Assembly: GCF_947498805.1 (NCBI RefSeq) | Contig: NZ_CANMLT010000009.1 | Span: 96,876 to 160,875 of the forward strand | Source of the DNA: an uncultured Tenacibaculum sp. | GTDB taxonomy: Bacteria > Bacteroidota > Bacteroidia > Flavobacteriales > Flavobacteriaceae | Length of the DNA: 64,000 bases | Direction: 5' to 3' | Shown here: in pieces, positions 1 to 64,000 of the stretch | How the letters are laid out: each line of letters begins with the position of its first letter | Position numbering within the stretch: the first letter of the stretch is position 1 | Translations under genes and position numbers: made by a program | The notes under the pieces: generated by a model | The model's database searches: none | Seen by the model: the letters and a program-made list of their open reading frames with translations, nothing else | Told to the model about the DNA's origin: nothing

Positions 1-2
1 AA

Positions 3-551
3 TTCAACTTTAAAAAGTTAGGTTTACGAATTGGTTCAAATGAAAGTTCTATTTACAGATACTTTGAAAGTAAACATAAACTTCTAATTTATTTAACTTC
101 TTGGTATTGGGGTTGGATTCAATACCAACTGGTTATTGAAACCTATAGCATTCAAGATTCAAAAGATAAACTTAGAAAAGCTATTGAAGTTGTTACCAAA
201 ACTACGAAGCAAGACAGTAATTTCTCACATATTAATGAAGTTTTGTTAAATCGTATTGTGATCGACGAAAATGCTAAATCGTATTCAACTAAAGAAGTAG
301 ATACAGAAAATAAAGAAGGCTTTTTTAGACTTTACAAAGAAGTTGTTAGACGTTTAGCTGAAATTATTAGTCTTTATAATTCTTCATACAAACATCCATT
401 AACCTTAGCTAGTACCATTATAGAAGGAGCATTGCATCAGCAATTTATTAGACAACACTTTAAAACATTAACAAATTGCGATGACACTATAACTCCAACG
501 TCTTTTTTTATTGATTTAACCCTTAACACCTTAATTAATGAGCGAAAATAA
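3..551 (+). CDS. TetR/AcrR-family regulator, 5' end missing
   Basis: The reading frame is open from the window edge to a TAA at 549-551, so the gene begins outside the window; the ORF track shows only its C-terminal half from an internal TTG. The visible N-terminus contains the end of a TetR-type helix-turn-helix, with the recognisable pattern GSNESSIYRYFESKHKLL. The rest is an all-helical ligand/dimer domain of about 160 residues with no motif I can assign to a ligand. Its stop overlaps the start of the following ABC gene by 14 nt, so the two are translationally coupled and the regulator very probably controls the downstream ABC-HlyD-TolC export operon. Family call is secure; the ligand is unknown. 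Confidence 0.85.
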   Translation, partial: FNFKKLGLRIGSNESSIYRYFESKHKLLIYLTSWYWGWIQYQLVIETYSIQDSKDKLRKAIEVVTKTTKQDSNFSHINEVLLNRIVIDENAKSYSTKEVDTENKEGFFRLYKEVVRRLAEIISLYNSSYKHPLTLASTIIEGALHQQFIRQHFKTLTNCDDTITPTSFFIDLTLNTLINERK

Positions 552-2199
552 AATTCTAACCCCTTGGAAACGTTTTGTTGGTTTATTAAATCTTGAGAAA
601 AAAGACACTTTTCAAATTGGTTATTATGCCATTTTTGAAGGTATTGTGGCATTATCTCTTCCATTAGGAATACAAGCCATAATCAATTTGCTACAAGCAG
701 CTCAGGTATCTGCTTCTTGGATAGTTCTGGTAGTGCTTGTTACTGGAGGTGTAGCTTTTAGTGGAGTTTTAAAACTTATGCAAATAAGAATTATAGAAAC
801 CATTCAACAACGCATATTTACCAGAGCATCTATTGAGTTGAGTTATCGATTTCCAAAAATAAAAATGAAGGAATTGGAAAATTATTATCCACCAGAATTA
901 GCGAATAGATTCTTTGATACATTAACTATTCAAAAAGGAATTTCAAAAGTTTTAATTGATGTTCCATCTGCATTTTTGCAGATTATTTTTGCCTTAATTT
1001 TACTTTCATTCTATCATCCATTTTTTATTGTATTTGGTATTCTTCTACTCTTATTAATTTATGTAGTATTTAAGTTTACTGCTGAAAAAGGTTTAGAAAC
1101 TAGCTTGAAAGAATCTAAAAACAAATACAAAGTTGCTCACTGGTTGCAGGAGATTGCTCGTACTATAATTAGTTTTAAGTTATCTGGAAAAACAACGTTA
1201 GCACTACAAAAAAGTGATGATCTTGTAAGTGAATATATACAATCTAGAGAAAGTCATTTTAAAGTATTACTTACACAATACATTCAAATGATAAGTTTTA
1301 AGGTAATTGTTACCGCTGGATTACTTTTAATTGGAGGTTTTCTTGTACTTAACCAACAAATGAATATCGGGCAATTTGTTGCTGCTGAAATCATTATTTT
1401 ATTGGTTATTACTTCTGTTGAAAAACTTATTCTAGGGCTGGAATCTTTTTATGATGTACTTACCTCTATTGAAAAACTAGGACAAGTAGTAGATAAGCCA
1501 ATCGAATCTCAAAAAGGAACTAAACTAGAAGATTTAGACTCTTTAGAAATTGAGATTCAAAACGCTAGTTATTCTTCTACCAATAAAGAAACACCAATTC
1601 TTAGTGATATTTCTTTTAAAATTAACTCTAAGGATCGAATTTTAGTTCAAGGGAAAAGTAGTTCTGGAAAATCAAGTTTATTACAACTTATTGCGGGAGT
1701 TATAGAGCCTACTTCTGGGAACATTTTCGTTAACAATCTATCATTAAAAAGTCTATTGTTAAACGACTATAGATCAAACTTAGGATTATCACTTTCAGAA
1801 GAAACCCCTTTTGAAGGAACCATCCGTGAAAATATCACTTTTGGAGATCCAACAATTACAGACAAAGAGATATATGAAATGTTTGATGCTATTGGATTGT
1901 CATACTTCCTAAAACACCAACCTAATGGGCTCGATACTTTTATTCAACCAGAAGGAAAATTAATTGGTTATACCATTGCTAAGAAAATCATTCTAGCAAG
2001 AGCCATGATTATCAAACCAAAACTATTAATTCTTGAAGATCCATTAGATCAATTAGAGAAAGAGGAAGCTCAGAAAATCATCGATTATATTACAGATCCA
2101 TCTAAACCTTGGAGCTTAATTATAGTAAGTAGTAACGATGCCTGGAAAAAGAAATGTAATAAACAAATAACACTTGTAAAAGGAGTTATTGTAAATTAA
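538..2199 (+). CDS. ABC exporter subunit with degenerate nucleotide-binding domain
   Basis: A fused membrane-domain/ATPase protein of 553 residues. Hydrophobic helices lie at about 25-85, 140-180 and 250-300, giving the six-helix type I exporter fold, followed by an ATPase domain from about 335. Walker A is intact (GKSSSGKS, 372-379). Other motifs are not: the Q-loop Gln is replaced (SLSEETPFEGTI), the LSGGQ signature is LIGYT (475-479), Walker B plus catalytic Glu reads LILED instead of LILDE, and the H-loop His is Ser/Asn (IIVSSND). There is no N-terminal peptidase domain. The next genes are HlyD and TolC homologues, so it should energise or gate a type I-like export channel; whether it hydrolyses ATP is doubtful from the sequence. 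Confidence 0.8.
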   Translation: MSENKILTPWKRFVGLLNLEKKDTFQIGYYAIFEGIVALSLPLGIQAIINLLQAAQVSASWIVLVVLVTGGVAFSGVLKLMQIRIIETIQQRIFTRASIELSYRFPKIKMKELENYYPPELANRFFDTLTIQKGISKVLIDVPSAFLQIIFALILLSFYHPFFIVFGILLLLLIYVVFKFTAEKGLETSLKESKNKYKVAHWLQEIARTIISFKLSGKTTLALQKSDDLVSEYIQSRESHFKVLLTQYIQMISFKVIVTAGLLLIGGFLVLNQQMNIGQFVAAEIIILLVITSVEKLILGLESFYDVLTSIEKLGQVVDKPIESQKGTKLEDLDSLEIEIQNASYSSTNKETPILSDISFKINSKDRILVQGKSSSGKSSLLQLIAGVIEPTSGNIFVNNLSLKSLLLNDYRSNLGLSLSEETPFEGTIRENITFGDPTITDKEIYEMFDAIGLSYFLKHQPNGLDTFIQPEGKLIGYTIAKKIILARAMIIKPKLLILEDPLDQLEKEEAQKIIDYITDPSKPWSLIIVSSNDAWKKKCNKQITLVKGVIVN

Positions 2200-2211
2200 A
2201 AAGACCTATAT

Positions 2212-3570
2212 ATGTTAAACATATCTAAGAATAGTATCTCACATTATGTAGATATCACTAAATTTAAGTCTGGCAAAGAAATATTCGCTAAAGAGCATCA
2301 TAAACTCTTCAGGAAGTTTTTACTTGGTTTTTTAGTTGCTCTTATCATTATTTTATTTTTACCATGGACACAAAATGTTTCTAGTACAGGTAGAGTAACC
2401 ACTTTAAAACCTAATCAACGTCCGCAAACTTTACAATCTCAAATACCGGGTAGAATTGAACAATGGTTTGTTCAGGAAGGAACTTTTGTAAAAAAGGGAG
2501 ATACCATTTTAAGAATTTCTGAAGTAAAAAGCGATTATTTTGATAGTAAATTAACAGAACGAACTGGACAGCAATTAAACTCTAAAACTCGATCTGTAAA
2601 AGCCTATAACAATAAAGTAAATGCCTTAAAAAAACAGATTGGTGCCTTGCAAAATGAACGCGTTTTAAAACTGGAGCAAGCTAAAAACAAACTTCAACAA
2701 ACTTATTTAAAAGTAAAAACAGACAGCATCGATCTAGAAGCGGCTAAAATAAAACAGCAAATTGCCAAAACTCAATTTGACCGAACTGTTATGTTAGAAA
2801 AAGAAGGACTAAAAGCAGTAAAGGATGTAGAAGAAAAAAGAGCCAAGCTACAAGAACAATCCGCCAAATTGGTTTCTCAAGAAAACAAACTTTTAAATAC
2901 TCGAAACAATGTTTTAAATGCTCAAATTGCTATCAATAGTATTCAAGCATCTTATACCGATAAAATATCGAAAGCCGAGAGTAATTTGTATACCGCAGAA
3001 TCCAATGCTTTAGATGCCGAAGTTCAAGTATCAAAACTAGAAACAAGTTTATCTAATTATAGTAAAAGAAGCTCTTTACTATATGTTACAGCTCCACAAG
3101 ATGGATATATTAACAAAGCAATTAAAACAGGTATTGGAGAAACCTTTAAAGAAGGTGAAGCTTTGGTTAAGATAATGCCTGCTAATTATGACTTAGCAGT
3201 AGAAATGTTTATTGAACCAATAGATTTACCACTAATTCACATTAATGAAGAAGTTCGTGTACAATTCGATGGATGGCCTGCAATAGTTTTTAGTGGTTGG
3301 CCGAATGCTTCTTATGGTACTTATAGCGCTAAAGTAGTAGCTATAGAAAACTTTATAAGCGACAACGGAAAGTATAGAGTTTTAATTGTTCCTAATAATC
3401 CTTCTCAACCATGGCCAAAAGCTATACGAGTTGGTTCTGGAGCTAAAACCATAGCATTATTAGAAAATGTTCCAATCTGGTTTGAATTATGGAGACAAAT
3501 AAACAGTTTCCCTCCTAATTTTTATCAACCTAAAAAAGACACTAACGAAAAAGTAAAGAAGAAGAAATAA
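2212..3570 (+). CDS. HlyD-family periplasmic adaptor protein
   Basis: The 452-residue protein has one N-terminal membrane helix (about 35-52, ending FLPW), then the split biotinyl-lipoyl domain (PGRIEQWFVQEGTFVKKGD at 80-98 and TAPQDGYINKAI near 298), with a long alpha-helical coiled-coil hairpin between them (about 110-285, rich in Lys, Gln and Glu). The C-terminal beta-barrel contains the VRVQFDGWPAI segment typical of type I secretion adaptors. It would bridge the inner-membrane ABC protein encoded 12 nt upstream and the TolC-like protein whose start overlaps its stop by 1 nt. It lies in a TetR-ABC-HlyD-TolC operon; substrate not predictable because no substrate gene is visible. Confidence 0.9.
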   Translation: MLNISKNSISHYVDITKFKSGKEIFAKEHHKLFRKFLLGFLVALIIILFLPWTQNVSSTGRVTTLKPNQRPQTLQSQIPGRIEQWFVQEGTFVKKGDTILRISEVKSDYFDSKLTERTGQQLNSKTRSVKAYNNKVNALKKQIGALQNERVLKLEQAKNKLQQTYLKVKTDSIDLEAAKIKQQIAKTQFDRTVMLEKEGLKAVKDVEEKRAKLQEQSAKLVSQENKLLNTRNNVLNAQIAINSIQASYTDKISKAESNLYTAESNALDAEVQVSKLETSLSNYSKRSSLLYVTAPQDGYINKAIKTGIGETFKEGEALVKIMPANYDLAVEMFIEPIDLPLIHINEEVRVQFDGWPAIVFSGWPNASYGTYSAKVVAIENFISDNGKYRVLIVPNNPSQPWPKAIRVGSGAKTIALLENVPIWFELWRQINSFPPNFYQPKKDTNEKVKKKK

Positions 3571-4970
3571 TGAAGTTAAAGATTTTACTTGTTCCATTTT
3601 TACTCCTATGCTTTCAAGCAAGCTCTCAAAATGCTGAATTAGATCAATTGAGTTTGGAAGAGTACTTAGGGTATGTAAAGAAGTATCATCCTGTAATTAA
3701 ACAGGCCAAACTAATTACCAGTACAAATGAAGCTAAACTATTAAAAGCGAGAGGTGCTTTTGATCCTAAAATAGAAGTAGATTTCGAAAAAAAAGAGTTT
3801 AAAAACACTGAATATTTTGAAAAGCTAAATTCTGTTTTTAAAATCCCAACTTGGTATGGAATTGAGTTGAAAGGTAGCTATGAAAACAACTCTGGTCAAT
3901 ATTTGAATCCAGAATTAAACACTCCTGATAATGGATTGTACAATGTTGGTATTTCGGTATCATTAGCTAAAAACTTATTTATCAATAAAAGAATGGCTAC
4001 ATTAAAACAAGCCAAACTCTATTTAAAGCAAGGAAAATTAGAGCAACAGTTATTGGTTAATAATATTCTTTTTGATGCTATTGACGCTTATTTAAATTGG
4101 ACAAAATACCATCAGAGTTATGAAACCTTTAAACGTTTTAACAACAATGCTCAGTTTAGATTAGAGAATGTAGTTAAAAGTTATAAAGCAGGAGACAAAC
4201 CGGCTGTTGATACTTTAGAAGCCCGTATTAATTTAGATAGTAGAAAATTAGATTTAGAAAAAGCTCGAATCAAATATGTAAAATCTACTTTAGAGTTATC
4301 GAATCATTTATGGATTGGAGAAAACACCCCTTTGACTTTAAGAGAAAATATCAGGCCTACTTCAGATACTTTTTCAAAGATTAAAATTTTATTAGATAAT
4401 TCTATAGGAAGTACATCCATCATAATTGAAGAGCATCCGAAGCTAAAACTTTTAGAATTAAAGCGAAAAAATCTTCAAATAGAGAAAAGATTAAAGATTA
4501 ACAATCTATTACCTAAAGTAGATTTTCAATACAATCTCTTAAGTTCAAACGTAGACAATTTTGATTCTTTTAAAGCTTCCAACTATAAAAAATCTCTTCA
4601 AGTAAGTATTCCGCTGTTCTTAAGAAAATCTCGAGGTGATTTACGATTAGCTAAAGTAAAATTACAGGACATTGATTTTGAAATTGCTTCAACAAAAACT
4701 GTTCTTTTAAATAAAATAAAAGCTACAGAGCAAGAAATAGCATCTTTAGAAACACAAAATAATATTCTAAATAATCTTGTAAACGATTATAATAGTATTG
4801 TAAAAAGCGAAGAAAGAAAATTTTCTTTAGGAGAGAGTTCTGTATTTTTAATTAATTACCGAGAGGTAAAATTGATAGAAACGCAATTAAAAGAAATTGA
4901 AAACAATTACAAATTCGCAAAAACGCACAGTAAGTTTTTCAAATTACTTGGAAAACTAGATACGTTATAA
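3570..4970 (+). CDS. TolC-family outer-membrane efflux protein
   Basis: A 466-residue protein with a signal peptide (hydrophobic core to about residue 17, cleavage near ASSQ) followed by the two related helical-hairpin repeats of outer-membrane efflux proteins. The first repeat carries LEEYLGYVKKYHPVIKQAKL and the second EEHPKLKLLELKRKNLQ, both with the usual His-Pro pair at the start of the long helix. It is the outer-membrane channel of the tripartite system with the HlyD and ABC proteins upstream; its ATG overlaps the HlyD stop by 1 nt. Its last 6 nt overlap the end of the convergent gene on the minus strand, so no space remains for a terminator between them. Confidence 0.9.
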   Translation: MKLKILLVPFLLLCFQASSQNAELDQLSLEEYLGYVKKYHPVIKQAKLITSTNEAKLLKARGAFDPKIEVDFEKKEFKNTEYFEKLNSVFKIPTWYGIELKGSYENNSGQYLNPELNTPDNGLYNVGISVSLAKNLFINKRMATLKQAKLYLKQGKLEQQLLVNNILFDAIDAYLNWTKYHQSYETFKRFNNNAQFRLENVVKSYKAGDKPAVDTLEARINLDSRKLDLEKARIKYVKSTLELSNHLWIGENTPLTLRENIRPTSDTFSKIKILLDNSIGSTSIIIEEHPKLKLLELKRKNLQIEKRLKINNLLPKVDFQYNLLSSNVDNFDSFKASNYKKSLQVSIPLFLRKSRGDLRLAKVKLQDIDFEIASTKTVLLNKIKATEQEIASLETQNNILNNLVNDYNSIVKSEERKFSLGESSVFLINYREVKLIETQLKEIENNYKFAKTHSKFFKLLGKLDTL

Positions 4971-6071
4971 CTCTCTTTCGAACTCTTTTAATAGAGCTTG
5001 ATCAAATGATATATATTCTGGTAGTATACGCAAGCGATATTTACTTTCACCTATAAAAGTAATTAAATCCTTGCGTTCTAGTTTATTTTCTTCTTCTAAG
5101 ACAAGTATTGTGTTGATATTGTCTATTATTCTAGTTAAATAAGTCTGGCTTTTAATTTCTCCACCAGAATTCACAACTATTGACTGCTTATCTGCAGCTA
5201 AATACTTTCTTCTATAAGCAAAGTTTAAAAGGTTCTTGTATTGAGTAGTTTTTGATCCAAAATCAATTTTCTCATTAATAATTCCTTTTGAAGGAATACT
5301 TAACTGAATCAACGACCAATCTAAAAAACTTATTTTCATTTCATTGGGTTTAGGCATACTAGCCAACTGAATTACCCAGCTCGTTGCTAACACCAAAAAA
5401 ACAGACACCAATGAAGTTTTCGCAATGATACGAATTAGTTGATTGACAAAATCATTATCTAATCCAACAAACACATCCGATAATTGCGATATAAACAATA
5501 AGGCTATTGCTATGATAGAAATAAACGCTACTAATTTCAAATCTCTATGCATAAAAGTTCTATAAAAAGATACCCCCATTAGAAAACACAAAAACGTAGT
5601 TAGTAATACGTCTGGAATAGAAACTATTTTCACGCCAGAGACTACCTTATTTCCTAACACAGATGAAAGTAGTAGTGTAATAGCGGCAACAGCAACAATA
5701 ATTATAGCAATAATCTTAGCGTTCTTTTCATTTCTGTAAATAAATTTTGGAGCGTCATACACGTAATACAAAGCCAATAACCAAAACAAATTATTAATAG
5801 TAGACAGTATATTTATACCTATTTGATTTAGTAATGTATCTTGAAAAGAGAAGTAATTCACTATAAAAGCCCAAGTTCCAGAAACCACCCAGACAAGCAT
5901 ACCAAAGCTAAAATACAACAACCCTCGATCTACTCTTTTTATCGAATTCCCCTCTTCCAGAACGGCGCTAAAGCGCTTTCTAATATTATAATAAATAGCT
6001 AGTAACAACACAGCTCCAATGAATGATATACAAATATGTGATAAGTTATGGAACTGTGTTACTTCTGTCAT
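4965..6071 (-). CDS. Seven-helix membrane protein with soluble C-terminal domain, unknown
   Basis: Not recognised. The 368-residue protein has seven hydrophobic segments (roughly 8-27, 50-75, 84-105, 118-140, 150-170, 180-203, 212-237) followed by about 130 soluble residues, mixed alpha/beta, containing a basic AYRRKYL stretch. That architecture fits a sensor or membrane-bound regulator better than a transporter, but no catalytic or DNA-binding motif is clear. Its ATG directly follows the TAG of the ACMS decarboxylase with no gap, making it the last gene of the kynurenine operon and probably co-translated. It overlaps the convergent tolC-like gene by 6 nt at the 3' end. A role in the pathway (sensing, uptake) is only inferred from position. 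Confidence 0.6.
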   Translation of the reverse strand: MTEVTQFHNLSHICISFIGAVLLLAIYYNIRKRFSAVLEEGNSIKRVDRGLLYFSFGMLVWVVSGTWAFIVNYFSFQDTLLNQIGINILSTINNLFWLLALYYVYDAPKFIYRNEKNAKIIAIIIVAVAAITLLLSSVLGNKVVSGVKIVSIPDVLLTTFLCFLMGVSFYRTFMHRDLKLVAFISIIAIALLFISQLSDVFVGLDNDFVNQLIRIIAKTSLVSVFLVLATSWVIQLASMPKPNEMKISFLDWSLIQLSIPSKGIINEKIDFGSKTTQYKNLLNFAYRRKYLAADKQSIVVNSGGEIKSQTYLTRIIDNINTILVLEEENKLERKDLITFIGESKYRLRILPEYISFDQALLKEFEREL

Positions 6072-7154
6072 CTATTGTAAAATTTTATTGACTAAATTTT
6101 GTTTTGCTTTTTCATCATCTCCATACAACCATTGTAATACATTATCTTCCCACATCTCATCTTTCTGCTGTTCATTGATAATACTTCTATCAATTGCTAA
6201 ATCTAAGATTTTTCCTGGATATGACGATTGTTTATCACTCTCCATTTCTCCCAATGGATATGGATCATCTAATCCTATAAGCACTTGACTTGCCCCTTGG
6301 TTTTTTATCAACAAATCTAAAGAACCTGTATCATGTACCAAGGTATCAAAGAAAATATTTTTATGCCCTACTGCTTTTCTTGGATGACTTTTTCCTTCAA
6401 ACAAATCAGGCCTACCATCAAAACCTTGAATACGACGACCTAAATTCATTTGAGCCAACTGTCCTCCATGTGCAAAACAAATTCGCATATTTGGATACTT
6501 TTCATAGTATCCATTTAGTGTTAAGAAATGATATGCATCTGCACATTGTGCTAGCATCCAAATCAAATGAAAACGCCATGAGGTATTTTGCAGTTTGATA
6601 AACTTTTCTCCATCATATGGGTGAATCTCAACTGCCAAGTTATATTTATTAGCTAGTTCGAAAATAGGTTCATTCTCTTCATCAAAAATACAACGCCAAG
6701 TACCAATGGTATCCATGTAATGCGTAGGCAAACATAACAGACGCATCCCTAACACCTCAACACAGCGTTCTATTTCCCATAACGCTCCTCTAACAAAACC
6801 AGGGTGCACCACAAATCCACAAGTAAACTTATTTGGATTATCATGTTGCACACGTGCATTAAAATCGTTTTGAAAACGTAAAGCCTGTTTCATCTCTTCT
6901 AAGCGCAAACCATTTCCATAAAGCTGTGATAAATTTAAAACTACTGCATGGTCAATTTTAAAATGCTCCATCCAAGCTAGTTTTTCTTCTAAAAAGAAAC
7001 TTGAGTCTGTTACTGGTCGACTCCAATCTTTTTGAAGCATGTATTTTCTGTCTTTATCCACCCAAAAAATTCCTTTATCTTTCATGTATTGAGGAATTTC
7101 TTCTGGATAAGGAAGTAAATGTGAATGTCCGTTTATTCTTAGTTTACGTTTCAT
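6072..7154 (-). CDS. 2-amino-3-carboxymuconate-6-semialdehyde decarboxylase (ACMSD)
   Basis: An amidohydrolase-fold metal enzyme of 360 residues, about 25 longer than the well-known Pseudomonas and human enzymes. Zinc ligands expected in this family are all present: HSH (H10, H12), H178 in EIHPYD, H229 in FAHGG and the catalytic Asp near 296 in GLDDPYP; R46 in SRPVTD is placed like the substrate arginine. It decarboxylates ACMS, the ring-opened product of 3-hydroxyanthranilate, to 2-aminomuconate semialdehyde, diverting it from spontaneous quinolinate formation. The dioxygenase that makes ACMS and the dehydrogenase that uses the product are both in this operon, which supports the assignment strongly. 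NbaD/AmnC equivalents carry the same role in proteobacteria. Confidence 0.88.
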   Translation of the reverse strand: MKRKLRINGHSHLLPYPEEIPQYMKDKGIFWVDKDRKYMLQKDWSRPVTDSSFFLEEKLAWMEHFKIDHAVVLNLSQLYGNGLRLEEMKQALRFQNDFNARVQHDNPNKFTCGFVVHPGFVRGALWEIERCVEVLGMRLLCLPTHYMDTIGTWRCIFDEENEPIFELANKYNLAVEIHPYDGEKFIKLQNTSWRFHLIWMLAQCADAYHFLTLNGYYEKYPNMRICFAHGGQLAQMNLGRRIQGFDGRPDLFEGKSHPRKAVGHKNIFFDTLVHDTGSLDLLIKNQGASQVLIGLDDPYPLGEMESDKQSSYPGKILDLAIDRSIINEQQKDEMWEDNVLQWLYGDDEKAKQNLVNKILQ

Positions 7155-7155
7155 T

Positions 7156-7563
7156 TTAGTTGGTTTGTTTTAAGGAAATCATTGTTCCTTGCATTGTTGT
7201 ATATAATATCTCTTCCTTTTCATCTGTAACTTTTGCTTCACAAAAAACTAAAGTTCTTCCACTTTTAACAACACGACCTGTAGCAATAATAACATCTGCT
7301 TTGGCCGGACGTAAAAGATTGGTTTTAAATTCTACCGATAGTACATCAGAACCTTCTTCCATAGTAGTCAGTGCTGCATAACCACAAGCCACATCCATAA
7401 TACTTGTAAGTACCCCAGCATGAAAAAAACCATGTTGTTGTGTTAACCCATCATTCTTTTTACATCGTATTTTGAGTAATCCTTTTTCGATATGAATAAT
7501 TTCAGCTCCTAAGGTTTTCATAAAACCTTGTTTTAAAAAACTTTCTTTTGCCGCTTCAATCAT
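7156..7563 (-). CDS. PaaI-type hotdog-fold thioesterase
   Basis: A 135-residue single hotdog domain. It has the helix-turn signature QQHGFFHAGVLTSIMD, where the His-Gly and following Asp occupy the active-site positions of the PaaI/4HBT group. Members hydrolyse acyl- or aryl-CoA thioesters in the cytoplasm. It overlaps the stop of the 3-hydroxyanthranilate dioxygenase gene by 1 nt and sits 1 nt from the ACMSD gene, so it is a true member of the operon. No thioester occurs in the upper aminomuconate route, so it may release CoA at a later stage or protect against dead-end CoA esters; this is inference. Family call is good, substrate unknown. Confidence 0.8.
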   Translation of the reverse strand: MIEAAKESFLKQGFMKTLGAEIIHIEKGLLKIRCKKNDGLTQQHGFFHAGVLTSIMDVACGYAALTTMEEGSDVLSVEFKTNLLRPAKADVIIATGRVVKSGRTLVFCEAKVTDEKEEILYTTMQGTMISLKQTN

Positions 7564-8093
7564 TATTTCACCTTATTCGGAGCTTCCATTACGGTACCAC
7601 AATTAGCACAAGTACATTTTGCTCTATCTGAGTAATATTTATCGAAAATAATAGGCATGTCTGTTTCAATATTATCTAAAGCAAATTCTTCTCTATACAA
7701 TGGTGTTCCACAATTTTCACAATACCATTCTAAAGCATCCATCATACCTTCAGCTCTTGGGTACTCTATTACTAAACCAACAGTATTTGCTTTTCGTTGA
7801 GGAGAATGTGGAACTTTTCCTGGTAACAAGTAAATATCTCCTTCCTTGATTTCAACATCAACCATTTCTCCATTATCATCAATAATCTTTAATACCATAT
7901 CACCTTCTACTTGATAGAAAAACTCAGGTGTTTCGTTATAATGATAATCTTTACGATTATTAGGTCCTCCAACTACCATTACTATATATTCACCATCTTT
8001 CCATACTTGTTTATTTCCAACAGGTGGTTTTAGTAAATGACGATGTTCATCTATCCATTTTTTAAAATTCAAAGGTTGTACTAGCTTACTCAT
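7563..8093 (-). CDS. 3-hydroxyanthranilate 3,4-dioxygenase
   Basis: A 176-residue cupin that opens the ring of 3-hydroxyanthranilate with O2, giving ACMS. The Fe(II) ligands are visible as His and Glu in YHYNETPEFFYQ and His in PGKVPHSPQR. The C-terminus carries two CxxC pairs (WYCENCGTPL and CTCANCGTVM), the rubredoxin-like second iron site typical of bacterial and fungal enzymes of about 175 residues and absent from the longer animal form. It is placed 13 nt after the SDR and overlaps the thioesterase gene by 1 nt. With the neighbouring monooxygenase, kynureninase and ACMSD the role is unambiguous. Confidence 0.93.
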   Translation of the reverse strand: MSKLVQPLNFKKWIDEHRHLLKPPVGNKQVWKDGEYIVMVVGGPNNRKDYHYNETPEFFYQVEGDMVLKIIDDNGEMVDVEIKEGDIYLLPGKVPHSPQRKANTVGLVIEYPRAEGMMDALEWYCENCGTPLYREEFALDNIETDMPIIFDKYYSDRAKCTCANCGTVMEAPNKVK

Positions 8094-8106
8094 GATTGTT
8101 TAGATT

Positions 8107-8883
8107 TTATAATGATTTTGTTCTTCCTCCGTCTACAGGAACATTAATTCCGTTAATAAAACTTGCTTTTTCACTTGCTAAAAACACCACTGCATTTGCT
8201 ATCTCTTCAGGCTGAGCAAATCGTTTTGCTGGTGATGCGTTCTTCATTGTCTCAGCAACCTCTTCAACAGATTTTCCTGTCTTTTTAGCTTTATTATTGA
8301 TTATTTCATTTAAACGCTCCGTTCCAGTTGCTCCAGGCAATACATTGTTTACCGTTATACTATACTGTCCTAATTCATTTGCCAATGTTTTTGACCAATT
8401 AGCTACAGCGCCACGAATGGTATTTGATACCCCTAAACCATCTAAAGGTTGTTTTACAGAGGTAGATATTACATTGATCACTCTACCATACCCTGCTTCT
8501 TTCATAAATGGCACCAATGCTTGTACCAATACATGATTGCATTTTAAATGTTGTGTAAAAGCTCTTTCAAACTCATCTAATTGTGCATTAAAAACTGGTC
8601 CGCCTGCAGGTCCTCCAGTATTGTTTACTAGAATATGAAAATTCAAATTAGAAGCTTCTATTTTCTCTTTTAATTCTAATGGATTAGAGAAATCCGCAAT
8701 GATATAATCATGACGTTGTCCGTTATTTGGCAATTCAGCTAAAACTGCTTTTAGCTTTTCTTCATTTCGAGCTATCAATGTAACATTTGCTCCTTCTTCT
8801 GCTAACTGAATTGCAGATGCCTTCCCTATTCCTTGTGTACTACCGCAAACTAATGCGTTTTTATGTTGTAATCCTAAATTCAT
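8107..8883 (-). CDS. Atypical SDR-family oxidoreductase in kynurenine operon
   Basis: A 258-residue Rossmann protein with a slightly changed cofactor motif (CGSTQGIG in place of TGxxxGIG), NNTGGP in place of the NNAG motif, and the usual C-terminal VDGG end. The catalytic Ser is present (VISTSV), but where classical SDRs have YxxxK this one has SxxxR (GVSNTIRGAV). I recall a broad FabG-like subgroup with this exact replacement; its reactions are poorly known. It is first in the last block of the operon, just after a REP-like palindrome. A reductase step on an aminomuconate-derived intermediate is possible but not shown. Confidence 0.75.
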   Translation of the reverse strand: MNLGLQHKNALVCGSTQGIGKASAIQLAEEGANVTLIARNEEKLKAVLAELPNNGQRHDYIIADFSNPLELKEKIEASNLNFHILVNNTGGPAGGPVFNAQLDEFERAFTQHLKCNHVLVQALVPFMKEAGYGRVINVISTSVKQPLDGLGVSNTIRGAVANWSKTLANELGQYSITVNNVLPGATGTERLNEIINNKAKKTGKSVEEVAETMKNASPAKRFAQPEEIANAVVFLASEKASFINGINVPVDGGRTKSL

Positions 8884-8887
8884 ATTA

Positions 8888-8919
8888 AGCCCCTCCTAGC
8901 CTCCCCAAAGGGAAGGAAC
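8888..8919. repeat. REP-like palindromic repeat copy 1
   Basis: The motif AGCCCCTCCTAGCCTCCC continues into an imperfect hairpin CTCCCCAAAGGGAAG. It lies only 4 nt before the SDR start codon on the minus strand. It shares its layout (AGCCCCTC, TCCCC, GGGAG/GGAAGG, AAC) with the copy at 11562 and, inverted, with the one at 11649. It is far more GC-rich than the surrounding DNA. Confidence 0.75.
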
Positions 8920-8994
8920 TCTTATCTGGGTGGATAATCGTTTTTATTATTATTATTTTTCTACTTACTTCTTCTCATTTAGAGAATATAAGTA

Positions 8995-10440
8995 TTATTT
9001 ATACTGTATACATATATTTTTAGGCTCTGTAAAAAAGCGTAATGCTTCAAAACCTCCTTCTCTTCCTACACCACTATCTTTTTGTCCGCCAAAAGGTGTT
9101 CTTAAATCTCGTAACAACCATGTATTTACCCAAACAATTCCTGCATACAATTGCTTACTTAATCTCATAGTTCTATTCAGGTTATTGGTCCATAAGGTTG
9201 ATGACAATCCGTATTTTACATCATTTGCCATTGCTAATGCTTCTTCCTCCGTTTTAAATGGCATAATGGTAACTACTGGTCCAAATATTTCTTCTTGATT
9301 GAGTTTACAGTCATTACTTTCTACTTCAATAATTGTTGGTTGTAAATAATATCCTTCTTCACATTTATCAACTGTGACTCTATTACCTCCATACAATACC
9401 TTCCCTCCTTCTTCTTCAGCTATTTCTATATACGATTGTACTTTTTCTAAATGTGGTTTAGAGACTAAAGCTCCTACATTAGTCTCTTTATCAAAAGGAT
9501 TTCCAACTTTTAATTCTGATACTTTCTGAACAAAGTCTTTTTTGAATTGTTCATAGATATTTTCTTCTACGAAAATTCTACTCCCGCATAAACAAATTTG
9601 TCCTTGATTAGCAAATGAAGAACGTACTGTAGTAGCAATCATTTTATCATAATCACAATCAGCAAAAATGATATTCGGATTCTTTCCTCCTAATTCTAAA
9701 GAAAGTTTTTTAAACATTGGAGCCGCTACGCGCGCTATATGAGCTCCTGTCGTGGTTCCTCCTGTAAATGATATCGCTTTAATATCTGGATGTTCAACAA
9801 TTGCTTGTCCGGTTGTTCCTCCTAAACCATGTACTATATTTAACACTCCTTTGGGGAGCCCTGCTTCATTACATATTTCTCCTAATAAAAAGGCTGTCAT
9901 TGGAGTAACTTCGCTTGGTTTTGCAACAACACAATTCCCTGCTGCAATGGCAGGTGCTATTTTCCAAGTAAATAAATACAACGGTAAATTCCATGGAGAG
10001 ATACAACCTACAACTCCAATTGGCTGACGTAATGTAAAATTCATTGCATCTAAACCTACACTTTCATGCGCTTCCGAAGAAAATTGTGTTATGGCATTGG
10101 CAAAAAACTGAAAATTAGATGAGGCTCTTGGGATATCGATAGTAGTTGCTAAACTCAATGGTTTTCCATTATCTTTAGATTCTGCCTCAGCCAATTCGGG
10201 TAATTTATCTTGAATTAGCTGTGCTATTTTAGACATAATCTTACTTCTCTCTTCCAAAGAAGTATTTGACCAAGCAGGAAAAGCTTCCCTTGCCGCTTGA
10301 TATGCCAATGCTACATCTTCTTTTGAAGAATTTGGAATTTGTCCATATACCTCTCCAATAGATGGATTATAATTATCTATATAATTCCCAGCTATTGGAG
10401 CTACAAACGCTCCATTTATATAATTTTTAATGTTTTGCAT
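8995..10440 (-). CDS. 2-aminomuconate 6-semialdehyde dehydrogenase (ALDH family)
   Basis: An NAD(P)-dependent aldehyde dehydrogenase of 481 residues. The catalytic motifs are clear: SFTGG (NAD-binding loop), LELGGKNPNI containing the general-base Glu, and the nucleophilic Cys in FANQGQICLCGSR. EIFGPVVTIMPF is the usual distal motif. Position between the aminomuconate deaminase block and ACMSD indicates oxidation of 2-aminomuconate semialdehyde to 2-aminomuconate. I use the ATG at 10440 (MQNIKNYINGAF), one nucleotide after the preceding gene's stop, rather than the TTG at 10464 that lies inside it. About 110 nt separate its stop from the SDR gene, including the REP-like repeat. Family certain; substrate from context and length. 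Confidence 0.88.
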   Translation of the reverse strand: MQNIKNYINGAFVAPIAGNYIDNYNPSIGEVYGQIPNSSKEDVALAYQAAREAFPAWSNTSLEERSKIMSKIAQLIQDKLPELAEAESKDNGKPLSLATTIDIPRASSNFQFFANAITQFSSEAHESVGLDAMNFTLRQPIGVVGCISPWNLPLYLFTWKIAPAIAAGNCVVAKPSEVTPMTAFLLGEICNEAGLPKGVLNIVHGLGGTTGQAIVEHPDIKAISFTGGTTTGAHIARVAAPMFKKLSLELGGKNPNIIFADCDYDKMIATTVRSSFANQGQICLCGSRIFVEENIYEQFKKDFVQKVSELKVGNPFDKETNVGALVSKPHLEKVQSYIEIAEEEGGKVLYGGNRVTVDKCEEGYYLQPTIIEVESNDCKLNQEEIFGPVVTIMPFKTEEEALAMANDVKYGLSSTLWTNNLNRTMRLSKQLYAGIVWVNTWLLRDLRTPFGGQKDSGVGREGGFEALRFFTEPKNICIQYK

Positions 10441-10441
10441 T

Positions 10442-11134
10442 TTAACTGACCTTCTTTTTTTCAAGCCATCCCATTGGAATTTCTTGGTTACAAAATTCTA
10501 AATGAATTACTCTTCTATCATATGTTGAAACCGATTTTGAAGAAGCATGTAATAACAATGGTTTCATTAACATCACTCCTCCTTTTTCAACAATACATAA
10601 CTCTTCATTTCCTAAAGAGTTTTTATCAAAACTCTCATCTACTCTAATAATTCCTTTTGAATGTGTTTTGGGTATTACACTTAAAGCTCCATTTGTTTCA
10701 TCAGTTTTATCTAAATGAATTCTAAATGTAATTGTATTATCTAAAACATTATTTGGTGGAATTACCCCTAGTTGACCATTCTTATTGGTCCAATTTGTAT
10801 ATCCTATCTCCTCTATTCTTCTTGCTACACTAATACTCAAATCTTGATGCATACTCACAAACCAATTAGACTTACTTGGTTTGTTAAAGAAAATTGCTTT
10901 AGATAAGAAGTACTTTTGATCACAAGTCAACTCGTATAATTTCTTGAACTTCTCATTTCCAAAAATCACATCTAATATTTCAGGCTTTTTGGTAGTGAGT
11001 TTTCTTATCGCATACTCCTTTTCTGAAGTTTCGATCAACAACAACAATCTCTGAATTTCTTCATTACTAAAAACACATTCAGTAATTGAAAATCCTTGAT
11101 CTATTAATGCTTTTTTGTGTTGATTGAAACTCAT
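10442..11134 (-). CDS. PhyH-like Fe(II)/2-oxoglutarate dioxygenase
   Basis: A 230-residue protein of the phytanoyl-CoA dioxygenase type. The double-stranded beta-helix metal triad is visible: HxD in VSMHQDLS, and the distal His in PLLLHASSKS, followed by an Arg (YDRRVIHLEF) at the 2-oxoglutarate position. FRIHLDKTDETNGAL and VIPKTHSKG are the typical core strands. Such enzymes hydroxylate small molecules using O2 and 2-oxoglutarate. It sits 7 nt after the deaminase gene and ends 1 nt before the ALDH start, so it is co-transcribed with aminomuconate genes; no step of the textbook pathway needs it. Substrate unknown. Confidence 0.8.
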   Translation of the reverse strand: MSFNQHKKALIDQGFSITECVFSNEEIQRLLLLIETSEKEYAIRKLTTKKPEILDVIFGNEKFKKLYELTCDQKYFLSKAIFFNKPSKSNWFVSMHQDLSISVARRIEEIGYTNWTNKNGQLGVIPPNNVLDNTITFRIHLDKTDETNGALSVIPKTHSKGIIRVDESFDKNSLGNEELCIVEKGGVMLMKPLLLHASSKSVSTYDRRVIHLEFCNQEIPMGWLEKKKVS

Positions 11135-11141
11135 CCTTATA

Positions 11142-11555
11142 CTAAGATTTAGGTTTATATGCCACTACTTTTATCTCTATTAATAAATGTGGATGTGGCA
11201 GTTGATGTACTGCTACGGTTGTCCTTGTTGGACCATTATAATCGAAATATTCTGCATATACTTGATTATACCCACCAAAATCATTCATATTTACTAAAAA
11301 CGAGGTTACATCAACAATATCAGATAAATCTGCTCCTACTTCTTGTAAGATATCTCTAATATTTTCTATTACAGCCTTTGTTTGTTTTTTAATATCCAAG
11401 TTGGTTGTTCCAAATTCATCCACCTCAACTCCTTCAAAAGAATTATCAGGTCTACGAGAACTTGTTCCTGATACATATATAAAATCTCCTACTTGTTTTA
11501 CATGCGGAAATTTTCCTCTTGGTATTGCTTTTCCTTTGATTACTTTACTGTCCAT
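11142..11555 (-). CDS. 2-aminomuconate deaminase (RidA/YjgF superfamily)
   Basis: A 137-residue RidA-fold protein. Phrases such as [44 protein letters not shown] and [20 protein letters not shown] match the 2-aminomuconate deaminases of nitrobenzene and 2-nitrobenzoate degraders (AmnD/NbaF) as I remember them, much better than general RidA imine deaminases. It would hydrolyse 2-aminomuconate to 4-oxalocrotonate and ammonia. The active-site Arg of the superfamily is in PTRTTV. It opens the second block of the operon, directly after a REP-like hairpin pair. Confidence 0.88.
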
Positions 11556-11561
11556 GTTATA

Positions 11562-11593
11562 AGCCCCTCTTAATCTCCCCAGAGGGGAGAAAC
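11562..11593. repeat. REP-like palindromic repeat copy 2 (left arm of inverted pair)
   Basis: AGCCCCTCTTAATCTCCC followed by CAGAGGGGAGAAAC; an internal hairpin CTCCCCAGAGGGGAG is near perfect. It lies 6 nt before the start codon of the aminomuconate deaminase gene on the minus strand, the same placement as copy 1 before the SDR gene. Confidence 0.75.
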
Positions 11594-11645
11594 TCTTTTA
11601 TAGGGTATTTGAGTTTATTTTTATTATTCTTTTTAAAGCCTCAAC

Positions 11646-12188
11646 TTACTCCTTCCCATTGGGAAGGCTGGGATGGGCTAATTCTAACAACTTTTTTGTT
11701 GTTTTATAATTTCTTGTAGTAGCTATTACATCTAACTTCTTTTCAATAGTATTGTTTGTTAGTTTTGTCTTTCCAAATCCAGATGGACAATACAAATAGA
11801 CCATGTCATCTTCTATTTTATATTGATCTTCATTAATTCCTTTTACCTCTATTTCTTTTTGAGAGGGAAGCTTATCTAAAAATGAAAATGCTACTATTTT
11901 TTCATTCTCTATTGGAAAAGGATATTTATCAATCGTTCTTTTCCATTCTTCAGGTGTTCTTGCTAACACGGGAATATCAAACCCAAACTTCTCCTTAATA
12001 CCTAAATGAACTTTATTACAAACTTCATTCTTTGATTCATTAGCATCTAAAACAATATTTCCACTCTGAATATAGGTTTGTACATTTTGAAAACCTAAAG
12101 TATCTAACACCTCTCTAAGTTCAACCATGGGAATTTTATTCTTCCCGGATACATTAATTCCTCTAAGTAAAACGATATACTTATTCAT
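11646..12188 (-). CDS. DUF1697 family protein
   Basis: The 180-residue protein opens with YIVLLRGINVSGKNKIPM and continues with LGFQNVQTYIQSGNIVL, the hallmark of DUF1697, a cytoplasmic alpha/beta family with no established biochemical role. Its ATG overlaps the kynurenine monooxygenase stop by 1 nt, so it is translated with the kynurenine genes. The C-terminal HPSLPNGKE is encoded by a REP-like repeat, suggesting the original stop has been overwritten or extended by the repeat. DUF1697 genes occur in many contexts, so a pathway role is not implied beyond co-expression. Confidence 0.85.
   Translation of the reverse strand: MNKYIVLLRGINVSGKNKIPMVELREVLDTLGFQNVQTYIQSGNIVLDANESKNEVCNKVHLGIKEKFGFDIPVLARTPEEWKRTIDKYPFPIENEKIVAFSFLDKLPSQKEIEVKGINEDQYKIEDDMVYLYCPSGFGKTKLTNNTIEKKLDVIATTRNYKTTKKLLELAHPSLPNGKE
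11649..11679. repeat. REP-like palindromic repeat copy 3 (right arm, overlaps DUF1697 gene end)
   Basis: CTCCTTCCCATTGGGAAGG followed by CTGGGATGGGCT, the reverse-complement layout of copy 2, with an inner hairpin CCTTCCCATTGGGAAGG. The last about ten codons of the upstream DUF1697 gene (encoding HPSLPNGKE) lie in it. Together with copy 2 it makes a paired, BIME-like arrangement across the operon gap. Confidence 0.7.
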
Positions 12189-13600
12189 TATTTCAGTCCT
12201 GCTACTTTATCTTCCTCTAAAATCTCATTCGTTTCTTCTTGCACTTTCCTTAACACCACCTTTAATTCTTCCTTTGTCATTTCTAAAGAAGTTGTTACCT
12301 CCTTATCTGCAATAAGATTTAATAATGCTTTATCTTGTGCTCTTCCTTTTTTCATTGCACTCGCATATGGAATTTCTTCATTAAAAGTTACCATTGAGTA
12401 TTTAGAAAAATATTCCGTTGGAAAATTACTTTCTAGATCCATTTCAATCTTTCGTTTTTGCTTAAACAAAGGATTTGCCACATGGTCTCGCATTTCATAA
12501 TAATTATCAATTGCTAAATCAGCAATAGCATCTGTATCTTCTTTTCTTGCATTTTGATATACCAAAAATATCTTTTCCCAATCTCCTTCGTGAGCGTCTA
12601 AGATGGCATCAAAAACAGTAACATCTTCAAAAGAAGCATTCATCCCTTGTCCATAAAAAGGCACTATGGCATGTGCCGCATCTCCCATTAACATTGTTTT
12701 GTTTTGATACATCCAAGGAGAACATTTTACAGTTCCAAGCGCTCCAGTTGGATTGTTGAAAAACTCATCTTTTATATTAGGAATCAGTGCTAGTGCATCT
12801 GGAAATTCGTTCTCAAAAAAACTAGTAATCTTTTCTTCGGAAGTTAAATTATTAAAGTTATACTCACCTTCATCATAACTTAAGAATAGTGTTACCGTAA
12901 AACTTCCATCTAAATTTGGTAAGGCTATTAGCATATATTGTCCACGTGGCCAAATATGTAAATGATCTTTACTTATTTGATGATTTCCAAGTTTGTCGGC
13001 TGGAATTTCTAACTCTTTATACCCATGCGTTAAATAGTTTTGAGAATAACTAAACAAGAATTTCTTTTCTAAATAATAACTCTTGCGCAATACTGATCCT
13101 GCTCCGTCTGTTCCAAAAACAACATCTGCATCTACAGAAAATTCTTCTTTGGTAGTATAACTCTTAAAATGAACAATCGTATTCTCAATATCTGCTGAAG
13201 TACATTTTGTGTTGAAATGAATGCTTACATTTTCATGTTTTTCAGCTTCCGTAAGCAAAATTCCATTTAAATCTCCTCTTGAGATTGAATTGATATATTC
13301 ATTTTCTCTTCCTGAATAGTTAGAAGCAAAGGTATTTCCTTCTTTATCATGAATTAATCGCCCATACATAGGAATGCAAATCTCTCTAGCTTTTTCTTCA
13401 ACACCAGCCAATCTCAATGCCTTAAAACCTCTATCTGATAAGGCTAAGTTTATTGAACGTCCAGCAGAAATATCAGTAGTTCTTAAATCTGGTCTACTTT
13501 CATATACCGAAACTTTATATCCTCTTTGTGCTAAACGAAGTGCTAATAAACTTCCACACAATCCAGCTCCTATGATTACTATATTATCTTTTTTACTCAT
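12188..13600 (-). CDS. kmo: Kynurenine 3-monooxygenase
   Basis: A 470-residue group A flavoprotein hydroxylase that converts L-kynurenine to 3-hydroxykynurenine using NADPH and O2. FAD motifs are clear: IIGAGLCGSLLALRLAQRG near residue 9 (dinucleotide fold), the FGTDGAGSVLR segment (DG motif) and MLMGDAAHAIVPFYGQGMN (GD motif with the Pro-Phe-x-Gly-Gln-Gly loop typical of this enzyme). ISAGRSINLALSDRG is characteristic for the kynurenine branch. Most enzymes are 450-480 residues. It lies 5 nt after a small membrane-protein gene and before DUF1697. Kynureninase, the next step, is at the operon head. Confidence 0.93.
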   Translation of the reverse strand: MSKKDNIVIIGAGLCGSLLALRLAQRGYKVSVYESRPDLRTTDISAGRSINLALSDRGFKALRLAGVEEKAREICIPMYGRLIHDKEGNTFASNYSGRENEYINSISRGDLNGILLTEAEKHENVSIHFNTKCTSADIENTIVHFKSYTTKEEFSVDADVVFGTDGAGSVLRKSYYLEKKFLFSYSQNYLTHGYKELEIPADKLGNHQISKDHLHIWPRGQYMLIALPNLDGSFTVTLFLSYDEGEYNFNNLTSEEKITSFFENEFPDALALIPNIKDEFFNNPTGALGTVKCSPWMYQNKTMLMGDAAHAIVPFYGQGMNASFEDVTVFDAILDAHEGDWEKIFLVYQNARKEDTDAIADLAIDNYYEMRDHVANPLFKQKRKIEMDLESNFPTEYFSKYSMVTFNEEIPYASAMKKGRAQDKALLNLIADKEVTTSLEMTKEELKVVLRKVQEETNEILEEDKVAGLK

Positions 13601-13605
13601 TCTAT

Positions 13606-13908
13606 TTACAAAAAACTTAAGATCAGACTAATGAATATATAAATTGGATATCCATAAACTGAAATATTATATTGATAATTCTTTTCTTCTTTATTTTTAA
13701 AACTTAAAATAGTCAATACAATACCAGCTATTAACAACCCAAAAATTAGTAATGACAAACCTAATAATCTTATCCCCAACATTTCTCCACTATTCCCAAT
13801 ACCTAAAGGTGTAGTTATTATTAAATACGCGACTAATGCATTCAATAATAATATATAAATCAAAAACTTAAATGACCATTTTTTATAATTCGTGTCTTTC
13901 CTTTCCAT
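13606..13908 (-). CDS. Small membrane protein in kynurenine operon, unknown
   Basis: Not recognised. A 100-residue protein with three predicted membrane segments (about 14-33, 47-67 and 80-99) and charged Lys/Asn-rich linkers (FKNKEEKNYQYN). It lies 12 nt after kynureninase and 5 nt before the monooxygenase, so it must be co-transcribed. There are no conserved catalytic or binding residues that I can identify; it could simply be an inserted lineage-specific gene or a small membrane partner. The reading frame is intact, with base composition like its neighbours. Confidence 0.6.
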   Translation of the reverse strand: MERKDTNYKKWSFKFLIYILLLNALVAYLIITTPLGIGNSGEMLGIRLLGLSLLIFGLLIAGIVLTILSFKNKEEKNYQYNISVYGYPIYIFISLILSFL

Positions 13909-13920
13909 TATTTTTTTTAA

Positions 13921-15180
13921 TTACAACAATCCTTTTAAAATCTCAACCATTCTAAACACGTCTTCAAAGCTATTGTACATTGGGACAGGTGCACAACGTA
14001 TTACATCTGGCTCTCTCCAATCGGTTATTACATTTTTTTTTGTTAGTTTATGATGCAAACTTTTATCTGCATTTCTTACTTGAATGGATAATTGACAACC
14101 TCTTTCTTTTGGATTACTAGGAGTAATTACCTTAATTCTATCGGTATCAATTTGATTTACTAAAAACTCAAAATATCCGGTTAGGCTTTCTGACTTTTCT
14201 CTTAAAGCCTTCATTCCAACTTTATCAAATAAGTCCAACGATGAACGTATAGCTGCCATAGATAAAATTGGTGGATTACTCAATTGCCATCCTTCTCCTC
14301 CTGCCATTACATCAAAGGGTTGACGCATGTTAAAACGAGTTTCTTTGTTGTGATTCCACCATCCTGCAAATCGAGGTAATTCTTTATTGTGTGCATGTTT
14401 TTCATGCACAAACAACCCTGCTAAACTACCTGGACCAGAATTTAAATATTTATATGTACACCAAGCAGCAAAGTCTACCCCGCTTTCATGTAATTCAGGA
14501 GAAATATTTCCAGCTCCATGTGCTAGATCAATTCCTACAAAACAATCTTTTGCATGTCCTATTTCTGCAATTCTCTTTAAATCTAAGTATTGCCCCGTAT
14601 AATAGTTCACACCACCAATTAACAACAGAGCTATTTCATCTCCTTGTTCAGAAACGATTTGTTCTAAATCTTCTATCCTAAGTAATTCTTCTCCTTCTCT
14701 TGGTTTCCATTCTACCAATCCTTCTTCCGGATCAAATCCATGAAATTTTAATTGCGATTGTACAGCATATCTATCTGAAGGAAAAGCATCAGATTCTATA
14801 ACAATCTTATATTTCTTTTTCGTAGGTTGATAAAAAGAAACCATTAATAAATGAAGGTTGGTTGTAAGTGTATTCATTACAACTACCTCCAATGGTTTTG
14901 CTCCTACAATTGTTGCCATTTTTTCTGTAAGAAATTCATGATAGGGCATCCAAGGATTCTTCGCTTCAAAGTGTCCTTCTACTCCAAACTTTGCCCAATC
15001 ATCCAATTCTTGTTGAATATATTGTTGTGTTTGTTTTGGTTGTAACCCTAAGGAGTTCCCTGTAAAATACAACCAATCACTCCCCTCTTTATCTTTTGGT
15101 ATATGAAATTGATCTCTTAAATAACTTAGTTGATCTTCTTTATCAAGTTGTTGTGCGTATTCTAACGTTGCTTTATACAT
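13921..15180 (-). CDS. kynU: Kynureninase
   Basis: A 419-residue fold-type I PLP enzyme that cleaves 3-hydroxykynurenine (or kynurenine) to 3-hydroxyanthranilate (or anthranilate) and alanine. The PLP lysine is K244 in the diagnostic CTYKYLNSGPGS motif; GIDLAHGAGN carries the cofactor-ring Asp, and GWWNHNKETRFNM and QLSNPPILSMA are substrate-pocket motifs of kynureninases. Length matches the family (about 415-465). It is the first gene of the minus-strand kynurenine operon and is divergent from an IclR regulator, with a palindromic operator candidate in between. No tryptophan 2,3-dioxygenase is in the window, so kynurenine must come from elsewhere. Confidence 0.95.
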   Translation of the reverse strand: MYKATLEYAQQLDKEDQLSYLRDQFHIPKDKEGSDWLYFTGNSLGLQPKQTQQYIQQELDDWAKFGVEGHFEAKNPWMPYHEFLTEKMATIVGAKPLEVVVMNTLTTNLHLLMVSFYQPTKKKYKIVIESDAFPSDRYAVQSQLKFHGFDPEEGLVEWKPREGEELLRIEDLEQIVSEQGDEIALLLIGGVNYYTGQYLDLKRIAEIGHAKDCFVGIDLAHGAGNISPELHESGVDFAAWCTYKYLNSGPGSLAGLFVHEKHAHNKELPRFAGWWNHNKETRFNMRQPFDVMAGGEGWQLSNPPILSMAAIRSSLDLFDKVGMKALREKSESLTGYFEFLVNQIDTDRIKVITPSNPKERGCQLSIQVRNADKSLHHKLTKKNVITDWREPDVIRCAPVPMYNSFEDVFRMVEILKGLL

Positions 15181-15257
15181 ACTGTTTTTATTTCAAAAGC
15201 CTTTTCTAAAAGAACACTAAAGATACTTTATTTCTAAGCAAAATAAAAAGCCAAAGT

Positions 15258-15274
15258 GTTTCACTTTATGAAAC
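15258..15274. promoter_or_regulatory. Putative IclR operator (GTTTCA-N5-TGAAAC)
   Basis: A perfect 6-bp inverted repeat with a 5-nt spacer, GTTTCACTTTATGAAAC, lies in the 150-bp gap between the divergent kynureninase and IclR genes, 78 nt from the kynureninase start and 57 nt from the regulator start. IclR proteins bind palindromes of about this size. A TATCTTTA element resembling the Bacteroidota -7 box lies between the repeat and kynU. No experimental support. Confidence 0.5.
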
Positions 15275-15330
15275 GGTGTTTTATAAATCTACACATTTTT
15301 ATTATCTTAGTCAACATATTTTAGAATTTT

Positions 15331-16107
15331 ATGAGTGATCCTGACAAAAAAGTAAATCAATCTGTAGTAAAGGCTTTTGCCTTACTTGACGCTTTTACCA
15401 ATGAAAAAACTTCCTGGGGTGTACGTGAATTAGCTTTAAAAACTGGTTACAATAAAAGCACCACATATCGTTTATTAAACACTTTAGCTTCTTTAAATAT
15501 TGTTCATCAAAATAGCAATGAAAAATACAGTTTGGGTAGTAAGCTATTTGAATTAGGAAATAGAGTAGCTATATATAAAGCTATTACCAAATCTACGAAT
15601 GCACCTATAAAAAATGTTGCTCTAGAAATTCAAGAAACTGTTTTACTTAGTATATTAAAGGAAGATCAGGTTTTTCATATTAACAAAGCGGACAGTTTAC
15701 ATGGTTTAAAGATAAATACTTCTATAGGTTCTTATCAACCTATACATGCTACCGCTTCTGGTAAACTATTGCTCGCTTTTTCTAAAAGAGATATACAGAA
15801 TGAAATTTTAAAAAGAATTCAACTCACTAAAGCTACACAACATACTATTACAAATCTAAAAAGCTTAAAAAAAGAATTAGACACAATCCTTTCTCAAGGA
15901 TATGCTCTCGATGTTGAAGAATTTGAATTAGGTCTGGTTAGTATTGCCATTCCTATCTGTAATAAATCAGGCAATATTATTGCCTGCATAAGTGCATCTG
16001 GACCTTTAAGTAGGTTTAGAACTGAAAACATTCCTAGTTATATAAACATCCTTCAAAAAGGCGTTATTATAATGGAAGAAGAGTTTAAGGACTTTGACCG
16101 TTTATAA
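15331..16107 (+). CDS. IclR-family transcriptional regulator
   Basis: A 258-residue protein with an N-terminal winged helix (VRELALKTGYNKSTTYRLLNTL at about 30-51) and the C-terminal IclR effector domain (about 80-250; motifs PIHATASGKLLLAF, GYALDVEEFELGLVSIAIPI and ISASGPLSR). IclR proteins regulate aromatic-compound and other catabolic operons, binding a small carboxylate in the C-terminal domain. It is divergent from the kynurenine operon and followed by its own terminator, so it is very probably the local regulator; a kynurenine-pathway intermediate is the likely effector, by inference. This differs from the Lrp-type KynR known in Pseudomonas. Confidence 0.9.
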   Translation: MSDPDKKVNQSVVKAFALLDAFTNEKTSWGVRELALKTGYNKSTTYRLLNTLASLNIVHQNSNEKYSLGSKLFELGNRVAIYKAITKSTNAPIKNVALEIQETVLLSILKEDQVFHINKADSLHGLKINTSIGSYQPIHATASGKLLLAFSKRDIQNEILKRIQLTKATQHTITNLKSLKKELDTILSQGYALDVEEFELGLVSIAIPICNKSGNIIACISASGPLSRFRTENIPSYINILQKGVIIMEEEFKDFDRL

Positions 16108-16110
16108 ATA

Positions 16111-16136
16111 AAAAATCCCGCATCAGCGGGATTTTT
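16111..16136. terminator. Bidirectional terminator between iclR and serB-serA fusion
   Basis: AAAAATCCCG-CATCAG-CGGGATTTTT, a perfect 10-bp inverted repeat with A and T tracts on both sides, placed between two convergent genes (3 nt after one stop, 8 nt from the other). Confidence 0.92.
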
Positions 16137-16144
16137 CTTATTTC

Positions 16145-18037
16145 TTAATATAGAACTCTAAACTTAATTGTTCCATCTACATTCTTCAGTTTTGCAACTA
16201 CATCTTGATCATACTCTTTATCAACATCTGTTATTACATAACCTACTTTTTCATCTGTAGATAAATACTGTCCTGTAATATTTAGCTCATATTTTGCAAG
16301 TACCTTATTAATCTTTGCCATTACCCCTGGTACATTTTTATGAATATGCAAGAAGCGATGGGCGTTATCATGCTTTGGTAATCTAATATTCGGGAAGTTT
16401 ACAGCATCTACTGTATTTCCAGAGTTTATATATGCCATGATTTTACCAGGAACAAAATCAGCTATATCTTTTTGTGCTTCTTCTGTACTTCCACCAACAT
16501 GTGGTGTTAAAATTACATTATTCAATCCTTTTAACCTAGTAAAGAATTCTCCATTCTTTCTTGGCTCTTCAGGATACACATCAACAGCAGCTCCTGCTAT
16601 TTTCCCTGACTCTAAAGCACCTACTAACGCTTCAATATCAACAACAAACCCTCTTGATAAATTTACCAAATGAGCTCCGTCTTTCATCTCTGCAATTTCC
16701 TCTTTCCCTATATAGTTTTTATTTGCTGCATTGTCATCAATATGTAACGTAACTACATCAGATAAGTTTAAAAGCTCTTTTAAAGTATTTACTTTGGTAG
16801 CATTCCCTAAAGCTAACTTATCTTCCACATCATAATAATACACATCCATTCCTAAAGCTTCTGCTAAAACAGACAATTGTTTACCGATATTACCATATCC
16901 AACAATTCCTAATTTTTTACCTCTTACTTCTTTAGAACCCTGAGCTGTCTTATTCCATTGTCCATTATGCAATTCTGTACTTCGTTGGAAAACACTTCTC
17001 ATTAACATAATGATTTCACCAATAGCCAATTCTACTACTGAACGTGTATTACTATACGGTGCATTGAATACAACAATTCCATTTTCTTTGGCAGCTTCTA
17101 GATCAATCTGCTTCGTTCCAATACAAAATGCTGAAACCACCATTAATTTTTCAGCCGCTTCAATTACTCTTCTTGTTACCTGTGTTTTCGATCTAATACC
17201 TAAAACATGTACATCTTTTAATTTCTCAATTAATTCATCTTCCGATAAACTTCTAGAAACTGTTTCTACTGAAAATCCATCACCCGATAATTTTGTAAAT
17301 GCATCTGGGTGTACATTTTCTAATAATAGAATTTTAATTCTATGCTTTGGAAATGATATGTTTCTCGGTAATTTATTCACGTATAAAAATTCGTCTAAAT
17401 TTGGTGTTATATGATCAGCATTCGCAATGGTCTTATCTCGTATTACATTTTCTGTATAAGCAAAAAATGTATCTGCCACTCCTGCCTCTTTAGTTACTGC
17501 ATCGCTATATCCGTCTCCAATAACCTGAATTTCTCCTTTTAAATCCAAATCTTTTAAACATTGGATTTTCCCATTGTGAGTAGATAAAACATTCTCTCTA
17601 TCAAATCCAACAATCATTTCGTTTTCATCAAACTCAAAAGTATTGGCAAAAACTCTTTCCGACGGAATATTATATTCTGCAACAATTGGATCGATAAACT
17701 CTTTAAACCCTGCTGAAATTACATAAATATCTTCAGAAAACCTCTCAAAAAACTCTTTATTTCTTTCTATAGAAGGAGAAACCTTTTGTTTTAGTTCGTC
17801 TATTAAAATGGATAAATCTGATTTTTTAGCATTCAATACTTGAATACGTTTTTCTAGGGATTCGGTGAAAGAAATCTCTCCATCAATTCCTAAATTGGTA
17901 ATATTAGAAATGCCTTCTAAAATTTCTTCTTTTTGCGGATTATTAGCTAATGTGATTTCCGCCAATACGTCTAAAGCCTCTACTTTTGTTAAAGTGCTAT
18001 CAAAATCGAATACAAAATTTCTTTTTTCAGTACTCAT
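16145..18037 (-). CDS. Phosphoserine phosphatase / 3-phosphoglycerate dehydrogenase fusion
   Basis: A 630-residue two-enzyme polypeptide. Residues 5-215 are a SerB-type HAD phosphatase: DFDSTLT (nucleophile D11 and acid D13), VISAGF, and IGDGYSDAV for magnesium. Residues about 235-540 are a D-2-hydroxyacid dehydrogenase of the SerA type: GIRSKTQVT, GIVGYGNIGKQL (NAD fold), LSRGFVVD with the catalytic Arg and HVGGSTEEA with the catalytic His. Residues about 555-630 are an ACT domain (HKNVPGVMAKINKVL), the usual serine feedback site. It would do the first and last steps of serine synthesis; the transaminase SerC is not in the window. The glycine cleavage P gene lies 1 kb upstream, divergent. 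Confidence 0.88.
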   Translation of the reverse strand: MSTEKRNFVFDFDSTLTKVEALDVLAEITLANNPQKEEILEGISNITNLGIDGEISFTESLEKRIQVLNAKKSDLSILIDELKQKVSPSIERNKEFFERFSEDIYVISAGFKEFIDPIVAEYNIPSERVFANTFEFDENEMIVGFDRENVLSTHNGKIQCLKDLDLKGEIQVIGDGYSDAVTKEAGVADTFFAYTENVIRDKTIANADHITPNLDEFLYVNKLPRNISFPKHRIKILLLENVHPDAFTKLSGDGFSVETVSRSLSEDELIEKLKDVHVLGIRSKTQVTRRVIEAAEKLMVVSAFCIGTKQIDLEAAKENGIVVFNAPYSNTRSVVELAIGEIIMLMRSVFQRSTELHNGQWNKTAQGSKEVRGKKLGIVGYGNIGKQLSVLAEALGMDVYYYDVEDKLALGNATKVNTLKELLNLSDVVTLHIDDNAANKNYIGKEEIAEMKDGAHLVNLSRGFVVDIEALVGALESGKIAGAAVDVYPEEPRKNGEFFTRLKGLNNVILTPHVGGSTEEAQKDIADFVPGKIMAYINSGNTVDAVNFPNIRLPKHDNAHRFLHIHKNVPGVMAKINKVLAKYELNITGQYLSTDEKVGYVITDVDKEYDQDVVAKLKNVDGTIKFRVLY

Positions 18038-18169
18038 AATTACTGTGTTGTGTTGTGTTTTTTAAGCCCACTAAAGTACAAAGGATACGCAAAAAAAGTA
18101 TCACAAAATGATAACATTTTCATACTTACCTCATATTTCTTATAAAAACTAAGTTAAATCGTTTAATAA

Positions 18170-18967
18170 CTATAAAACCGAAAGAAAAATAAACCAAACA
18201 ATAGGAATAGCTTCCACAATTAAAGAACTGTAATATTTTGGTTGATTTTCATTTGCATTTATTAATAGGATAAAAAACAACAAGATAGTTGCTAAAAATG
18301 CCTTTCCAAACTGAAAGTCTTGTGTAATTAAAAACTCTAACAATACACATATTATTAACAAAGTACCCCCTAAAACTTTGGTGTTATTAATCCCTATCTT
18401 TATTGGAATCGTTTGTAACGTTATTGCATCATACTTTGCGTCTCGTATATCAAAAGGTAAAATCAACGTAAATACAAACAAAAATCGCTGTAGAAACACC
18501 AACATTCCTTTTTCACCAAAACAATCATGACCAATATCGTGAAGTGGTAACAACACGGTTATTCCTGCCCATACAAAAGCTACTACTACTACCTTTATAT
18601 AACTAATACTTCGTAAGTTTTTTTGAAATCCTCCTAAAAACGGAACAGCATATAACAGTGTTAACAATCCTAATGGAGTTAAAAATACCAGTGTTTGTAT
18701 TGATAATTGTACGGCATAATACATAAACACCACAAAACAAATCAATGAAAAAATCTGAATAACTTTTAAATGAGTTGTTAAACTATGATGATGTAATTTT
18801 GCGACACCCGCATACTTTACAAAGTTATACCCTGTAATAGTTCCAAAAAAAACAAAAAAATCTAATGATTCATTATAAGATAAACCGAAATACGTCTCTG
18901 TTATCCTAACTAAAGAATATACTGCCAAAGCCACATGAATACTGGAATTGACATAAAAATCAAGCAT
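18170..18967 (-). CDS. UbiA-like polytopic membrane protein
   Basis: A 265-residue protein with seven to eight hydrophobic helices. The segment LPFDIRDAKYDAIT resembles the second Asp-rich motif (DxxxD) of UbiA prenyltransferases, but where the first motif NDxxDxxxD is expected the sequence reads GYNFVKYAGVA and has no Asp. It may therefore be a relative that does not use prenyl diphosphate, or a distinct family sharing the fold. Start set at the ATG at 18967 (MLDFYVNSS); a GTG 18 nt upstream is an alternative. It stands alone between the serine fusion gene and divergent gcvP. Function unknown. Confidence 0.6.
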   Translation of the reverse strand: MLDFYVNSSIHVALAVYSLVRITETYFGLSYNESLDFFVFFGTITGYNFVKYAGVAKLHHHSLTTHLKVIQIFSLICFVVFMYYAVQLSIQTLVFLTPLGLLTLLYAVPFLGGFQKNLRSISYIKVVVVAFVWAGITVLLPLHDIGHDCFGEKGMLVFLQRFLFVFTLILPFDIRDAKYDAITLQTIPIKIGINNTKVLGGTLLIICVLLEFLITQDFQFGKAFLATILLFFILLINANENQPKYYSSLIVEAIPIVWFIFLSVL

Positions 18968-19082
18968 AATTTTTAACCACCTCACCCAACAAAAATAAGA
19001 TATATGTTTTTAACGTTTCTTTTTGGTTAATAAAATATTGTTTTAAACAAAAAATATACAAGGTCAAATCAACGATTTTAGT

Positions 19083-19090
19083 TATTTTTG
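19083..19090 (+). promoter_or_regulatory. Probable -7 box of gcvP promoter (TATTTTTG)
   Basis: Matches the Bacteroidota consensus TAnnTTTG and is 24 nt before the ATG chosen for gcvP. It includes the TTG that the ORF track used as a start, an argument against that start. No clear TTTG -33 element at ideal spacing. Confidence 0.45.
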
Positions 19091-19114
19091 AGCCACTTAA
19101 TAACAACAACACAA

Positions 19115-21970
19115 ATGAACACTAATTCATTTCAATTACGTCATATAGGTCCACGTTCTAAAGACCATAAACAAATGCTAGAAATCATAGGGATTGAAAG
19201 CATTGATCAATTAATTTACGAAACTATTCCTGATGATATTCGCTTACAGAATGAGCTTGATTTAGATCCTGCCATGAGTGAATATGAATACCTAACTCAC
19301 ATTAATGAATTGGGTGCTAAAAACAAGGTTTTTAAAAGTTACATTGGTTTAGGATATCACGAAGCTATTTTACCAAGTGTTATTCAACGTAATATTTTAG
19401 AAAACCCAGGATGGTATACTGCTTACACACCTTATCAAGCAGAGATCGCTCAAGGTAGATTGGAAGCTTTATTGAATTATCAAACTATGGTTTGTGATTT
19501 AACAGGAATGGAACTTGCAAATGCTTCTTTATTAGATGAAGGAACTGCAGCTGCAGAAGCCATGGCTTTGTTATTTGATGTTCGTGAAAGAGCACAGAAA
19601 AAAGCAGGTGTTAACAAGTTCTTTGTTTCTCAAGAAATCTTACCACAAACATTGTCTGTTTTACAAACACGTGCTATTCCTATTGGAATCGAATTGGTGA
19701 TTGGAAACCATAAAGAATTTGATTTTTCTGAAGAATTCTTTGGTGCTATTGTTCAATACCCAGGAAAACATGGACAAGTTTATGATTATACTGAGTTTAC
19801 AGCAAACTGTAATGCTAATAACATTAAAGTAGCTGTTGCTGCAGATATCTTATCATTAGTTAACTTAAAAGCTCCAGCAGAATTTGGTGCTGATGTTGTA
19901 GTAGGTACTACACAACGTTTTGGTATTCCTTTAGGATATGGAGGACCTCACGCTGGTTATTTTGCAACTAAAGAAGCTTATAAACGTAGTATTCCAGGTC
20001 GTATCATTGGAGTTACCAAAGATGTTGACGGTAGTCGTGCTTTACGTATGGCTTTACAAACTCGTGAACAGCATATTAAAAGAGAAAAAGCTACTTCTAA
20101 TATTTGTACTGCTCAGGTGTTATTAGCTGTTATGGCTGGTATGTATGCTGTATATCATGGAAAAGATGGTATTCAGTACATTGCAAATCAAGTGCACACT
20201 GCTACTGCTACTTTAGCAAATGCTTTAGATAGCTTAGGATTTAAACAAAAGAATACTTCATTCTTTGATACTATTGTAATTGAAGTAGAAACGAACCAGT
20301 TACGTCCTATTGCTGAAGCAAACGGAATTAACTTTAATTATATAGATGAAAACCACATTTCTATTTCTGTTAATGAAACTGTTGGTTTAAAAGAAATCAA
20401 TGCAATTGTTGATTGCTTCGAACAAGCTTTCAATATTCAAGATATTACAATAACTGAATTTACTTCAGCAGATGTAATTCCTCAAAACATACAAAGAAAT
20501 ACTTCTTTCTTAGACAACGAAATATTTAACACGTATCAATCAGAAACTGAAATGATGCGTTATATCAAGAAGTTAGAACGTAAAGATTTAGCATTGAATC
20601 ATTCTATGATTTCTTTAGGTTCTTGTACTATGAAGTTAAATGCAGCTTCAGAAATGTTACCTTTAAGTAATCCACAATGGGGAAATATTCACCCATTTGT
20701 ACCGATTGATCAAGCTCAAGGATACCAAGAGGTATTGACTAATTTAGAAAATCAGTTAAACGTTATTACTGGTTTCGCTGGAACTTCATTACAACCTAAC
20801 TCAGGTGCTCAAGGTGAGTTTGCCGGATTAATGGTAATTAGAGCTTATCATGAAGCAAATGGAAATACTAATAGAAATATTTGTTTGATTCCTGCTTCTG
20901 CTCATGGTACGAATCCTGCTTCAGCAGTAATGGCTGGAATGAAAGTTGTCGTTACCAAAACAGATGAGCGTGGAAACATTGATGTAGAAGATTTACGTGC
21001 TAAAGCTGAAAAACACAAAGACAACTTAGCTGCGTTAATGGTAACTTATCCTTCTACGCACGGAGTATATGAGAAAGCTATTAAAGAGATTACTCAAATT
21101 ATCCATGACAATGGTGGACAAGTATATATGGATGGTGCAAATATGAATGCTCAAGTTGGCTTAACAAATCCAGCTACTATTGGAGCTGATGTTTGTCACC
21201 TAAACTTACATAAAACGTTTGCGATTCCTCATGGTGGCGGCGGACCAGGTGTTGGACCAATTTGTGTGGCTCCTCAATTAGTTCCTTTCTTACCAACCAA
21301 TCCTGTAATTGCAACTGGTGGTGATAATGCAATCACAGCAATTTCTGCAGCTCCTTGGGGGTCTGCATTAGCTTGCTTAATTTCTTATGGTTATATTACA
21401 ATGTTAGGTGCTGATGGTTTAACCAATTCTACTAAGGTTGCTATTTTAAACGCCAACTATATGAAAGAGCGTTTAAGCGGTCATTTTGAGACGTTGTATT
21501 CTGGAGAATTGAATCGTGCGGCTCACGAAATGATTTTAGACTGTCGTGAATTTAAGAAAAACGGTATTGAAGTAGTAGATATTGCTAAACGTTTAATGGA
21601 TTATGGATTCCATGCTCCAACAGTATCATTCCCTGTGGCTGGAACTATTATGGTAGAGCCAACAGAATCTGAAAGTGTTGGTGAATTAGATCGTTTTTGT
21701 GATGCTTTAATTTCTATTAGAAAGGAAATTGATAATGCTTCTAAAGATGATAACAACAATATTTTAAAGAATGCTCCACATACTCAAGAAATGTTAACTG
21801 CTGATGAATGGAGCTTGCCATATACTCGTAAGCAAGCAGCATTCCCATTAGAATATATTGCAGACAATAAATTTTGGCCTTCAGTTCGTCGTGTAGATGA
21901 TGCTTTTGGAGACAGAAACTTAATTTGTTCTTGTAATCCTATTGAAGATTATATGGAAGCGGAAGCTTAA
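19115..21970 (+). CDS. gcvP: Glycine dehydrogenase (decarboxylating), P protein
   Basis: A 951-residue homodimeric-type P protein of the glycine cleavage system; it decarboxylates glycine with PLP and passes the aminomethyl group to lipoyl-GcvH. N-terminal half: [14 protein letters not shown] and the Gly-rich [13 protein letters not shown]-terminal half: PLP lysine in [21 protein letters not shown], and [15 protein letters not shown]. Length matches fused P proteins (about 950-960). The ORF track begins at a TTG at 19088; the ATG at 19115 ([12 protein letters not shown]) fits the family start, and the TTG overlaps a probable -7 box. A strong terminator follows, so it is transcribed alone; gcvH and gcvT are not here. 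Confidence 0.96.
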
Positions 21971-21987
21971 TTTAAATAAACACCAAT

Positions 21988-22023
21988 AAAAAAGCCCTCG
22001 AATTAAACTCGAGGGCTTTTTTT
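21988..22023. terminator. Bidirectional terminator after gcvP
   Basis: AAAAAAGCCCTCGA, loop, then TCGAGGGCTTTTTTT: GCCCTCGA/TCGAGGGC pairs perfectly with A and T tracts. It serves gcvP and the convergent small gene, whose stop codon lies in the T tract. Confidence 0.95.
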
Positions 22024-22306
22024 ATGCTACTGCAACAATATCACTTAACGGAACTACCGTATTGTTTTTTAAAATTATTGCTTTCTCAGAAATGGTCCAA
22101 ACTGAAGTTTCAACTTTCTGTAAACCTGAATGATCTGTAAAGAATATTTTCAACTTAGTTCGGTTCAAATTTTCTTTAAAAAATGCTCTCTTTAGATTCA
22201 AAGCATCATTTACCTGGTCTATTCTGTGTTCTAACACATCAATCTTAGGAAATCTCAAAAGCTTCTCCTGATCTTCCTTTACTACTTTCGTTTTTTTAAA
22301 GAACAT
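22022..22306 (-). CDS. Small conserved protein, paralogue 1
   Basis: Not assigned to a family. The 94-residue protein is a clear paralogue of the next one on the same strand: LRFPKIDVLEHR aligns with LKFPKEEVLKKK, KIFFTDHSGLQKVETSVW with KIFFMDTDGLKKVETTVW, and the C-termini IILKNNTVVPLSDIVAVA and VILKQSTIIPLKRIVSIA are equally matched. Secondary structure looks like an N-terminal helix and a C-terminal set of four beta strands, with no signal peptide or membrane segment. Alternate hydrophobic pattern in the strands suggests a small SH3-like or PilZ-like barrel, which is only a guess. It stands alone, with its own promoter region and terminator. Confidence 0.7.
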   Translation of the reverse strand: MFFKKTKVVKEDQEKLLRFPKIDVLEHRIDQVNDALNLKRAFFKENLNRTKLKIFFTDHSGLQKVETSVWTISEKAIILKNNTVVPLSDIVAVA

Positions 22307-22379
22307 AATACATTTTGGGGAATTGGGGTTAATTCAATTTATAAAATCATAAATGACTTCAATTCAACAAATTGAACTG

Positions 22380-22387
22380 CAAAGATA
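22380..22387 (-). promoter_or_regulatory. Probable -7 box upstream of paralogue 1
   Basis: On the minus strand the sequence reads TATCTTTG, a full match to TAnnTTTG, about 73 nt before the ATG. Next to it is an AT-rich stretch with several palindromes, including AACAATTGTT and TAACATATGTTA, at 22402-22440. Confidence 0.45.
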
Positions 22388-22524
22388 CATATTGTTATCA
22401 ACAATTGTTAATAACATATGTTAATAATTGTTAATATCTAAAAACTAGTAATTCGTCAATTATCAAATAGTTATTATGAACATTAGGCTTAAACACGCAA
22501 GCATCACCCAAAGTTATTAACAAT

Positions 22525-22559
22525 AAAAAAAGGTCCTCGAAATTCGAGGACCTTTTTTT
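22525..22559. terminator. Terminator of paralogue 2
   Basis: AAAAAAAGGTCCTCGAA-ATTCGAGGACCTTTTTTT: a perfect long stem (AGGTCCTCGAA/TTCGAGGACCT) with A and T tracts. The T tract overlaps the stop codon of the gene, as at paralogue 1. Confidence 0.95.
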
Positions 22560-22845
22560 AAGCTATGCTAACTATTCTTTTTAGTGGAATAATTGTGGAT
22601 TGTTTTAGAATTACCGATTTATCAGTAATTCCCCACACGGTAGTTTCAACTTTTTTTAAACCGTCGGTATCCATAAAGAATATCTTAACTTTCTCTCTTT
22701 CTAGATTTCCTAAAGACAATGCTCTTTGTAAATCTAAAAACCTATTTACAATGGCATTTTTCTTTTTTAACACTTCTTCCTTAGGAAACTTTAAGAACTT
22801 AATTTGTTCTTTTGCTACAGTCTGAAAATTTGAGTTTGTAGTCAT
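22558..22845 (-). CDS. Small conserved protein, paralogue 2
   Basis: A 95-residue paralogue of the gene 250 bp downstream, with a short different N-terminus (MTTNSNFQTVAKEQ) and then roughly half of positions identical through to the C-terminus IVSIA. The shared core is FPK, a Lys-rich helix, LxRxKxKIFFxDxxGLxKVET and a VILKxxTxxPLxxIV tail. The intact frames and separate terminators on both copies argue that both are expressed. The tandem pair likely arose by local duplication; the intergenic promoter region is not conserved. Function unknown; the absence of any signal peptide puts it in the cytoplasm. Confidence 0.7.
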   Translation of the reverse strand: MTTNSNFQTVAKEQIKFLKFPKEEVLKKKNAIVNRFLDLQRALSLGNLEREKVKIFFMDTDGLKKVETTVWGITDKSVILKQSTIIPLKRIVSIA

Positions 22846-23002
22846 ATATATTAGGGAATTTAAGGATTACTCGCTCAAAACTCGATTTGAAGTTGTAATA
22901 CACAAATCTCGTTACCCAGTAAATATATATGATTTTAACACTTGATTTACAAAGATTTATATTTAGTTATTAACAAGCATACTCATTCAAATGGATATGA
23001 TG

Positions 23003-24715
23003 TTAATTCACAACATGTGTAGCAAAGGATAAAATTCTATTAATATAATCTACAACTTTTCCCTTATTAAGTTCATCAAAATGAATTTTATGATCCATTA
23101 ATTCCTTTGATGTGTAAAAATATATTACATCGCCATAGTCTTTCACTTGATTGACATCCTTAAACATCTCGTATCGATGTAAACTTTTTAAAAGTCTTTT
23201 GTTTAACTCAGCATCTCCTTTATAACCTTCTATAGTATATTGTTTAAAAACATCTGCTGCCTTCTCTATCAAATTCTTAAAAAGCTTTCTTTCTATTTCA
23301 TTTGCCCTGTAGAAATCACAAATTTCATTAAAATCAAATCCAGTTAAGTTTTTATCAATAATCTTCGGAGCATATTTATCAAAAAAAACAGTTCTGTCAT
23401 TTTCATTAGCATATGATACCATTTCTTTCAGCACCTCCTTTTGATAGAACTTATCCTTCTTCTTTTTTAAATACTTTATTTTTTTAAACAATACATTAAA
23501 ATAAGTTTCAGGATTTATTACCATCCCCTCTACACTTGATTCTTTAACAAAATATGTATCTACAAAGTATCTCACATAACTATTAGATTCGTGATGCCAA
23601 AACCCACTTTTCTTACTAGACCTTAAGCCCATATAATAATCATGAGTTACTTGATCTCTTTTAACAGTTTTAGCTTCGTAAGAATTCTTCAAGTGTATTT
23701 TTTCATTAATTAACTGCTTGTTAAAAATGTATCCACGCTTATACTTTATACTTTCCCTTTGTGCAATATAATCTAACGCCTTTTTGTAGTCTTGCACCAT
23801 AAAACTACACGCAGATAAATTCGATAAAATTGCCCATCTAATCTTTCTTTCTCTTTTATCTTTTTCTGAAAAATTGATTAATAAACCTTCAAACTTCTTC
23901 GCTATTTTTTCAACTTTTGAGATATACGAAGTTTCGGCTGGGTCGATATTTTCAAAATTGACTTTTCGCAATTTTTTAACCAATTCATTTACTTCAGTAG
24001 CTTTATATTTTTCTGCTTTAGAGACAACAAACACATTTACTCTTTCCTTTTTTACAGTATAATCTATCTCTTTAATTATTTTCTCTAAAACATCTATAGA
24101 GCTTCCATAGTAATTACTCATAGCACGAGATAAATAACTATCTTGATCCTTCCTGAACTCACCCAAAACCATTCTTTTGGCTTCTGATCTACTATTGTTT
24201 TCTTTCGAAAGTAACGTTCTATTTTTCTTTTCTTTTAGTACTACTATGCTATTACCTTCATTATCTTGAATGTCTACCGTAATTTCTACTAAACTATATA
24301 TTTTTGCAACATAACTTGGTGGTTCTGTTGTACGATAACTTTTCTTCTCTTCAACTTCAATTCTAATTTGAACATCATTTTTAACCACTTTAAATAGCAA
24401 ATCTCCCTGACCATTGACATACCTAAACTGACGTAGCCTAATTTTTTCTAAAAAATCTCGCAATAAAGTGTTCTTATAATTTTTCACCTTGTTTGGTGGA
24501 TGTACTTTATCTGGTTTCCCTAAAAAAACTTTTATCCTAGGGTCTAAAACAATGTCACCAACATGAAAGGTAGATAAATCTGGTGAAATAATTGTTTTAG
24601 GGAATTGCCAGTTCGATACATAAATACCTTCTACTTTTGCTTTTTGGGCTTGTATTTCTCCACTTACAAATAGCACTAATAATACACCTATCCAATTCTT
24701 TACCGTTACCTTCAT
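23003..24715 (-). CDS. Secreted/periplasmic protein of unknown function
   Basis: Not recognised. A 570-residue protein with a signal peptide (MKVTVKNWIGVLLVLFVSGE, cleavage near IQAQ). The N-terminal 250 residues are beta-rich with long Lys-rich strands; the middle has a TPR-like helical pair (NLSACSFMVQDYKKALDYIAQR); the C-terminal 250 residues are mainly helical and highly charged, with no repeats or catalytic motifs. No lipobox. It is 27 nt downstream of the ABC-F gene's stop and may be transcribed with it, though the functions look unrelated. Lys and Phe are abundant; codon use is as in the rest of the window. Confidence 0.6.
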   Translation of the reverse strand: MKVTVKNWIGVLLVLFVSGEIQAQKAKVEGIYVSNWQFPKTIISPDLSTFHVGDIVLDPRIKVFLGKPDKVHPPNKVKNYKNTLLRDFLEKIRLRQFRYVNGQGDLLFKVVKNDVQIRIEVEEKKSYRTTEPPSYVAKIYSLVEITVDIQDNEGNSIVVLKEKKNRTLLSKENNSRSEAKRMVLGEFRKDQDSYLSRAMSNYYGSSIDVLEKIIKEIDYTVKKERVNVFVVSKAEKYKATEVNELVKKLRKVNFENIDPAETSYISKVEKIAKKFEGLLINFSEKDKRERKIRWAILSNLSACSFMVQDYKKALDYIAQRESIKYKRGYIFNKQLINEKIHLKNSYEAKTVKRDQVTHDYYMGLRSSKKSGFWHHESNSYVRYFVDTYFVKESSVEGMVINPETYFNVLFKKIKYLKKKKDKFYQKEVLKEMVSYANENDRTVFFDKYAPKIIDKNLTGFDFNEICDFYRANEIERKLFKNLIEKAADVFKQYTIEGYKGDAELNKRLLKSLHRYEMFKDVNQVKDYGDVIYFYTSKELMDHKIHFDELNKGKVVDYINRILSFATHVVN

Positions 24716-24742
24716 ACTATTTTTAAATTTTCTCAGACTATA

Positions 24743-26380
24743 TTAATTAACTAAGTTAATATCAGCAATTTTATCGATTCTATTTCTCTTTAAAAACGCA
24801 TCTATTGTTTCAAAGTGTTCTATGACTCTTTGATCTTTAAATTCAAATACTTTTTGAGAAAGACCTTGTAAAAAATCACGATCGTGAGATACTAAAATCA
24901 AAGTCCCATCAAACGATTTCAATGCTTCTTTTAATACATCCTTCGATTTTAAATCCAAGTGATTTGTAGGTTCATCTAAAATCAACAAGTTTACTGGTTC
25001 TAATAATAGTTTTACCATTGCTAAACGTGTTCTTTCTCCTCCAGATAAAACACCAACCTTCTTATCTAAATCATCTCCACTAAACATAAAACGACCTAAG
25101 ATATTCTTAATTTGCGTACGAATATCTCCTTCAGCAACTTCATCTACTGTTTGAAATACCGTCATTTTAGAATCTAACAAAGCGGCTTGATTCTGTGCAA
25201 AATAGCCTACTTTTACATTATGTCCCAATTCACAAGTTCCTGATACCTCTATTTCATTTAAAATAGCCTTAATCATCGTAGATTTTCCTTCTCCATTTCT
25301 TCCAACAAAACAAACCTTCTCTCCTCTTGCTATGGACAAATTAGCATTCTTGAAAACTACTTTGTCATCATATGATTTTGACACATCATTTACCGTAACA
25401 GGATAATCTCCAGAGCGTGGTGCTGGTGGAAATCGCAATTTTAATGCTGAATTATCGATCTCATCAATTTCAATAATCTCCAATTTCTCCAACATACGTT
25501 CACGTGAAGCTACCTGATTGGTTTTTGAATAAGTACCTTTAAAACGTTCTATAAATGCTTTGGTTTCAGATATAAACTTTTGCTGTTCTTGATATGCTTT
25601 TAATTGATGTGCTCTACGTTCTTTACGTAGTTCTAAGTAATGCGAATAATTCGCTTTATAGTCATAAATACGTCCCATAGTTACTTCTATGGTTCTATTG
25701 GTAATATTATCAATAAAGGCTTTATCATGCGATATTACCATTACTGCATTTGCTTTGTTAATTAAGAAATCTTCCAACCACACTACCGATTCTATATCAA
25801 TATGGTTGGTAGGCTCATCTAACAAAATTAAATCGGGCTTTTGCAATAAGATTTTAGCTAATTCAATACGCATACGCCAACCTCCACTAAACTCGTTTGT
25901 TTGTCGTGTAAAATCTTCTTGAGTAAATCCTAACCCTTTTAAAGCTTTTTCTACTTCAGCATCATAATTTACATCTTCTAAGGCATAATACTTTTCTCCT
26001 AAATCAGAAACACGCTCTATAATTTTCATATAGCCATCACTTTCATAATCGGTACGCGTTTCTAACTCTTTATTGAGTTTATCCATTTCATCGCGCATAT
26101 CAAAAACGTGCTTAAATGCTTTTGCTGTTTCTTCAAAAACAGTACAATCATCTTCAGTTAATAAATGCTGAGGTAAATATGCTATGACCGTATCTTTAGG
26201 AGAACGAACTCCTCCTCTAGTAGCTTTTTGAACTCCTGCCACAATCTTCATCATGGTAGATTTTCCTGCACCATTTTTACCCATTAGAGCAATTTTATCC
26301 GTGGGATTAATAACAAAGGAAACATCACTAAACAAAGTACCTCCATTAAACTCTACTGCTAAATTATCTACTGAAATCAT
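24743..26380 (-). CDS. ABC-F family ATPase
   Basis: A 545-residue soluble protein with two ABC cassettes and no membrane domain. Cassette 1: GKNGAGKST, FSGGWRMRIELAKILL and LILLDEPTNHID; cassette 2: GRNGEGKST, LSGGERTRLAMVKLLL and LLILDEPTNHLD. The two are joined by a charged linker of about 80 residues (ELRKERRAHQLKAYQEQQ) as in ribosome-binding ABC-F factors. Such proteins enter the E site and act on stalled or antibiotic-bound ribosomes. The size and motifs fit the housekeeping YbiT/Ettm-like group rather than an acquired resistance protein; precise subfamily not decided. All key residues are intact, unlike the exporter at 538. Confidence 0.92.
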   Translation of the reverse strand: MISVDNLAVEFNGGTLFSDVSFVINPTDKIALMGKNGAGKSTMMKIVAGVQKATRGGVRSPKDTVIAYLPQHLLTEDDCTVFEETAKAFKHVFDMRDEMDKLNKELETRTDYESDGYMKIIERVSDLGEKYYALEDVNYDAEVEKALKGLGFTQEDFTRQTNEFSGGWRMRIELAKILLQKPDLILLDEPTNHIDIESVVWLEDFLINKANAVMVISHDKAFIDNITNRTIEVTMGRIYDYKANYSHYLELRKERRAHQLKAYQEQQKFISETKAFIERFKGTYSKTNQVASRERMLEKLEIIEIDEIDNSALKLRFPPAPRSGDYPVTVNDVSKSYDDKVVFKNANLSIARGEKVCFVGRNGEGKSTMIKAILNEIEVSGTCELGHNVKVGYFAQNQAALLDSKMTVFQTVDEVAEGDIRTQIKNILGRFMFSGDDLDKKVGVLSGGERTRLAMVKLLLEPVNLLILDEPTNHLDLKSKDVLKEALKSFDGTLILVSHDRDFLQGLSQKVFEFKDQRVIEHFETIDAFLKRNRIDKIADINLVN

Positions 26381-26489
26381 ATACTGAATTTTTAACCCTG
26401 CGAAAGTAATGAAATCTACCTAGAACTGACCTTATTAAAAAACATTGATTTCAACAGAGGAACTTTGTTTATTAAAAAACAATTAGTGA

Positions 26490-28139
26490 TTAATCTTGTA
26501 GATTATTTTCCGCCTTTTGAAGATTCTCTTTATAAACTTTTAAATTTCTATGTGATATTCTTTCGGCAATTGACACCGCTTTTGCATAAGATGTCACAGC
26601 TTTTTCCTCATTTCCATTAGTCAGGTAAGCTTCTCCTAAACTATCCCACGCATTTGGAGAATTGGGAAATCTTGAAATTCCTTCTTTAAAAAACTCCAGA
26701 GCATACTTCGGATAATCTGAACTTAAAAAATAGTACCCAAAGTCATTTAATGTATTTTCATTGGGATTATATGTTTTCAAAAAAACTGTTTTTAGACTAT
26801 CAGCAACGTGAATCTTACCGGCATTTAAGTGAATTCTCATAACACCTCTCATAGTACTATTTGATGGATTAACAGTATACCCACTATACTTGGAAAGTCT
26901 GTTAAAATAATCTTGTAGAGCGTTCATACCTCCCGCTTCTGTAAATTTATCATATGAACTTCTGTTAGGATATCCCTTCAACTTGTATTCATCTTTTAAG
27001 TTATTTGCTCTTAAATGAATTTGATGTAATATTTCCTCTGCTTTTAAGTTGCTCCTATTTGCCAAATAAATAATTGTTGTACCATCGTCATAAATTGCAA
27101 TAAACGCGCTATTCCCGGCTAAAGCACCTCCGTGGCCGTATAACCTTACATTGATGTTTTTCTCAATGATATCGTCCCAATTTCGAACCCATCCATAACT
27201 ATATCCCTGTTTAATTGGAGTTAACATAATCTCAGTTAATTCTGGTGATAATAGCTTAGAAGACTTTACCGCTTGACTCCAAATAAATAAATCTTCTACA
27301 GTAGAATGCATTCCGCCTGCCGCATACGCTGTAGATTGATCTCTAAAAGGTGCTTCTCTTGTTTCACCTCCATGCTCCGAAGTCCACCAATCCAATCCAT
27401 AAACTTCTCTATAACGATATCCTTTCGCCAATTCTTTTGACACAAATTCGTTTGTTTCAAAACCAGTATTTTTTAATTTTAAAGGAAGAACAATCTTTTC
27501 ATTCAATAATTCAGCAAAGGTTTTTCCAGATACTTTTTCCAATATTGCTCCTAAAATATCATATCCTAAACTACTATAATAAAATCTAACACCAGGTTGA
27601 TCTATTAAATTCGTTTTTCCAATCAATACACATAAATCTTTAGGAGTATATTTTTTCTTTCCAAAATCCCTTAGACTTACGCCAATATTCTCTAAACCGT
27701 TATAATGCGGTAACCCTGAGGTGTGAGATAATAGCTGATGAATGGTAATATGATCACCTTTTTCTTTTGGTAAATAAGAAAGGTATGTACCAATAGTATC
27801 ATGAAGTTTCAGTTTTCCTTCTTCAACTAACTGCATTACTAACATAGCAGTGAATTGTTTTGTCACAGATCCAATTCCATATTTCGTATTAATAGCATTA
27901 GGCTCTTTCGTTTCTCTGTCTTTATCACCATATGCTCCTTTGAAAATGATTTCTTCATTCTTCGCTACTAAAACTGAACCACTAAACGGACTTCTGATTT
28001 TTATTTTTATCCCCGGATTCTCATAGCCTTTCATTAAACCATCAATAGTTTTAGGCTCTGGCTTAAGTAGTATAAAACTTCCCCAAAGCAATAAAGCTGT
28101 AACAATAAATAAACTGATTTTAAGCGTACGTTTCTTCAT
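26490..28139 (-). CDS. Serine hydrolase (beta-lactamase/PBP class C fold) with C-terminal TPRs
   Basis: A 549-residue protein with an N-terminal hydrophobic segment (residues 8-24; signal peptide or anchor) and a class C beta-lactamase-type domain at about 45-360. Catalytic SxxK is S-V-T-K in GIGSVTKQFTAML; the second motif usually YxN reads YSS (FYYSSLGYD); the third is HGG (GHGGALAGN). The last 110 residues hold a tetratricopeptide unit (PNAWDSLGEAYLTNGNEEKA). Family members are peptidases or esterases, rarely true beta-lactamases. Single-gene unit on the minus strand with 109 bp to the ABC-F gene. Substrate unknown; the periplasmic location is inferred. Confidence 0.85.
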   Translation of the reverse strand: MKKRTLKISLFIVTALLLWGSFILLKPEPKTIDGLMKGYENPGIKIKIRSPFSGSVLVAKNEEIIFKGAYGDKDRETKEPNAINTKYGIGSVTKQFTAMLVMQLVEEGKLKLHDTIGTYLSYLPKEKGDHITIHQLLSHTSGLPHYNGLENIGVSLRDFGKKKYTPKDLCVLIGKTNLIDQPGVRFYYSSLGYDILGAILEKVSGKTFAELLNEKIVLPLKLKNTGFETNEFVSKELAKGYRYREVYGLDWWTSEHGGETREAPFRDQSTAYAAGGMHSTVEDLFIWSQAVKSSKLLSPELTEIMLTPIKQGYSYGWVRNWDDIIEKNINVRLYGHGGALAGNSAFIAIYDDGTTIIYLANRSNLKAEEILHQIHLRANNLKDEYKLKGYPNRSSYDKFTEAGGMNALQDYFNRLSKYSGYTVNPSNSTMRGVMRIHLNAGKIHVADSLKTVFLKTYNPNENTLNDFGYYFLSSDYPKYALEFFKEGISRFPNSPNAWDSLGEAYLTNGNEEKAVTSYAKAVSIAERISHRNLKVYKENLQKAENNLQD

Positions 28140-28280
28140 TTTAAAATTTTCTTGTTTTTATAATTATGAAGTCACGAAATTATTGTCAAAAAGAAAATTT
28201 GATTATGTCAGAAGTAGAGCTTTCTTACCTCATTCTTACGTCATTAAAAACTAACCCGCTACAAAACAAATAATTACCTC

Positions 28281-28871
28281 TTAAAAGAAGTTTGGCACAG
28301 ATGACAACACGTTATCATCTTCCTTTGTTAAAAACAAAGAAGTTCTAACAATTTGATACACATTGAAAAGTACCGCAAGAAGAAAAAACAGCAAACAAAT
28401 AAAAAGTCCATCTCCGGCATTACCCTGAATAAGGTTGGATAAAAAAAGTGTCATTATTACCCCAATAATTGTTAAGATTCCCCAAAGCAACTGAAGACTA
28501 ATAATTTTACCTGCAATCAAATTACCTTTAGCCTTATTAGTTGTCTTCCATAATATTAATGGAATAATAGTATTTATAAATGGTAAAAAGGATAAAAGTA
28601 AAATTGATAAGTTCATTTTTTTTAGCAAAGAAAAGTTTGGTAAAAACTCTTCTTTTTCGTCAGGTTTAGAAATTAAATCAGCTACTTCTAAATTCAAAGT
28701 TTTCGCCAAAATCTTTATGGTATGTGCACGTGGACTTACAGTTCCTTTTTCTATTCGCTGAATAGTACTTAAAGAAATATTTGCTTCTTCCGCCAAGGCT
28801 TCCTGTGATAAACCAAGTCTTTTGCGTGAATCAACAACAACTTTCGCTAAATTTAAATTTACATCCTGCAT
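28281..28871 (-). CDS. XRE-family regulator fused to membrane helices
   Basis: A 196-residue protein. Residues about 8-62 are a Cro/C1-type helix-turn-helix (RKRLGLSQEALAEEANISLSTIQRIEKG). After a short linker, three to four hydrophobic helices follow (about 85-105, 118-140, 150-170), making it a membrane-tethered DNA-binding protein resembling HTH proteins that carry a DUF4870-like tail. It is a monocistronic minus-strand gene, divergent from a promoter and small genes starting at 28965, so it could regulate either. Target unknown. Confidence 0.8.
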   Translation of the reverse strand: MQDVNLNLAKVVVDSRKRLGLSQEALAEEANISLSTIQRIEKGTVSPRAHTIKILAKTLNLEVADLISKPDEKEEFLPNFSLLKKMNLSILLLSFLPFINTIIPLILWKTTNKAKGNLIAGKIISLQLLWGILTIIGVIMTLFLSNLIQGNAGDGLFICLLFFLLAVLFNVYQIVRTSLFLTKEDDNVLSSVPNFF

Positions 28872-28918
28872 ACATACTATAATTACCTAGACTACGAATG
28901 TACCAAAAAGATTATATC

Positions 28919-28946
28919 TTGAAGGGAAGTGGATTTAGTATCTTTG
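28919..28946 (+). promoter_or_regulatory. Promoter of the small-gene cluster (TTG-N17-TATCTTTG)
   Basis: A TTG at 28919-28921, 17 nt, then TATCTTTG at 28939-28946, fitting the -33/-7 pattern of the Bacteroidota housekeeping sigma factor. The ATG of the next gene is 18 nt downstream, giving a very short leader. Confidence 0.6.
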
Positions 28947-28964
28947 AAAAAAACAAATTGATCT

Positions 28965-29369
28965 ATGAAATTGTTTAAAACAATATTTCTTACTCTAGTT
29001 ACTTGTTTTGCATGCCTTATATTATTCTTTTTTATTTCAAACTCATATGTTCTTCCTTGGGAAAAGGAAGAAGCTATAGAAACTACTATAAAATGGGGAG
29101 GGCTGAACGAATTACCTAAAGACATTAAAAATTTAAAAATTGATAAAAGAGGGAGTATTTTTACTAGACAGTTTATTATTGAATTTGAAGTTAATCACCT
29201 TGAACAAATTAATTATTGGATCCATAAAAGCAAAAGGCTCAAAGACAATACTCCAACAATAGACAAAGGCAAGAAGATATTTCTAATTTACCCTGGTGAA
29301 CAAGGAGCTAATGGTGGAAAAGTTGAAATACATGACAAAGAAGTAAAAATTAACATGAGCTGGAGTTAA
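28965..29369 (+). CDS. Small single-pass membrane protein, unknown
   Basis: Not recognised. A 134-residue protein with one strong N-terminal membrane helix (about 5-28, rich in Phe, Leu and Cys) and a periplasm-facing domain of about 100 residues with a beta-rich pattern (FTRQFIIEFEVNHLEQINYWI). The clear promoter 18 nt upstream supports it as a real gene. It is followed after 21 nt by another orphan on the same strand. The ORF on the opposite strand here is a shadow. Confidence 0.6.
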   Translation: MKLFKTIFLTLVTCFACLILFFFISNSYVLPWEKEEAIETTIKWGGLNELPKDIKNLKIDKRGSIFTRQFIIEFEVNHLEQINYWIHKSKRLKDNTPTIDKGKKIFLIYPGEQGANGGKVEIHDKEVKINMSWS

Positions 29370-29389
29370 TCAAATACAATTCTAGATTA

Positions 29390-29869
29390 ATGAATTCAAA
29401 CAGAAAAACTTATTATTATAAAAAACAGTTAAAAGGTAAAGGAAGATTCGGCGGAACTGAATTAGAACTAGTTAAGATTAAGGAGAATTCAGAAATAATT
29501 GATAAATGCCAATGGAGCGACTTCAAAAACCCAAACAGTTCTTTTAAACCAACACCTCTGCTTAAGTCTTATAAAATTTACATTTTAAAATTACTCGATT
29601 TTATAATCTTAAATCATAATTCACTACAATCTGTTAAGCTAATTCTTCATGATATTAAAATTCTAATTGTTGATACTACTCCCTCCCACTTAATGGCTGC
29701 TGCTATTATAGGTTCCTTTGATCTTTTAGGAAAACCACTAAATAATGATGAAATCAAGATAATTGATACTTTTATAATCAACAACGAAAATGTCGATTAC
29801 CCTAATTTTGAAATTTTGGTCATCAAGCTTTTCAACAACAATACTTTACCTCAACATCATCAACTCTAA
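29390..29869 (+). CDS. Orphan cytoplasmic protein, unknown
   Basis: Not recognised. A 159-residue protein with no signal peptide. The N-terminus is basic (YYYKKQLKGKGRFGGTELEL); the rest alternates helices rich in Ile, Leu and Asn (SYKIYILKLLDFIIL, AAAIIGSFDLLGK). Length and composition resemble the small immunity-like or DUF proteins found in Bacteroidota accessory regions, but no toxin partner is next to it. It is 21 nt after the previous gene and about 66 nt before the lipoprotein, probably one transcript. An alternative is that it is a decaying fragment, but the frame is clean. Confidence 0.5.
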   Translation: MNSNRKTYYYKKQLKGKGRFGGTELELVKIKENSEIIDKCQWSDFKNPNSSFKPTPLLKSYKIYILKLLDFIILNHNSLQSVKLILHDIKILIVDTTPSHLMAAAIIGSFDLLGKPLNNDEIKIIDTFIINNENVDYPNFEILVIKLFNNNTLPQHHQL

Positions 29870-29935
29870 ACCCCTTTCTAAAAAATTACCACGCAACCAA
29901 TTTGTAAAAACCACATCTTAGAAAAAAAGAATATC

Positions 29936-30478
29936 ATGAGAAAAATTATTTTATTATTTACAATGGTTGGGGTTTTATCATCTTGTATGGATAACACCCA
30001 AATAGTCCAAACAGACTATACTCCAGGAGATGTTTTAGTTGGCATTAAAAACGGAACAGATATGGACGCCATATTTGATTTAATTAACACCCATAACCAT
30101 GAAGTTGTATGGATGCTTTGGTTAGATTTCAAATCAAATTTACCTATTGACAAATTATTTGAGGTAAAAAGCAAACTTCAAGAAAAATCCTATTTAACTA
30201 ATAACGGATTGCGTCCTAACGTTTTTGTAGATCAGCTAACAAATCAAATAACTGCTAGTGTAAGCTTTTACAAAATGCACAACGAAACTTATCAAAACGA
30301 CTGGTTGAGTACAATGACCGAATTCGAATTAAGCATTAAGCAAAAACAAGAAGGAGCCATTGCCTTAATTTATTTCAAAGTTCCTGTTGGATCTGAAATT
30401 GAATGGATAGAACGATTTAGAAATGAAAACGTTGTTGAATATGCTGGACTAAATCAAATTGTTAGAAGCGCGGATTAA
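29936..30478 (+). CDS. Small lipoprotein, unknown
   Basis: A 180-residue protein with a lipoprotein signal: MRKIILLFTMVGVLSSCMD, lipobox LSSC. The mature part contains YTPGDVLVGIKNGTDMDAIFDLINTH, a pattern similar to the N-terminal alpha/beta propeptide-like (inhibitor I9) domain of subtilases, and later VPVGSEIEWIERFRNENVVEYAGLNQ, which repeats the end of such a domain. It may therefore be a free-standing inhibitor- or chaperone-like I9 relative; this is a suggestion from pattern only. Acylated, thus membrane-anchored in the periplasm or surface-exposed. Followed 15 nt later by the remains of another lipoprotein gene. Confidence 0.65.
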   Translation: MRKIILLFTMVGVLSSCMDNTQIVQTDYTPGDVLVGIKNGTDMDAIFDLINTHNHEVVWMLWLDFKSNLPIDKLFEVKSKLQEKSYLTNNGLRPNVFVDQLTNQITASVSFYKMHNETYQNDWLSTMTEFELSIKQKQEGAIALIYFKVPVGSEIEWIERFRNENVVEYAGLNQIVRSAD

Positions 30479-30492
30479 TACTAAAGGAAATT

Positions 30493-30580
30493 ATGAATAT
30501 CTATTTCACTATTTATAATTATTGGAATACTAACTTCATGCATAAATAACTCCTTAGCCAGTCAAAAGAATTTGTTCTAG
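30493..30580 (+). pseudogene. Remnant of a lipoprotein gene (signal peptide only, frameshifted)
   Basis: An ATG at 30493 is followed, one frame off, by codons reading ISISLFIIIGILTSCINNSL, a complete lipoprotein signal with lipobox LTSC, which ends in a TAG after 27 codons. The ATG frame itself reaches TAA at the 19th codon. This looks like a decayed relative of the lipoprotein gene immediately upstream. Nothing recognisable follows before the terminator. Confidence 0.55.
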
Positions 30581-30643
30581 AAACACTTTTAATCAGGACA
30601 ACATAAGAAACAACTACAAATTACTCTTCAAACAAAAAATACA

Positions 30644-30668
30644 AGACACTCTATAGGGTGTCTTTTTT
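30644..30668 (+). terminator. Terminator of the small-gene cluster
   Basis: AGACACTC-TATA-GGGTGTCT followed by T6: an 8-bp stem with one G:U pair. It lies 166 nt after the lipoprotein stop, beyond the remnant, which suggests the remnant was once part of the same transcript. Confidence 0.85.
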
Positions 30669-30782
30669 CTGTTTGATACTCAAAAAAACAGCCTACATTA
30701 AATAATTTTTCTACAAATAATATTAAAACCGAAAAATAATCTAATTTTTAGCAAAAATACTGACTCATATTATCGTTTCAAT

Positions 30783-30790
30783 TACTTTTG
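30783..30790 (+). promoter_or_regulatory. Probable -7 box before the histidine decarboxylase gene
   Basis: TACTTTTG matches TAnnTTTG, 22 nt before the ATG. The preceding 110 nt contain no gene and no other feature that I see. Confidence 0.5.
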
Positions 30791-30812
30791 CCCGCTAAAT
30801 TATAAAAAAGGC

Positions 30813-31982
30813 ATGGCAACCAATTTGAGATTACCATTAGAAAGTCAAGAAAAACTAGCTAGTTTAAAAGAGCAATTAACTTCAGCTAGAGATACATTTT
30901 TAGGGTATCCAGTATCGAAAGATTTTGATTATTCGGCATTGAGTGAATTCTTTCAATTTCCAATTAACAATTTAGGGGATCCATTTGAGCATGGTACATA
31001 TCGTGTTCAAACACATGAAATGGAACGTGAGGTTATTGCTTTTTTTGCCAAACTATTTAGAGCAAACCCTAAAGATTTCTGGGGATATGTTACCAACGGG
31101 GGTTCTGAAAGTAATTTATATGGATTATATCTTGCACGAGAGTTATTTCCAAAAGCTATAGTATACTATTCAGAATCGACGCATTATAGTGTTCGTAAAA
31201 ACATCCATTTACTAAATATTCCTAGTATTGTTATTAAATCACAGCCTAATGGTGAAATGGATTATGAAGATTTTGAAAATACGGTACGTATGAATCGTCA
31301 TAAACCTGTAATTGTATTGACCACCTTTGGTACCACCATGAAAGAAGCTAAAGATGATGTTGCTAAAGTAAAGAGTATATTAAGTAACCTAGCCATTCAA
31401 GATCATTATATACATTGTGATGCGGCTTTAGCTGGTTCTTTCGGACCATTTATGCAACCTCGTTTACCTTTTGATTTTATGGACGGAGCCGATAGCATTT
31501 CTATTAGTGGGCATAAGTTTATTGGTTCTCCAATTCCAACTGGAGTATTGATAGCCAAACGATCGAACCGAGATCGTATCGCCAAAGGTATTTCATATAT
31601 TGGTTCTTTAGATACTACGATTACAGGCTCAAGAAACGGACATTCTCCTTTATTCTTATGGTATGCTTTAAAACAATTAGGGGTACAAGGATTACGAGAC
31701 CGATACTTACATAGTTTAGAAGTTGCTGAATACTGCGAAGCTCAATTAAAAGCTATCGGTGTAGATGCATGGAGAAATCCAAATGCTATTACCGTTGTAT
31801 TACCTAAAACACCTAAAAGCATCAAAGACAAATGGCAATTGGCTACAGAAGGAGATGTAGCCCATGTAATATGCATGCCTAATGTTACTAAAACTCAAAT
31901 TGATGAGTTTATCAACGATATGAAAAATTGTAGCGAACCAATTATTGAAGATGAATTTTCTTATGATTTTTCACTAAGCTAA
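30813..31982 (+). CDS. Histidine decarboxylase-like PLP enzyme (group II)
   Basis: A 389-residue fold-type I decarboxylase close in pattern to the PLP histidine decarboxylases of Morganella and other gamma-proteobacteria (about 378 residues). Shared phrases as I remember them include WGYVTNGGSESNLYG, ESTHYSVRKN (His 124 stacks on PLP), SQPNGEMDYEDF, HCDAALAG, DSISISGHKFIGSPIP with the PLP lysine K235, and TITGSRNGHSPLFLW. The expected reaction is histidine to histamine plus CO2; a related amino acid cannot be excluded. It has its own promoter and terminator, with no antiporter or histidyl-tRNA synthetase gene beside it as in acid-resistance histamine operons. Confidence 0.82.
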   Translation: MATNLRLPLESQEKLASLKEQLTSARDTFLGYPVSKDFDYSALSEFFQFPINNLGDPFEHGTYRVQTHEMEREVIAFFAKLFRANPKDFWGYVTNGGSESNLYGLYLARELFPKAIVYYSESTHYSVRKNIHLLNIPSIVIKSQPNGEMDYEDFENTVRMNRHKPVIVLTTFGTTMKEAKDDVAKVKSILSNLAIQDHYIHCDAALAGSFGPFMQPRLPFDFMDGADSISISGHKFIGSPIPTGVLIAKRSNRDRIAKGISYIGSLDTTITGSRNGHSPLFLWYALKQLGVQGLRDRYLHSLEVAEYCEAQLKAIGVDAWRNPNAITVVLPKTPKSIKDKWQLATEGDVAHVICMPNVTKTQIDEFINDMKNCSEPIIEDEFSYDFSLS

Positions 31983-32011
31983 AAGATCTTCTCATCTGAT
32001 TAAAATAGCGA

Positions 32012-32039
32012 AAGCCTAAGAAAACTCTTAGGCTTTTTT
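32012..32039. terminator. Bidirectional terminator after the decarboxylase gene
   Basis: AAAGCCTAAGA-AAAC-TCTTAGGCTTTTTT: a perfect AAGCCTAAGA/TCTTAGGCTT stem with a T tract; also covers the 3' end of the convergent methyltransferase gene. Confidence 0.92.
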
Positions 32040-33125
32040 AATGCATGCTACTATTTGAAATTTTTTATTTTGTTTTATGATAGCGACCTCTTTAAACAAT
32101 CTGCTTAAATGGGTGCTATAATTTAAATGTGTATTAGCTACCAAAACTAATCTTCCATTGGGTTTTAAAATCCGGAAAACATCCTTAAAAAGTGATAAGG
32201 TTACTTCAATATTATTTTCATGTTCAAAATGGAATGGTGGATTAGAAAGTACTACATCGAATGAACTACTTTCAAAATCTACTAAGTTATCACTGCAAAC
32301 AAAATGTGCTTTTTTACTTTTTAAATTTATTTCTGAAGATGCTACTGCTAAATTAAAGTCATCTACCAGAGTAACTTCTGTTTTAGAATTTTGTTCGGTA
32401 ACCCAACGAGCAATTACACCATTTCCAGAAGCTAAATCCAACACTTTTGTTTCGTTTGGATGAATTTGTAAATGCTCCAGAAAAAACTGGGTTCCAATAT
32501 CAATATTACCCGATGAAAACACACCATAGTATTGTTTGTACTCATTATCTCTCCACTGAAAAGTATTAATTAACTCTTCATCTATAGAAATAGTTTTTGG
32601 TTGTTTTAAAATTAACAAACGTGCCTTTTTCCAAGCTTTTGATTGTTCTACAATTTCAAAATATTTTGCTGCTACTTTTAAATACGAAGCAGAAAAATAC
32701 TTAGTCATAAACCCAGCTACCACCTCTGTTTTTGCTATTGAAGATTTATGAATTTGTTGTAAAAACAACTCAAACAACTCTAAAGACTTCGGAACTTTTA
32801 TCAAAGCTAGTTCAACCTCATCTAATACATCTAGTGACGTTTTATAAACAACATTCTCAGATAAATTATTCAATTTTAAATTTTGTTGAATTGCTTTTTG
32901 CTGACTCGCATAATTCCAAATTGTAGTTACTGGTTGGTTCTGCAAAGTACAATTCCATATACCGAATCGGTCATTAAAAGTATGAATCTTACCTACCTTC
33001 TTATCTTCAATATAATCTAACACCAACAATTCAGCGTTACTCCATGCTCGTAACGATTTATCCGCTGTTATAGGATAACGTTTTAACTGAATTTCTTTTC
33101 CTTGATAAATTAACTTTGTTTCCAA
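32028..33125 (-). CDS. RlmG/RsmC-type rRNA guanine-N2 methyltransferase
   Basis: A 365-residue class I SAM-dependent methyltransferase with a degenerate N-terminal duplicate of the fold (about 1-170) and a catalytic C-terminal half. Motif I is VLDLASGNGVIARW, and the catalytic NPPF tetrapeptide (VLSNPPFHFEH) is the mark of the N2-guanine/N6-adenine amino-methyltransferases of rRNA. The two-half architecture and length match RlmG (23S G1835) and RsmC (16S G1207); I cannot decide between them. It sits convergent to the decarboxylase gene; the start is ATG with the upstream FMN-enzyme gene ending 37 nt away. Confidence 0.83.
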   Translation of the reverse strand: METKLIYQGKEIQLKRYPITADKSLRAWSNAELLVLDYIEDKKVGKIHTFNDRFGIWNCTLQNQPVTTIWNYASQQKAIQQNLKLNNLSENVVYKTSLDVLDEVELALIKVPKSLELFELFLQQIHKSSIAKTEVVAGFMTKYFSASYLKVAAKYFEIVEQSKAWKKARLLILKQPKTISIDEELINTFQWRDNEYKQYYGVFSSGNIDIGTQFFLEHLQIHPNETKVLDLASGNGVIARWVTEQNSKTEVTLVDDFNLAVASSEINLKSKKAHFVCSDNLVDFESSSFDVVLSNPPFHFEHENNIEVTLSLFKDVFRILKPNGRLVLVANTHLNYSTHLSRLFKEVAIIKQNKKFQIVACIKKA

Positions 33126-33162
33126 TAATCTTAAAAAGACTGTCGCTATACTTATAAACGAC

Positions 33163-34674
33163 TTAGTTTAAATTGTAAATTTTATCTAATGAGATAATAT
33201 CTCCTGCTTTATTTCTTCTAAAGAAATGTTTTGCTTCTACTTCTTGAATTGATGATTTCCCCATAGCCGCAACTACTTCCTTCACTGCATCAATGGTTTT
33301 TACATGATAATTTTTTACACGTACATTTTTATCTTCAACAACCAACGCTTTTACCAAATCATCATCTTGTGTAGCAACTCCTACAGGACAACTATCTAAA
33401 TTACACTCACGTGCTTGAATACATCCTAAACTCAGCATAAAACTACGTGCCATACCTATAACGTCTGCTCCTAAAGCCAAGTACTTCACCACATCAAAAG
33501 CATCTATGGCCTTACCACTAGCAATAATTTTTATTTGATCTCTTAACCCATGCTTCTTTAAGGTTTTATCCACAAAAGTTAATCCTTCTAATAGTGGAGT
33601 TCCTATATAGTTTGAAAACTCCAAAGGTGCAGACCCCGTTCCTCCTTCTCCTCCATCTACCGCAATAAAATCAGGATAATTATTTGCCTTTGCAAACGAC
33701 TGTATCATTTCTTCTATTTCATCATGATCTCCAACACAAAATTTCACTCCTACAGGTTTTCCATCGGCCAATTCACGAACTTTTTGAATAAAAGCAATCA
33801 TTTCATCAAAATTCGAAAAAGCATCATGATTAGGTGGTGAATCTACTCTTGTAAAAGGTTCTACCGAACGAATTTGAGCGATTTCTTCTGTATTCTTTTT
33901 TGCCGGTAAGATTCCTCCATGACCAGGTTTTGCTCCTTGAGAAAATTTAATTTCAATCATTTTCACTTCTGGTCTAACAGCATTTTTTCTGAAAATTTCA
34001 TCATCAAAAACTCGTTTTCCATTGTCTGTTCTACCTGCTCCAAAATACCCAGTTCCAACTTGAAATATTAAATCCCCCCCTTGTAAGTGATAAGGAGAGA
34101 TTCCACCTTCACCTGTATTATGCGCAAAGCCCCCCATTTTGGTTCCTTGATTCAATGCCATAATTGCATTTTTGCTTAAAGATCCAAAAGACATTGCTGA
34201 AATATTGATAATCGAAGCATTATACTTTTGTGAGCATTTATCTGAACCTATCAAAACGCGTTCTCCTGAGATGTGATGATGATCTTTTGGAAATAAAGAA
34301 TGTTTTACAAATTCATACCCTTTCTCATAAACATCATGTCGTGTACCGAACGGAACTGTTTCTATTTCTTTTTTAGCTCTTTGATATACAATACTTCTTT
34401 TTTCTCTATTAATAGGAGTACCATTTAAATCATCTTCAATAAAGTATTGCTGTATCTTTTCGCGTTCCTCTTCAAAAATCCAACGCAAACGTGCTACAAT
34501 TGGAAAAGACCTCCATAAGGAATGCTTGTCTTGAAACGCATCGTATAATCCCCAAAGCAATAGAATAATACTGGTTGACAACATGATTACAGTTCCTACA
34601 TCTGGAGTAAAGTACACTAATACGCCACATGTTACCACTGCAATTATTAATACAGTTAATATGGTATTTCTCAT
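33163..34674 (-). CDS. FMN-binding glutamate synthase family protein (membrane-anchored)
   Basis: A 503-residue protein with two N-terminal hydrophobic helices (about 5-22 and 25-45), then the FMN-binding beta/alpha barrel of the glutamate synthase family. Recognisable barrel motifs are ISAMSFGSLSKNAIMALN, NTGEGGISPYH, FAVDGGEGGTG-like DFIAVDGGEGGTGSAP and the Cys cluster CIQARECNLDSCPVGVATQ that in GltB binds an iron-sulphur centre. The glutaminase and ADPH-binding domains of true GltB are missing, so it is a stand-alone relative whose substrate is unknown. Common in Bacteroidota. A terminator lies between its promoter region and the L31 gene. Confidence 0.85.
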   Translation of the reverse strand: MRNTILTVLIIAVVTCGVLVYFTPDVGTVIMLSTSIILLLWGLYDAFQDKHSLWRSFPIVARLRWIFEEEREKIQQYFIEDDLNGTPINREKRSIVYQRAKKEIETVPFGTRHDVYEKGYEFVKHSLFPKDHHHISGERVLIGSDKCSQKYNASIINISAMSFGSLSKNAIMALNQGTKMGGFAHNTGEGGISPYHLQGGDLIFQVGTGYFGAGRTDNGKRVFDDEIFRKNAVRPEVKMIEIKFSQGAKPGHGGILPAKKNTEEIAQIRSVEPFTRVDSPPNHDAFSNFDEMIAFIQKVRELADGKPVGVKFCVGDHDEIEEMIQSFAKANNYPDFIAVDGGEGGTGSAPLEFSNYIGTPLLEGLTFVDKTLKKHGLRDQIKIIASGKAIDAFDVVKYLALGADVIGMARSFMLSLGCIQARECNLDSCPVGVATQDDDLVKALVVEDKNVRVKNYHVKTIDAVKEVVAAMGKSSIQEVEAKHFFRRNKAGDIISLDKIYNLN

Positions 34675-34717
34675 TTTTGTTAGTTTTGTCGCCTAAAAAT
34701 ACAGTTTTTTGAACATA

Positions 34718-34750
34718 AAAAAAGCTCTAACAGTTGTTAGAGCTTTTTTA
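34718..34750. terminator. Terminator downstream of L31
   Basis: AAAAAAAGCTCTAAC-AGTT-GTTAGAGCTTTTTT, a perfect stem AGCTCTAAC/GTTAGAGCT, 18 nt after the L31 stop on the minus strand. Confidence 0.93.
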
Positions 34751-34768
34751 TATTTTGATACTACAAAA

Positions 34769-35020
34769 TTACTTCTTGAATTTCGCGTATTTGTTTTTGA
34801 ACTTATCGATACGTCCAGCAGTATCAACTAACTTAGACTTACCAGTATAGAAAGGGTGAGAAGTTCTTGAAATTTCCAATTTGATTAATGGATACTCAAC
34901 TCCTTCAACCTCTAAAGTTTCTTTTGTATTTGCAGTAGAACGAGTTAAAAACACATCTCCGTTAGACATATCTTTAAATGCAACCATTCTATAATTTTCT
35001 GGATGTATACCTTTTTTCAT
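34769..35020 (-). CDS. rpmE2: 50S ribosomal protein L31 type B
   Basis: An 83-residue protein beginning [18 protein letters not shown] and containing [10 protein letters not shown] and [20 protein letters not shown]. It lacks the CxxC zinc site of L31 type A, which defines the zinc-independent type B usually expressed under zinc limitation, though in many Bacteroidota it is the only L31. The ORF track adds 22 residues upstream; the ATG at 35020 is the family start. A textbook promoter is about 110 nt upstream, so the mRNA has an unusually long leader; a monocistronic unit with its own terminator. Confidence 0.95.
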
Positions 35021-35125
35021 CTCTGTATAATTTAAATCTTTTATTTTTGGTTGAAATAATATATAATTGGTAAAGTTATATAGCACTTCAAAAAATCAAA
35101 AACCTGCAATGGCTATTTGAGGGTG

Positions 35126-35155
35126 CAAATTTAACCCTTTTTTTTAATTTACAAA
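35126..35155 (-). promoter_or_regulatory. Promoter of rpmE2 (TTTG-N18-TAAATTTG)
   Basis: On the minus strand TTTG (35155-35152) is followed after 18 nt by TAAATTTG (35133-35126), a full match to the Bacteroidota -33/-7 pattern. Transcription would begin near 35120, leaving about 100 nt of 5' UTR before the L31 ATG. Confidence 0.7.
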
Positions 35156-35216
35156 CAAATAATTTGCTTTAATTTGTAGGACTGGAAAACTAAAACACGA
35201 AAATAACATTTCATCT

Positions 35217-36257
35217 ATGCGTATTTATAAATATTTAGCTTTAGGAATTGCTTCATTCATCATAACTTCTTGCAGCGAAACGAATTACAAATTTAAACTA
35301 AACACAACAAAAAAAACATCGTTAGGTAAAAAAGCCGCTATAAAGTTTGAGCAATTAGATGGTAATACCATCGATTCCTTGCATCTATATGTAGACGGAA
35401 AACGAGTAAATAAAAACGAAACTAGTCTAACTATAAATACTAGTGATTTTGGAGTAGGAAAGCACCTTGTTACTGCATTGGCTTTTTATCCAGGAAAATC
35501 TAAAAAAGTAAATAATACTATTGAGGTTTTAGCAACCAATCCTCCAAAAGTATATTCTTATAAAATTATAAACACCTATCCGCACGATAAAAAAGCATAT
35601 ACGCAAGGTTTAGAATATAAAGATGGTGTTTTATATGAAACTACAGGTAAGAGAGGGAGATCAACCCTTAGAAAAGTAGATATAAAAACAGGAGAAGTTC
35701 TTCAAAAAATTGATTTAAATAAAAAGTATTTTGGAGAGGGAATGACTATTTTTAACAACAAAATCTTCTGGTTAACATGGCAAGCTCGAAAAGGTTTTAT
35801 TTATGACCTTGAGTCTTTTAAAGAATTAGGATCTTTCGATTACAACAATAGTAATGAAGGTTGGGGACTAACTCATAACAATACCGAACTTATTAAATCT
35901 GATGGAACAAATAAAATTTGGTTCCTTAATCCAAAGAATCAAACAGAAAAAAGAAGCATACAAGTATATACCAATAAATACCCTATTGATAATTTAAACG
36001 AAATTGAACTTATTGATGGAAAAATTTATGCAAATAAATGGCAACAAAACTCAATTGTTATCATCAATCCTAATACTGGCGAGGTAGATGGTGTAGCTGA
36101 CTTAAATGGTTTAAGAGACATTGTTAGCAAAGACCAAACTTTAGAGCCTCAGGACGATGTTTTAAATGGTATTGCATATGATGCTGAAAACAAACGTTTA
36201 TTTGTTACAGGGAAACACTGGGGAAAACTTTTTGAAATTGAATTAATTGAAAAATAA
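35217..36257 (+). CDS. Glutaminyl-peptide cyclotransferase (plant/bacterial type), lipoprotein
   Basis: A 346-residue protein with a lipoprotein signal (FIITSC, lipobox at Cys 19), a short beta domain (about 25-115) and the five-bladed propeller of the plant-type glutamine cyclotransferase: AYTQGLEYKDGVLYETTG, GEGMTIFNNKIFWLTW, WGLTHNNTELIKSDGT and LNGIAYDAENKRLFVTGKHW. It turns N-terminal Gln into pyroglutamate, a common end of exported proteins in this phylum. The gene starts with ATG 31 nt after nothing clear on the minus side; the next gene, another lipoprotein, begins 30 nt downstream and is likely co-transcribed. Confidence 0.9.
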   Translation: MRIYKYLALGIASFIITSCSETNYKFKLNTTKKTSLGKKAAIKFEQLDGNTIDSLHLYVDGKRVNKNETSLTINTSDFGVGKHLVTALAFYPGKSKKVNNTIEVLATNPPKVYSYKIINTYPHDKKAYTQGLEYKDGVLYETTGKRGRSTLRKVDIKTGEVLQKIDLNKKYFGEGMTIFNNKIFWLTWQARKGFIYDLESFKELGSFDYNNSNEGWGLTHNNTELIKSDGTNKIWFLNPKNQTEKRSIQVYTNKYPIDNLNEIELIDGKIYANKWQQNSIVIINPNTGEVDGVADLNGLRDIVSKDQTLEPQDDVLNGIAYDAENKRLFVTGKHWGKLFEIELIEK

Positions 36258-36287
36258 TATATTCGTTACAAATTAGTTATAAACTCT

Positions 36288-37796
36288 ATGAGATTTTTGT
36301 ATTCCCTTCTAGCTATTACTATTATCATTATTATAAGCTCTTTAAGCTCTTGTAGAAAAGATTTTTCTACAGTTCCTAGTTTTGGTAAACTTCAATTTTC
36401 TAAAGACACTGTTTTCTTAGATACAATTTTTACAAATATTGGGTCCGCTACCTATAACTTAAAAGTATATAATAGAAGTAGTAAAGCTATTACAATACCA
36501 GAAATCAAACTTAAAAATGGAGTTAGTTCAAACTACCGATTAAATGTTGATGGAGTTCCTGGTAAAGAATTTCAAAATGTTGATATTTTAGCTAAAGACA
36601 GTATTTTTATTTTTGTTGAGACTACGATCGATTTTAATAATGTACCCGATCCTTTGTATACCGATCAAATATTGTTTGACAACGGGGAAAATGAACAAGA
36701 TGTAGATTTAGTAACTCTTGTACAGGATGCTAATTTTATTTTTCCTTCTAAAAATAGTATGGGAATTGAAACCCTAGTTATTGATGGAAAACAAACCGAA
36801 ATTCAAGGACGATTTTTAACGGATAGTGAATTAACTTTTACAGATGAAAAACCTTATGTGATTTATGGTTATGTTGCTGTTCCTTCCGATAAAACCTTAA
36901 CGATAGAGGCTGGTGCAAAAATTCATTTCCATAGAAACTCAGGATTAATCATAGATAAAAAAGCAACTTTAAAAGCAAACGGAACTTTAGATAATAAAAT
37001 TACTTTTGAGGGAGATCGATTGGAGCATAGCTTTAGCAATATTCCAGGACAATGGGGTACTATTTGGATGCGCGCTGGAAGTGATAATTCTGAATTGAAT
37101 CATGCCATTATTAAAAATGGAATTATTGGAGTTCTTGTTGATAGTATTGGTTCAAACACCAATCCTACGTTAAGTATCAAAAATACAGAAATCTACAACA
37201 ATTCCTCTTATGGTATCTTAGGTCGTCAGGCGAATATTTTAGGCGAAAACTTAGTTATTGGAAATACAGGTCAAGCTTCTCTTGCAGCAACTATTGGAGG
37301 TACATATAATTTTACACATTGTACTTTTGCTAACTACTGGGTAAATAGTTTTAGAGATCTACCTGCTGTTGTTGTGAACAATCATTTCACCTATACCAAT
37401 TCTGCTAACCAAGAGATCACTGAAACTAGAGATTTACATGCCGCTAATTTTATCAACTGTATTATAGAAGGTAATAACAATGTTGAGTTTGTTCTTGATA
37501 AAGTTGATGGAAGTAGTTTTAATTATATGATTGAAAATTCCATGATTCAATTTGAAGATCCGAACAATACTTTTGCCAATAATAACGAGTTAGATTTTAA
37601 CGATGCTTCTCATTACCAAAATATAATTTTAAACGGAACTCCTAATTTTAGGGATGTTAACAAAAACGATTTTATTATTGGAACTGAAAGTGACGCTATT
37701 AACAAAGCAAAAGCCACATCAATTTCTTTAGATATTCTAGGAACAAATAGAAGCATCAACCCAGATCTTGGTGCATATCAACACATTACGTTTTAA
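36288..37796 (+). CDS. Beta-helix lipoprotein, unknown
   Basis: A 502-residue protein with signal MRFLYSLLAITIIIIIS and lipobox SLSSC. An N-terminal immunoglobulin-like beta domain (about 30-150, KLQFSKDTVFLDTIFTNIGSAT) precedes a right-handed parallel beta-helix (about 165-480) of short turns rich in Asn, Gly and Ile such as GAKIHFHRNSGLIIDKKATL and GLADAHF-like repeats. The family is widespread in Flavobacteriaceae, with no catalytic residues evident; surface display or adhesion is inferred. Next to glutamine cyclotransferase on the same strand. It is the last plus-strand gene before the long intergenic region. Confidence 0.75.
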   Translation: MRFLYSLLAITIIIIISSLSSCRKDFSTVPSFGKLQFSKDTVFLDTIFTNIGSATYNLKVYNRSSKAITIPEIKLKNGVSSNYRLNVDGVPGKEFQNVDILAKDSIFIFVETTIDFNNVPDPLYTDQILFDNGENEQDVDLVTLVQDANFIFPSKNSMGIETLVIDGKQTEIQGRFLTDSELTFTDEKPYVIYGYVAVPSDKTLTIEAGAKIHFHRNSGLIIDKKATLKANGTLDNKITFEGDRLEHSFSNIPGQWGTIWMRAGSDNSELNHAIIKNGIIGVLVDSIGSNTNPTLSIKNTEIYNNSSYGILGRQANILGENLVIGNTGQASLAATIGGTYNFTHCTFANYWVNSFRDLPAVVVNNHFTYTNSANQEITETRDLHAANFINCIIEGNNNVEFVLDKVDGSSFNYMIENSMIQFEDPNNTFANNNELDFNDASHYQNIILNGTPNFRDVNKNDFIIGTESDAINKAKATSISLDILGTNRSINPDLGAYQHITF

Positions 37797-37880
37797 TCAC
37801 TCATTTGTTTTTTGTAACCATTCATCTAAAGAACTAAACCATTTACCGAATAATAACCTTAACCAACGTACTTAAATTAT

Positions 37881-37975
37881 ACTTTTATAATAAATAAATT
37901 TCATTGTTATAATTTATAAGTTTGGTTAGTTTTTTAAAAGAGTTATTTATGTGTGAGAATGTAAATAACTCTTTT
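37881..37975 (+). ncRNA. Candidate small RNA unit A (promoter plus hairpin)
   Basis: A promoter-like block (ACTTTTATAATAAATAAATT up to a TAAGTTTG -7 box at 37917-37924) is followed 11 nt later by a hairpin AAAAGAGTTATTTA (37936-37949), 12-nt loop, TAAATAACTCTTTT (37962-37975), a perfect 14-bp stem ending in T4. A transcript from here would be about 50 nt. The block ATAAGTTTGGTTAGTTT recurs at unit B. No ORF is present. Confidence 0.5.
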
Positions 37976-38115
37976 CTATTTCTATCAACTCTTCTTCTAT
38001 CAAATGCCATTCATCGATTGAAACATATCAATCATCTAAACTTCAAATATTAGACACCACACCTTGTATATCTTTACTATATAATTGAGTAATTCATGAT
38101 TATTATATAGGGTAG

Positions 38116-38158
38116 AAAGAGCTATTCATTGTTTTTAAAATCAATGTATAGCTCTTTT
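38116..38158 (+). ncRNA. Candidate small RNA hairpin C (middle unit)
   Basis: AAAGAGCTATTCATTG (38116-38131), a 10-nt loop, CAATGTATAGCTCTTTT (38142-38158): a 15-bp stem with one bulge. It shares the AAAGAG...CTCTTTT frame of units A and B, but the TAAGTTTGGTTAG promoter block is missing; a weaker TATATAGGG lies just upstream. It may be a terminator, a hairpin of the same RNA class or a degenerate copy. Confidence 0.4.
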
Positions 38159-38316
38159 ATTTTATCTAACTCAATAACAAACCTTTACTACACTTACTTT
38201 TCTTTAATGCACCACGTAATTAAATTATAAAACAGTTTGTCATTATTATCATGCTATTCATCAAAGCAAAACAACCAATAATCGAATTCAAACATCATTT
38301 ACAACCAATAAACTAT

Positions 38317-38419
38317 ACTTTTAAAGTAAATAAGTTTTTCATTGATATAATAAGTTATAAGTTTGGTTAGTTTGAAAAGGGTTGTTTATTGATCATTATA
38401 AGATCTTAACAGCTCTTTT
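38317..38419 (+). ncRNA. Candidate small RNA unit B (promoter plus hairpin)
   Basis: ACTTTTAAAGTAAATAAGTT, then ATTGATATAA and TAAGTTTGGTTAGTTT (-7 box 38358-38365), 9 nt later AAAAGGGTTGTT (38375-38386), loop, AACAGCTCTTTT (38408-38419), a 12-bp stem with two G:U pairs and a T tract. It repeats unit A in the same order and spacing with about 70 percent identity in the promoter block but a different loop. Confidence 0.5.
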
Positions 38420-38450
38420 CTTTTGTTTTACTAATATTGTAAGTACCTTT

Positions 38451-39473
38451 TTATATACTCTCTCCTATCACTTCCCTAATTCTTGAAACAAAAAGCTCTT
38501 TCTTATCTATTTGTAATGCTAAAATCTGCGCCTTTTTTGTAAAACCGTAAAAACTATTGAACCTAATTTCTTCTTTAAAATGAATAAGTATATTGTGACC
38601 TCCTGCTCTTCCTATAGGAGAAAAAAACTTAATTGGAGAATTCTCTGGAATTTCTTTTGTACTCATTTCAATAGCATCAATTTTAGCAAATGGAATAACT
38701 CCATTTGCAAGAATACCAAATTTTAAATGCAATTCTTCTTTTTCTTTATCAATTACAATTGGTCTTTTTGCAAGAGAACGTAATGTAGCTATAATTTGCA
38801 ACGCCGTATATCCACTTAAAATTGCCAGAACAAAAGACCCTCCTACATTTCCTTGTTTCATCATAGAATGGGTCACAAACATCTCTATAACAACAACTAA
38901 TAAAAAGCCTAATATAACACTAGTAGCCATACCATCTTTATGGTAACTAAATTGATTTCCTTGTAACTCTTTCTTTTTCCAATTAAAAAGCCCATAATAA
39001 ACCATAGCTATCTCAGAGGCAAAAATGCCAGCAATTTTTGATGGCAATATTTCACGACATGCATCATTAATTACGTCAAAAAAATCTAATGATTGATTTC
39101 TTGTTGCTTTTATCCTTTTAAGCACTACTCTAGCCTTTATAGCTACAAAGACTATTAAACCAATTTCTACTATTGGTATTAAAAATACTTTTATTGTACT
39201 TAAAAGTTGTTGATTATCTTTTGGAAGCACCAAACTAGCAACTACAACCCCAATCATAATAGCCGAAAAAACGGTCTTATTGGAAATTGCTTTTTTTCTA
39301 ATCAATAAAAAATATACTAAGGGTATGGTAATTAAAAAGTCAATTACTACAAATGAAGAAATCTCAGGTATAAAAAAAGATGATTTTATCAGCATAACAA
39401 GAGATAAAATCATCAATATTGGAATTCCAAAAACTACTAAATTACTTCTTAAATTAATTGTATTCTGCATCAC
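38451..39473 (-). CDS. Polytopic membrane protein with PH-like C-terminal domain, unknown
   Basis: Not recognised. A 340-residue protein: hydrophobic helices at about 10-28, 35-53, 64-82, 90-108, 148-168, 182-200 and 208-224, then a beta-rich domain (about 235-335) with EELHLKFGILANGVIPFAKIDAIEMS, which resembles the bacterial PH domain of membrane proteins. No catalytic residues. It ends 31 nt from the putative small RNA unit B and begins 68 nt downstream of the amidohydrolase gene's stop on the same strand. The role is not inferable from its neighbours. Confidence 0.6.
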   Translation of the reverse strand: MMQNTINLRSNLVVFGIPILMILSLVMLIKSSFFIPEISSFVVIDFLITIPLVYFLLIRKKAISNKTVFSAIMIGVVVASLVLPKDNQQLLSTIKVFLIPIVEIGLIVFVAIKARVVLKRIKATRNQSLDFFDVINDACREILPSKIAGIFASEIAMVYYGLFNWKKKELQGNQFSYHKDGMATSVILGFLLVVVIEMFVTHSMMKQGNVGGSFVLAILSGYTALQIIATLRSLAKRPIVIDKEKEELHLKFGILANGVIPFAKIDAIEMSTKEIPENSPIKFFSPIGRAGGHNILIHFKEEIRFNSFYGFTKKAQILALQIDKKELFVSRIREVIGESI

Positions 39474-39541
39474 AATTAGGTTTTTAATTAGTTCTAATTA
39501 TTAGTAGCTTGAAAGTATGTTTTGTTACATATTAATTCTTA

Positions 39542-40825
39542 TTATTTTTCTTTGTAAACCACACCATTTTTCATCACAAAAACAATGTTTTCCATTGTAT
39601 TTATTTTCTGTGTAGGATCCTCATTTACTGCAATAATATCCGCAAAAAAACCTTTATCCACTTGCCCAATTTCATTTTCCATTTCTAAAATTTTTGCATT
39701 AGTAATTGTTGCAGATTGAATTGCTTCAATTGCTGGCATACCTGCTTCTACCATATAGGCAAATTCCTTTCCATTTATCCCATGTTCAAATACTCCTGCA
39801 TCGGTACCAAAAGCAATACCAACTCCTTTTTTATAGGCTCTTGCAAATGTTCCTTGAATTTGCGGTCCAACAGCCAATGCCTTTGGAACTACTATTTCTG
39901 GATAAAACCCTTTTACTTTTGCTTTTTCTGCAACCTCTTTTCCTGCGGTAATTGTTGGAACAAGATAGGCATCATGCTTTTTCATTAATTCTATCGTCTT
40001 ATCGCTCATGTAAGTTCCATGTTCAATTGTTTTCACACCTCCTAAGATGGCACGTTGCATTCCTTCATCTCCATGCGCATGTGCTGCTACATGCATTCCA
40101 TAATCTTTTGCGGTTTCACAAATCGCCTTAATTTCTTCTAACGTAAACTGAGGATTATCTCCACTTTTGGCAACACTTAACACTCCTCCAGTAGCAGTAA
40201 TTTTAATACAATCTGCTCCGTTTTTATATCGTTGACGTACCGCTTTTTTTGCTTCCTCTACACTATTCACAACTCCTTCTTTAGGTCCTGGATTACCTAC
40301 TAATCTTCTACTACTTCCATTCGTTGGATCAGCATGCCCTCCAGTAGTTGCCAGAGATTTCCCTGCTGTAAATACACGAGGTCCAGGTATTTTTCCAGCA
40401 TTAATGGCTTTTCTAATAGAAATATTTACACCCGTTCCTCCTAAATCTCTCACTGTTGTAAATCCATTCAATAAGGTTATTTTAGCAAATCCTACAGCGT
40501 TAAAGGCTCTATCTGCCTCATTTAAAATATATTTCTCTAATCTTGTTTTTGGACTATGTTCACTCTCAATATGTACGTGCATATCAATCAATCCTGGCAT
40601 AACAACCTTATCTTTTAAATCAATAACCGTTATTCCTTTTGCCCTTGGTGTAATATATCCACTAAGTACATTCATTATTTTATTTCCTTTGACAGCAATG
40701 GTTTGCTTTTCTTTAACTATTCCCTTTTTGGTATCAACTAGTTTTCCGCAGTGAATATATGTTGTTTGTGAAAAGCCAGAGAATGTAATACATGTTATGA
40801 CTAATAATAGAAGGAGTTTTTTCAT
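39542..40825 (-). CDS. Secreted amidohydrolase (imidazolonepropionase/prolidase-like)
   Basis: A 427-residue protein with a signal peptide (KKLLLLLVITCITFSGFSQ) and the amidohydrolase fold. Metal ligands: HVH in PGLIDMHVHIES, a carbamylated Lys in GADCIKITATGG, His in HVAAHAHGDEG, His in TIEHGTYM and the catalytic Asp in AFGTDAGV. This subgroup hydrolyses small Xaa-Pro dipeptides, imidazolones or related cyclic amides; which one cannot be decided from sequence. Export to the periplasm is unusual outside Bacteroidota and Xanthomonas-type members. Monocistronic appearance; upstream 200 bp hold no other gene. Confidence 0.87.
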   Translation of the reverse strand: MKKLLLLLVITCITFSGFSQTTYIHCGKLVDTKKGIVKEKQTIAVKGNKIMNVLSGYITPRAKGITVIDLKDKVVMPGLIDMHVHIESEHSPKTRLEKYILNEADRAFNAVGFAKITLLNGFTTVRDLGGTGVNISIRKAINAGKIPGPRVFTAGKSLATTGGHADPTNGSSRRLVGNPGPKEGVVNSVEEAKKAVRQRYKNGADCIKITATGGVLSVAKSGDNPQFTLEEIKAICETAKDYGMHVAAHAHGDEGMQRAILGGVKTIEHGTYMSDKTIELMKKHDAYLVPTITAGKEVAEKAKVKGFYPEIVVPKALAVGPQIQGTFARAYKKGVGIAFGTDAGVFEHGINGKEFAYMVEAGMPAIEAIQSATITNAKILEMENEIGQVDKGFFADIIAVNEDPTQKINTMENIVFVMKNGVVYKEK

Positions 40826-40952
40826 GAGTTTTGTTTCTTTAGTGTTAGTTTTTATAAAAACCTGCGTGTTTATATAATATTTAGGGGAATATTCTTGATA
40901 AATGTAAGAATTTTTAAGTAGTTTGTCTTTTTAATTTCTTATTGCTTACAGG

Positions 40953-40971
40953 AAATTTCTGCAAGAAATTT
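40953..40971. promoter_or_regulatory. Inverted repeat upstream of the SDR operon
   Basis: AAATTTCT-GCA-AGAAATTT, a perfect 8-bp inverted repeat with a 3-nt spacer, 68 nt before the TTG start of the SDR gene. It lacks a T tract, so an operator is likelier than a terminator; no regulator gene is adjacent. Confidence 0.35.
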
Positions 40972-41038
40972 GATATAGAAACCTTGGTCTATACAACTAC
41001 TATAAGGAATTAAAATTCAACCTATTAAATTTATTCAT

Positions 41039-41719
41039 TTGAAACATATAGTAATTACAGGAACAAGCAGAGGTATTGGTTTTGAGTTAGCACAGCAATA
41101 CGCCAATGAAGGTCATAAAGTATTAGCTTTATCTAGAAACACCAAACCATTAGATACAGTAAATCATAAAAACATCACTACAATTTCTGTAGACTTATCT
41201 TCAGAAGTAGATATTAATAAAGCAGTTGTCTTTGTAAAAAAGGAATGGAGTAAAGTTGATATCCTAATTAACAATGCTGGAAAATTGGTAAACAAACCTT
41301 TCGAACAATTAACTACTCAGGATTTTGAAGAGGTGTATAAAGTAAATGTTTTTGCAGTTGCTGCATTAACTAGAAGCTTACTTCCTTTTATGGATAAAGG
41401 CAGTCATGTTGTTACCGTAAGTAGTATGGGAGGAATTCAAGGAAGCATGAAATTTCCTGGTTTAGCTGCCTACAGTTCTGCTAAAGGTGCTGTAATTACC
41501 TTATCTGAACTTTTGGCTGAAGAATATAAAGAACAACAAATCGCTTTTAATGTACTAGCCTTAGGGGCTGTTCAAACGGAAATGTTAGAAGAAGCTTTCC
41601 CTGGATATGTCGCTCCATTATCTGCTAAAGAAATGGCTAGTTATATTTTTGATTTTGCTCTAAATGGCAACAAATATTATAACGGAAAAGTATTACAAGT
41701 ATCTAGTTCAACTCCTTAA
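41039..41719 (+). CDS. SDR-family oxidoreductase
   Basis: A 226-residue classical short-chain dehydrogenase: cofactor motif TGTSRGIGFELA (residues 7-18), NNAGKL, and an intact catalytic set Ser in VVTVSSMGG and YSSAKG (YxxxK). A basic residue after the Gly-rich loop hints at NADP preference. In contrast to the kynurenine-operon SDR it should be a working oxidoreductase, substrate unknown. The start is TTG, as no in-frame ATG precedes the conserved KHIVITG strand. It is first of a four-gene plus-strand run (SprT, mannose-1-P guanylyltransferase, Tet-like GTPase) with very short gaps to SprT (3 nt). Confidence 0.85.
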   Translation: MKHIVITGTSRGIGFELAQQYANEGHKVLALSRNTKPLDTVNHKNITTISVDLSSEVDINKAVVFVKKEWSKVDILINNAGKLVNKPFEQLTTQDFEEVYKVNVFAVAALTRSLLPFMDKGSHVVTVSSMGGIQGSMKFPGLAAYSSAKGAVITLSELLAEEYKEQQIAFNVLALGAVQTEMLEEAFPGYVAPLSAKEMASYIFDFALNGNKYYNGKVLQVSSSTP

Positions 41720-41722
41720 ATC

Positions 41723-42322
41723 TTGAAAGAAACACTTCTAAAATACATTCCTGCGAATGCAATCCCATTGGTTGAATATTTAATCAACAAGCATAAGGTA
41801 CATTTAAAGATTGTAAATCAACGACAAACTAAACATGGTGATTTTCGTCGTTTACCAAATGGAAAAATGCAAATAACGGTAAACAACAATTTAAATCCGT
41901 ATCAGTTTTTATTAACCTTAATTCATGAGATTGCACATCATGTAACTTATCAAAAATTTGGTAGGGTTCAACCACATGGCGTCGAATGGAAAACTATTTT
42001 TAAACATTTAATGTTACCCTTTCTTCGCCCTGAAATTTACCCTAAAGAAATGTTACCCTATTTGGCAAATCATTTCAAAAATCCAAAAGCAAGTACTGAT
42101 GCCGATCCTAAATTATCATTAGTATTACGTGGAGGAATCGCAGAAAACGGAAAGAGTTTTATCTTTGAGATTCCTAATGGAAGTATTTTTGAGTTTAAAA
42201 ATACATTATATAAAAAAGGAAGTATTAGAAGAACACGTTATGAATGTTTAAATTTAGACAATAAACGTGTGTATCTTTTTAATCAAAATGCAGAAGTGGT
42301 ATTAATCCCTTCAAACAAATAA
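41723..42322 (+). CDS. SprT-like zinc metallopeptidase domain protein
   Basis: A 199-residue protein with HEIAHH in LTLIHEIAHHVTYQK, the zinc-metallopeptidase HExxH motif, within a SprT-like domain (about 50-110; the following HGVEWKTIFKHLM provides the next helix). Eukaryotic Spartan and bacterial SprT relatives act on DNA-protein crosslinks or remain uncharacterised; this short bacterial form has no zinc ribbon in its C-terminus, where a beta-rich stretch is seen. Start TTG, 3 nt after the SDR stop, so translation is coupled. The actual role here is unknown. Confidence 0.85.
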   Translation: MKETLLKYIPANAIPLVEYLINKHKVHLKIVNQRQTKHGDFRRLPNGKMQITVNNNLNPYQFLLTLIHEIAHHVTYQKFGRVQPHGVEWKTIFKHLMLPFLRPEIYPKEMLPYLANHFKNPKASTDADPKLSLVLRGGIAENGKSFIFEIPNGSIFEFKNTLYKKGSIRRTRYECLNLDNKRVYLFNQNAEVVLIPSNK

Positions 42323-42360
42323 TAAGATTCCTATTCAATTAGGTTTTACAATATAGTTTT

Positions 42361-43422
42361 ATGAATAACAACTATTACGCAGTAATAATGGCAGGTGGTG
42401 TTGGTTCACGATTTTGGCCTGTAAGTACCGAAGAATTCCCAAAGCAGTTTCATGATATGTTAGGTACGGGAGAATCTTTAATACAAGGTACTTTTAATAG
42501 AATAACAGAATTAATTCCTTCTGAAAACATTCTAATTGCAACGAATAAGCGTTATGAAGATTTGGTTTTAAAACAACTTCCAAAAACTTCACAGCAACAA
42601 CTATTGTTAGAGCCTGCAATGCGTAATACTGCACCTTGTATTTTATATGCTACTCTAAAGATATATCAGCAAAATCCAGAAGCAGTTATGTTAGTAGCCC
42701 CTTCTGATCATTGGATTGAAAATGAAACTGAATTTATTGAGAATATAAAAACATCATTTGATGCTTGTGGGCAACAAGATATTTTAATGACTTTAGGAAT
42801 CCAACCGAATTCTCCAAATACTGGATATGGTTATATTCAATTTGAAAATAATTCTTCAGAAATTAAAAAAGTAAAAAACTTTACAGAAAAACCAGATTTA
42901 GCAACAGCTAAACAGTTTATTGAAAGTGGTGATTATTTGTGGAATGCAGGAATTTTTGTTTGGTCAGTTAAGAGTATTCTAAACGCTTTTAAAGTCTATT
43001 TACCTGAAATGGTTGATATTTTAGATGATGGAACAAATGTATATAATACTGATTTCGAAGATGATTTTATACGCAGTAATTATGAAAAATGTGAAAATAT
43101 TTCTATTGATTATGGAATCATGGAACGATCGAATAACGTGCATGTATTACCTGTAAATTTTGGTTGGAATGATCTAGGAACTTGGGGTTCTTTGTACAAT
43201 AAGCTCGAAAAAGATAATCAACAAAATGCTACTGTGGGCGCAAATACTTTATTTAGAGATGCCCAAGGAAACATGGTAAGTACTTTAAATGGAAAAAAAG
43301 TTATTGTTCAAGGACTTAATGATTTTATCATTGTTGAAAAGGATGATGTTATTCTTATTTGTCCACGTAAAGATGAACAAGATATCAAGCAGATTAGCGC
43401 TGCCGCTAAAGAGCAACTTTAG
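42361..43422 (+). CDS. manC: Mannose-1-phosphate guanylyltransferase
   Basis: A 353-residue nucleotidyltransferase that makes GDP-mannose from mannose 1-phosphate and GTP. The signature GGVGSRFWPVSTEEFPKQF (residues 12-30) is the GTP-binding pyrophosphorylase motif; LLLEPAMRNTAPCI, VAPSDHWI, FTEKPD and FGWNDLGTWGSLY are further family motifs. Short single-domain form, lacking the phosphomannose-isomerase domain of AlgA-type enzymes. GDP-mannose feeds capsule, O-antigen or glycosylation. Third gene in the SDR-SprT run, 38 nt after SprT; the symbol is by function. Confidence 0.92.
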   Translation: MNNNYYAVIMAGGVGSRFWPVSTEEFPKQFHDMLGTGESLIQGTFNRITELIPSENILIATNKRYEDLVLKQLPKTSQQQLLLEPAMRNTAPCILYATLKIYQQNPEAVMLVAPSDHWIENETEFIENIKTSFDACGQQDILMTLGIQPNSPNTGYGYIQFENNSSEIKKVKNFTEKPDLATAKQFIESGDYLWNAGIFVWSVKSILNAFKVYLPEMVDILDDGTNVYNTDFEDDFIRSNYEKCENISIDYGIMERSNNVHVLPVNFGWNDLGTWGSLYNKLEKDNQQNATVGANTLFRDAQGNMVSTLNGKKVIVQGLNDFIIVEKDDVILICPRKDEQDIKQISAAAKEQL

Positions 43423-43449
43423 TTTTTCTTTTATTTAGTAGGAATATTT

Positions 43450-45435
43450 ATGGAATACAATCAAATTCTAAATATTGGAGTCCTTGCCCATGTTGACGCA
43501 GGAAAAACTACCCTTACAGAACATTTACTATATCACACTGGTGCTATCCGAAATATTGGTAGTGTAGATAAAGGCTCTACAGTTACAGATAATATGGCAT
43601 TAGAAAAGGAACGTGGTATTTCTATTAAGGCCGCCACTACTTCTTTTATTTGGAATAATACCAAAGTGAATTTAATAGACACTCCTGGCCACGTCGATTT
43701 TTCAAGTGAAGTAGCTAGAACTTTATGTGTTGTTGATGCGGTTGTATTGGTTGTTTCTGCTGTTGAAGGAGTACAAGCACATACTTTAACAATTACAGAT
43801 GCTCTTCAAAAGCTAAAAATTCCGACTATAATTTTCATAAATAAAATTGATCGTCAAGGTGCCGATACTGAACATGTGCTAGAACAAATAAAAAATGAAC
43901 TTCAATTTAAGACTGTTCCTATTTACACAAGTCATAATGAAGGTTTAGATACAGCTCACATTCTACCAATTTTTCAAAATGATAATTTAAATAAGGAAGA
44001 AAAAGAGACTTTATTAGAAGAGTTAGTAACAACCGATGAAACTTTACTAGAATTATATTTTAATGGAGATACTATTACCGATGAGGTCTATTTAGATACC
44101 ATAACTAAAAACACTTCAAAAGCAATTATTACTCCAGTATACACTGGAATTGCTAAAAACAACATTGGTGTAGAAGAACTTTTAAACGGATTAACCAGTT
44201 TTATTAAAACTGAAAAAAACACCTCTACAGAAGCAACCTCAGCTTATGTTTATAAACTTGAACACCATAAAACACATGGTGCTATGGCCCATGTAAAAGT
44301 ATTTTCAGGTGAACTATCTTCTAAATCGGTAATTTTTAACCATACCCAATCTTTAGAAACAAAAATTAATCAATCTAAAATTTTTCATCATACAAAACAT
44401 ATAGATACTATCATTAAAACTGGTGATATTGGTATTATTACTGGAGTTATAGATACAAAGGCTGGTGATATTTTGGGAAGTCCAGAGAGTATTCCTAAAC
44501 TCCCAGATTTAAACACACCGGTATTAAGTGTACAAGTATTGCCTGAAAATGACAAAGATTATAATACACTTGCTCAAGCTTTACAAGTGATAGATAGAGA
44601 AGATCCTTCCTTGCAATTCAAATGGCACAAGCCAGAGAAAGAACTCATGCTATTACTGATGGGAGATATGCAAATAGAAGTGCTTACCCATGTATTACTA
44701 GAACGCTTTTCTATACCTGTACGCTTTACGGAACCTCAAATTGTTTATAAGGAAACTATTAGCAAAGCCGCGGAAGGCTACATACGATATTGGATGCCAA
44801 AACCTTGCTGGGCTATTATGACATTTTTAATCGAACCTGCTCCTCTTAATTCTGGAGTTACCTATCAATCAATTGTTTCTAAAAACGATGTTCATAATAA
44901 ATATCAAAATGAAATAGCTAGAACTATTCCTAAGGCCCTTGAACAAGGATTGCTTGGCTGGGAAGTTACTGATGTGAAAATTACTTTAATCAAAGGAGAA
45001 GATCATAATGTACACTCAAGACCTGGTGACTTTAATTTAGCAACTCCAATGGGAATTATGAAAGGACTCGAAGCGGGTGGGACACATTTACTAGAGCCTT
45101 TAATGCGTTTTGAGATTAAAACAAATGAAGCCTTTCTAGGTAAAATTATTTCAGAACTTACTACGAGAAGAGCAACTATTGATTCTCCGAGTTTTCAAAA
45201 TGAAATAGTACATCTTATAGGAACAATTCCTGTTGCTACTTCTTTAGACATTAGTATAAAGTTAAATGCTATTTGTAGTGGTCGCTTACGCTTACGAATG
45301 ATATTTCATGGTTATGATGTTTGCCCAGAAGGCGAAGGTACTTCTCGACCTTATAAAGGTGTCAATCCTTTAGATGAAGCACAATGGATTTTACATCGCC
45401 GAGGAGCTTACAAGGCAGACGAACGTGTCATTTAA
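43450..45435 (+). CDS. Tet(Q)/Tet(M)-related ribosomal-protection GTPase
   Basis: A 661-residue EF-G-like GTPase. G motifs: AHVDAGKTTLTEHLL (G1), RGISIKAATTS (G2), DTPGHVDF (G3) and NKID (G4). The whole length can be followed against Tet(Q), with similar KLKIPTIIFINKIDR and GLLGWEVTDVKIT stretches and the five-domain plan. However, the domain IV loop that pushes tetracycline out of the 30S A site in resistance proteins (YSPVSTPADFR in Tet(M)) reads DHNVHSRPGDF here, so resistance cannot be assumed. Chromosomal context, A+T-rich codon use as in neighbours and no mobile genes around it point to an intrinsic gene. It is the last of the four-gene run. Confidence 0.85.
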   Translation: MEYNQILNIGVLAHVDAGKTTLTEHLLYHTGAIRNIGSVDKGSTVTDNMALEKERGISIKAATTSFIWNNTKVNLIDTPGHVDFSSEVARTLCVVDAVVLVVSAVEGVQAHTLTITDALQKLKIPTIIFINKIDRQGADTEHVLEQIKNELQFKTVPIYTSHNEGLDTAHILPIFQNDNLNKEEKETLLEELVTTDETLLELYFNGDTITDEVYLDTITKNTSKAIITPVYTGIAKNNIGVEELLNGLTSFIKTEKNTSTEATSAYVYKLEHHKTHGAMAHVKVFSGELSSKSVIFNHTQSLETKINQSKIFHHTKHIDTIIKTGDIGIITGVIDTKAGDILGSPESIPKLPDLNTPVLSVQVLPENDKDYNTLAQALQVIDREDPSLQFKWHKPEKELMLLLMGDMQIEVLTHVLLERFSIPVRFTEPQIVYKETISKAAEGYIRYWMPKPCWAIMTFLIEPAPLNSGVTYQSIVSKNDVHNKYQNEIARTIPKALEQGLLGWEVTDVKITLIKGEDHNVHSRPGDFNLATPMGIMKGLEAGGTHLLEPLMRFEIKTNEAFLGKIISELTTRRATIDSPSFQNEIVHLIGTIPVATSLDISIKLNAICSGRLRLRMIFHGYDVCPEGEGTSRPYKGVNPLDEAQWILHRRGAYKADERVI

Positions 45436-45452
45436 AAACAACGACAACTGCT

Positions 45453-45914
45453 TTATATATCCATTTCCATAATTGCTAAAAATCTATCTTTAATAGACGT
45501 CTCTAGCTTTCCTATTGTTTTAAAACCAAAATATTGATAAAACTTTTCAGCATTTGGATCAGAATCAAGAACAACCTTTTCATATTTTTCCTTTTTAAGG
45601 CGATTCAAGAAATCATTCATTAATATTTTTCCGTAACCACTACCAATACATTTAGGTTCCACAAATAAATAATTTAACTTAGCTACGTTATTTTTTTCTT
45701 CTTTGTAGGAATAAAACCCAACTAAATCTTCAGCTACAAGTAGTTTATAAATTTGATTTTCATTAATATATTTCGAAGAAATGGTTAATTTATCTCTCCA
45801 TTTTTCAATTTGTTCTGCACCGTAATTCCAATAATTCATTGAACGAAGTGTCAACTCTGTGAGTGCTTCCGCATCTTTTTTTTGCGCTTCTTCTATTTTC
45901 AATACTTCATTCAT
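45453..45914 (-). CDS. GNAT-family N-acetyltransferase
   Basis: A 153-residue acetyltransferase; the acetyl-CoA binding motif A reads PKCIGSGYGKILMNDFL (the usual Q/RxxGxG/A), preceded by the beta4 strand VAKLNYLFVE. YFQYFGFKTIG near the C-terminus is the typical N-terminal-of-tail motif YxxxGF. No substrate can be assigned. Its ATG overlaps the LpxK stop by 1 nt, so the two are translated together; a link to lipid A is not implied. Confidence 0.85.
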   Translation of the reverse strand: MNEVLKIEEAQKKDAEALTELTLRSMNYWNYGAEQIEKWRDKLTISSKYINENQIYKLLVAEDLVGFYSYKEEKNNVAKLNYLFVEPKCIGSGYGKILMNDFLNRLKKEKYEKVVLDSDPNAEKFYQYFGFKTIGKLETSIKDRFLAIMEMDI

Positions 45915-46948
45915 TAAAAAATTTCCTTTCTTATTTCGTCCAACACCAAACTATCAAACCCTTTTTCATCTCCTAAAAATGTATTCTTAATTCCGATATA
46001 AGCCAAACTATTCAACTTTCCTTCTAATCGCACAAAATCCTTCTCTGTGGTTACAATATACTTTTGAGGATGTTGAATATTATTAAACTGTTGCTGAATT
46101 CTTTTTAAATCTGCTTCTGAAAAATGATGATGATCGGGAAATTTTATATGGTGAAACTTTACTTCTCTTTCGTTCAAATAGTTTAATAAGGAGCTAGGAT
46201 TGGCAATCCCTGTAACCAACACTATTTCAGCTTCTGTTAAGTCTTCCAACTTTAGCTGGTCAATCCCTCCTAGTTGTTCGTCATAAACAATCGTACTAAA
46301 AAATACTTCTTGGTTTGGGCTTGGATTAATTCTTCTCACCAATTCATCTTGCTCTAAAACTGATAATTTCTCTGGACATTTCGTTACCACAATTGCTCGA
46401 GCTCTATTAACCCCTCTCCTGCTTTCTCTTAAAGTTCCAGTGGGCAGTATAAAATCATTGATAAATAAATCGTCAAACTTTGTGAGTAATATGTACGTAC
46501 TAGCGGTTACTTTTCTGTGCTGATAAGCATCGTCTAAGAGGATTAATTCTGGAGGGCTATCTAACTGTAATAATTGTTGTATTCCATTTGTTCTATCGGA
46601 ATCAACTGCTATATATACTTCTTCTTTAAATTTCCTATAAAATTGCATAGGCTCATCCCCTACATCTTCTGTTGCATGGTTTTCATTAATTAACTGAAAG
46701 CCTTTTGTTTTTCGTTTATAACCTCTGCTTAAAACGGCTATTTTATAATCGTTCTTTAACAATCGAATTAAATATTCTATCTGAGGAGATTTACCGGTTC
46801 CGCCTACACTCAGATTTCCAACTGCTAAAACAGGTATCTTGAATTTGGTAGATTTCAATACTCCAGTATCAAAAAAGTAATTACGAATACTCGTAATAAT
46901 ATCATATAATACAGCAAACGGAAATAGTAAAATTCGAAGTAATTTCAT
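45914..46948 (-). CDS. lpxK: Tetraacyldisaccharide 4'-kinase
   Basis: A 344-residue kinase of the lipid A pathway that phosphorylates the 4' position of the tetraacyl disaccharide using ATP on the cytoplasmic side of the inner membrane. The P-loop is VGNLSVGGTGKSPQ (about 43-56), followed by VLSRGYKRKTKGF and LLDDAYQHRKV; VLVTGIANPSS-like and HFPDHHHFSEADL are late family motifs. The N-terminal hydrophobic helix (RILLFPFAVLYDIITS) anchors it. It is co-transcribed with the GNAT gene and divergent from the Nif3-like gene. Confidence 0.94.
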   Translation of the reverse strand: MKLLRILLFPFAVLYDIITSIRNYFFDTGVLKSTKFKIPVLAVGNLSVGGTGKSPQIEYLIRLLKNDYKIAVLSRGYKRKTKGFQLINENHATEDVGDEPMQFYRKFKEEVYIAVDSDRTNGIQQLLQLDSPPELILLDDAYQHRKVTASTYILLTKFDDLFINDFILPTGTLRESRRGVNRARAIVVTKCPEKLSVLEQDELVRRINPSPNQEVFFSTIVYDEQLGGIDQLKLEDLTEAEIVLVTGIANPSSLLNYLNEREVKFHHIKFPDHHHFSEADLKRIQQQFNNIQHPQKYIVTTEKDFVRLEGKLNSLAYIGIKNTFLGDEKGFDSLVLDEIRKEIF

Positions 46949-47046
46949 TGTATCAAAAGTAAAAATTATTTTCTCATAAATTGAGTTTCTATATTCTCAA
47001 TTAAAATATATTCAACCTCTATAATATTCAGAATAGCAAGTTTTGT

Positions 47047-47054
47047 TAACTTTG
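47047..47054 (+). promoter_or_regulatory. Probable -7 box of the Nif3-like gene (TAACTTTG)
   Basis: TAACTTTG matches TAnnTTTG, 21 nt before the ATG at 47076. Its position inside the extended ORF (which uses TTG at 47043) supports the later start. Confidence 0.5.
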
Positions 47055-47075
47055 AATTATCTTAAATTCAAAAAA

Positions 47076-48170
47076 ATGCAAATTAAAGATATTACCAATT
47101 ATATAGAGCAATTAGCTCCATTAGCCTATGCAGAAGATTTCGACAACGTAGGTTTGTTAGTTGGAAATTATAATACCACGGTAACAGGGGTTTTAGTAAC
47201 CTTAGATACTTTAGAAGCTACAGTTGACGAGGCTATTGCTAAAAACTGTAATCTTATTGTGAGCTTTCACCCTATTATTTTTGGTGGTTTAAAGCGTTTA
47301 AATGGTAATAATTATGTTGAACGCGTAGTGTTAAAAGCCATTCAGAACAATATAGCTATATATGCTACTCATACAGCCTTAGATAATGTTAATAATGGTG
47401 TGTCGGCTAAAATGTGTGAAGTATTAGGACTTGAAAACTGTAAAACGTTAATTCCTAAGAAAAAAATCATTAAAAAGTTGACTACCTATGTTCCAACAAA
47501 CGAAGCTAGTTCTTTAAGAACTGCCCTATTCAATGCAGGAGCTGGAAGCATTGGCAATTATGAAAATTGTAGTTTTAATGCAGAGGGAAAGGGAAGTTAT
47601 CAAGGTAATGAAAGTTCTAATCCAACCGTAGGTAAAAAAGGACAATTAATGTTTGAAGATGAAACTTGTATTTCAGTTACTTTCGAAGGGTATAAAGAAC
47701 GTCAAATTTTAAATGCTTTATTTAATACGCATTCTTATGAGGAAGTTGCCTACGAAGTAGTAACCTTAGATAATATTCATCAAAACATTGGTATGGGAAT
47801 GATTGGTGAATTTAGTACCGCAATGAATGAAACTGAATTTTTAAATTTTGTGAAAACAACTTTTAAAACGGGTTGTGTACGCCATTCAGAATTATTAGAC
47901 AAACCTATTAAAAAGGTTGCTGTTTTAGGTGGTTCGGGTAGTTTTGCTATTAGCAATGCTATGCGTGCTGGAGCAGATGCTTATATAAGTGCTGATTTTA
48001 AATACCATGAGTTTTTTAAGGCTGAAAAAAGAATTCTCTTGGCAGATGTTGGACATTATGAAAGTGAGCAGTTTACAAAAAACCTTTTAGTTGATTATCT
48101 TAACAAAAAATTTAGTAGTTTTGCAATTATTTTAAGCGAAGAAAGTACAAATCCAATATACTATATTTAA
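47076..48170 (+). CDS. Nif3-like dinuclear metal centre protein
   Basis: A 364-residue protein of the Nif3/YqfO family. N-terminal metal-site motifs: DNVGLLVG, SFHPIIFGG and ATHTALDNVNNGVS; C-terminal half: VAVLGGSGSFAISNAMRAGADAYISADFKYHEFF and LLADVGHYESEQF, giving the His/Asp/Glu set for two metals. Between them (about 130-240) is the YqfO-type CutA-like insert (VTFEGYKERQILNALFNTHSYEEVAYEVV). Members may act as GTP cyclohydrolase-like or other hydrolases; role still unsettled. Start ATG at 47076 preferred over the TTG at 47043. The zinc-ribbon-like coiled-coil gene follows in 3 nt, a pair found across Bacteroidota. Confidence 0.9.
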   Translation: MQIKDITNYIEQLAPLAYAEDFDNVGLLVGNYNTTVTGVLVTLDTLEATVDEAIAKNCNLIVSFHPIIFGGLKRLNGNNYVERVVLKAIQNNIAIYATHTALDNVNNGVSAKMCEVLGLENCKTLIPKKKIIKKLTTYVPTNEASSLRTALFNAGAGSIGNYENCSFNAEGKGSYQGNESSNPTVGKKGQLMFEDETCISVTFEGYKERQILNALFNTHSYEEVAYEVVTLDNIHQNIGMGMIGEFSTAMNETEFLNFVKTTFKTGCVRHSELLDKPIKKVAVLGGSGSFAISNAMRAGADAYISADFKYHEFFKAEKRILLADVGHYESEQFTKNLLVDYLNKKFSSFAIILSEESTNPIYYI

Positions 48171-48173
48171 CAG

Positions 48174-48944
48174 ATGGCAAAAAAAGAAGTAACGGTAGAA
48201 GAAAAATTAAGAGCGTTGTACGATTTACAATTAATCGACTCAAGAATTGATGAAATTAGAAACGTTCGCGGTGAATTACCATTAGAAGTTGAAGATTTAG
48301 AAGATGAAGTTGCCGGATTAAACACTAGGTTATCTAACTTAGCTGATGATGTTTCTAACTTAGAAACTGATATCACTAATAAGAAAAATGCTATCGAAGA
48401 GTCTAAAGCATTGATTTCTAAGTACGGTGAGCAACAAAAAAATGTTAGAAATAACCGTGAATTTGATTCTTTAACTAAAGAAGTTGAATATCAAGAATTA
48501 GAAATTCAATTATCTGAAAAGAGAATTAAAGAATTTAAAGCTAAGATTGCTCAAAAGAACGAAGTAATTACTGGCACTAAAGAGAAATTAGCTAATCAAG
48601 AAAAGCATTTAAGCCACAAGAAAAATGAATTAGATGCTATCTTAAAGGAGACTGAGAAAGAAGAAGAGTTATTAAAGACAAAATCAGAAGAGTTTGCTCA
48701 ATCTATCGATGCTCACTTATTAAACGCTTATAAGAGAATTAGAGCTAAAGTTAAAAATGGTTTAGCTGTAGTTGCTATTGAGCGTGGTGCTGCTGGGGGT
48801 TCTTACTTTACAATTCCACCACAAGTACAGTTAGAAATTGCTAACCGTAAAAAAATCACTATCGATGAGCACAGTGGTCGTATTTTAGTTGACCCTGCAT
48901 TAGCTGCTGAAGAGAAAGAAAAAATCGAAAGTTTATTAGCTTAA
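48174..48944 (+). CDS. Coiled-coil protein of the C4-zinc-ribbon family, cysteines lost
   Basis: A 256-residue protein: residues about 8-190 form a long antiparallel coiled-coil hairpin rich in Glu and Lys, and the last 55 correspond to the family's C4 zinc ribbon (zf-RING_7/YqfO-neighbour family). In standard members that domain has two CxxC pairs around the PPQV core; here ERGAAGGSYFTIPPQVQLEIANRK and DEHSGRILVD keep the frame but contain no cysteine at all, so zinc cannot be bound. Linked to the Nif3-like gene with 3 nt between. Partner and role unknown; structural or nucleic-acid binding is a common guess. The following terminator ends the unit. Confidence 0.88.
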   Translation: MAKKEVTVEEKLRALYDLQLIDSRIDEIRNVRGELPLEVEDLEDEVAGLNTRLSNLADDVSNLETDITNKKNAIEESKALISKYGEQQKNVRNNREFDSLTKEVEYQELEIQLSEKRIKEFKAKIAQKNEVITGTKEKLANQEKHLSHKKNELDAILKETEKEEELLKTKSEEFAQSIDAHLLNAYKRIRAKVKNGLAVVAIERGAAGGSYFTIPPQVQLEIANRKKITIDEHSGRILVDPALAAEEKEKIESLLA

Positions 48945-48964
48945 GATTTTTCAAAATATATGTT

Positions 48965-49000
48965 AAAAGCTTCCATAATGATGGAAGCTTTTATTTTTTT
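48965..49000 (+). terminator. Terminator after the Nif3-coiled-coil operon
   Basis: AAAAGCTTCCAT-AATG-ATGGAAGCTTTT and then T-rich sequence: a perfect 12-bp stem with a T tract, about 20 nt after the stop codon. Confidence 0.93.
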
Positions 49001-49056
49001 ATAAAATAGTAAAGAAATGCTTCTTCATACGTCTTAGTTAGCATAACTAATATATT

Positions 49057-49920
49057 ATGAAACTTAAAAATACTTTATTACTATTTCTTTTTTTGATTAG
49101 TAGTTTTTGCTACTCCCAAATCACTAAACCTAGCCTAAGTCCAAAAATTAAGACAACACAACAAGTTGGATTAGCCAATTTTACTTTTGAGTACGGACAA
49201 CCTAGTGCGCAAAATAGAAAAATTTTTGGCTCTCTTATTCCCTATAAAAAGCTTTGGAGAACTGGAGCCAATGCCGCTACTAAGTTTACAGTAGATAGAG
49301 ATATTAAACTATCTGGAAATCCTATTCCTTCTGGTACCTATGGTTTATATACGATTCCTGGTAAAAAAGAATGGACCATTATCATTCATAAAAATAGTAA
49401 GCTATGGGGAGCAGGTGGATACAACAAAGAAAATGATCTACTTCGTTTTAAAGTTCCTTCTATTCCATTAAAAGATACTTTAGAAACCTTAACTATTCAT
49501 TTTGAAAACTTTAATACTAATGGAGCCGACTTAGTTATTGCTTGGGAAAATACGAAAGTTAAAATTCCTGTATTTGTAGACTCAGACAAAGCAATTTTTG
49601 AAGAAATTGAAACCAAAATAATTAAAAACACTACTGGTAAAATACATCCTCAAACCTATTTTGATGCTGCACAATTTTACTATCACAAAAATGTAAAACT
49701 TGACCAAGCATTATCTTGGTTTAGTAAAGCCGCCGAATTAAGGCCAAATGCTTATTGGTATGAGTATTATAAAGGCGAATTAGCCTTATATATGAAGAAA
49801 TATGATATTGCTAAAGAAAGCGGCACAAAGTGTTTAAACGCGTCTAAAAACAGTAAATCTTCTGATTATGGTTATATAGCTAAATGCAGTTTATTACTTC
49901 AAGCAATAGAAGATAAATAA
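49057..49920 (+). CDS. Secreted DUF2911 protein with TPR-like C-terminus
   Basis: A 287-residue exported protein: signal peptide KLKNTLLLFLFLISSFCYSQ, then DUF2911 (about 25-170) recognised by KTTQQVGLANFTFEYGQPSAQNR and KIFGSLIPYKKLWRTGANAATK and SGTYGLYTIPGKKEWT. The C-terminal third (about 175-287) is helical with a TPR-like pattern (YFDAAQFYYHKN, LDQALSWFSKAAEL, YDIAKESGTKCL). DUF2911 is common in Bacteroidota with no known reaction; the small beta domain may bind peptides or sugars. Single-gene unit between terminators. Confidence 0.87.
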   Translation: MKLKNTLLLFLFLISSFCYSQITKPSLSPKIKTTQQVGLANFTFEYGQPSAQNRKIFGSLIPYKKLWRTGANAATKFTVDRDIKLSGNPIPSGTYGLYTIPGKKEWTIIIHKNSKLWGAGGYNKENDLLRFKVPSIPLKDTLETLTIHFENFNTNGADLVIAWENTKVKIPVFVDSDKAIFEEIETKIIKNTTGKIHPQTYFDAAQFYYHKNVKLDQALSWFSKAAELRPNAYWYEYYKGELALYMKKYDIAKESGTKCLNASKNSKSSDYGYIAKCSLLLQAIEDK

Positions 49921-49925
49921 CAATA

Positions 49926-49957
49926 AAAAAGCCGTTAACTTAAAGTTAGCGGCTTTT
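49926..49957. terminator. Bidirectional terminator between DUF2911 and DUF349 genes
   Basis: AAAAAGCCGTTAAC-TTAAA-GTTAGCGGCTTTT, a 9-bp core stem with one G:U pair and A/T tracts on either side, between convergent genes. Confidence 0.9.
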
Positions 49958-49978
49958 CATTTATATGATGAAAATATA

Positions 49979-51817
49979 TTAATAATTTAGTCCTCTTAAG
50001 TAATTTAATTTTGCTTGCCATATATCCAATTCATCTTTAAATTCTTGAATGCCTGCACGCACATTTTTAACTAACGGATTATCTTCAGTAGCATTTGAAA
50101 TAAAACTCAAGTTATTTTCTAATTGTTGCATCTCTCTAACAGTTTCGTCTATTTTTCTTCTTATAAACAACTGCTCACTATCTAACTTTCTATAGTCTTC
50201 TTGTGCTAAATATGTATCTACAACGTTTCTAAATTTAAGCATTGCTATTTCTTCTCTACTTAAATTTTGCTTTTCTAAATGAGCATCAATTACTTTATTG
50301 AATTTACCATCTAAATGACGTGCATTTCTTGGTAAAAATCCTAATTCTTTCCATTTAGTAATTGCTTCTTTCACCTCATCTAAAGTAATTCCTTCTTTCT
50401 CTTTTAACTCTTCAATGAATGCTTTTTTAGCATCAACAACTACCTGCTGCTCTTTATTTAACTCATTTTTACGTTCATGAAGTCTATCAAAATAATGATT
50501 ACAAGCACCTTTGAATCGATTCCAAATATCATCTGAATACTTACGAGGTACGTGTCCTATTTTTTTCCAATCAGATTGAATACGCTTCATGGTATTTGTT
50601 GTAGTATCCCAATCGTCATTATCTTTAAGACTTTCAGCTAGCTCTACCAACTCCATTTTCTTCTTTAAGTTGGTACTTTGAGCACTCTTTTCTGATTTAT
50701 AAAAAGTATTCTTAGCGGCATTAAATTTCTTTGTAGCCTCTTTAAACTGTTGCCAAACTGCCTCACTCTTACTATAAGGAAGTTTTCCTATGTCGAAATA
50801 TTTTTTGCGTAATGCTTCTATTTCTGTTATACTTCTTTGCCAATCTTTATGGGTTTTATTATTAGAAGTATCATAAGCATTTATCTCACCTACTACTTCC
50901 AACTTAGCATCAATCATTTCTTGGTACTTAGACTTTAAATTTCGATAATGATCATGACGCTTATCATGCAACTTTTTAGTGGCCGCACTAAACTTACCCC
51001 AAACTTCTTCTCTATATTCTTTACTTACCGGACCTACTTCCTCTTTCCACATTTTATGCAGTAATTGCAATTCCTTAAAAGCAATATTAACATCTTCTAT
51101 CTCTAAAAGGCCTTCTGCTCTTTCAATCAATTTTAATTTTTCATCAAGATTATGTTTAAAATCCAGTTCTCTTAAATCTTTATTAAGATGTAATAAATCA
51201 TAAAAACGTTCTACATGATGATGAAATGTTCTCCAGGTATCATTGTATTTAGTTTTAGATACTGGACCAATGGCTTTCCAACGGTTTTGAATTTGTTGAA
51301 AATCATTATACATTGTTTTAGAATTAGCGTTTTCGATTAAAGTTTTTAATTCTTCAATTAACAAATTTCGCCTTTCTAAATTCTCCTTTAATTGCTTTTC
51401 TAGTTGATTATAATGAGCATCTCTCTTAGCTTTATACTCTCCTAAAAGTTTATTATATGAAGACTTTACAGGACTGGAAAATTGAAAATCTATAGAGTTA
51501 CCTCCCTCAGCTAAAAAAGCTTCTTTCTTTTCTGCTAATAATTTCCCGAACTTAGAATTAAAGGCAAATTTTAAAGAATCAACATTTACTTTTAACTGTT
51601 GCACAGGATATGATTTTAGTAGTTTTTCTAATTCTTCTACTAATTTATCCAATTCCATTGAAGCATAATCAAGCATAGGTATTTGATGCTTTTCATCATC
51701 TTTTTCCGCTGCGTTGGCTACTTCATTTTCCACAACATCTACCGCATCTACTGCATCATTAATCTGTTCTTGACTTTCTTGTTGATTGTTTACCTTTTCT
51801 TCGTTGTTTTCTAACAT
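49979..51817 (-). CDS. DUF349 repeat protein
   Basis: A 612-residue highly charged, alpha-helical protein made of repeated three-helix DUF349 units, each with a WKxIGPVxxxxxxxxWxxF pattern: WKAIGPVSKTKYNDTWRTF, WKEEVGPVSKEYREEVWGKF, YFDIGKLPYSKSEAVWQQF, WKKIGHVPRKYSDDIWNRF and WKELGFLPRN. The N-terminal 90 residues are acidic and probably disordered (Asn, Gln, Glu-rich). Start ATG at 51817 (MLENNEEKVNN) replaces the ORF track's 51880. DUF349 proteins are often listed as interacting with rRNA or chromosome; function unresolved. Gene order DUF349 then AroE then two PopT genes is one minus-strand group. Confidence 0.9.
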   Translation of the reverse strand: MLENNEEKVNNQQESQEQINDAVDAVDVVENEVANAAEKDDEKHQIPMLDYASMELDKLVEELEKLLKSYPVQQLKVNVDSLKFAFNSKFGKLLAEKKEAFLAEGGNSIDFQFSSPVKSSYNKLLGEYKAKRDAHYNQLEKQLKENLERRNLLIEELKTLIENANSKTMYNDFQQIQNRWKAIGPVSKTKYNDTWRTFHHHVERFYDLLHLNKDLRELDFKHNLDEKLKLIERAEGLLEIEDVNIAFKELQLLHKMWKEEVGPVSKEYREEVWGKFSAATKKLHDKRHDHYRNLKSKYQEMIDAKLEVVGEINAYDTSNNKTHKDWQRSITEIEALRKKYFDIGKLPYSKSEAVWQQFKEATKKFNAAKNTFYKSEKSAQSTNLKKKMELVELAESLKDNDDWDTTTNTMKRIQSDWKKIGHVPRKYSDDIWNRFKGACNHYFDRLHERKNELNKEQQVVVDAKKAFIEELKEKEGITLDEVKEAITKWKELGFLPRNARHLDGKFNKVIDAHLEKQNLSREEIAMLKFRNVVDTYLAQEDYRKLDSEQLFIRRKIDETVREMQQLENNLSFISNATEDNPLVKNVRAGIQEFKDELDIWQAKLNYLRGLNY

Positions 51818-51927
51818 ATCTACAATGTTTAAGTTCCTTGAGTTAAGATTATAAAGATAAGGATATTTGTAAAATACCAAACTTTATTTTAAGGTAAAAC
51901 TTTCAGTACTAAACAAGAACACCTTTC

Positions 51928-52686
51928 TTATGAATTCCAGATTTCCCAAGCCTTTTCTGCTTGTTTCTCTAACATCTCATATCCATTTTTAACAATAGCC
52001 CCTTTTTCTGCCCCTTTTTTTAAAAAAGTTGTCTGCTCTGGATTATAAATTAAATCGTACAACAAATGTTCTAAAGTTAAATGTTGATAAGGAATATTCG
52101 GACAGTTTTCTACATTTGGATACGTACCTAAAGGTGTACAATTAATAATTACTTTATACGCATCTACGATATCTTTAGAAATATCTTCATAAGCTATTTG
52201 CTTTTTTCCTTCTGGTTTCCTAGATACAAACTTGTATTTTATATTCAATTCTTCCAATACATATGCTACTGCTTTAGAAGCTCCTCCTGTACCGAGTATT
52301 AGAGCTTTAGAATGCCCTTTTTTCAATAAAGGTTTTAGTGATTTTTTAAATCCGTATATATCTGTATTAAAACCTTTCAGTTTTCCTTTTTTAGTAATTT
52401 TAATGGTATTTACAGCTCCTACCTTCAATGCTTTTTTATCAAACTTATCGAGGTAATTAAACACATCTAACTTATAAGGAATTGTTACATTCATTCCTTT
52501 AAGTGTTTTTTTATGTTTTTTTATTTTCTTCGGAAGCTCACTAATATCTTGGATGTCAAAATTGACATACTCGTTTGCTTCTAAATTCTCTTTTTCAAAT
52601 TTAGTATTGAAATATTGTCGTGAAAATGAATAAGAAATATTGCGTCCTACTAAAGCAAAAATGTTTTTACTTTCTTTTTTTTCCAT
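51928..52686 (-). CDS. aroE: Shikimate dehydrogenase
   Basis: A 252-residue NADP-dependent enzyme reducing 3-dehydroshikimate in aromatic amino-acid synthesis. The N-terminal substrate domain has the family start FALVGRNISYSFSRQYF and GMNVTIPYKLDVFNYLD (catalytic Lys in the TIPYK motif); AVNTIKI and GFNTDIYGF (catalytic Asp) precede the Rossmann domain with LGTGGASKAVAYVL. The C-terminal region NCTPLGTYPN and NGYEMLEKQAEKAWEIW is typical. The ATG at 52686 starts 20 nt inside the preceding PopT gene, so translation is coupled. Length slightly short compared to 270-280-residue enzymes but complete. Confidence 0.94.
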   Translation of the reverse strand: MEKKESKNIFALVGRNISYSFSRQYFNTKFEKENLEANEYVNFDIQDISELPKKIKKHKKTLKGMNVTIPYKLDVFNYLDKFDKKALKVGAVNTIKITKKGKLKGFNTDIYGFKKSLKPLLKKGHSKALILGTGGASKAVAYVLEELNIKYKFVSRKPEGKKQIAYEDISKDIVDAYKVIINCTPLGTYPNVENCPNIPYQHLTLEHLLYDLIYNPEQTTFLKKGAEKGAIVKNGYEMLEKQAEKAWEIWNS

Positions 52687-53674
52687 AGTAATCAATAAGT
52701 AGTATTAAAAGTATTCCAAATAGAATAAAACCAACAGCAAACCATGTTTCTTTTGAATGTAGTTCAGGTAGAAATCTTTCATAGTTTTCTACAATTTTAT
52801 TCCCTTTTTTATCTAGTATAAATGTTCCTTCTATAGTTTTAAATATCGTTTTTTTCCAGGGCCATACATTTCCTAAAGATCCTGTTATAAAACCAATGAT
52901 AAGTGCAGTAACAATCTGATGCCATCTTTTCAATACATATCCCAGCACATGCGAGATAGACACTAACCCAAAAGCAGAACCCAAGGTAAACACACTAATT
53001 ATTTTAAGATATCTAACTTTAACTGCATCTTTTAAAACTTCTGTGTTTCCAGACAATAATTGTGTGATTACACTACCCAACACATTCACGCTATCTACCA
53101 AAAGCAGCACATAGTTTCCTAATAATATGAGTATGAATGATCCTGAAAGCCCGGGTAAAGTCATCCCTGAAACTCCAATAATTCCACATAAAAAAACGAA
53201 CCATAAGTTATCGTTTTCTTTTGCTGGAGTCATAAAGCTAATGCTTATTCCTATTACAGCTCCTATTAGTAAAAACACCACTGTTTTAGGTCTCCAATCA
53301 CCAAAGTCTTTTGAAATATAATAAATCGAACCTATAATCATTCCAAAAAACCACGACCACACATAGAGTTCATAATTTTTTAAAAAGTAGTCGAGTATAA
53401 GTGAGACACTAAAATAACTGAACATACTACCTACCATAACGTAGGTTAAAAACTCTAAATTGGTATACTGCGAAAAACTCTTAAAACGTCCATTAATAAG
53501 CAATTTAAATGCTTTAAGATTGATACGTTGAAAGGTAAAAATAAGCTCTTCATAAAAGCCCATAACAAAAGCCACCATACCCCCAGAGACTCCAGGTACT
53601 TTGTTTGCTCCTCCCATGGTTAGCCCTTTTAAAAAAAGATTTACCCTTTGAAGAAATGTACGTTCTTTATACAT
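52667..53674 (-). CDS. DUF368/PopT-family polyprenyl-phosphate carrier, copy 1
   Basis: A 335-residue, 8-10-helix membrane protein of DUF368, recently shown in other bacteria (PopT) to return undecaprenyl phosphate across the cytoplasmic membrane. The double signature is present: GLTMGGANKVPGVSGGMVAF near residue 17 and SGMTLPGLSGSFILILLGNY near 190; VTALIIGFITGSLGNVWPWK is the third. A 40-residue loop near the C-terminus (FILDKKGNKIVENYERFLPEL) is longer than in copy 2. It overlaps the aroE start and is 34 nt downstream of copy 2. Paralogues side by side may differ in substrate or expression. Confidence 0.9.
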   Translation of the reverse strand: MYKERTFLQRVNLFLKGLTMGGANKVPGVSGGMVAFVMGFYEELIFTFQRINLKAFKLLINGRFKSFSQYTNLEFLTYVMVGSMFSYFSVSLILDYFLKNYELYVWSWFFGMIIGSIYYISKDFGDWRPKTVVFLLIGAVIGISISFMTPAKENDNLWFVFLCGIIGVSGMTLPGLSGSFILILLGNYVLLLVDSVNVLGSVITQLLSGNTEVLKDAVKVRYLKIISVFTLGSAFGLVSISHVLGYVLKRWHQIVTALIIGFITGSLGNVWPWKKTIFKTIEGTFILDKKGNKIVENYERFLPELHSKETWFAVGFILFGILLILLIDYYGKKRK

Positions 53675-53708
53675 ACGATTTAGTTAGTATGACTAAGGTA
53701 GTAATTTA

Positions 53709-54632
53709 TTACTGCTTTTTTACTGCTAATTTTTCTAAAAGTAAAATCACTCCAAAACCTACTAAAGCTAAAAGCGAAGCTTGAAAAATTTGCGGATCTC
53801 CATCAAATGAAAGAGGAGAAATTGACAATTCATTAAATGGTACTTTTTCTCCATGTGAATTTGTTCTATAACTCAACACTTCCTTCCATGGCCATATTTT
53901 ATTCAATGAACCTATTATAAACCCAGTTAATACCGCTAGCGTATAGTTTTTATAATTGCTAAACAACCATTTCAATATTCTTGAAAACAATAACAATCCT
54001 AAAATTGCTCCAGCAGCAACCAATGCTATCTTCCCTAAATCTCTATTATTTACCGCATTTAATACTTCTTTATACGCTCCCAATAGCACCAAAATAAATG
54101 ATCCTGATATACCCGGTAAAATCATTGCACATATAGCTAGTGCTCCAGAGAAAAACAAAAATACAGGTGAAGAGTTTTCTGAAACCATAGGATTTAATGT
54201 TGTTATTTTATAAGCAACAAAACTTCCTATTAATAATAAAACAATGGTAATAACATTCCATTTTGTAATTTGTTTAGCAATATAAATTACACTTGCTAAA
54301 ACCAATCCGAAGAAAAAAGACCAGAGTAAAATTGGTTGATTATCTAGTAACCATGAAATTACTTTGGCTAAAGAAACGATACTAATTGCAATACCTATTA
54401 ATAAAGATAATAGAAAATTACCATTTAACTTCGTCCAAGCTTCTTTAAAACCTTTTTCCTTTAAAACTTTAAATAATCCTAAATTAATATTACTAATAGA
54501 ACCTAGTAATTCTTCATAAATTCCAGAGATAAAAGCTATTGTTCCTCCTGATACTCCTGGAACAACATCTGCTGCTCCCATTGCTACTCCTTTTAAGCTA
54601 ATTAAGAAGTAATCTTTAATTGTTCTTTTCAT
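53709..54632 (-). CDS. DUF368/PopT-family polyprenyl-phosphate carrier, copy 2
   Basis: A 307-residue DUF368 membrane protein with the same signatures: GVAMGAADVVPGVSGGTIAFISG near residue 15, CAMILPGISGSFILVLLGAYKE near 165, and TGFIIGSLNKIWPWKEVLSYR. Closer to the canonical length and motif (VVPGVSGGT) than copy 1, whose equivalent is KVPGVSGGM. It begins 9 nt downstream of the TamB stop, so a TamB-PopT-PopT-AroE operon is likely, coupling outer-membrane assembly with lipid-carrier recycling only by position. Role assigned from family knowledge. Confidence 0.92.
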   Translation of the reverse strand: MKRTIKDYFLISLKGVAMGAADVVPGVSGGTIAFISGIYEELLGSISNINLGLFKVLKEKGFKEAWTKLNGNFLLSLLIGIAISIVSLAKVISWLLDNQPILLWSFFFGLVLASVIYIAKQITKWNVITIVLLLIGSFVAYKITTLNPMVSENSSPVFLFFSGALAICAMILPGISGSFILVLLGAYKEVLNAVNNRDLGKIALVAAGAILGLLLFSRILKWLFSNYKNYTLAVLTGFIIGSLNKIWPWKEVLSYRTNSHGEKVPFNELSISPLSFDGDPQIFQASLLALVGFGVILLLEKLAVKKQ

Positions 54633-54641
54633 CTAGTTTGA

Positions 54642-57600
54642 TTAGTTATCTTTTTTCTTTTTTGATTTAAATTTGATCAAATTACTTTGCTTGACTTCTT
54701 TTACGGAATCTTTCTTTTCTTCTTTTTTCTTCTTTTTCTTAAGTCCTAACTTTTGTCCTAATTCAGATAAATTATCAAAGTTTACTTGATAAGATATACC
54801 AACTCCTTGAGTATATCCTTCATCATCTACATTATTTTGAATTTCATTTTGACGATTAAATACCGTTCCTCTTAAAGTACCTTCTTCATTTAATAAAACT
54901 TCCACTTTTACTTCTCCCACAACATTCGTCTGCGTATTTGTTCCTACTGGAACCCCGACTTTTCCGTTTACGATTACTCGATCACTTAATTGAGTGGTTA
55001 CAGAAACATCTACTTGATCATCTGAATTTAAATTCCCTACATCTCCACGATCTCCTTGCGTATACCCTACTCCTACTTGAAACTTATCGTCTCCTTTGTT
55101 TAATACACTTGATAAAATACTTGTAGCTATTTCGGAAGCCGTTCCTGTGATTCCTGATGAAGCACTGCTTCCTATTGCTTCTTCGTTATAAAATGTACCA
55201 AAAGCTAATAAGAATGTAAAGTGTTGCATCTTTGTATTTAGGTCATTCTTATTCAGAATAAATTCTAATTCTGAAGCTACCGTAGAATTTGCGTTCGGTA
55301 TTTTAATATCAAATTCTTGTTTTGAATCAAAAAGTCCTCCTGTAATTTTAGTATATAAATCAATAGGTATTTTACGACTCGAATTAATATTATCTAATAA
55401 CTGTGCCGGATTTGCCTTGGTACTATATACAGCTGTTAAATCTAGTTCTGCTTCAAAAGGGCTTCCCGTCCAAGAAATAGTTCCGCCTTGCTGAACTTTA
55501 AATGGTTTTGTGATCCCCGGATATCTAAAATTATATACTCCTTCGTCTACGATAAAATCGCCATACATATTAAACTTTCCTCTGGTATCTATTTCAATAT
55601 ATAAATTACCATCTCCTCGTCCTTTTAATTCACTTCCCGATACCTTATCTATAACCACTTGTGCAAGAGCATCGTCTGTTACTTCTAAATAAATTCTTAA
55701 ATCTAACCCTTTAATATCTTTTAATTGGTTCTTATCAGTAGCTTCTCCTCCTTCAGATTTAAAATGAATCAACTTAAAATTATCAATCGTAGTTACATCA
55801 CTTAAAGGAATTACAAACACGGTTCCTGGCTGTGTACTTCCATTTACCTCAATATCTAAATTGCTTGTAAGTCCTCTAATTTTAGCATTTCCTTTTAAAA
55901 ATCCAGTTCCATAATACGGTATTTCTTCAGATTCAGACGTGTTTAATATTAACAAGTTATCTGTATCAATATCTAAATGCAACACCCATTGCTCAAAATT
56001 TTGATGCGCAATATAACCGTTTAAACTACCTTGTGTTTTGTGTTCAACATCTTCCAAGATGATATCATTAAAAATAAACTGTCTTCCATCTAAAACAATC
56101 GCTGCATTTTGATTCAAATCAAAATCGACATTTAAATAAGGGAATGCCAACCCTGCATCTTCTAAGTTTAAAACACCTTTTAAATCAGGGTCTCGGAGAT
56201 ATCCTTTTGCTGTAAAATCACCCGTTACTTTCCCTCTTAACTTGGACAACACCTCTTCGCCTAATGGACTAAATGCTTCTATTTGATAATCTTTTAAAGA
56301 AAAAGCTAGATCTAGTGTTGGTCTTTTCGTACTAAAATCTATTTTTCCTAAAGCCGAAATATTCTTTGCTTTATTGTTGATTAGAGATAAGTTTACATCA
56401 TACTTTTCAAAAGAATTTTCCCCCGTTACATTTAAGGCTAGATCTCCTTGATAAAAATCGTTGATATGAAAATTCTCTACTAATAAATTTCCTTTTGGTG
56501 ATATTTTTTTGTCTTGTTGTTTAAAATCTATAATTCCATTCAAGTTCCCTGCTAGATTTAAACTATCAATTGGAGGGACAAAACTTTTCAATTTAACACT
56601 AGTAAACTTAGCTTGTAAATCTTTATACGAGCTATCCCTTAGTATCCCTTTAAATTCTATCTTTTGTTTTCCTGATGCAAGTGTAAACGGACTAAAATTA
56701 AACTCCTTTTCTTTTAAATCAAATACAACTTTATTTTCCTTATTCCCTTTTGGATTTATGGTCCAGTCAAAGTCTTTATAACTAAAAGTAGATTTCTGAA
56801 TTCCTACTACCGATTTCTTTAAGGCATCTATTGTATAGTAAAAGTCTAAGTTAAATTGTTCTTTTTCATTCTTACCTCCCTTAAAAACCGACTTAAAAAA
56901 CAACGTATCTTTATATGTTCTGTTTAATAGGTTTAACTCTTTTAATTTATAATAGGGGGTATTTACCTCGTTTGCGGATAATTGTGTGTTATATAAAGGG
57001 TTCTTATTATCTATCCTTAGCAATAAATTGTCGGCAATATTTTTATATGCTTCAATTCTTGGTGAACTAAATGTGAGTTTTAAGGAGTTTTTATCTGAAT
57101 TAATTCTTCCTTTTAAACGTGTATTCTCAGCGATAGCTACTTGTGGTAAGAAAACATCTATTATTTGATTGTGAATGGTAAAATCAAAGTCTAAAAACTG
57201 TCCCTTTGTTACTGGATGCGGCTCATAATTAGTATATACACTTCCTAAAGCATTTTCTGTTATTGGCAATAATTCTTCAAATGTAAACTTCCCTTTTAGT
57301 TCTCCATTTACAATATCCTTTGAGGTTATTTTTATAGTTTTTATACTATCCTTTACTGCAGATAACACCTCAAAGTTTTTAAACAAATACGCTCTTTTTT
57401 GATTGGTATAGGTCAAGTTATCAAATTTCGCTACTCCAATGATATCGTCTAATGTATTTCCTGAGATATCAAGTTTTACCAAACCTTTAAGTTTAGCAAT
57501 ACTATCTCTTGTGAATAAATTCGTTTTATTTAAATCTAAATCAGCAATCTTAGCAGTAAAGTCAAACTTATTTACTTCCGATGAAAAATCGGCAAGCCCT

Positions 57601-59036
57601 TCAAATACTAACTTAAAATTCTCATCATCTGAATTTAGAAAACCATCAAACTTTTTATTTTCAAATTGTCCATTAACCGTTAAGTCTTTATAAGAATATC
57701 CTTTAAAGTCAATATTACTAACCTTTCCTATTATGGTAGTGTTTATATTTTCTACACTAAAACCACTTCCATTTACATCTGCCTTCAATGAAATCTTACC
57801 TAGTAAAGGGTCATTCGTAAAAATACCCAAATCAAATTCTTGAAAATCTACCTCTCCCACATATGAAGCAAAATCAATATCATCAATATTCGTTAACTGT
57901 AAATCTGAGACTATTGTTCCTATTTCTGATTCAACATTTAGCGTAGCATCCATCTGCTCTGGAGTTACCTTAACTAATCCTGATAAATTAAAATCTCCCA
58001 ATCTTTTAAACTCAGTTGGTAAGGTTTTTCCCAGTAAATTTGGAAGTACACTTTTTAACTGACCATAATTAGCTTTTACATTATCTAAATCTCCTTCAAA
58101 AATAAAGCCTCTCTCCGTTTTTATGGCATTTACAAAAGCTAGGTCTCCTTTTATTCTTAGTCCGTTTCTAGAATATAAATTCAAACGGTTAACATCAAAA
58201 TTATTAAGTACTCCTGTTAATTTCCCTGTAAAATATAAAATATCATTCCCACTTAACTCTCTATAGAGTTTACTTAAATCTCTTACAGCTAGCTTACTTT
58301 TTTTAAAAGTAGCTTTTATGTTTACTTTATCATTAAAATCGGCTAAATCCTTTCTATTATAAGACAGTTTTATATCACCTATGATATCGGTTTTATTATC
58401 TGTTTTCAAAGAAGTATTGTCAAATAGCATATGTGTCTTTGTATACACAAAATCTGTACTTAAGTTTGACACAACTACTCCTCTATTTTCAGTAAAATAC
58501 AAGCCCCGAATTTTCATTGATACATCTGGACCTACTATGGAAAAATCTTGTAAATTCCCTCCTCCATCAGAAGCTGAAAACTGTAATATATCTTTTTTAT
58601 TAAAATCTAATAGTTTAAAATTGAGTCTATCAATATATACATTGGAGGTACTTAATTTAAATGGAGGTGTATTGGGGTCTCGTGGTTTCCCATCATCAAA
58701 AGTTTCTACAAAAACTGATAAGTTATCGTCTTTTTCTCCCTTATATGTTTTTAAATGAAATTGTACACCTTCTAATGATAAACTGCCTAGATCTACTCTA
58801 TTTTCTAATACCTTCTTTGCGTTTAGAAGTGAAGTATTAAGTTTATCTACAAAAATTAAGGTGTCTTTATGATGATCTCTTATTTCAACTCCCTTTAATT
58901 GTACACTTCCTAAAAAAGACAAATCTACTTTCTTTACCACTAAATCAATTCCAAATTCCTTGTTCACTGCGTTTGTTGCAATTTTACCCAATTGGGTTTG
59001 AACAGCTGGAATTGATAGCAATATGCATAAAAGCAA
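54642..59036 (-). CDS. tamB: TamB-family translocation/assembly module protein
   Basis: A 1,464-residue AsmA/TamB-like protein with a short hydrophobic N-terminus, a very long beta-rich domain of repeated strands (the hydrophobic groove thought to carry phospholipids or assemble outer-membrane proteins), and the conserved C-terminal TamB DUF490 region (GVYNFRYPGITKPFKVQQGGTISWTG, AVYSTKANPAQLL and a C-terminal beta barrel-like TQLSDRVIVNGKVGVPVG). The C-terminal tail is Lys-rich (KKKKKKEEKKDSVKE). The TTG at 59036 used here truncates the membrane anchor; the frame continues upstream to at least 59102 with KRFGKILLRIIIKYTLLFLL, but contains no ATG, GTG or TTG. The true start may be a rarer codon. 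Divergent from tsaD. Confidence 0.88.
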   Translation of the reverse strand: MLLCILLSIPAVQTQLGKIATNAVNKEFGIDLVVKKVDLSFLGSVQLKGVEIRDHHKDTLIFVDKLNTSLLNAKKVLENRVDLGSLSLEGVQFHLKTYKGEKDDNLSVFVETFDDGKPRDPNTPPFKLSTSNVYIDRLNFKLLDFNKKDILQFSASDGGGNLQDFSIVGPDVSMKIRGLYFTENRGVVVSNLSTDFVYTKTHMLFDNTSLKTDNKTDIIGDIKLSYNRKDLADFNDKVNIKATFKKSKLAVRDLSKLYRELSGNDILYFTGKLTGVLNNFDVNRLNLYSRNGLRIKGDLAFVNAIKTERGFIFEGDLDNVKANYGQLKSVLPNLLGKTLPTEFKRLGDFNLSGLVKVTPEQMDATLNVESEIGTIVSDLQLTNIDDIDFASYVGEVDFQEFDLGIFTNDPLLGKISLKADVNGSGFSVENINTTIIGKVSNIDFKGYSYKDLTVNGQFENKKFDGFLNSDDENFKLVFEGLADFSSEVNKFDFTAKIADLDLNKTNLFTRDSIAKLKGLVKLDISGNTLDDIIGVAKFDNLTYTNQKRAYLFKNFEVLSAVKDSIKTIKITSKDIVNGELKGKFTFEELLPITENALGSVYTNYEPHPVTKGQFLDFDFTIHNQIIDVFLPQVAIAENTRLKGRINSDKNSLKLTFSSPRIEAYKNIADNLLLRIDNKNPLYNTQLSANEVNTPYYKLKELNLLNRTYKDTLFFKSVFKGGKNEKEQFNLDFYYTIDALKKSVVGIQKSTFSYKDFDWTINPKGNKENKVVFDLKEKEFNFSPFTLASGKQKIEFKGILRDSSYKDLQAKFTSVKLKSFVPPIDSLNLAGNLNGIIDFKQQDKKISPKGNLLVENFHINDFYQGDLALNVTGENSFEKYDVNLSLINNKAKNISALGKIDFSTKRPTLDLAFSLKDYQIEAFSPLGEEVLSKLRGKVTGDFTAKGYLRDPDLKGVLNLEDAGLAFPYLNVDFDLNQNAAIVLDGRQFIFNDIILEDVEHKTQGSLNGYIAHQNFEQWVLHLDIDTDNLLILNTSESEEIPYYGTGFLKGNAKIRGLTSNLDIEVNGSTQPGTVFVIPLSDVTTIDNFKLIHFKSEGGEATDKNQLKDIKGLDLRIYLEVTDDALAQVVIDKVSGSELKGRGDGNLYIEIDTRGKFNMYGDFIVDEGVYNFRYPGITKPFKVQQGGTISWTGSPFEAELDLTAVYSTKANPAQLLDNINSSRKIPIDLYTKITGGLFDSKQEFDIKIPNANSTVASELEFILNKNDLNTKMQHFTFLLAFGTFYNEEAIGSSASSGITGTASEIATSILSSVLNKGDDKFQVGVGYTQGDRGDVGNLNSDDQVDVSVTTQLSDRVIVNGKVGVPVGTNTQTNVVGEVKVEVLLNEEGTLRGTVFNRQNEIQNNVDDEGYTQGVGISYQVNFDNLSELGQKLGLKKKKKKEEKKDSVKEVKQSNLIKFKSKKKKDN

Positions 59037-59191
59037 TAAAAAAAGTAATGTATACTTTATTATTCGTAATAGTATTTTACCAAATCTTTTTATGATTGAA
59101 ATGCTTTAGAAGTGTTCAACAAAATTTATTGTTCTAAATCAAAAATATTGCCAATAACTACAAAGAACGTTCAATTTTAACTAATATTCAA

Positions 59192-59199
59192 TATTTTTG
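59192..59199 (+). promoter_or_regulatory. Probable -7 box of tsaD (TATTTTTG)
   Basis: TATTTTTG matches TAnnTTTG, 27 nt before the TTG start of tsaD. Confidence 0.45.
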
Positions 59200-59225
59200 T
59201 CTCTTTAACTTATTTTTAGGACATT

Positions 59226-60254
59226 TTGAGTACAAAACAAGTTTATATTTTAGGAATAGAGTCCTCTTGCGATGATACAAGCGCTTCTGTTATTTGTGAT
59301 GGAAAAGTTTTAAGCAATGTAATTGCGAACCAAGAGGTACATGCAAAATACGGAGGAGTTGTTCCCGAACTAGCATCAAGAGCACATCAGCAAAATATAG
59401 TTCCTGTTGTTCAACAGGCTATAGAACGTGCAGGAATTAATAAAAATCAATTAAGTGCAATTGCTTTTACCAAAGGCCCTGGACTTATGGGATCATTATT
59501 GGTGGGTACTTCTTTTGCCAAATCTTTGGCTTTGGGTTTAAACATTCCGTTGATTGATGTAAATCATATGCAAGCACATATTTTAGCTCATTTTATAAAA
59601 GAAGAAGATGCTAAAATACCTCCATTCCCTTTTGTTTGTTTAACCATAAGTGGTGGTCATACTCAAATTGTAAAAATCACCAACCATTTTGAAATGGAAA
59701 TTTTAGGTGAAACTATTGATGATGCTGTAGGAGAAGCATTTGACAAATCTGCTAAAATTTTAGGACTTCCTTATCCTGGTGGACCTTTAATTGATAAATA
59801 CGCTCAACAGGGAAATCCTAAAGCTTATAAATTCTCTAAACCTAAAGTTGGTGATTTAGATTTTAGTTTTAGTGGATTGAAAACAGGTATATTATACTTT
59901 ATTCAAAAAAATCTAAAGGAAAATCCTGATTTTATCAAAGAAAACTTACATGACATTTGTGCTTCCATTCAACATACTATTGTTGAAATATTAATGGACA
60001 AACTAAAAAACTCAGTAAAGGCAACCGGAATTAAACATATTGCTATAGCTGGTGGGGTTTCTGCTAATTCTGAAATTCGTAAACGTTTACAAGTTGCAGA
60101 ACAACATTGGGGATGGACAACTTATGTTCCAAAATTCCAATATACCACAGATAATGCTGCTATGATTGCCATTACTGGGTACTTGAAATATTTAAACAAT
60201 ACATATTCTGATGTTTCTGTTACTGCACAAGCTAGATTAAAAGTAACTGAATAA
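59226..60254 (+). CDS. tsaD: tRNA N6-threonylcarbamoyladenosine transferase subunit TsaD
   Basis: A 342-residue ASKHA-fold protein that transfers threonylcarbamoyl from its AMP ester to A37 of NNA-decoding ANN tRNAs, with TsaB/TsaE. Family motifs are all present: LGIESSCDDTS (start), KGPGLMGSLLVG, the iron/zinc motif VNHMQAHILAHF, LTISGGHTQIV, GEAFDKSAKILGLPYPGG and GGVSANSEIRKR with DNAAMIAI at the end. Length matches (about 335-345). TTG start, as no in-frame ATG is found before LGIESS. Divergent from tamB with 190 bp between; the downstream sulfatase-like gene starts 21 nt after the stop. Confidence 0.96.
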   Translation: MSTKQVYILGIESSCDDTSASVICDGKVLSNVIANQEVHAKYGGVVPELASRAHQQNIVPVVQQAIERAGINKNQLSAIAFTKGPGLMGSLLVGTSFAKSLALGLNIPLIDVNHMQAHILAHFIKEEDAKIPPFPFVCLTISGGHTQIVKITNHFEMEILGETIDDAVGEAFDKSAKILGLPYPGGPLIDKYAQQGNPKAYKFSKPKVGDLDFSFSGLKTGILYFIQKNLKENPDFIKENLHDICASIQHTIVEILMDKLKNSVKATGIKHIAIAGGVSANSEIRKRLQVAEQHWGWTTYVPKFQYTTDNAAMIAITGYLKYLNNTYSDVSVTAQARLKVTE

Positions 60255-60274
60255 ATAAATTATCTACTTTATAA

Positions 60275-62128
60275 ATGAATCTTCTTAAAACACGTCTCTT
60301 AGCCAATCTTATCTATTTTTTTTCATGGGTAGCTTATTTTTTTATTGGTCGTTTTATCTTTTTAGCTTTTTACTTTGAAAGAACAAGTGAACTTGACTTT
60401 TTTAGTATTTTAAAAACCTTTGTATATGGTATTCGATTAGATATGTCATTTACGGCATATTTATGTGCTATTCCTTTTTTATTAGTTCTTTTAAGTGTTT
60501 TTATTTCAAAAAAGTACATCAAAAAAATATTAAAAGCGTACACTTTTGTTGTACTTCCTATTATAACATTGTTACTATTAATTGACACCGTATTATATGC
60601 TTCATGGGGAGTTAGATTAGATGGTACTTTGTTAAACTACATCAACACTCCTAAAGTAATGCTTGCTTCTGTTTCTGCTAGTTTACTTTTCTTCGGAATA
60701 TTGATTTGGCTGTTACTATCAGCCTTCTTTATATATTTAGCAAACAAGATTATAAATCATATTACTAAAGATTTTTCAACTGGAAAATATGTACATGCCG
60801 CTGGTTTATTTCTTGCAATAGGCTTTTTGATTATTCCTTTAAGAGGTGGTTTTCAAGAAATTCCAATCAATCAAAGCAACGTATATTTTTCAAAAAACAT
60901 GTTTGCCAATCATGCAGCTGTTAATTTTGCTTGGAATTTTGGTAATGATGTTGCAAGAGGTATTGGAAAAAGAAACCCTTTTAAAAAATTTGACCCCAAA
61001 ATTGCTTCAGAAGTAATTTCTAAAAGAAGAGAAGCTTTAATTTCTAAATCGAAAGATTCTATTTTAAAAACAAACAAACCAAATGTTATCTTATTGGTTT
61101 GGGAAAGTTTATCTGCTAAAGTCGTTGAAGCTGTTGGTGGTGAGCCTAATGTAACCGAAAATTTAAACAAGCTTGCTAAAGAAGGTATTTTATTTACTAA
61201 TTTTTATGGTAATGGAGATAGAACCGATAAAGGTATCATTGCTATTTTAAGTGGTTATTATCCGCAGTTCAAATATAGCATCATAAAGATGCCAAATAAA
61301 ACACGTAGTCTTCCTAAACTTCCATTAGAAATGAAAAAATTAGGTTATCATACTTCATACTACTATGGAGGTGATACTAATTTTGGTAATATGAACACCT
61401 ATATTCGAATGAGTGATATGGACTATATTGTTGATGGTAGTGAATTTGCACGAGAAGATTGGAACTCGAAATGGGGAGCGCATGATCATATTTTCCTTGA
61501 GAGATTAGCTTCAGATCTAAGTAAACCTCAAAAAGAACCTTTTTTCGTAACTGCCTTAACATTAACGAGTCATGAACCATTTGAATTTCCAGACGAGTAT
61601 AAATTTGGAAAAGATGGTGACGATAATCTATATAGAAGTGCACAGGCATATACTGATAAAGCAATTGGAAATTTCGTTGATTTTGCTAAAAAACAACCTT
61701 GGTGGGATAATACCTTAATTGTTATTATGTCTGATCATGGTAACAGACTACCTGAACATGAAGGATATTTTAATTCTCCTAAAAAGTTTAAAATTCCAAT
61801 GGTTTGGTTAGGTGGTGCTCTAAAAGAAACAGGCAAAGAAATAAACACTCTTTCTGGTCAGACTGATTTTGCATATACCCTTTTACAATTACTTGATGGT
61901 GATTATGAAAAATTTAAATGGGGGAAAAATATATTCAACAACTCTAAGAATCAATACGTTCATTACATATTCAATAAAGGTTTTGGTACCATAACTCCTG
62001 AAGGAACTTACGTATATGATTTTGTAGGAAATAAACCTGTAGTTAAAGAAGGAAACATAGCCAAACTTGATTCATTAGGTAGGTCTTTAAGTCAAGATTC
62101 ATATCAAGATTTTATCGATAGAAGATAA
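60275..62128 (+). CDS. LTA synthase family membrane sulfatase-fold transferase
   Basis: A 617-residue protein with five N-terminal membrane helices (about 8-28, 48-70, 78-98, 122-146, 158-178) and a large periplasmic alkaline-phosphatase/sulfatase-type domain (about 270-560). Catalytic residues: metal Glu in VLLVWESL, nucleophile Thr in GNGDRTDKGIIAIL, and HGNRLPEH for the second metal site; MSDHGN is the classic strand. Such proteins move phosphoglycerol, phosphoethanolamine or sugar phosphates onto envelope glycans; with no teichoic acid in this group a modification of lipid A or glycan is more plausible than LTA. Follows tsaD by 20 nt. Confidence 0.88.
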   Translation: MNLLKTRLLANLIYFFSWVAYFFIGRFIFLAFYFERTSELDFFSILKTFVYGIRLDMSFTAYLCAIPFLLVLLSVFISKKYIKKILKAYTFVVLPIITLLLLIDTVLYASWGVRLDGTLLNYINTPKVMLASVSASLLFFGILIWLLLSAFFIYLANKIINHITKDFSTGKYVHAAGLFLAIGFLIIPLRGGFQEIPINQSNVYFSKNMFANHAAVNFAWNFGNDVARGIGKRNPFKKFDPKIASEVISKRREALISKSKDSILKTNKPNVILLVWESLSAKVVEAVGGEPNVTENLNKLAKEGILFTNFYGNGDRTDKGIIAILSGYYPQFKYSIIKMPNKTRSLPKLPLEMKKLGYHTSYYYGGDTNFGNMNTYIRMSDMDYIVDGSEFAREDWNSKWGAHDHIFLERLASDLSKPQKEPFFVTALTLTSHEPFEFPDEYKFGKDGDDNLYRSAQAYTDKAIGNFVDFAKKQPWWDNTLIVIMSDHGNRLPEHEGYFNSPKKFKIPMVWLGGALKETGKEINTLSGQTDFAYTLLQLLDGDYEKFKWGKNIFNNSKNQYVHYIFNKGFGTITPEGTYVYDFVGNKPVVKEGNIAKLDSLGRSLSQDSYQDFIDRR

Positions 62129-62144
62129 TTATTTTCTAAAAAGT

Positions 62145-62188
62145 AAAGACTACCCGTAGTGTTTCAATTCTACGAGGTAGTCTTTGGT
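62145..62188. terminator. Bidirectional terminator between sulfatase and OmpA genes
   Basis: AAAGACTACC-cGTAG...CTACGaGGTAGTCTTT: a 10-bp outer stem (62145-62154 with 62176-62185) continued by a GTAG/CTAC inner stem, between convergent genes. Confidence 0.9.
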
Positions 62189-62203
62189 TAAAATTCCCCA
62201 ATT

Positions 62204-64000
62204 TTAATTGTTTACTTGAATGTTCACTCCTCCTTTTACAATATAAAAGTAGGAACGTCGATTTTTTTGATGCTCTTCCTCAGTACATTTACTTTGATTT
62301 GCATCATCGCAATCATTCAATAATTTATCTTCGCCATACCCAATGGCACTTTCGATTCTTTCCGAATTAATTCCTCTAGAAATAATATAATCTCTAGTAG
62401 ACTTAGCTCTATTATCGGATAAGGTTCTATTGTAGTCTTTGGTACCTCTACTGTCGGTATGTGATTCTATTTTGATAACTAACGCTGGATTGTTATTTAA
62501 AACAGAAACAATATGTTCTAATTCATATTCAGCATCTTCTCGTATATTGTATAAATCAAAATCAAAATAAATAGGATTGATTACTATTTGATCTTCCACT
62601 ATTAAGGATTCTAACTGAATATTCTCTACTACTGTTTCTTTGTTGATATCTAGTGTTTTGGTATCCTTTTTAGTGTTTCTATAGTTTTCTTTTGACACTA
62701 CTACAACGAAGTTCTTCTCACAGTCTATCTTTTTAAATAAATATTCTCCAGAGCTTCCTGTTCGTTGTTCCTCTATAGGCTCCCCTTTTGAATTCATCAA
62801 TTGAACCAATACTTCTGAAATAGGTTCTCCTGTTCTCGAATCTGACACAACTCCCGTTATATCTTCCTTACAATTGTAGATTATAAAACTATAGATATCA
62901 TCATCTCCTTCTCCTCCTTTTCTATTAGATGAGAAAAAACCATTGGTATGTTCATCATTAATTACAAAAGCAAAATCATCAAAAGGTCCATTAACTGGGC
63001 TTCCTAAATTTACGGGAGAAGTAAAATCGTCACTTTCTGGTTTTGACTCAAAAACATCCAATGCTCCTAATCCTAAATGACCATCTGATGCAAAAAATAA
63101 GGTTCCATCATTGTTTATAAAAGGGAACATCTCTCTTCCTTCTGTATTGATTGATTTACCGAGATTTACTGGCTCCCCAAAAGTATTATTCCCTAAAATT
63201 TCAGCCTTATAAATATCAGTTCCTCCATATCCGTTTTCCATATCAGATACAAAGTATAATGTTTTCTCATCCGGACTTAATGCTGGATGTCCACAAGAAT
63301 AATCTTCACTATTAAAAGGAAGTTCTTGTATATTTCCCCATACATCTCCTATCTTTTCTACCGAATAAATTTTAAGATGAGATACTCTATCCTTATCTCC
63401 TCGTAATTTTTTACCATCAAAATTATCTCTTGTAAAATAAGCTGTTTTTCCATCTTTTGTAATAATCAAATTAGATTCGTGATATCTTGAACTCAATTCA
63501 TTTATTAAGTTAGCTTCTTCTACCTCTAAAATTTTATTTTCCTTAACCTCTTTCTTTTCTGTTGTATAGATATTTAAAAATGGTTGTCTATTCCATCTAT
63601 ATAATCTCTTGTCTTTTTCTGACTTTGGTTTTGCTGAAGCGAAATAAAAACTATTGTTATATAAAAACCCTCCAAAATCAGAATACTTGGTATTCGATGA
63701 AATGTTATGAATATTGATATAGGTTTTCGGCTTATTTGAATACTCAACAAAATAATCTTTGTTCTTCTCTAAAGCCTCTGCTCTACTATCCTTACCCAAA
63801 TCCTTTAACTTAAGTAACCATTTATCTGATTCTTGTACTTTTCCATTGGTCTTCAAAACTTGGGCATATCGAAAAATATGTTTCGGGGAAGCTACGGAGC
63901 TATAAGAATTCATAAGCTCTTGGTAATACTTCTCTGCCAAGTCAAACTCAAAATTATAGTAATGGGAATCGCCGAGTCTGCTCAATACCAAATAGGAATT
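62204..64000 (-). CDS. PorE-like OmpA-family lipoprotein/peptidoglycan-binding protein, 5' end missing
   Basis: The frame is open to the window edge, so the N-terminus is cut. The visible 595+ residues have TPR-like helices (FDLAEKYYQELMN, near 15-60), then a WD40/PD40 beta-propeller (ALSPDEKTLYFVSDMENGYGGTDIYK and FFASDGHLGLGALDVFES), a carboxypeptidase-regulatory-like domain (TGVVSDSRTGEPISEVLVQL, about 372-450) and a C-terminal OmpA domain (IKIESHTDSRGTKDYNRTLSDNRAKSTRDYIISRGI) that binds peptidoglycan. This order equals PorE of Porphyromonas, a peptidoglycan-anchored part of the type IX secretion system; PorP/SprF would be expected next but lies beyond the window. Many OmpA paralogues with this layout exist, so it need not be the T9SS core member. 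Confidence 0.88.
   Translation of the reverse strand, partial: NSYLVLSRLGDSHYYNFEFDLAEKYYQELMNSYSSVASPKHIFRYAQVLKTNGKVQESDKWLLKLKDLGKDSRAEALEKNKDYFVEYSNKPKTYINIHNISSNTKYSDFGGFLYNNSFYFASAKPKSEKDKRLYRWNRQPFLNIYTTEKKEVKENKILEVEEANLINELSSRYHESNLIITKDGKTAYFTRDNFDGKKLRGDKDRVSHLKIYSVEKIGDVWGNIQELPFNSEDYSCGHPALSPDEKTLYFVSDMENGYGGTDIYKAEILGNNTFGEPVNLGKSINTEGREMFPFINNDGTLFFASDGHLGLGALDVFESKPESDDFTSPVNLGSPVNGPFDDFAFVINDEHTNGFFSSNRKGGEGDDDIYSFIIYNCKEDITGVVSDSRTGEPISEVLVQLMNSKGEPIEEQRTGSSGEYLFKKIDCEKNFVVVVSKENYRNTKKDTKTLDINKETVVENIQLESLIVEDQIVINPIYFDFDLYNIREDAEYELEHIVSVLNNNPALVIKIESHTDSRGTKDYNRTLSDNRAKSTRDYIISRGINSERIESAIGYGEDKLLNDCDDANQSKCTEEEHQKNRRSYFYIVKGGVNIQVNN

Follow-up and report, generated by a model that had tools for sequence, protein, structure and literature searches.

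An ATPase is what defines an ABC transporter. What, then, drives an export operon whose ABC protein has lost its catalytic residues? This question arises from a locus at one end of the window, the 64,000-nucleotide stretch of Tenacibaculum DNA analysed here. We asked how its protein is built, whether its peculiarities are shared by relatives, and which source of energy best accounts for them.

A type I-like operon with a degenerate NBD

The locus forms one operon in the order TetR-ABC-HlyD-TolC, with the TetR stop overlapping the ABC start (TAATGAG). The initial annotation had placed the ABC, HlyD and TolC genes correctly (Table 1). Both PF00664 and PF00005 score above the Pfam cut-off in the ABC protein, which has a six-TM ABC_membrane domain with an elbow helix followed by an NBD, the layout of an ABC exporter (type IV fold). 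Its best NCBIfam profile, TIGR03375 (LssB-like), scores 179.7 bits, far below the cut-off of 693.1. The predicted structure, of moderate confidence (mean pLDDT 73, pTM 0.45), matches PCAT1, HlyB and TM287/288 in Foldseek, and the NBD fold is predicted to be intact. The closest named orthologues are 92–93% identical.

Table 1. Features of the export operon and of its ABC protein, in window coordinates
Feature	Position	Strand	Remark
3' part of TetR-family regulator gene	1..540	+	gene start lies upstream of window
ABC-exporter-like inner-membrane protein, degenerate NBD, 553 aa	538..2199	+	Pfam ABC_membrane + ABC_tran
Transmembrane domain (TMD), residues about 5–325, conserved part	550..1512	+	NBD-less clade consists of the TMD alone
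Codon of Glu284 (TM6)	1387..1389	+	acidic in all NBD-dead and NBD-less members found
Codon of Glu295 (TM6)	1420..1422	+	conserved among Bacteroidota members
P-loop GKSSSGKSS, core kept	1651..1677	+	residues 372–380
Q-loop position LSLSEE, Gln lost	1786..1803	+	motif reading
Signature position, LIGYT replaces LSGGQ	1960..1974	+	motif reading
Walker B LILED, Asp and Glu exchanged	2026..2040	+	motif reading
H-loop position VSSND, His lost	2125..2139	+	motif reading
HlyD-type periplasmic adaptor	2212..3570	+	Pfam HlyD domains
TolC-type outer-membrane channel	3570..4970	+	Pfam OEP

The NBD lacks the features of a catalytically competent domain, namely the Q-loop Gln, LSGGQ, the Walker B Asp-Glu pair and the H-loop His. 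Each change lies where the initial annotation had reported it; Walker B, for example, reads LILEDP against an expected hhhhDE. Walker A, which had been called intact, does retain its G-K-S core in the window protein, with Ser at the middle Gly, but this does not extend to the whole family, several lineages of which have lost the motif.

The same losses mark the family. Among 172 degenerate-NBD members, the canonical Walker B Asp survives in 10, the catalytic Glu in 16, the Q-loop Gln in nine, the H-loop His in one and an S-x-G signature in none, while 166 retain the P-loop pattern GxxxxGK[STN]. With losses recurring in 172 degenerate proteins, chance is far from explaining the pattern. The two Walker B positions often hold acidic residues (E in 148 of the 172, D in 136), and K, N, I, T, S, G and A also occur there. 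DE and His are kept only in remote relatives (about 28–36% identity).

With an ABC protein, an HlyD adaptor and a TolC channel encoded together, the operon has the gene content of a type I secretion system and shares with HlyB/HlyD/TolC an ABC-exporter TMD. It differs in that the window protein carries neither the catalytic ATPase residues nor a C39-like N-terminal domain. Judged from its motifs, the protein would not be the ATP-hydrolysing inner-membrane component of type I secretion: the system is T1SS-like by gene content and, on this reading, fails the defining ATPase feature by energy logic. Some longer relatives (L176–L178, L181–L186, L191–L193, L245–L252) have 150–250 extra N-terminal residues that gave no match in Pfam, peptidase C39 included; that they share a C39-like origin with the N-terminus of HlyB is only a guess from their position.

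The TetR regulator suggests that the substrate is a small molecule or peptide. No RTX-type substrate was recognised near the window operon, and a non-systematic look at other family loci recognised no recurrent substrate gene beside them. A convergent cluster on the minus strand (4965–10464) resembles 3-hydroxyanthranilate/kynurenine catabolism, with dioxygenase-like, Amidohydro_2, thioesterase-like, SDR and aldehyde dehydrogenase genes, and also encodes a 368-residue membrane protein without a Pfam match.

Conservation and selection

Homologues with the same substitutions and the same neighbours recur across the family, and we found no close homologue with canonical motifs, so the condition that the initial annotation set for refuting its reading does not apply. 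By our own tally from the search tables, about two thirds of the 99 genus mates sampled carry a full-length relative at 65–80% identity. At family level, with each genus represented by a single genome, a relative at 46–72% is present in about 70 of 121; genomes without the family protein hold remote ABC proteins only. Of 186 family loci, 184 have HlyD downstream and 157 have TetR upstream. We also noted one genome (G266) with two degenerate full-length copies (L185, L186) and another (G502) with one NBD-less and one full-length copy.

Between the window gene and close orthologues, dN/dS is about 0.02–0.07 in the TMD and 0.04–0.14 in the NBD, values that are rough because synonymous sites are near saturation. 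The NBD is less identical than the TMD by 20.9 points on average, and lower in 66 of 66 orthologue comparisons. In contrast, the NBD of a canonical MsbA-like protein, taken from the same genomes as a control, is 9.5 points more identical than its TMD (mean, n = 20). By these measures the NBD is changing faster than the TMD yet remains under purifying selection. The idea of an ordinary type I exporter in recent decay, a pseudogene in the making, has nothing beyond the motif changes in its favour and is ruled out, with a negligible residual chance, by the same changes in intact frames across Flavobacteriaceae genera, low dN/dS (0.02–0.14) and a conserved operon, which bears out the earlier view that the gene is not a pseudogene.

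Relatives without a P-loop or an NBD

Several lineages have gone further than the window protein. The P-loop lysine motif is lost in a Tenacibaculum sub-branch (L033, L122, L136) and also in L194, Aureibacter and L255, where Arg replaces Lys. In Sphingomonadales the P-loop is lost in all five proteins examined, and the ABC-HlyD-TolC order is retained where annotated. These separate losses indicate that ATP binding was abandoned more than once. Nearly all Flavobacteriaceae members retain the P-loop Lys, and this, together with purifying selection on the NBD, means that ATP binding may still matter there.

Other relatives have no NBD at all. The first two were seen as matches covering the TMD only, and a directed search then turned up NBD-less proteins in 20 genomes of one Bacteroidota family and 15 of another. 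Their frames span 334–409 residues, ending about where the NBD linker would begin, and the hlyD frame abuts or overlaps the gene in all 35 genomes. A contig-end fragment that merely resembles an NBD-less protein (L234) was left out of this set. Frameshift artefacts are rejected as an explanation, since hlyD begins inside the gene or immediately behind it, and the 35 genomes agree.

Could the NBD instead be encoded separately? Across the 35 genomes we saw no frame of Walker or LSGG type within about 1.5 kb of the NBD-less genes, and tblastn with three family NBDs found no NBD remnant in 178 kb of NBD-less loci, while recovering 15 of 15 controls. Nor did eight NBD-less genomes contain a detached family-like NBD elsewhere; their best NBD matches were 22–30% identical and lay within full-length ABC proteins. 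On the evidence of these loci and eight genomes we reject a split family NBD supplied in trans, although an unrelated NBD could conceivably act in this way.

A tree of TMDs groups the NBD-less proteins in a single clade (SH-aLRT 100) that lies among the dead-NBD members. Members whose Walker B and His are near-canonical (LDEx, T/SHD; 591–839 residues) diverge close to the base. Long outgroup branches and a quick search leave the root and the deepest branching order uncertain; the monophyly of the NBD-less proteins is independent of both. At position 90 (window numbering), three residues past the conserved Glu87, Glu occurs in 100% of the NBD-less clade (L199–L233), against Gln in 99% of degenerate members.

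Degenerate and NBD-less members have in common a set of TMD residues that includes N123, F125–F126, K133, K196, H240, E284, E295 and K296, and the set from N123 to K296 is not found in canonical paralogues. Conserved family-specific Glu residues occupy positions 87 (TM2), 284 and 295. In the main alignment, position 284 is acidic in every member with a dead or absent NBD (E throughout, with one D), as it is in Sphingomonadales, but not in canonical ABC paralogues; the sole non-acidic case is Gln in L191, whose NBD is near-canonical. E295 is kept across Bacteroidota but not in Sphingomonadales. In the moderate-confidence model (mean pLDDT 73, pTM 0.45), TM6 carries E284 about seven residues in from its periplasmic end and E295 in its inner part. 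Most semi-canonical members already have both residues, which were therefore not invented at the loss of the ATPase.

Candidate energy sources

We propose that the operon probably encodes a TetR-regulated tripartite exporter, built of an ABC-type TMD dimer, HlyD and TolC, that operates independently of ATP hydrolysis. We favour this reading because the NBD residues have been lost and because relatives drop the P-loop or the entire NBD yet keep TMD-HlyD-TolC. An ATP-independent inner-membrane part of a tripartite exporter was among the options raised in the initial annotation and is the best of them, the NBD-less clade being the evidence. Transport or gating would then need no ATP hydrolysis, and the Tenacibaculum NBD would persist as a dimerisation module, either structural or ATP-binding. 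EmrAB-TolC and other MFS-type tripartite pumps likewise combine an HlyD-family adaptor and TolC with a non-ATPase inner-membrane part, although the inner-membrane fold here is that of an ABC exporter and not MFS.

Less surely, the proton-motive force would power alternating access through the TMD carboxylates E284 and E295 in TM6 and E87 in TM2. Such proton coupling is plausible by analogy with SbmA-like transporters, though E284 and E295, present already in most semi-canonical members, may serve the substrate rather than protons. SbmA is an importer driven by protons, and its proposed ancestor is a full-length ABC transporter that lost its NBD; SLiPTs are thought to use conserved glutamates for protons (PMC13316013). 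NBD-truncated MsbA has been reported to perform proton-coupled ethidium transport (PMC4979069).

The likeness to SbmA/BacA (SLiPT) lies in a type IV ABC-exporter-like TMD and in the absence of an NBD from both SLiPTs and the related NBD-less clade. The window protein, in contrast, keeps an NBD fold. SLiPTs moreover are importers without HlyD/TolC partners, with an extra TM0 and without coupling helices, whereas the ancestor of the present family looks T1SS-like, dead-NBD intermediates survive and the role is presumably export. By this analogy, the window system possibly works like a SLiPT but is not one. Tentatively, the family might be a second case, independent of the first, in which an ABC exporter became an ion-driven secondary transporter, this time inside a trans-envelope HlyD-TolC exporter and with every stage still alive. 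The stages of this conceivable route would be a near-canonical protein, a dead NBD with a P-loop, a dead NBD without one, and no NBD.

ATP-free transport by ABC TMDs has so far rested on SbmA and truncated MsbA; a widespread, conserved family whose motor is dead and, in one clade, missing offers a natural test of whether such TMDs can transport without ATP. A search of open-access papers turned up no account of the family.

Three alternatives fare less well than an exporter independent of ATP hydrolysis. First, the protein could be a nucleotide-gated or passive conduit, in which bound but unhydrolysed ATP stabilises the dimer, while the TMD gates or scaffolds HlyD-TolC without pumping. The P-loop Lys kept in 166 of 172 members and the predicted intact NBD fold are consistent with this, as are degenerate sites elsewhere that hold ATP as glue (PMC7756269). 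We nevertheless consider it unlikely: the operon persists where the P-loop is lost in several lineages and where one clade has deleted the NBD, and TM charges so strictly conserved point to more than a scaffold. The nucleotide-gated tether envisaged in the initial annotation thus stands as an option where the P-loop lysine is kept, but given these losses nucleotide gating is not the essential mechanism family-wide.

Second, an unlinked canonical ABC half could supply the active site in a heterodimer. The heterodimeric exporters TM287/288, TAP and CFTR have likewise lost the catalytic Glu, signature and H-loop on one side while keeping the P-loop, and known degenerate halves have an E-to-D change at the catalytic position (PMC7756269). 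Such sites suggest one way in which a dead NBD may be kept for dimerisation, but those exporters retain a second, canonical site, whereas here both sites of the presumed homodimer are dead. The genome does encode eight other ABC_membrane proteins; all of these paralogues are remote (about 19–31% identical) and none is linked to the operon, which holds no partner half. In the window protein, changes affect a composite site on its P-loop side as well as its signature side, the NBD-less clade and P-loop-less lineages would need a partner as well, and eight NBD-less genomes have no detached family NBD. Hetero-dimerisation, also suggested at the outset, is very improbable.

Third, the swapped Glu-Asp pair and the P-loop might still hydrolyse ATP slowly and drive export. 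The retained P-loop and the acidic Walker B residues of most members agree with a residual ATPase. We give this little credence, since the Q-loop, signature and H-loop residues are gone together, the Walker B acidic pair is itself variable and the TMD is more conserved than the NBD.

These proteins also counsel caution in reading gene names, as genes annotated 'ABC transporter ATP-binding protein' may encode no ATPase. Examples are a Riemerella gene without catalytic residues (L286 7953–9605) and a Sphingobium gene without a P-loop (L287 3953–5659). At the latter locus, in Sphingobium sp. KCTC 72723, a gene for a DUF2309 protein (L287 1357–3909) lies directly upstream of the ABC-HlyD-TolC operon.
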